Shown here piece by piece: positions 1 through 20,487 of a DNA stretch of 20,487 nt. The notes under the pieces were generated by a model, which did not search any database, was not told the DNA's origin, and saw nothing but the letters and a program-made list of their open reading frames with translations. Each line of letters starts with the position of its first letter. Position 1 is the first letter of the stretch. Source of the stretch: a virus; IMG/VR virus record IMGVR_UViG_3300023176_002873, positions 1-20,487 of that record; one strand, 5' to 3'. The position numbers and the translations under genes are program-made.

Positions 1-130
1 CCAGTGGGTCGGAGACAAGGACGCCAACGCTAAGCGCTTCGCCGCTCAGGCAAAGGCGGATCGTCGTGCCGCTGCCCTGGACCGCCTGAAGTCGAACGTA
101 GAGCACAGCGACCTCGCCTGCCGCTATTGA
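1..130 (+). CDS. 3' end of an unidentified protein gene (partial)
   Basis: The reading frame is open from base 2 to a TGA at 128-130 and gives the last 42 residues of a protein whose start lies outside the window. The tail is rich in Ala, Lys, Arg and Asp and looks like a charged helix (around ADRRAAALDRLKSNVEH), ending in ACRY. I do not recognise the family. Codons are strongly C/G-ending (GCC, CGC, CTG, AAG), and the first 120 bases count 66% G+C, far above the baseplate genes downstream. That could mean host-adapted codons in a highly expressed gene or a different origin. A hairpin follows directly after the stop. The alternative that this is non-coding is unlikely given the codon pattern, but only 43 codons are visible. 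Confidence 0.6.
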   Translation, partial: QWVGDKDANAKRFAAQAKADRRAAALDRLKSNVEHSDLACRY

Positions 131-131
131 G

Positions 132-155
132 TGTGCCACCTGCCTTAGTGGCACA
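132..155 (+). other. Hairpin just after the stop codon, no U-tract
   Basis: TGTGCCAC at 132-139 pairs perfectly with GTGGCACA at 148-155 around an 8-base loop. It begins one base after the stop codon of the upstream gene. No run of T follows, so a classical intrinsic terminator is not supported. It could be an mRNA 3'-end stabiliser or a processing site. The rest of the gap to the next gene (156-234) shows a GGAGG at about 200-204, too far from the next ATG to be a normal ribosome site. Confidence 0.5.
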
Positions 156-234
156 AGGTCCGGTAGGTGCCCTCCTGGTTCCTGTATATTACTTCCAACG
201 GAGGGCAACGGACCTTCCACACTCTCAACCCCAA

Positions 235-822
235 ATGACCATCACCTCCACCCTGGAAACCCTCACCGCTTTCGTTATCAAGGAAACCAACCGCTACGTT
301 GCTGAAGAGTTCCGCCTGTATGGTAAGACTCTGCAGCAGATTAAAGATAGCGGTATGGAAACTGCAGACTTCACGAAGATCTTTCAGTACATCGTGAATG
401 AGGTAATCGAAGCAGGTATTAAGGAGTTGGGTATCAACGGCAAGCGTGAAGAAGTGGCAGGTTACGATTACATCATCGAAGGGCAACCTGTTGAGTTTAA
501 GTTAATGGGAGGCGCTAGCAAATCCTCTTTTGCTACGGGTAACAAAACCTCTCACTTCGGTGGTGCTAAAACTAACCTGGTGTGGAGCATTAAGTACACC
601 TTCAACGCTAACCAGATTGATACCTTCGGCATGGTTTTGATTGATACTAACCTCACCGAATCTAACGTGTGGAATGCATCCAACGGGCGTAAGGATTCTT
701 TCTCTCAACTGCAACTGATTGTGGGTGAAGAGGATTGCATTCTCTCTCAAATGGGTATCATCAAACCCGCTCAAAAGTTCCTTCAGTTCCTTCCTCTCCC
801 CACTGAAGTTCTTCTGGGTTGA
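235..822 (+). CDS. Hypothetical 195-aa protein, candidate PD-(D/E)XK-type nuclease
   Basis: The frame stays open upstream to 127, but the first ATG is at 235 and the upstream part overlaps a hairpin and reads poorly as protein, so I start at 235. No Shine-Dalgarno sequence lies at normal distance. Residues 1-75 look helical and charged. A beta-hairpin-like stretch then carries D78 (GYDYIIEG) followed by E87-F-K89 (PVEFKL), the spacing expected for the active site of PD-(D/E)XK nucleases, and a Ser/Gly/Lys-rich stretch (SSFATGNKTSHFGG, 97-110). Such folds occur in restriction, homing and repair nucleases. The assignment rests on this short motif alone. The gene is GC-richer at its start (52% in one line) than at its end (45%), ends in a strong terminator, and appears to be its own unit or the end of the upstream one. 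It could equally be a non-nuclease phage protein of unknown role. Confidence 0.75.
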   Translation: MTITSTLETLTAFVIKETNRYVAEEFRLYGKTLQQIKDSGMETADFTKIFQYIVNEVIEAGIKELGINGKREEVAGYDYIIEGQPVEFKLMGGASKSSFATGNKTSHFGGAKTNLVWSIKYTFNANQIDTFGMVLIDTNLTESNVWNASNGRKDSFSQLQLIVGEEDCILSQMGIIKPAQKFLQFLPLPTEVLLG

Positions 823-831
823 GTGTTAGTG

Positions 832-859
832 AGAGGGGGCAGTGTTGCCCCCTTTCTTT
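832..859 (+). terminator. Strong rho-independent terminator
   Basis: AGGGGGCA (834-841) pairs with TGCCCCCT (846-853) around a GTGT loop, giving an 8-bp GC-rich stem followed by TTTCTTT. It starts 9 bases after the stop codon of the 195-residue gene and separates the GC-rich left end from the rest. Confidence 0.88.
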
Positions 860-881
860 ATGCTTACTGTGTGTGCGTTAT

Positions 882-914
882 TTGACAGTTAGCGGCGCGT
901 TTATTCTTTATACT
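882..914 (+). promoter_or_regulatory. Possible weak sigma70-type promoter
   Basis: A perfect TTGACA (882-887) is followed by TATACT (909-914), but the spacer is 21 bases, longer than the usual 16-19. An alternative -10 within TTTATT is no better. It lies just after the terminator and about 85 bases before the AbrB-like gene, so it is the best candidate for that gene's promoter. Confidence 0.35.
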
Positions 915-931
915 TAGCGGGCGTTAGGCGG
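889..931 (+). repeat. Short direct repeats TTAGCGG / TTAGCGG / TTAGGCGG
   Basis: TTAGCGG occurs at 889-895 and 914-920 (25 bases apart), and the variant TTAGGCGG at 924-931, all in the non-coding leader upstream of the AbrB-like gene. The first two flank or overlap the candidate -35/-10 region. They could be binding sites for a regulator or chance GC-rich words. The remaining bases up to 997 show no further structure that I can support. Confidence 0.35.
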
Positions 932-997
932 TTCATAAAACCATGGGTCCCTCTAAGCTATAAAGTGTTACACTCGACAGCTCTATATAAAACTAAA

Positions 998-1195
998 ATG
1001 GAAACACAAAAACCTTCGATGCAAAAAAATCCGGACAAAAATTTTACGACTGTAGAGGTCGATCCAATAACGGGGGAGTATTATGTAACGATTCCTGAGT
1101 GGATACTGAGCGACTTTGGGTGGTATGAGGGCACTGTAGTAAACATGGAAGTCGATGGTGACAGTATACTGATAACCGAAGTCTCTGATGATTGA
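998..1195 (+). CDS. Small AbrB/MazE-like (SpoVT-AbrB fold) protein
   Basis: This is a 65-residue protein starting at ATG 998; a second in-frame ATG at 1019 could also be used. Neither has a Shine-Dalgarno sequence. The N-terminal 20 residues are polar and Lys-rich. The C-terminal half (about residues 28-62) has the swapped-hairpin pattern of AbrB/MazE DNA-binding domains: a beta strand, then IPEWIL, then a short turn with G at GWYEGTVV, and a closing strand pair in NMEVDGDSILITEV. Family members are transcription regulators or antitoxins that bind palindromic DNA as dimers. No toxin gene lies next to it, so an antitoxin role is not supported. A perfect palindrome lies about 50 bases downstream, at the start of the next transcript, and could be its target (inference). 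Confidence 0.75.
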   Translation: METQKPSMQKNPDKNFTTVEVDPITGEYYVTIPEWILSDFGWYEGTVVNMEVDGDSILITEVSDD

Positions 1196-1213
1196 TTCTC
1201 AAGAGCGTAGCGA

Positions 1214-1242
1214 TTGACAGTCACTACATAATGTTGTATGAT
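1214..1242 (+). promoter_or_regulatory. Sigma70-type promoter of the glycosyltransferase unit
   Basis: TTGACA (1214-1219), a 17-base spacer and TATGAT (1237-1242) differ from consensus at a single base. It sits in the 69-base gap between the AbrB-like gene and the glycosyltransferase. Transcription should begin around 1248-1250, only about 15 bases before the ATG. A promoter of this kind would be read by unmodified host polymerase, which suggests early or middle expression rather than T4-type late expression. Confidence 0.75.
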
Positions 1243-1246
1243 ACTG

Positions 1247-1260
1247 AAGTAACGTTACTT
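1247..1260. promoter_or_regulatory. Perfect 14-base palindrome, candidate operator
   Basis: AAGTAACGTTACTT is its own reverse complement. It begins 4 bases after the -10 box and so covers the expected transcription start and the short leader of the glycosyltransferase gene. A repressor bound here would block polymerase. The AbrB-like protein encoded just upstream is an obvious candidate ligand, though nothing in the sequence proves it. As RNA it could also fold, but the palindrome has no loop, which argues for a DNA site. Confidence 0.5.
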
Positions 1261-1264
1261 TCTT

Positions 1265-2023
1265 ATGGCTAAAGGATTTACTGTAAAAGCAAAGCCTCCC
1301 ACCACAGCATCTCAAAGTGAGGAGTGGGATTACAATAAGGCAAAGGAGATGATTCGTGGGAAGACGATTGTATTCTGTCTTCCAGGGCGTGGAGTCTCGT
1401 ATACATTTCTCAAAAACTTTGTGCAACTGTGTTTTGATATTGTGCAAGCAGGGGGAAGTATTCAGATTTCACAAGACTATTCCTCAATGGTAAACTTTGC
1501 ACGATGCAAGTGTTTGGGGGCGAATGTGCTCAGAGGACCTGACCAAATTCCTTGGGACGGCAAACTGCAATATGATTATCAGTTGTGGATTGATAGTGAT
1601 ATTGTCTTTAACACTGAGAAGTTTTATCAGTTGATTTTGTTGGATCAAGATATTTCAAGTGGATGGTATTGTACGGAAGACGGGCAAACGTCATCTGTTG
1701 CACACTGGATGGAAGAGGATGATTTCCGTAATAATGGTGGTGTAATGAATCATGAGACATTAGAAACGATGTCTCGTCGTAAGAAGCCTTTTACTTGTGA
1801 CTATGTTGGATTTGGATGGTTGATTATCAAGCATGGAGTCTTTGAGCATATTGATATGAAGTATCCATGGTTTGCACCGAAGATGCAGGTATTTGAATCT
1901 GGAGAGGTTCAGGATATGTGCGGAGAAGATGTAAGTTTCTGTTTGGATGCAAAGGAAGCAGGCTTTGAAATCTGGTGCGATCCTCGTATTAGAGTTGGTC
2001 ACGAAAAGACAAGGATTATTTGA
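1265..2023 (+). CDS. GT-A fold glycosyltransferase-like protein
   Basis: This is a 252-residue cytoplasmic protein without signal peptide or membrane segment. It opens with a short polar tail, then a beta strand and turn at about 33-45 (KTIVFCLPGRGVSYTF) typical of a nucleotide-binding Rossmann half. The metal-binding DxD is D110-S-D112 in LWIDSDIVF. The C-terminal half carries GFGWLIIK (about 178-185), GEDVSFC (G220-E221-D222, usual place of the catalytic or acceptor acid) and a late His (H246 in VGHEK) that often completes metal binding in GT-A enzymes. It would transfer a sugar from a nucleotide sugar; donor and acceptor cannot be read. In phages such enzymes modify DNA, virion proteins or host surface sugars. 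There is no Shine-Dalgarno before the ATG, which lies about 15 bases after the predicted transcript start. The next gene starts two bases after its stop. Confidence 0.85.
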   Translation: MAKGFTVKAKPPTTASQSEEWDYNKAKEMIRGKTIVFCLPGRGVSYTFLKNFVQLCFDIVQAGGSIQISQDYSSMVNFARCKCLGANVLRGPDQIPWDGKLQYDYQLWIDSDIVFNTEKFYQLILLDQDISSGWYCTEDGQTSSVAHWMEEDDFRNNGGVMNHETLETMSRRKKPFTCDYVGFGWLIIKHGVFEHIDMKYPWFAPKMQVFESGEVQDMCGEDVSFCLDAKEAGFEIWCDPRIRVGHEKTRII

Positions 2024-2024
2024 G

Positions 2025-2189
2025 ATGAAAACGGAATCTTACAATGTATACCGTAATGGGCGTAAGATTTACACACACTTGACACAGGATGAATATTTCG
2101 ATATTATGGAGGACCTGTCGATAGAGTTTTATCAGACAGGCTCTCCAAGTCCTGAAGACTTATACACTGAAATTATCACGGAGGATTGA
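2025..2189 (+). CDS. Small hypothetical protein (54 aa)
   Basis: The start is ATG 2025, one base after the glycosyltransferase stop, with AAGGA at 2011-2015 at proper spacing. The open frame extends further upstream, but that part overlaps the glycosyltransferase and is out of its frame. The protein begins MKTESYNVYRNGRKIY, is acidic in its C-terminal half (EDLYTEIITED) and has no membrane segment. The N-terminal strand-turn-strand followed by a helix (LTQDEYFDIMEDL) suggests a small compact fold. I believe similar small proteins are common in cyanomyoviruses, but I know of no function. Its tight coupling suggests co-translation with the glycosyltransferase. Confidence 0.75.
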   Translation: MKTESYNVYRNGRKIYTHLTQDEYFDIMEDLSIEFYQTGSPSPEDLYTEIITED

Positions 2190-2191
2190 TT

Positions 2192-2329
2192 ATGGCTATG
2201 CGTAAAGGTGGCGGTTATGTGGAGGGTGCGCCCAAGAAAACTCGTCAGGGTAAGGGTATGAATACCAAGTATGCAGCGTCTTCTCGCAATAAGGCTAAGA
2301 AGAAGTATCGTGGGCAAGGTAGAGGTTGA
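2192..2329 (+). CDS. Small highly basic protein (45 aa)
   Basis: ATG 2192 follows the previous stop by two bases and has a strong GGAGG at about 2180-2184. The 45-residue product contains 9 Lys and 5 Arg against one Glu, with a Gly-rich start (MAMRKGGGYVEG) and a basic tail (RNKAKKKYRGQGRG). Such a protein would be expected to bind nucleic acid or an acidic protein surface; no named family is recognised. It closes the operon begun at 1265, and the terminator starts 4 bases after its stop. Codon use is normal for the region (CGT, GGT, AAG), which supports real coding despite its size. Confidence 0.75.
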   Translation: MAMRKGGGYVEGAPKKTRQGKGMNTKYAASSRNKAKKKYRGQGRG

Positions 2330-2333
2330 TATC

Positions 2334-2358
2334 AGGAGGGGGGTGACCCCTCTTTTTT
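2334..2358 (+). terminator. Rho-independent terminator ending the accessory operon
   Basis: GAGGGG (2336-2341) pairs with CCCCTC (2347-2352) around GGTGA, with possible extension by one wobble and one A:T pair, followed by six T (2353-2358). It sits right behind the basic-protein gene and just before a late-type promoter, so it separates two transcription units. Confidence 0.9.
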
Positions 2359-2364
2359 AATGAA

Positions 2365-2372
2365 AATAAATA
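2365..2372 (+). promoter_or_regulatory. T4-type late promoter box AATAAATA
   Basis: AATAAATA differs by one base from the T4 late -10 consensus TATAAATA. It lies 6 bases after the terminator U-tract and about 58 bases before the 86-residue gene, where a new transcript has to start. Late promoters of this type need the phage late sigma factor and sliding clamp and have no -35 element; none is seen here. Confidence 0.6.
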
Positions 2373-2402
2373 CGCTGTAAGGGATAGCAACCCCTCTAAA
2401 AG

Positions 2403-2425
2403 TTCTGTTTTGTATAAAACAGGAG
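2403..2425 (+). promoter_or_regulatory. Leader hairpin covering the Shine-Dalgarno sequence
   Basis: CTGTTTT (2405-2411) pairs perfectly with AAAACAG (2416-2422) around a GTAT tetraloop, and T2404-G2423 and T2403-A2424 extend the stem to 9 pairs. The 3' arm includes most of AGGAG (2421-2425), the ribosome site for the ATG at 2431. In the folded state the site is largely hidden, so translation may depend on melting, on a bound protein or on transcript type. Confidence 0.55.
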
Positions 2426-2430
2426 CTAAA

Positions 2431-2691
2431 ATGGGTAATTCACCTGTCGATAGAAACAAAGACTACATGAGAGAGATGTGGGGCACGAATCGTCTCGCCT
2501 CTGATTATGGATCTATGCAAAGAATCAACGTGCATGAGGAGAAGAAGGAGTTTCTTCAAGAGATTATGGACTATGAGAAGTCTCATGACCTGAAGAAACA
2601 GTCGCAACTTCATGAAAAAATCAGAAATGATGATGATTATGATGACTGGGAGTATGGCACAGAGCCAAATTATGGAAATCCCTGGGCTTAA
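2431..2691 (+). CDS. Hypothetical protein (86 aa), first gene of the late block
   Basis: AGGAG at 2421-2425 decides the ATG at 2431; a TTG at 2410 in the same frame lies inside the leader hairpin and is less likely. The product is soluble and charged. Residues 34-67 read as a long helix (EEKKEFLQEIMDYEKSHDLKK), followed by an acidic Asp-rich stretch DDDYDDWEYG (67-76) and a Pro/Asn-rich end (EPNYGNPWA). No family is recognised. It lies between two late-type promoters and directly upstream of gp25, so a role in virion assembly is possible but not shown. Confidence 0.75.
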   Translation: MGNSPVDRNKDYMREMWGTNRLASDYGSMQRINVHEEKKEFLQEIMDYEKSHDLKKQSQLHEKIRNDDDYDDWEYGTEPNYGNPWA

Positions 2692-2692
2692 G

Positions 2693-2700
2693 CATAAATA
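2693..2700 (+). promoter_or_regulatory. T4-type late promoter box CATAAATA
   Basis: CATAAATA matches the late consensus at seven of eight positions. It lies immediately after the stop of the 86-residue gene and 24 bases before the gp25 start, which leaves a short leader of some 15 bases. It would drive the whole baseplate series. Confidence 0.65.
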
Positions 2701-2723
2701 AGTCAAGAAAACTCTCTGACCAA

Positions 2724-3125
2724 ATGGCAGTCACAAGGATATCAAGAGCATTTAAGGACATTAGTCTGTCTTTTGAACCACATCCTGTGACAAAAGACCT
2801 TCCAATCTTAAAAAATGAGAATGCAATACGCCGCTCTGTGAGGAATTTAGTGGAAACTATTCCTACAGAGCGATTTTTTCAACCTCTTCTGGGGTCTGAT
2901 GTGCGTGCTAGTCTATTTGACTTTGTTGATTACGGCACTGCGACTGTAATTCAAGAGCAAATATTGACAACGATTGAAAACTTTGAGCCTAGAGTGGCAA
3001 ATGTTGACGTTCAGGTCAATCCACAACCTGATGATAACACCTTTGAGTGTAATATTATCTTCGATATTATCGGTCAGGACTTTCCGACTCAAGAATTTAC
3101 ATTTATACTAGAGGCAACAAGGTAG
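2724..3125 (+). CDS. 25: Baseplate wedge subunit gp25
   Basis: This is a 133-residue protein, almost the length of T4 gp25 (132). Members of this family share a lysozyme-like fold without lysozyme activity and form part of the (gp6)2-gp7-gp25 core of each wedge, where they help to nucleate sheath polymerisation. The family hallmark EPR motif is present at residues 88-90 (ENFEPRVANVDV), followed by the expected beta strands. The N-terminus (SRAFKDISLSFEPHPVT) and the segment on loading and orientation (NENAIRRSVRNLVET, 31-45) also fit the family. It sits directly upstream of gp6, as in other contractile systems. No Shine-Dalgarno sequence precedes the ATG; the gene is the first behind a late promoter box. 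The stop is 4 bases before gp6. Confidence 0.95.
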   Translation: MAVTRISRAFKDISLSFEPHPVTKDLPILKNENAIRRSVRNLVETIPTERFFQPLLGSDVRASLFDFVDYGTATVIQEQILTTIENFEPRVANVDVQVNPQPDDNTFECNIIFDIIGQDFPTQEFTFILEATR

Positions 3126-3129
3126 TAAT

Positions 3130-5010
3130 ATGCCTTTTACTAAGTTTACAAACCTAGATTTTGACCAGATAAGGGCGCAGATAAAGGATTATCTTCGTGC
3201 AAACTCCAATTTTACGGATTTTGACTTCGAAGGATCTAACTTCTCAGTCCTTATCGATACTCTTGCCTATAATACCTACATTACGGCATTCAACTCTAAC
3301 ATGATTGTCAATGAATCCTTCTTGGATTCGGCAACATTAAGAGAAAATGTCGTTTCATTGGCAAGAAACATCGGTTATGTACCTCGCTCCAGAAGCGCCG
3401 CTAAGGCATCTGTGACGATAGAGGTAGAAACAGACGTAGATACCCCTACATTGACCTTAGTGGAGGGTCTGGTATGCGTAGGAAGCGTTAGCAATACAAA
3501 TTATATCTTCTCAATACCTGAAAGTATTACTGCCACAGTGAAGAATGGTAAGGCAACCTTCTCAAGTATTGATATCTACCAAGGCACCTTCTTAAAAAAC
3601 CTGTTTACTGTTGATGGATCTCTCGATCAGAGATTTATTTTGAATAATTCCTTCATTGATACATCAACAATCATTGCAAAAGTCAAGGGTGCTGGTGAAA
3701 CTGGCGAAGGAAGACAATATTCACTCGTCGATAATATCTTAAACGTCGTATCAACCTCTGAAACCTTCTTGATTCAGGAAGTTCAGGACGAAAAATACGA
3801 ATTATTGTTTGGTGATGGGTATTTTGGCAAAAAGTTAGATAATAATTCAGTCGTTACGGTCTCTTACATCGTTACTGATGGCACTGAGGGCAATGGTGCA
3901 TCTAGTTTTGCCTTCTCTGGGCGTGTAGTTGACTCGGTAAACAGTGTTGTTGCTCCAACAAATGTAACATTAACTACAAATAATGCCTCTGCCAACGGTG
4001 GAGACATTGAAAGTGTCGATTCTATCAAGTATTTTGCCCCACGTCTCTATTCTTCACAGTATAGAGCAGTAACTGCAAGAGACTATGAGGCAATTATTCA
4101 GTCAATCTACCCAAATACTGAGTCAGTATCGGTTGTTGGTGGTGAAGAGTTAGACCCACCACAGTTTGGAAACGTTATTATCAGCATCAAACCAAAGAAT
4201 GGTGACTATGTTTCCGATTTTGACAAGCACAACATCCTGACGAAACTGAAAAACTATGCCCTGTCTGGTATCAACCAGCAGATTGTAGACCTTAAGGTTC
4301 TTTATGTTGAGATTGACTCTGCAGTTTACTATAACAACTCACAGGTATCGAATGTTAATGACCTGAAGAGTGATATTACTAGCACTCTGAATACATTCTC
4401 CACATCAACTATCAATAAGTTTGGTGGTAGATTCAAGTATAGCAAACTGTGTCAGACTATTGATAATGTAGATAATGCCATTACTTCTAATATCACCAGA
4501 GTTCGTATTAGAAGAAACTTGAAGGCACTGATTAATCAGTCTGCTCAGTATGAGTTATGCTTCGGTAATAAGTTCCATAAGAATCCTTCAGGGTTCAATA
4601 TCAAGAGTACTGGATTTACTCTTGCATCAAGAATAGGCACATTCTACTTTACAGATGTACCTAATCCAACTGGAAACATGGGTATCATCTCTGTAGTCAA
4701 GGAAGACCTACTTACCGGCGAAAAAATCGTTGAAGTTAAGTCGGCAGGCACCGTTGACTATGAGAAAGGTGAGATTATCATCAATACTCTGAATATTACA
4801 TCTACAACAGCAGCAAACAATATTATTGAGATTCAGGCATTCCCAGAATCCAATGATGTGATTGGTCTGAAAGACCTATATCTAAGCTTTTCTGTTGCCG
4901 ATAGCACCATAAATATGGTTAAGGATACGATTAGTTCTGGCGAACAGATTTCTGGCGTCGGATATAAAGTTACTTCTAGTTACTTAAACGGAGAACTAAA
5001 GAGGGTATAA
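3130..5010 (+). CDS. 6: Baseplate wedge subunit gp6 (J-like)
   Basis: The product has 626 residues (T4 gp6 has 660). Gp6 dimers link neighbouring wedges into the ring around the central hub. The N-terminus (DFDQIRAQIKDYLRAN, then FEGSNFSVLIDTLAYN at about 35-50) is typical of the gp6/J-like family in cyanophages. The conserved central part includes APRLYSSQYRAVTARDYEAI (about 303-322), found also in simpler contractile tails, then a strand-rich C-terminal half. A weak ribosome site AAGG lies at 3119-3122. Order and spacing (4 bases after gp25, one base before the next gene) indicate translation as part of one unit. Family membership is firm; fine structure is inferred from T4. Confidence 0.95.
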   Translation: MPFTKFTNLDFDQIRAQIKDYLRANSNFTDFDFEGSNFSVLIDTLAYNTYITAFNSNMIVNESFLDSATLRENVVSLARNIGYVPRSRSAAKASVTIEVETDVDTPTLTLVEGLVCVGSVSNTNYIFSIPESITATVKNGKATFSSIDIYQGTFLKNLFTVDGSLDQRFILNNSFIDTSTIIAKVKGAGETGEGRQYSLVDNILNVVSTSETFLIQEVQDEKYELLFGDGYFGKKLDNNSVVTVSYIVTDGTEGNGASSFAFSGRVVDSVNSVVAPTNVTLTTNNASANGGDIESVDSIKYFAPRLYSSQYRAVTARDYEAIIQSIYPNTESVSVVGGEELDPPQFGNVIISIKPKNGDYVSDFDKHNILTKLKNYALSGINQQIVDLKVLYVEIDSAVYYNNSQVSNVNDLKSDITSTLNTFSTSTINKFGGRFKYSKLCQTIDNVDNAITSNITRVRIRRNLKALINQSAQYELCFGNKFHKNPSGFNIKSTGFTLASRIGTFYFTDVPNPTGNMGIISVVKEDLLTGEKIVEVKSAGTVDYEKGEIIINTLNITSTTAANNIIEIQAFPESNDVIGLKDLYLSFSVADSTINMVKDTISSGEQISGVGYKVTSSYLNGELKRV

Positions 5011-5011
5011 G

Positions 5012-8000
5012 ATGATAAAAACTGGATTTGAGACGAGGGTAAAAGTTCAGCAAGTTATTGAGAACCAGTTACCAGAGTTTCTACGTTCCGAAAGCCCAAA
5101 GGCTGTAGACTTCCTAAAGCAATATTACATATCTCAAGAATATCAAGGCGGTCCAATGGACCTTGCCAACAATCTTGACCAATATCTGAAGTTTGACAAT
5201 CTTTCCCCAGAAGTTATTTCTGGAGAAACAACTCTTTCTGCAGGTATTTCTTCAACAACTGATACCGTACAGGTAGCATCCACAAAAGGATTTCCTGCTG
5301 AATATGGTCTGTTCAAGATTGACAACGAAATCTTTACTTACACAGGCATCACTACAAACTCGTTTACGGGTTGTGTAAGGGGTTTCAGTGGCATCACATC
5401 GTATAGAACCCAACTCAATGCCGAAGAGTTGGTATTCAGCACCTCAGAGCGGGCAGCACACACCTCTGGCACTACTGTTAAAAACCTGAGTGTTGAGTTT
5501 CTGAAAGAGTTTTACAAGAAACTTAAGTATTCCTTCACTCCTGGTCTTGAGAATGTTGATTTCGTTTCTGACCTGGATGTAAATAACTTCATCAAAGAAG
5601 CAAGGACTCTCTATCAATCAAAGGGTACTGAAGAGTCATACAGAATCCTCTTCAATATTATCTTCGGTGTAACCCCCAAGGTTGTTGACCTTGAAGGGTA
5701 TCTTCTGAAGCCATCAACTTCTGAGTATCTGAGAAGAGAAGTTGTTGTTGCTGAAAGAATTTCTGGTGACCCAAACAAACTTCTTGGTCAAACTATCAAG
5801 AAGTCAACCGATGAAGAAACTCAAGCTTCAGTATCTGAAGTAGAAATCTTTACTAGGTCTGGTATCACAACTTATTATAAGTTAAATCTTTTTGTTGGAT
5901 ATGACGACAAGGATTTAATCGAAGGGACATTTGATATTCAACCTAAATCAAAAGTTATCAATCCAGTTTCGGTAGGATCTTCAGTAATCACTGTAGACAC
6001 CACTATTGGATTTACTGAGTCTGGCACTTTAATTTCAGGCGACAATACTATCACATACACAAGCAAAACTGTAAACCAGTTTTTAGGTTGTAGTGGTGTT
6101 GAGACTGCAATATCTACTACAGATGAGATTCGCACCAGTGAAGTATTTGTTGGTTATGAAGATGGGGATATATCCAAGAAGGTTGAGATTAGAATCACTG
6201 GTGTAATCTCAGACTTTGAGCAAAGAAGTGATATCCTTCTTTCAACAGAAGGTCAGCAAATATATGTCAAGAATGTTGGTGAGAAAGTTTTAAATCCAGA
6301 TTCAAATAGCAGTTATAAGCAAATCTTTGCAAACTCATGGATTTATAACACAAGTTCCAGATATCAAGTAGAGCAAATCAGTGGCTCTGCATTCAAGTTG
6401 AAGTCTAGTGTTGATAAATCCAGCCTTAAAGTTGGTGATAAGGTAGACATTCTTCAGGGCAATACTGAGACTGTCGCTCATAGCAACGCTGAAGTTGCTT
6501 CCGTTTCTGGTAGCACTGTTACCTTAAATAACCTTTCTGGATTCACTCACAATACTTCTCTTGATTATACAATCAGAAGAAAGTTAAATACTGCCTCCAG
6601 CTCTGGCACTCCTCTGCTTTATGGTAATGATGTATTGACAACAGATGTACAGAATGTTTATTTTGAGAATGATGAGTATTACTACGTTGCATCAAACTCT
6701 TTACCCTCATATGAGGTAACTAAGACTGTTAAGAAGGCAACCATTTCGTCTGCAAGTGGTTCTGCTTTACAAGGATATAGCAGCAGCACTGAGAAGTATA
6801 ATACACTTTCTTTCCCATCCAGCGTCCCCTTCATCACTGGAGATAAGGTAAAGTACTCTGCATCTGGCACAGCACTTTCTGGTATGCCTGAAGGTGTATA
6901 TTATGTTAAGGTGCTCTCCCCCAATAACAAGATAAAGTTATACCTCTCAAGAGCTCTTATTCAAATTGATACACCTGTTGAGTTTACATCAACATCTTCA
7001 TCAGGGTCTCACACATTTGTCTTAGTAGACCAGGAAGATGAGAAGATATATCCACAGAAAATCTTCAAGAAGTTTCCATCATCTAAGAATATCAAGATTG
7101 GAAACAAAACTGAAACTATTCCTGGATCTACAGGATTATTTGTCAATGGCGTTGAAATCTTAAACTATAAGTCTGAAGATAAGATTTACTATGGACCTGT
7201 ATCAAAACTTCAGGTCTATAATGGTGGTACCGATTATGATGTCGTAAATCCACCAACAGTAAGCATTGCCTCACCATCTTCAGGAACAACTGCCTTAGCA
7301 AGAGCAGTAGTTTCTGGTAGTGTACATGATGTATTGGTAGACCCACAATCCTTCGATGTCAAGGATGTCTTGTCTGCAACTATTGAAGGTGGAAATGGTA
7401 GTGGAGCAGTATTAAAACCGATTGTTGAAACCAGATATCGTGAGATTGATTTTAATGGTAGTTCTTCCTTAATCGGTGGCGGTGTAGACTATATCAATGA
7501 TGTTATTGTATTCTCATCAAGTCACAATCTGACTGATGGTGATGGTGTAGTTTACAATAGAAATGGAAATACCGCTATCGGTATCGGCACTTTTGGTGGA
7601 AGCAATAATCCTACTGGCAACACACTCATCAGTGGATCTGTCTACTATGCTGGTGTTGAGAATGCAACTTCCATCAAACTTTACTCTTCAAAGGGTGATC
7701 ATGCAAGCGGTATCAATACTGTAGGATTCACTACTGCTGTTTCTCAGGGCACTCACAAACTCAAAACGTTTGCTGCTAGAAAAACACTTACATCTATTAA
7801 AGTATTAGATGGTGGTAGTGGTTATACTAATAAGAAACTATATGTAAAGACCTCTGGTATCTCTTCAGTTGAAGACACCATTACCTTTGAAAACCATGGA
7901 TTCTCTGATGGTGACATTATCACTTATAGCACCACAGGGACCGCTATAACAGGTCTTTCTACTACTTCTAGGTACTATGTCCTTAAGGAGGACAACAACA

Positions 8001-11000
8001 GGTTTAGAGTCGCTAATGCAGGCATTGGAGGGACGATTACAACCAACTATACCAAGAGAGATTATGTAGACTTACAGTCCTCTGGTACTGGATATCAAAT
8101 ATTCTCATATCCCGATATTACAGTTACTGTCAATGCCGAATTTTCATCTAGTGCTGACAGTATAACTGCTACACCGATTATTAGAGGTTCTATTGATGAT
8201 GTGTATCTCTATGAGAATGGCACTGGTTATGGCACAGAAATTTTAAACTTCCATAAAAAACCACAAGTATCTCTCAACATTGGTAAGGATGCTGAGTTGA
8301 CTCCTGTCATATCTTCGGGGAGAATCACTAGTGTTATAGTTTCTGCCGCTGGTCAAGACTATACTTCAGCACCTCTTCTAACCTTAAACAGTAGGAATGG
8401 TGTTGGTGCTAAGTTGAGAGCAGTTGTAAATGATGCTGGGAAGATTACTAGCGTCGTCGTTCTCAATGGTGGCATTGGATATGGTAGTGATACTACCATT
8501 ACCGTTTCTCCAAATGGTAGAAATGCATATATTGAAGCGTCTGTAAGAGACCTTACAGTCAATAAACTTTCTAAGTTTGATAAAGAAATAATCATTAAGA
8601 ATCCTGATAACAATCAAGGTTTAGAGTATGGATTTGTTGGATACTCAACTTCAATCGGTGATGATGTTTATGGTGACGATGGATCTGACCACTCACCTAT
8701 TATCGGATGGGCATTTGATGGAAATCCAATCTATGGACCATATGCTTACAGTGATTCTGATGACATCAACTCATCCATAAAACCGCTTACTTCTGGATAT
8801 ACATTATCAACATCTAGTGTTGTTGATAGACCTTCATCTTTTGCTTCCGGATTCTTTGTTGAAGATTATATCTATGACAACTCTGGCGACCTTGATGAAT
8901 ATAATGGAAGATATGAAAAGACACCAGAGTTTCCAAAGGGAGTTTATGCATATCACGCAACAATATCGAATACTTCTTCAGAACCAGAGTTTCCTTACTT
9001 CGTAGGAAATTACTACAAGTCCCTGCCACTTGACCAATCCTTAGACCAAACATTTGACTTCAATTCTTCCAATCTTCTCAGAAATACCTTCCCATATAAA
9101 GTAGCGGAAAAGTATGCTGATAACGATTTTATCAGTGAAGCAAATGAGGCACTGATTCAGAACGCTATTATTGAATCAATAACCAAAGGATCCGTCACTG
9201 GTCTCACTATCAATGAAGATGGCGATGAATACATGGTTGGTGATGTTGCCAGTTTCGATAACACTGACACTAATGGTGGCGGAATCAGTGCTGATGTTAA
9301 GAGTGTTGTTGGAAAGAGAATCGTTAGCATTGATACTAGTGTAGATTCTTATCAATCCACAAAAGTTGTTTGGGAAAACTCAAATAAGATTTCATTGCAT
9401 CTTGACAACAAACAACATCAAATCTTAGATGGTGAAAGTGTCGTAGTATCTGGTCTCTCAACATTCATCTCTGGTTTGACCAAATCACACTTGGTTGGTA
9501 TTACTTCAGAAACCACTACACTTATTAGACAGTTACCAAGTAACACTACTGCTGGTGTAGTAACAGATATCTACGTTTCTAGAATACCTGTAAGTCTATC
9601 GGTAGGATCCACTGTTGCTATCGGCACAGAGGGTCTGTCTGTCTTGAATATCTTCCCATCAAATAAGGTTGTAAGAGCAACAAGATCAGTAACTGGCACT
9701 GCCCACACAGCATCAACAGAAGTTACCGTTGTTGATGGTAAACTCACCATCGATGCTAAGGTAGATTACTTTGAATCTAAACTGAATGATAAGGTATATT
9801 TCCATCCAACGCAATCTGTTGGTATAGGAACTACCGCAGGTATTGCAGTTTCAAACTCCTACACTATTGCTGACCTGACATCAACAATCTCAGTTCCTAC
9901 TCAAAGCATTTATCTTCCAAACCATCCATTCAAGAATGCTCAACCAGTCACTTTCTCAAGAGTTGCTGGATCAAATGCAATATCCGTTGCAAGCACGGAA
10001 ACAAGCACTCCATTTAATATTCCAACCACCGGCAATACACAGACACTTTATGTAATCAATAAGTCTAAAGATTACATTGGTCTGACTACTTCGGTCGGTC
10101 TTACAACTAACACTGGTGGTTTATTCTTCATATCATTTACAGAAAATGGTGATGCAAGTGATTATCAATATGCATTAGAGTCTAACTTCAATCAAGTAAC
10201 TGCAACTGTAAGTAAAGTTGATACAGTTGTCTCAGTGTCAACGTCACACTTACTTTCTAATGGTGACAACATCATTCTTGATGTGAAACCAGGACAGTCT
10301 GTTGGTATTGCAACAACAACCCCAGTTGTAGTTAAGTATAACTCAAATCATAACAAACTTTTAGTCAATCCAGTTGGATTTACATCTGTTGGTGTTAATA
10401 CTGTAAGCGACCAACTCACTATTACTTCTCACGGATTTAAAACTGGTGATAAAGTATTTTATGATTCATCAGACATTCTGATTTCTGGTCTGACGACAGG
10501 ATCATACTACGTCTACAGAATTGATGATAACAATCTGAATCTGACAGATACTTATTATGATGCAGTTTCTTCACCACCATCTATAGTCAGTCTTGGTTCT
10601 ACTGGTGGTGCAGGACAAGAGTTGACTTCTATCAACCCTCGCATCGAAGTTGAAAGGAATAATAGTCTTGTATTTGATGTATCACATTCTTCTCTGAATG
10701 GATATAACTTTAACATCTATAGAGATGCTGCATTTAATAATAAGTTAGTTTCTACAGGGTCAACTACTGTATTCAGTGTCACTGGTGTAGGCACGATTGG
10801 TGTTTCTTCAACGGCAAGAGTTACATTAGATTATAGTGATGAGTTACCAACAATCATATACTACTCATTAGAAAAATCTGGTTACATTACAACAGCAGAT
10901 AACTCTGTCAAAAACTCTTCTGAGATTCTGTTTGTCGATAGTCCTTACAAAGGAAACTATAACGTCTTTGGAGTTGGTACCACAACATTCCATGTATCTC

Positions 11001-14000
11001 TGAATGAAGTCCCAGATTTCTTATCTTATACCCAAGATAATACTGATGTATTAGAATACTCCACAACCTCAGCAACTGCTAAGGGTGGTGTAAAATCCAT
11101 GAGAATCGTTTCTGGTGGTAATAACTACAAGAGACTTCCTAAGTTTAACAGTATCATTTCTACAAGTGGTGAAGGTGCTGATATTATTCCAACATCATCT
11201 ACAATTGGTAGAATCAAAGAAGTATCAGTTGATGATGCTGGATTTGATTTCTCTGCCGACAAGACACTGAATCCTGAGGCATACATTTCACCAACGATTA
11301 ACGTAATCAATAGAGATATTGTTACCAACGTTTCAATCTTAGATGGTGGTAGAAACTATGTGTCTGCTCCCGATTTAGTCATTGTCAATCCAGAAACAGG
11401 CAGTGCATACTCCACTGGTGTTTTGGAAGCGGAGATTCAAGGGTCTGCAATATTCTCCGTTAATATTATTGAGTCACCAATAGGTCTTGCACAGATAAAC
11501 AACAAACTTTATGCAGTAAACAACAGTAATGGCATTGGCATCTCTAGTTGCTTCTCTTCTAATACTGGTATCATAACCTGTCACATTGCAACTCCAATTT
11601 TAGGATTCTCTACCGCACCATTCACTGTCGGTGAAGAAGTGTTTGTTGAGAATATTAGAAAGTTTGGTACTAGCGGAGAAGGACATAACTCCACAGACCA
11701 TGGATACAACTTCTTCACAGTTTCTTCATTCACAAATTCAAACCCAGCAATAGTTGAGTTTGACATTTCAGAATACACCACTAATCCTGGTATAGCAGTA
11801 ACTAATCAATCTCTCTACGCTTCTATTATTAAGAAGAGTGATTATCCATCATTTGAGTTAACTCAAGTCCTTTCTAACTTCATTCTAGATGAGCCTATTT
11901 TGACCTTAGAAGGTAATGATTATGTTGAGAGAGATTTGATTGTAACTGAAAATCTTGAGGATTCAATCAAAGTATATGGCACTTATGTTTTAAGTGAAGA
12001 TGATGTCATCCTTGGCAAATATTCTGGCACTAAAGCAACAATCAATAGTATCGTTGAAAATAGAGCAATCTTCAAAGTAGATTACTCTACAAGAAAGAAT
12101 CTTGGTTGGTCTGATGATATTGGAAAACTGAATCAAGATTATCAGGTAACATCAGATAATGATTACTTCCAAAATCTTTCTTATACAATCAAGAGTCCTA
12201 TTGAATATGAGGATTTGATTAATCCAGTCAATAGACTTCTTCATACTTCTGGATTGAAGAATTTCGCTGATACTGAGATACAGACTACAGTTAACGCAGG
12301 CTCTGCAACCACATCAACTTCATCAAGCACTCTTGCTCTTGTTGATATTATCTCTGAAGAGAGAGTTGATACTATCAACGACTTTGACCTTGTTATTGAT
12401 ATTGATACTCAAACTTATTCACCTGCAAGATCTAAGTATATCAAGTTCCAAAATAAGAAACTTGCAGACTACATTAAGTGTGTTAGCAACAGAGTACTTT
12501 TCGTTGATAATATAAACTCTCAATTCTCTAATGAAGGTGATGCGGATTTATATGTTGACATGCTCAACTATAGCATCAATGATGGTTTGAATAGATTTGT
12601 TGTCCAGGTAATCAATCCAGACAGCACCGAAAGACAGATAAGTGAAATCTATACATTACCAACAGTAGATAAAAATATTATAACCTTTGAAAGAGGAAGT
12701 CTCTTCAACACTAGCGATAAAGTTGCGGACATTTCTGGGCATATCTCAGAGTTTGGTGCTTTAACACTCAGATTCCTGCCAACTGAGCAGTTTGATTCTG
12801 ACTACGATATCAAGATTTTGAGAAATAACTTCTCGTCTTCTCTTGCTGGAATCGGTACCCGTACTGTAGGATTTGTAAATCTTACAGGATCTAATATATC
12901 GGTTGGTGCTGGAAATACATCTTCCATCATTAATGCCAATACATCATCAACCGAATCACTTTTCGTTAGTGCTGAAGTAGAAGATTTAACGACTAATGAG
13001 TTAAACTATGTTGAGTTGTTTGTTGACCACAATGGCACAGATACGTTTGTTTCAGAATATTACCTTGACAATGATTCTCCAGTAGAATCTTCTACAAACT
13101 TTATCGGCACATTTACATCATCTATAAACTCTGGTGTATTGTCAATCAACTTTGAAAATACTGAGTCTAATACAGTATTTGTTCGCTCTAAGGTTGTTGG
13201 GTTTGGAACAACGGCTGCTGGAATCGGAACATATAGATTCTTGAGCAGTGGTCAACCAGAAGGTAGTGAAACGACAGTTAGACTGCATAGTGATTTTGTT
13301 AACCAGTCTGGTATCTCTACAATCTTTAGTGTAGCAAGGAGTGATGTAACTTCTATCAAGTCTCTGGTAAGAGTTTCTTATGGAAGCACATCTGCTTTAC
13401 ATCAAATACTGGTAGTCCATGATGGCACCGATACATATACCTTACAATATCCATTCCTCTCTATACAAGATGAAGTTGGTATTGGCACCTTTGGGTCCAA
13501 GTTTGATGGGTCTGACTTAGTTGTTAACTTCTACCCAGAATCTGGTATTTCTGACACCATTTCACTTCAGGCATTCAGTGAATTTATTCAGTCTGAAAGT
13601 GACTTGGATAATACCCCATTAGATTTGTCTTATGGTAGCGTCAGAGAATCTTTACTGGTCTCTGGATATGATTCGATTAATGGAAATCGCGTCAACAAAA
13701 CTGAGTTTGAATTAAAGCATAATGATGTGCCCATTTTCCAGAAGACATTCAATCCTTCAGATACAGACGTATTAAATCTGCAAACAGGCACATTTACTGT
13801 AGCAGACCACTTCTTCAGTACTGGAGAGCAACTTACATATAACTCAGCATCTTCTTTTGATGGTGCTACTGTAAATCCAATCATCGATTCAAATACTACT
13901 GTTGGACTTGCAACTACAGTATTTGCAATCAGAGTTAACTCTTCTCAGTTTAGACTTGCTTCTAGCAAGGCAAATGCTACTGCTGGTACAGCGATAACAT

Positions 14001-16903
14001 TCACCTCTGCAGGGGATGGAAATGCCCATACATTGGAAATGTCCAAGAAGATGGAGAAGAGTCTCATCACTGTTAATGGCGTTGTCCAAAGTCCAATATC
14101 ATATGCTCTCATTACAAAAACACTGCAACATAATAGTGGGTCGGTTGGTGTCAATACTGAGTATATGGCACTTTCAGGCATTTCCACAATACTGCCAGGA
14201 GACATTCTCAAGATTGAAGATGAGTTTATAAAAGTCTCTGCTGTTGGTTTCGGATCAACATCAACTGGTCCAATCACTGGAATTGGCACATTTAATCTTG
14301 TTAAGGGTGTTAGAGGATTTGTCGGATCTTCTGCAACGTCACATAATAATGGAGTTGATGCAGATGTTTATGTTGGTGCATTCAACATCGTTGGGTCTAA
14401 TATTCACTTCACAGAACCTCCAAGAGGAAATAGTGGTGAAAATGTAGACTCCAGCAATCTCCCATATCCAAAGGCATCCTTTGGTGGAAGAGTTTATCTG
14501 AGAAATGATTACACCACAAACAAGATATATGATAATATCTCCAAAAACTTCACTGGAGTTGGTGCAACTTACACGGTAAGCGTTGGTGGTGCAAATACAA
14601 CTGGTATTGAGACTGGAAGTGGATTAGTATTCATTAACGACGTATTCCAAACACCTTCCACAGTAAACAATCTTGGAAACAACTACAGTTTCTCTGAGAA
14701 TGCTGGAATAAGCAGTGTTGTATTCACTGGCATAACTGACAGTCTTGGCAACTTGGTATTGTCTGATTATGATGTCAATGCTAATCAACTTCCTAGAGGA
14801 GGAATCATTGTTTCTCTTGGATCTACCCCAGGTCTTGGATATGCTCCACTTGTAGGTGCTGCTGTAACTGCTGTTGTTGGAGCTGGAGGATCTATCGTAT
14901 CAGTTGGTCTTGGCACTACTGATATACTTGGTTCTGGATACAATAGCATCGTGTCCATTGGTATCAGTGTCTTTGAAGAAGGTCACATTGGTGATGTAGC
15001 ATCTATTTCTGCAACTGTTGGTGCTGGCGGAACTCTGGCATTTACTGTTGGTGCTGGAGGAACTGGATATACAAATCCACAAATCCACGTATCTGAGCCA
15101 TCATACGAAAATCTGGAAGTCGTTGGTGTTTCTAGACTTGGTATGGGAGCAACGACAGATACTGGTGTTGGTCTTCTTCTTTCCGTCGAAGTTGGTGCAG
15201 CATCCACAAATGTTGGTATCGGGTCTACTCTGTTTGAGGTTACTTCATTCAAGATTACAAGACCTGGATACGGATTTAAGAAAGGTGATGTATTCAGACC
15301 AGTTGGTCTAGTAACAGGTGCAAACTTGTCTTCACCAGTTAATGATTTTGAATTGACCGTATTAGACACATTTACAGATTCATTCTCAGCATGGCAGTTT
15401 GGTGAGTTAGACTTTATTGACTCCGTTTCTGAATTCCAGAATGGGTCAAGAACTAGATTCCCACTTTACTATAATAATGAGTTAATAAGTTTTGAGGTTG
15501 ACACCAATGATGCACAGTCTGCAGAGATTGACCTCAATTCTATTCTCCTTGTCTTTGTAAATGGTGTTATTCAAGAACCTGGTATTCACTATAGATTTGA
15601 AGGTGGCACATCAATCGTATTTGATGAAGCACCAGATGCATCTGATAATATTTCAATCTTCTTCTATAGAGGCACCAGAGGCACTGATAGCTTCTCTGTT
15701 GACATCATCTCAACACTGGAAGTAGGAGATATCCTCCAAGTTAACAAAAATAATATTATTGATGATACGATTACTCAGGACTTTAGAACAGTTTATAGCA
15801 TTCAATCCTCCGATAGAGTTGAAACAAATCTATATCGTGGTGTAGGTATTGATGAAACAAACTATAAACCAGTTAACTGGACTAAGAAGAAAGTTGACTC
15901 TAAGATTAGTGGAGAGTTTGTGTATAAGACAAGAGATTCTATTGAAACTCAAGTTTATCCAACAGCAAAGATTATCAGTGGTATTACAACTACTGATACT
16001 GAAATATTCGTTGATGATGCAAACTTCTTCAACTATGAAGAAAACGAATCTGCAATCGTCATTAGTGATGTTGATGCTCTCATCGTCTCTTACAGCAATC
16101 CAGTTGCAGCAGCGATTACTGCTACAGTATCTGCCGCAGGAACTATTAGTGGACTGTCTATAAACAACGGAGGGTCTGGATATACTGGAGCTTCAGTTTC
16201 AGTTTCTATCGCTGCTCCTAAGTCTATTGGTGTTGGGGTTGGCACTACAGCAACGGCAACAGTTACTGTTTCTGGTGGTCAACTTACAACTCCAGTTACT
16301 ATTACAAATCCTGGATTTGGATATACAGCAACAAATCCACCACAAGTCCTTGCACCAACATCTAATGTAACTTATGAAAATATAACTGATATTACGACGG
16401 TAAATGGATTCTCAGGAATTGTGACTGGAATCTCAACATCCTCAGGTATTGGCACAGATTTGGCAATCAAGTTCTTCCTCAGTGCCGACACATTTACTGG
16501 TCTTACTACTGGTTATCCTATCCTCATTTCTAATACTCATGTTGGTAATGGAGTAACGTCAATCGACACTGTTGATTCCAATATTGTAGGTATTGGCACT
16601 TCATTTGTCGATAACATTTATACTATTCATGATTTAAATCTCCCATTAGGATCTGGTGGTTCTATTGCCGATATTACAGTAAATGTATTGTCAACAACAG
16701 ATACTACTGGAATCTCAACCTCTGGTGTAAATGTTGGCACATTCTCCTGGGGTAGACTTTCTGGATTTACAAGAAGTTCTTCACCTATTTCTATAGGAGT
16801 AACTGGTCTCACAATTGATTCTGGATTATCAACGTATCCAACTATTCAAAGAAGAGGCTATGGATTAAGGACTAACGGTAGTCTGAGAAAGGACCTAGGA
16901 TAG
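5012..16903 (+). CDS. Giant baseplate wedge/virion structural protein in the gp7 position (3963 aa)
   Basis: The frame is uninterrupted for 11.9 kb. GAGGG at 5001-5005 supports ATG 5012, one base after gp6. The first 60 residues and about 165-245 (EFYKKLKYSF, SKGTEESYRILFNIIFG) match the N-terminal arm of cyanophage gp7-position proteins, and the gp6-X-gp8 order is that of T4 gene 7 (1032 residues). The rest is about four times longer than T4 gp7. It is built of beta-rich modules: tethered-strand units at 68-150 and 325-375, seven 'HGF/GD' units, many GGxGY units, a YHYH-like domain at about 1206-1336, a triplicated HxGTDT unit at about 2525-2860 and three VNGVxQ units after 3016. It ends with QRRGYGLRTNGSLRKDLG, resembling the C-termini of other cyanophage tail proteins. 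There is no signal peptide or membrane segment. The likely role is wedge arm plus surface-exposed appendage; the function of the added modules is inferred. Confidence 0.9.
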   Translation: MIKTGFETRVKVQQVIENQLPEFLRSESPKAVDFLKQYYISQEYQGGPMDLANNLDQYLKFDNLSPEVISGETTLSAGISSTTDTVQVASTKGFPAEYGLFKIDNEIFTYTGITTNSFTGCVRGFSGITSYRTQLNAEELVFSTSERAAHTSGTTVKNLSVEFLKEFYKKLKYSFTPGLENVDFVSDLDVNNFIKEARTLYQSKGTEESYRILFNIIFGVTPKVVDLEGYLLKPSTSEYLRREVVVAERISGDPNKLLGQTIKKSTDEETQASVSEVEIFTRSGITTYYKLNLFVGYDDKDLIEGTFDIQPKSKVINPVSVGSSVITVDTTIGFTESGTLISGDNTITYTSKTVNQFLGCSGVETAISTTDEIRTSEVFVGYEDGDISKKVEIRITGVISDFEQRSDILLSTEGQQIYVKNVGEKVLNPDSNSSYKQIFANSWIYNTSSRYQVEQISGSAFKLKSSVDKSSLKVGDKVDILQGNTETVAHSNAEVASVSGSTVTLNNLSGFTHNTSLDYTIRRKLNTASSSGTPLLYGNDVLTTDVQNVYFENDEYYYVASNSLPSYEVTKTVKKATISSASGSALQGYSSSTEKYNTLSFPSSVPFITGDKVKYSASGTALSGMPEGVYYVKVLSPNNKIKLYLSRALIQIDTPVEFTSTSSSGSHTFVLVDQEDEKIYPQKIFKKFPSSKNIKIGNKTETIPGSTGLFVNGVEILNYKSEDKIYYGPVSKLQVYNGGTDYDVVNPPTVSIASPSSGTTALARAVVSGSVHDVLVDPQSFDVKDVLSATIEGGNGSGAVLKPIVETRYREIDFNGSSSLIGGGVDYINDVIVFSSSHNLTDGDGVVYNRNGNTAIGIGTFGGSNNPTGNTLISGSVYYAGVENATSIKLYSSKGDHASGINTVGFTTAVSQGTHKLKTFAARKTLTSIKVLDGGSGYTNKKLYVKTSGISSVEDTITFENHGFSDGDIITYSTTGTAITGLSTTSRYYVLKEDNNRFRVANAGIGGTITTNYTKRDYVDLQSSGTGYQIFSYPDITVTVNAEFSSSADSITATPIIRGSIDDVYLYENGTGYGTEILNFHKKPQVSLNIGKDAELTPVISSGRITSVIVSAAGQDYTSAPLLTLNSRNGVGAKLRAVVNDAGKITSVVVLNGGIGYGSDTTITVSPNGRNAYIEASVRDLTVNKLSKFDKEIIIKNPDNNQGLEYGFVGYSTSIGDDVYGDDGSDHSPIIGWAFDGNPIYGPYAYSDSDDINSSIKPLTSGYTLSTSSVVDRPSSFASGFFVEDYIYDNSGDLDEYNGRYEKTPEFPKGVYAYHATISNTSSEPEFPYFVGNYYKSLPLDQSLDQTFDFNSSNLLRNTFPYKVAEKYADNDFISEANEALIQNAIIESITKGSVTGLTINEDGDEYMVGDVASFDNTDTNGGGISADVKSVVGKRIVSIDTSVDSYQSTKVVWENSNKISLHLDNKQHQILDGESVVVSGLSTFISGLTKSHLVGITSETTTLIRQLPSNTTAGVVTDIYVSRIPVSLSVGSTVAIGTEGLSVLNIFPSNKVVRATRSVTGTAHTASTEVTVVDGKLTIDAKVDYFESKLNDKVYFHPTQSVGIGTTAGIAVSNSYTIADLTSTISVPTQSIYLPNHPFKNAQPVTFSRVAGSNAISVASTETSTPFNIPTTGNTQTLYVINKSKDYIGLTTSVGLTTNTGGLFFISFTENGDASDYQYALESNFNQVTATVSKVDTVVSVSTSHLLSNGDNIILDVKPGQSVGIATTTPVVVKYNSNHNKLLVNPVGFTSVGVNTVSDQLTITSHGFKTGDKVFYDSSDILISGLTTGSYYVYRIDDNNLNLTDTYYDAVSSPPSIVSLGSTGGAGQELTSINPRIEVERNNSLVFDVSHSSLNGYNFNIYRDAAFNNKLVSTGSTTVFSVTGVGTIGVSSTARVTLDYSDELPTIIYYSLEKSGYITTADNSVKNSSEILFVDSPYKGNYNVFGVGTTTFHVSLNEVPDFLSYTQDNTDVLEYSTTSATAKGGVKSMRIVSGGNNYKRLPKFNSIISTSGEGADIIPTSSTIGRIKEVSVDDAGFDFSADKTLNPEAYISPTINVINRDIVTNVSILDGGRNYVSAPDLVIVNPETGSAYSTGVLEAEIQGSAIFSVNIIESPIGLAQINNKLYAVNNSNGIGISSCFSSNTGIITCHIATPILGFSTAPFTVGEEVFVENIRKFGTSGEGHNSTDHGYNFFTVSSFTNSNPAIVEFDISEYTTNPGIAVTNQSLYASIIKKSDYPSFELTQVLSNFILDEPILTLEGNDYVERDLIVTENLEDSIKVYGTYVLSEDDVILGKYSGTKATINSIVENRAIFKVDYSTRKNLGWSDDIGKLNQDYQVTSDNDYFQNLSYTIKSPIEYEDLINPVNRLLHTSGLKNFADTEIQTTVNAGSATTSTSSSTLALVDIISEERVDTINDFDLVIDIDTQTYSPARSKYIKFQNKKLADYIKCVSNRVLFVDNINSQFSNEGDADLYVDMLNYSINDGLNRFVVQVINPDSTERQISEIYTLPTVDKNIITFERGSLFNTSDKVADISGHISEFGALTLRFLPTEQFDSDYDIKILRNNFSSSLAGIGTRTVGFVNLTGSNISVGAGNTSSIINANTSSTESLFVSAEVEDLTTNELNYVELFVDHNGTDTFVSEYYLDNDSPVESSTNFIGTFTSSINSGVLSINFENTESNTVFVRSKVVGFGTTAAGIGTYRFLSSGQPEGSETTVRLHSDFVNQSGISTIFSVARSDVTSIKSLVRVSYGSTSALHQILVVHDGTDTYTLQYPFLSIQDEVGIGTFGSKFDGSDLVVNFYPESGISDTISLQAFSEFIQSESDLDNTPLDLSYGSVRESLLVSGYDSINGNRVNKTEFELKHNDVPIFQKTFNPSDTDVLNLQTGTFTVADHFFSTGEQLTYNSASSFDGATVNPIIDSNTTVGLATTVFAIRVNSSQFRLASSKANATAGTAITFTSAGDGNAHTLEMSKKMEKSLITVNGVVQSPISYALITKTLQHNSGSVGVNTEYMALSGISTILPGDILKIEDEFIKVSAVGFGSTSTGPITGIGTFNLVKGVRGFVGSSATSHNNGVDADVYVGAFNIVGSNIHFTEPPRGNSGENVDSSNLPYPKASFGGRVYLRNDYTTNKIYDNISKNFTGVGATYTVSVGGANTTGIETGSGLVFINDVFQTPSTVNNLGNNYSFSENAGISSVVFTGITDSLGNLVLSDYDVNANQLPRGGIIVSLGSTPGLGYAPLVGAAVTAVVGAGGSIVSVGLGTTDILGSGYNSIVSIGISVFEEGHIGDVASISATVGAGGTLAFTVGAGGTGYTNPQIHVSEPSYENLEVVGVSRLGMGATTDTGVGLLLSVEVGAASTNVGIGSTLFEVTSFKITRPGYGFKKGDVFRPVGLVTGANLSSPVNDFELTVLDTFTDSFSAWQFGELDFIDSVSEFQNGSRTRFPLYYNNELISFEVDTNDAQSAEIDLNSILLVFVNGVIQEPGIHYRFEGGTSIVFDEAPDASDNISIFFYRGTRGTDSFSVDIISTLEVGDILQVNKNNIIDDTITQDFRTVYSIQSSDRVETNLYRGVGIDETNYKPVNWTKKKVDSKISGEFVYKTRDSIETQVYPTAKIISGITTTDTEIFVDDANFFNYEENESAIVISDVDALIVSYSNPVAAAITATVSAAGTISGLSINNGGSGYTGASVSVSIAAPKSIGVGVGTTATATVTVSGGQLTTPVTITNPGFGYTATNPPQVLAPTSNVTYENITDITTVNGFSGIVTGISTSSGIGTDLAIKFFLSADTFTGLTTGYPILISNTHVGNGVTSIDTVDSNIVGIGTSFVDNIYTIHDLNLPLGSGGSIADITVNVLSTTDTTGISTSGVNVGTFSWGRLSGFTRSSSPISIGVTGLTIDSGLSTYPTIQRRGYGLRTNGSLRKDLG
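6799..8045 (+). repeat. First cluster of protein modules of the 'SHGFxxGDxVxY' type (three copies)
   Basis: Inside the giant gene, three copies of one module lie at about 6799-7035, 7501-7770 and 7876-8045. Each has a strand, a hydrophobic turn and 'GD' (FITGDKVKYSASGTALSG, SHNLTDGDGVVYNRNG, NHGFSDGDIITYSTTGTA), then a YYV or YYA strand (VYYVKV, VYYAGV, RYYVLK), then a residue run around KLY or FRV. The first two end in SHTF or GTHKL. Further, more diverged copies follow at about 9910, 10233, 10420 (SHGFKTGDKVFYDSS ... SYYVYRIDDNN) and 13795 (DHFFSTGEQLTYNSA ... AHTLEM). Confidence 0.7.
7205..8560 (+). repeat. GGxGY beta-module cluster in the giant protein
   Basis: This stretch encodes repeated units of the form strand-GGxGY-strand-Ala/Val-rich strand-turn-strand: VYNGGTDYDVVNPPTVSI, VLDGGSGYTNKKLYV, LQSSGTGYQIFSYPDITV, YENGTGYGTEIL, SAAGQDYTSAPLLTL and LNGGIGYGSDTTITV. 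Units alternate with 'I..V.V' strands that lead into the next one. The same unit recurs at about 11083-11490 (VSGGNNYKRLPKF, ILDGGRNYVSAPDLVI), 14797-15320 (GAGGTGYTNPQIHV, ITRPGYGFKKGDVF) and 16105-16360 (INNGGSGYTGASVSV, TNPGFGYTATNPPQVL). Confidence 0.75.
8627..9019 (+). other. YHYH-type domain inside the giant baseplate protein
   Basis: Residues about 1206-1336 contain the two blocks that mark the YHYH family. The first block is DHSPIIGWAFDGNPIYGPYA (1226-1245). The second is GDLDEYNGRYEKTPEFPKG (1292-1310), followed by VYAYH (1311-1315) and FPYFVGNYYK. The eponymous YHYH sequence is degenerate here (Y1312-A-Y-H1315). The family is known mostly from secreted bacterial and environmental proteins of unclear function; aromatic and His residues suggest ligand or metal binding. 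Within a virion it would be an exposed domain. Recognition is from memory of the motif, not from a search. Confidence 0.75.
11083..11490 (+). repeat. Second GGxGY beta-module group
   Basis: Residues about 2025-2160 of the giant protein read MRIVSGGNNYKRLPKF, then a Ser/Gly linker and IKEVSVDDAGFDFS, then VSILDGGRNYVSAPDLVIV. This is the same strand-GG-x-x-Y-strand plan as the cluster at 7205-8560, about 2.5 kb away, separated by HGF/GD-type units. Confidence 0.65.
12585..13590 (+). repeat. Tandem triplicated ~130-aa module with HxGTDT motif
   Basis: Three diverged copies follow each other at a spacing of about 130-138 residues. Key blocks align: VVQVINPDSTERQISEIYTL, then VELFVDHNGTDTFVSEYYL, then ILVVHDGTDTYTLQYPF. 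Each is followed by GSLF, GTF or GTFGS, and then by 'G-x-L-x-x-x-F' (FGALTLRFLP, SGVLSINFEN, GSDLVVNFYP). The His of the motif is at nt 13028 in copy 2 and at nt 13418 in copy 3. The pattern suggests beta-sandwich domains in a row. Similar units are, as I remember them, common in cyanophage tail proteins of unknown function. Confidence 0.65.
14059..15672 (+). repeat. VNGVxQxP modules of the C-terminal part
   Basis: Three related units lie at about 14059 (LITVNGVVQSPISYAL), 14617 (LVFINDVFQTPSTVNNL) and 15541 (LVFVNGVIQEPGIHYRF, followed by GGTSIVFDEAPDASDNISIF and FYRG). The third is the most complete. The unit is a known building block of cyanophage tail proteins and is usually next to an adsorption-related or fibre-like part; here the role is inferred. 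Confidence 0.65.
14797..15320 (+). repeat. Glycine-rich GGxGY group
   Basis: Residues about 3263-3437 are extremely rich in Gly, Val, Ala and Ser: VVGAGGSIVSVGLGTTD, LGSGYNSIVSIGISV, TVGAGGTLAFTVGAGG, TGYTNPQIHV. The DNA has a matching near-repeat GTTGGTGCTGGNGGAACT at about 15018 and 15047. It ends with ITRPGYGFKKGDVFRPV. A similar but shorter group follows at 16105-16360. Confidence 0.65.
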
Positions 16904-16904
16904 T

Positions 16905-16912
16905 TATAAATA
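16905..16912 (+). promoter_or_regulatory. T4-type late promoter TATAAATA
   Basis: This is an exact match to the T4 late consensus, beginning one base after the stop of the giant gene and 19 bases before the gp8 ATG. The predicted start of transcription leaves a leader of about 12 bases. It would let gp8 and the following genes be made independently of the 11.9-kb gene upstream. Confidence 0.8.
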
Positions 16913-16930
16913 TAGAAAAAAGCTATTACG

Positions 16931-18481
16931 ATGGCGGCAATTGTAACAGATCAGTTTAGAATATTAAATGCGGCTAACTTTATAGATTCCGTTTCCGATA
17001 CTTCTAACTCATATTATGTCTTTGTTGGGTTAGCAAATCCAACAACTTCTGGTTATGGTAGAGATACTGATTGGGACTCTGATGTTCCAAACCCTACTGA
17101 TAACATCGACTACATGAATTTTGTAGGTGATGCAATGATGTTTGGTAAAAAGGTAACATCTACCAATGCTAGACGTGTTGTTAGAAGAGTTGATTGGGTT
17201 AGAGGCACAAAATATGATATGTATCGTCATGATTATAGTTTGTCTAACTTATCTGCAGTATCCAAGTCACCAAGACTTTATGACTCAAACTATTATGTAA
17301 TGAATAGTGAGTATAAGGTCTATACTTGCTTGGACAACGGATCTTCGGGAATCAACACAACAGGAAATGCTTCTGTAGATGAGCCAACATTTACAGATTT
17401 AGAGCCTTCTGTTGCAGGAAGCAGCGCTGATGGATATACGTGGAAGTATCTGTTTACAGTAACACCAAGCGATATTATCAAGTTTGACTCTACCGAATAT
17501 ATTGCTCTTCCAAGTAACTGGGATACATCATCAAACTCTCAGATAGTAGCAGTTAGAAATAACGCAAACTCTGATGTAAATGAAAATCAAATAAAGAAAG
17601 TATACATTGAGGCACAAGGTGCTGGATATTCCCAAGGGTCTCACGAAGTAACTATTCTTGGTGATGGCAGCGGTGGAAAGGTTGTTGTTGAAGTCAATAG
17701 CTCTGGTCAAATCACAGATGCTGTAGTTTCGTCTGGTGGAAGTGGATATACCTATGGAATCGTTGATTTGGGGTCTATCAACACTAATGCTAGCACTAGA
17801 GCAGAGTTAATCGTAATCATTCCACCATCAAAGGGGCATGGATACGATATCTACAAAGAACTTGGTGCTGATAAAGTCTTGGTTTATGCAAGATTTGATG
17901 ACTCTACAAGAGATTTCCCAGTAGATACAAGTTTTGCCCAGATTGGAATCGTTAAGAATCCTGTTTCTTATGGATCTACAACAGTATATACTGAGAATGA
18001 GTTTTCATCCCTAGGGTCTATCAAGTTTTCTAGTGTTGTTGGGTCAGTTTCAATCGGTGAAAAGATAAGTCAGTCAATCACTGGTGAAACTGCAAAAGCA
18101 GAAGCATATGTTTCTTCCTTTGATACTGAGACAAATGTCCTCAAGTATTTCCAAGACAGAAACTTATTCTTAAATCAGACTAGTTATGATACTGTAGATT
18201 ACGCTGGTATTTCTACATCATCAAAGGTTTTAGGTTTCTCTACATCAGGTGGCTCAGTAACTGGCACTGGCGGATTCTCTGGATCTATTGAAAACTTTAC
18301 TGGAATAAGCACAAACCCAACAGGGTCAAAACTTATTTCTCTTGGAGTTCAATTTACACAGGGACTTGCTACACCTGAGATAAATAAAGGGTCAGGAGAT
18401 ATCATCTATCTCGATAACCGTCCTTTGATTTCAAGAAATTCTAGACAAAAGGAAGACGTTAAAATTATCCTGGAATTTTAA
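16931..18481 (+). CDS. 8: Baseplate wedge subunit gp8
   Basis: The product has 516 residues (T4 gp8 has 334). The N-terminal block (TDQFRILNAANFIDSV, 6-21), RRVDW (85-89), the middle block DGYTWKYLFTVTPSD (167-181) with EYIALP, the block QIGIVKNP (337-344) and the C-terminal IYLDNRPLISR...DVKIILEF match T4 gp8 in order. Gp8 binds gp7 and gp10 in the wedge arm. The extra length has two parts: a GGxGY module at about 221-280 (IEAQGAGYSQGSHEV, SSGGSGYTYGIV) and a Ser/Gly/Thr-rich stretch at about 350-470. The gene lacks a Shine-Dalgarno sequence and follows an exact late promoter by 19 bases. The stop is 3 bases before the next ATG. Confidence 0.93.
   Translation: MAAIVTDQFRILNAANFIDSVSDTSNSYYVFVGLANPTTSGYGRDTDWDSDVPNPTDNIDYMNFVGDAMMFGKKVTSTNARRVVRRVDWVRGTKYDMYRHDYSLSNLSAVSKSPRLYDSNYYVMNSEYKVYTCLDNGSSGINTTGNASVDEPTFTDLEPSVAGSSADGYTWKYLFTVTPSDIIKFDSTEYIALPSNWDTSSNSQIVAVRNNANSDVNENQIKKVYIEAQGAGYSQGSHEVTILGDGSGGKVVVEVNSSGQITDAVVSSGGSGYTYGIVDLGSINTNASTRAELIVIIPPSKGHGYDIYKELGADKVLVYARFDDSTRDFPVDTSFAQIGIVKNPVSYGSTTVYTENEFSSLGSIKFSSVVGSVSIGEKISQSITGETAKAEAYVSSFDTETNVLKYFQDRNLFLNQTSYDTVDYAGISTSSKVLGFSTSGGSVTGTGGFSGSIENFTGISTNPTGSKLISLGVQFTQGLATPEINKGSGDIIYLDNRPLISRNSRQKEDVKIILEF
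17591..17770 (+). repeat. GGxGY module inserted in gp8
   Basis: Residues 221-280 of gp8 read VYIEAQGAGYSQGSHEV, then GDGSGGKVVVEVNSSGQ, then ITDAVVSSGGSGYTYGI. This is one complete unit of the type repeated in the giant protein next door. T4 gp8 has no such segment in the part I can compare, so it is probably an insertion. Confidence 0.7.
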
Positions 18482-18484
18482 AAA

Positions 18485-20487
18485 ATGCCACAAAAAACGA
18501 ATCTCAATATAAATCCTTTTTATGACGATTTTGATAGGGAGAACAATTTTTATCGGGTTTTATTTAAACCAGGATTTCCAATCCAGGCTAGAGAGTTAAC
18601 TACTCTTCAGTCGATACTGCAAGACCAGATAGAGTCTTTCGGTAGTCATATGTTTAAAGAGGGGTCAATGGTGATCCCTGGAAATGTTAACTATGACTCC
18701 GAATACTATTCAGTAAAAATAAACCAGGAGCACTTAGGCATCAATGTCTCTGTTTATGCTTCTAGATTGGTTGGAAAGCGCGTCAGAGGAGAAACGTCTG
18801 GAATCGTTGCTGTAGTCGATAGTTACTCTGCTGTTTCTGAAGCAGATGGCATTGATGCACCAACATTATTTGTAAAATATTTAAACTCTGGTAGCAATAA
18901 CGAAGTTGAATATTTTACTGATGGTGAAGTACTTCTGACCGAAGAGGCATTTGCATACGGAAATACTACAATCAGTGAAGGTGAGAGTGTAGCTACTCTT
19001 ATTTCGCAAAATGCTTGTTATAGAGGATCTGCTGTTTCTATTGGGGATGGTGTATACTTTGTAAGAGGTACTTTCGTCAATGTATCTCAAGACAAACTGA
19101 TTCTTGACGCTTATAGTGGAAATCCTTCATACAGAGTTGGTCTTACTATATTAGAGGAGATTGTATCTGCTAAAGATGACTCTTCACTGTATGATAATGC
19201 AAAAGGATATTCAAACTATGCTGCACCAGGTGCAGACAGACTGAAGATTTCTACAACTCTTTCCAAAAAGAGTTTAAATGATTACACTGATAAGACATTT
19301 ATCGAGTTAATCAGAATCGATAATGGAGAAATCAAGAAACTTCAAGATAAGTCATCCTACAACTTAATCAGAGATTACTTCGCAAAGAGAACATATGAAG
19401 AATCTGGTGATTATTCTGTAGGTAAGTTTGGAGTTGAAGTAAAAGAATCTCTTAATGATGAGATATCCAATGAAGGTGTCTTTAACAGCAATCAAATAAC
19501 TGACCAAGGCAATACTCCTTCCGATGATTTAGTATCCGTAAAAATATCTGCCGGAAAGGCATATGTCAGAGGATATGATATTGAAACTGTAGGCACTACA
19601 GTCCTCGATGTTGAAAAACCAAGAGATACTCAAACCGTATCTAGCTCTTTAGTTCCTTTTGAGTTTGGCACTCTGGTCAAAGTAAACAATGTATTTGGCA
19701 CACCAAAAATTACAACTACTACAGAAACTGTAGGACTTTGGAATAGAAGAAAAACCTCAAACACTGCAGGTACTGGCACCCAGATTGGTGAGGCAAGAGT
19801 ATATTCCTTTAGTGTGTCTGATGCTCCTTATGAAGGTGCAGCGACAGATTGGGACCTGTATCTTTTTGATGTCCAAACATATACATCCCTTACTTTAAAT
19901 CAAGCAGTAACTGCATCACAGGCACCTGAAGGATCATTCATTGAGGGTGTAAGTAGTGGTGCTTCTGGATTTACAACAAATGTTGGCACAACTATTTTCT
20001 TAAGACAAACTTCAGGCACATTTATTGATGGTGAGCAACTTCGCATCAATGGCACTACTGAAGTTTCCAGATCTGTACAAAGCACTATAGTTTATGGTGT
20101 TGAAGATATCAAATCTGTTTATCAAGATACTAGCGCATTTTCTGGATACAGTGTAGACTTTGCAGCCGATACTGTATTACAAAAAACTTCTGTCAAAGGA
20201 TTTGGTGTTGCAGATACTATTACTGTTACTACAGGTGGTAACGTAACTTCTCCAGGTAAAACATTCACTGGAGTAAAGGTTGGAAGCATCTTGAGATATC
20301 AAATTCCAGGCATCTCAGATGAAACCTTCAACAGAGTAACTGCTGTTGCATCTGATGGCACTTCGATGACAGTTGCTACAGTGACTTCTGTATCTGGTGT
20401 CTGCTCAGGTGCATTGCCAGGATCTGATACCACAGCATCATTCTCAATCGGCACACCTGTTATTAAAAACAAAGGTGGACTATATTC
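18485..20487 (+). CDS. DUF4815-type virion structural protein (5' part)
   Basis: The frame opens at ATG 18485, 3 bases after the gp8 stop, and runs without a stop to the end of the window (667 codons visible). The start is supported by the conserved N-terminus NINPFYDDFDRENNFYRVLF and by PIQARELTTLQSILQDQIESFG, FKEGSMVIPGNV (residues 8-68), which mark the DUF4815 family of cyanophage structural proteins. A second conserved block is VKISAGKAYVRGYDIE (about 353-368). The visible part is strand-rich, soluble and Ser/Thr/Gly-rich in its second half. T4 has gp9, gp10, gp11 and gp12 after gp8, so this protein may occupy the peripheral or fibre-connecting position (inference). There is no Shine-Dalgarno sequence, so translation may be coupled to gp8. 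Confidence 0.88.
   Translation, partial: MPQKTNLNINPFYDDFDRENNFYRVLFKPGFPIQARELTTLQSILQDQIESFGSHMFKEGSMVIPGNVNYDSEYYSVKINQEHLGINVSVYASRLVGKRVRGETSGIVAVVDSYSAVSEADGIDAPTLFVKYLNSGSNNEVEYFTDGEVLLTEEAFAYGNTTISEGESVATLISQNACYRGSAVSIGDGVYFVRGTFVNVSQDKLILDAYSGNPSYRVGLTILEEIVSAKDDSSLYDNAKGYSNYAAPGADRLKISTTLSKKSLNDYTDKTFIELIRIDNGEIKKLQDKSSYNLIRDYFAKRTYEESGDYSVGKFGVEVKESLNDEISNEGVFNSNQITDQGNTPSDDLVSVKISAGKAYVRGYDIETVGTTVLDVEKPRDTQTVSSSLVPFEFGTLVKVNNVFGTPKITTTTETVGLWNRRKTSNTAGTGTQIGEARVYSFSVSDAPYEGAATDWDLYLFDVQTYTSLTLNQAVTASQAPEGSFIEGVSSGASGFTTNVGTTIFLRQTSGTFIDGEQLRINGTTEVSRSVQSTIVYGVEDIKSVYQDTSAFSGYSVDFAADTVLQKTSVKGFGVADTITVTTGGNVTSPGKTFTGVKVGSILRYQIPGISDETFNRVTAVASDGTSMTVATVTSVSGVCSGALPGSDTTASFSIGTPVIKNKGGLY

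Follow-up and report, generated by a model that had tools for sequence, protein, structure and literature searches.

Comparative sequence analysis indicates that a leader of about 50 nt is conserved upstream of a small gene in many T4-like cyanophages and that a hairpin covering the ribosome site of this gene is its 3' half. The 5' half is predicted to fold as an H-type pseudoknot of 28 nt (positions 2380 to 2407), and the element as a whole looks like an uncatalogued translation switch. From sequence conservation and folding predictions, we consider it somewhat probable that this 5' leader is bistable, with the pseudoknot corresponding to an open ribosome site and the hairpin to a closed one, such that the hairpin originally reported would be the "off" half of the device. 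The DNA analyzed here (the window), a virus record of the IMG/VR type, comprises 20,487 bases and derives from a T4-like cyanophage, whose gp25 (2724 to 3125) and gp6 (3130 to 5010) match baseplate wedge families. Farther downstream, positions 5012 to 16903 hold a single ORF of 3,963 aa, the first 2,000 residues of which match baseplate wedge and virion structural families. The features relevant to the leader are as follows.

2334 to 2358, + strand: intrinsic-terminator-like stem and T run preceding the leader (pattern scan, consensus match)
2365 to 2372, + strand: T4-type late-promoter-like motif AATAAATA, 7 nt before stem 1 (conserved spacing)
2380 to 2383, + strand: 5' strand of predicted pseudoknot stem 1, AGGG (covariation, 66 distinct cores)
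2384 to 2391, + strand: loop AUAGCAAC, in which A2384 is loop 1 and U2385 to G2387 with A2389 to C2391 form the 5' strand of predicted stem 2
2388, + strand: C in the window, the bulged N of the loop (any base, or deleted, across leaders)
2392 to 2395, + strand: 3' strand of predicted stem 1, CCCU (covariation)
2396 to 2401, + strand: A-rich loop 3, CUAAAA (last four A's invariant in the 66-core alignment)
2402 to 2407, + strand: putative switching strand GUUCUG, the 3' strand of predicted stem 2, which alternatively pairs with the Shine-Dalgarno (SD) side of the sequestering hairpin
2401 to 2427, + strand: sequestering hairpin in its extended form, the feature first reported (folding, covariation)
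2405 to 2411 (CTGTTTT) with 2416 to 2422 (AAAACAG), + strand: hairpin core of 7 perfect pairs around loop GTAT at 2412 to 2415 (sequence)
2421 to 2425, + strand: SD sequence AGGAG, with the ATG at 2431 (sequence)
2431 to 2691, + strand: small ORF of 86 aa directly after the element (phrog_1414 match, E = 3e-05, function unknown)
2724 to 3125, + strand: gp25 baseplate wedge gene (family match)

The ribosome-site hairpin

A first-pass annotation of the window had described a perfect 7-bp stem with a GTAT loop ahead of the ATG at 2431, which is exactly what the sequence contains. Its statement that the hairpin takes up most of AGGAG is right for the minimum-energy fold, in which the hairpin grows to 2401 to 2427 with G2422 bulged and A2421 and G2423 to G2425 paired, but not for the bare 7-bp stem, which engages A2421 and G2422 only. 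Likewise, the description of this site as the only clearly hidden ribosome site in the window holds as a ranking rather than in absolute terms: among the eight start codons compared, the predicted accessibility of the SD region is lowest at 2431 (0.13), followed by a doubtful GTG ORF at 965 (0.15) and gp25 (0.26).

As a single sequence, the 81-nt leader of the window is only mildly unusual in its folding energy (z = -1.17, with 29 of 200 shuffles equal or better); a perfect stem of at least 7 bp arises in 113 of 5,000 dinucleotide shuffles of it, and stems of this length start at 21 positions on the + strand of the window. While these single-sequence statistics are weak, the hairpin appears to be more than a chance feature because it is conserved with compensating changes. 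In a set of 16 leaders (that of the window and 15 chosen by hand from the best 80 loci of a search with the small protein), double-sided changes are seen at three of the seven pairs (a number reached by 6 of 500 shuffles) and in eight cells (reached by none of 500 shuffles), and 98.2% of the cells are paired. Compensating base changes in related cyanophages, for which the annotation had proposed to look, are therefore present, and the uncompensated loss of pairing that it had named as counterevidence is absent from the 16 leaders, save at the loop-closing pair, where 2 of the 16 cells are unpaired.

The hairpin core is A+U rich and weak (-3.8 kcal/mol alone), as might be expected of an RNA thermometer whose sequestering hairpin melts with temperature. 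This explanation leaves the conserved letters of the predicted pseudoknot without a role, and sequestering stems vary a great deal from one lineage to another; we regard it as exceedingly improbable.

A predicted pseudoknot in the 5' half of the leader

The element has the order NGNG-AUAG(N)AAC-CNCN, an A-rich spacer, GUUCUR, and then the hairpin over the ribosome site. For covariation analysis of its 5' half, we used 66 distinct cores, each selected for having the exact loop, the exact linker, and three or more stem-1 pairs. Across these, pairs 1 and 3 of stem 1 are G-C in all 66, pair 2 is GC in 32, AU in 29, CG in 3, and UA in 2, and pair 4 is GC in 27, AU in 22, CG in 3, UA in 3, GU in 1, and unpaired in 10. 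Thus, all four Watson-Crick types occur at two of the four pairs, and 96.2% of the cells are paired. There are 62 cells changed on both sides, a number reached by none of 500 shuffles and falling to 0 in every version with the strands slid, although such shuffle counts overstate independence because the leaders are related by descent. The covariation score of stem 1 likewise exceeds that of all 500 shuffles and drops away once the strands are slid, whereas two of the five measures do not rise above the shuffles: how many pairs show a double change (reached by 350 of 500 shuffles) and how many further pair types occur (56 of 500). With the stem-1 filter off and the loop and linker still exact, four pairs are seen in 189 sequences, five in 46, six in 61, and seven or eight in 8, against three in 46 and none or one in 3.

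The predicted stem 2 rests on the complementarity of UAG(N)AAC in the loop to GUUCUR in the linker, with N bulged. In the 66 distinct cores, five of its six pairs are the same throughout, and the remaining one is UG in 49, UA in 15, and something else in 2; being nearly invariant, stem 2 leaves most sequences uninformative about itself. The informative cases are diverged leaders. In S-CRM01, a phage from a reservoir, the upper half of the stem is replaced on both strands (loop AUGACAAC, linker GUUUCAU), giving seven pairs with the same bulge, a result matched by 7 of 4,000 shuffled linkers, and the S-CRM01 loop forms only three pairs with the canonical linker. In loci L232 and L233, UAGCA pairs with UGCUG (118 of 4,000 shuffled linkers are as good), and in ACG-2014a, Syn30, and L357, the bulged N is deleted, which yields a continuous helix of six pairs. 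The S-CBWM1 linker, GUUCCG, introduces a mismatch and leaves four pairs (1,545 of 4,000 shuffled linkers are as good); the variant in L244 is weakly supported (339 of 4,000), its loop pairing about equally with the linkers of other phages; and L247 has a degenerate version of the element. A search of viral contigs with the small protein of S-CRM01, made for further stem-2 variants, matched only one record, equal in length to that of S-CRM01. Taken together, these comparisons support stem 1 and the sequestering hairpin well and stem 2 in part.

The duplex energy calculated for stem 2 is -0.7 kcal/mol with the bulge and -4.0 to -4.3 kcal/mol without N. Such weakness allows for a fold that needs a partner in order to form; equally, it allows for a stem 2 that rarely forms.

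A late-promoter-like motif upstream of the element

In the window as a whole, matches to the late-promoter-like motif are as frequent as expected by chance (5 found versus 5.6 expected), and it is its placement across leaders that is distinctive. The pattern [ACT]TAAATA occurs within 26 nt upstream of stem 1 in 179 of 272 distinct sequences, lying 5 to 7 nt before it in 153 of these 179, versus 1 of 272 in a control window farther upstream. The class of leaders with a CGGG stem has it in only 2 of 57 distinct sequences. If, as we assume, the T4 spacing rule applies, the transcript in the window would start near 2378, at or next to stem 1.

These observations bear on the suggestion of the first-pass annotation that the hairpin could be a translational switch, for instance one keeping read-through early transcripts silent. 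That idea corresponds to the logic of T4 gene e, and passages of the T4 literature indicate that e, soc, 49, and I-TevI all use a sequestered SD sequence at the start of a late gene in this way (PMC3014915). Such a silencer would be in keeping with the partial TATAAA that 10 of 255 distinct leaders, including that of the window, have inside the hairpin and with the absence of the upstream motif from most leaders of the CGGG type. However, the full motif is found inside the hairpin in none of the 255 distinct leaders, and its usual position upstream of the whole element means that a late mRNA would carry the element in its entirety, which argues against a gene e-type silencer; in the window, moreover, the terminator-like stem precedes the promoter. 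We therefore retain from the suggested switch a ribosome site sequestered by a conserved, covarying stem and consider the silencing of early read-through transcripts to be very unlikely. The gp25 gene has an ATAAATA of its own (2694 to 2700), and the main target of the leader is therefore probably the small ORF.

Predicted competition of the two folds for one strand

The annotation overlooked that the 5' strand of the hairpin is common to the predicted upstream pseudoknot, which suggests a leader with two states, of which the hairpin would be one. GUUCUR can be used by only one fold at a time, which would make the pseudoknot and hairpin mutually exclusive and predicts a switch. In pseudoknot-free minimum-energy folds of 197 distinct segments, for which four stem-1 pairs and a called start were required, at least 3 nt of GUUCUR pair with the start region in all 197, compared to 153 ± 6 of 197 (maximum, 174) in 100 shuffle sets, and the mean energy is -10.3 kcal/mol versus -5.9 kcal/mol in shuffles. 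We also calculated accessibility for 255 distinct leaders, drawn from 431 elements that include 3 with no called start, alongside 12 control sets in which the stretch before the SD sequence was shuffled and the SD sequence itself kept. When GUUCUR is withheld, the probability that the start region is unpaired climbs from 0.40 to 0.65 (in controls, from 0.49 to 0.62), with a gain above 0.1 in 225 of the 255 leaders (controls, 148 ± 8) and a loss above 0.1 in 9. For the SD sequence alone, a gain above 0.2 is seen in 183 of 255 leaders (controls, 144 ± 5), and the mean accessibility goes from 0.24 to 0.56. The gain in the controls is nearly as large (0.28 to 0.53), a consequence of short leaders and of an SD sequence that can itself pair with GUUCU. 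The window shows only a partial release of its SD sequence (0.20 to 0.39), because a shifted hairpin remains.

The sequestering arm varies by lineage, pairing with CAGGAGC, with AGAGAGG, or in such a way that the site just before the ATG is enclosed; the corresponding designs are CUGAUUU..AAAUCAGGAG, CUGUUU..GGAGAAACAGAUG, and CUCUCUAAAAGUUCUGGAAACAG..UUUAGAGAGG. In locus L075, the nucleotide shared by the two folds is A instead of G, and its partner in the hairpin has changed from C to U. Two exclusive folds, one of which hides the SD sequence, are a general trait of riboswitches, and here such a pair of folds is predicted, with support from comparison.

Could the leader simply consist of two static hairpins at the 5' end of a late mRNA, acting as a stabilizing or protective structure and a fixed translational damper, with neither switching nor a pseudoknot? 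Stem 1 and the sequestering hairpin do coexist in the minimum-energy fold of the window, the transcript would begin right at stem 1 given the spacing of the promoter-like motif, and stem 2 is weak. Such an arrangement, though, does not explain the invariance of the loop AUAG(N)AAC and the linker AAAAGUUCU, which were selection criteria of the 66-core set but are also seen in the protein-anchored sets, nor does it account for the re-paired letters in S-CRM01. Furthermore, as read by eye, the sequestering helix of other lineages appears to use the 3' strand of stem 1, in which case the two could not coexist. We thus rate static hairpins as a rather improbable account of the leader.

Distribution of the leader and its association with the small gene

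A scan with the element pattern recovered at least 120 stretches, and gp25 follows 150 to 500 nt on in 108 of the 109 that have at least 700 nt downstream. Among the 600 pattern-matched viral stretches listed, 591 encode a relative of the small protein; of the best 80 loci kept, all 78 with a contig reaching far enough have the same leader before the gene. More distant protein queries, in which the leader was not the bait, found the exact-core element in 39 of 46 loci, 14 of 33 loci, 67 of the 76 assessable among the best 80 kept, and 72 of the best 80 kept; these sets share contigs and are not summed. One further query was left out of the presence counts, as 16 of its 19 loci matched the C-terminal stretch only, in an upstream ORF. 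The seven loci (of 46) without the exact element comprise the variants in L232, L233, and L244, the degenerate version in L247, and L242, L243, and L245, which have none.

By blastn, the 71-nt leader matches 128 phage records at E <= 10, 114 of them named as Synechococcus phage or cyanophage; many are near-identical isolates, and mostly the core alone is covered. We assembled 25 named records, of which 7 came from the leader search, 2 from blastn with the region, and 8 each from searches with gp25 and with the small protein. The element is present in 18 of these 25, counting the variants in S-CRM01 and S-CBWM1: Syn9, S-SKS1, S-SRM01, S-B43, ACG-2014a, S-H35, ACG-2014d, ACG-2014f, S-CAM9, P-RSM1, S-SCSM1, S-CBWM1, S-CRM01, S-SZBM1, S-H38, Syn30, S-RSM4, and DSL-LC03. 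It is found in 11 of the 18 named phages that were not picked by the leader. Those without it are P-SSM2, P-HM1, P-SSM7, S-RIM2, S-RIM32, ACG-2014i, and S-PM2, although P-HM1, S-RIM32, ACG-2014i, and S-PM2 do have a small gene of this kind. When seven records whose gp25 locus lacks the element were scanned for a copy elsewhere, a looser pattern matched only S-RIM2 (once) and S-RIM32 (twice), in a chance-like manner. Exactly one match per record was obtained in 18 of 20 records, ACG-2014a and L357 giving zero because N is deleted. Sequence comparison thus places the leader in many viruses of marine and freshwater cyanobacteria.

A cellular origin was considered and set aside. An exact-pattern scan of the GTDB collection, which a diverged cellular version would escape, returned 38 matches, 33 of them chance-like and mostly with one to three stem-1 pairs. 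One of these 33, L399, has five stem-1 pairs, yet no start of a small gene lies in the 40 nt shown. The other five matches (L405, L409, L413, L418, and L431) have the full element and an apparent small-gene start on contigs of 3.4 to 18.9 kb in metagenome-assembled genomes (MAGs) of unrelated taxa, labeled as Lokiarchaeota, Flavobacteriales, Chlamydiae, Woesearchaeota, and Sphingobacteriales. These contigs are probably misbinned phage.

The small protein has no significant Pfam match, and its structure model is poor (pLDDT, 59). From partial translations, it looks modular, in that some relatives appear to be reduced to the N-terminal PVDRD..WGT..LITD part and others to the C-terminal HEKIRNDEDYDDWEYGTEP part; such variants were seen in L085, L095, L108, L114, and L134, with the same leader in front. 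The element tracks this gene rather than gp25, as illustrated by S-SCSM1, where the two lie near petE and PTOX, and S-CBWM1, where they lie between the genes for terminase and PhoH. In the S-SCSM1 record (L215), the leader and small gene occupy 1503 to 1711, and the latter is unannotated; in S-SKS1 (L203), the leader and a small ORF lie at 2204 to 2400, in a stretch free of annotated genes. A G+C-rich stretch of a 34.8-kb contig (L244/L443) encodes a homologous small gene behind a variant leader, with the hairpin closed by a UUCG loop; gp25 is absent directly downstream within the stretch read.

That the element accompanies the gene to other neighborhoods is also what one would anticipate if the pseudoknot were an operator at which an RNA-binding protein of the phage or the host (e.g., gp32, RegA, gp43, or the small protein) blocks initiation, in the manner of T4 gp32 on its own mRNA, with the hairpin only tuning basal translation. 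Passages on T4 gp32 describe its binding to a pseudoknot of about 28 nt located 5' of the start region (PMC535899), and the pseudoknot predicted here is also 28 nt in length. The T4 start region, however, is described there as less structured, with UUAAA/UAAA repeats, whereas the start region here is predicted to be structured and to have a strand in common with the pseudoknot. In addition, the element persists in front of genes whose product has lost the N-terminal module of the small protein (e.g., L085, L114, and L134), which argues against simple autoregulation by that module. A protein operator of this type strikes us as unlikely, while being worth keeping in mind.

Proposed mechanism

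On the basis of these observations, we return to the bistable leader. The 5' half would fold as a 28-nt H-type pseudoknot, with stem 1 formed by NGNG and CNCN, a loop 1 of one nucleotide, stem 2 formed by UAG(N)AAC and GUUCUR, and then the A-rich loop 3. GUUCUR could alternatively pair with the SD side of the next hairpin, but never with both partners at once. Formation of the pseudoknot would open the ribosome site and permit translation of the small late gene, and its undoing would allow the hairpin to hide the site. A trigger, perhaps a metabolite or a protein, would act by stabilizing the intrinsically weak stem 2. We infer the presence of both folds in cells, the polarity in which the pseudoknot is the on state, and the trigger itself.

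A more specific and decidedly tentative proposal is that the leader represents a new class of pseudoknot switch, gated by a ligand or a protein, that turns on late-gene translation when the weak pseudoknot is stabilized. It would possibly be a riboswitch-like device of the T4 superfamily, borne by cyanophages of several genera and sensing the state of the host or a signal of late infection; the element went unrecognized in the cellular genomes scanned by exact pattern. In any event, the element offers a concrete, compact riboswitch-like candidate in cultured phages such as Syn9, makes the posttranscriptional timing of cyanophage late genes directly testable, and provides a first regulatory clue for a widespread small cyanophage gene of unknown function.

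Comparison with known systems

Known RNA families were searched for and rejected as an explanation, in that Rfam 15 scans of stretches of the window gave only matches far below gathering scores, and the window and seven loci gave no match at E <= 1. The preQ1-I and SAM-II riboswitches resemble the element in being compact H-type pseudoknots with an A-rich loop that compete with the SD sequence; here, there is no Rfam match to either of them, and the predicted polarity is on when the pseudoknot forms. No description of the element was found in the open-licence literature with terms for cyanophage pseudoknots, riboswitches, or leaders and the letters of the core, subscription journals and preprints lying outside this search.

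Structured leader RNAs associated with wcaG, manA, PhotoRC-II, and glnA have been described in T4-like cyanophages, according to portions of earlier reports (PMC2864571, PMC9964418, and PMC9602691). These are different families, none of which was found at this locus by the Rfam 15 scans.

For T4 itself, the comparison draws on parts of PMC3014915, PMC535899, and PMC3037559. A split ribosome site is described for T4 gene 25, with a stem between the SD sequence and the AUG (PMC3014915), whereas the stem here lies upstream of and over the SD sequence of a different gene, with 5 nt between the SD sequence and the ATG. Closer is the likeness to e, soc, 49, and I-TevI, late-expressed genes whose SD sequence is also held within an RNA helix, as folding and covariation indicate for the leader here. 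In the case of gene e, the late promoters are described as being placed so that late transcripts lose the 5' arm, which confines silencing to the early ones (PMC3014915); here, by contrast, the whole element comes after the promoter-like motif.

The same 2010 review of T4, in the sections drawn on here, notes that no T4 riboswitch had been functionally characterized and that related genomes might suggest candidates, and it regards the gene 32 pseudoknot as possibly the sole viral pseudoknot in translational autoregulation (PMC3014915). The operator of gene 32 in T4, T2, and RB69 is an H-type pseudoknot of about 28 nt that lies upstream of the start region of a T4-family gene and is tied to the control of translation, an arrangement that is predicted for the present element too. 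Its start region, as far as these sources describe it, is less structured, contains the UUAA(A) repeat, and is bound by gp32, while the leader described here precedes a different gene with a start region that is predicted to be structured, and one strand of its predicted pseudoknot would have a second use, in pairing with the SD side of the hairpin.
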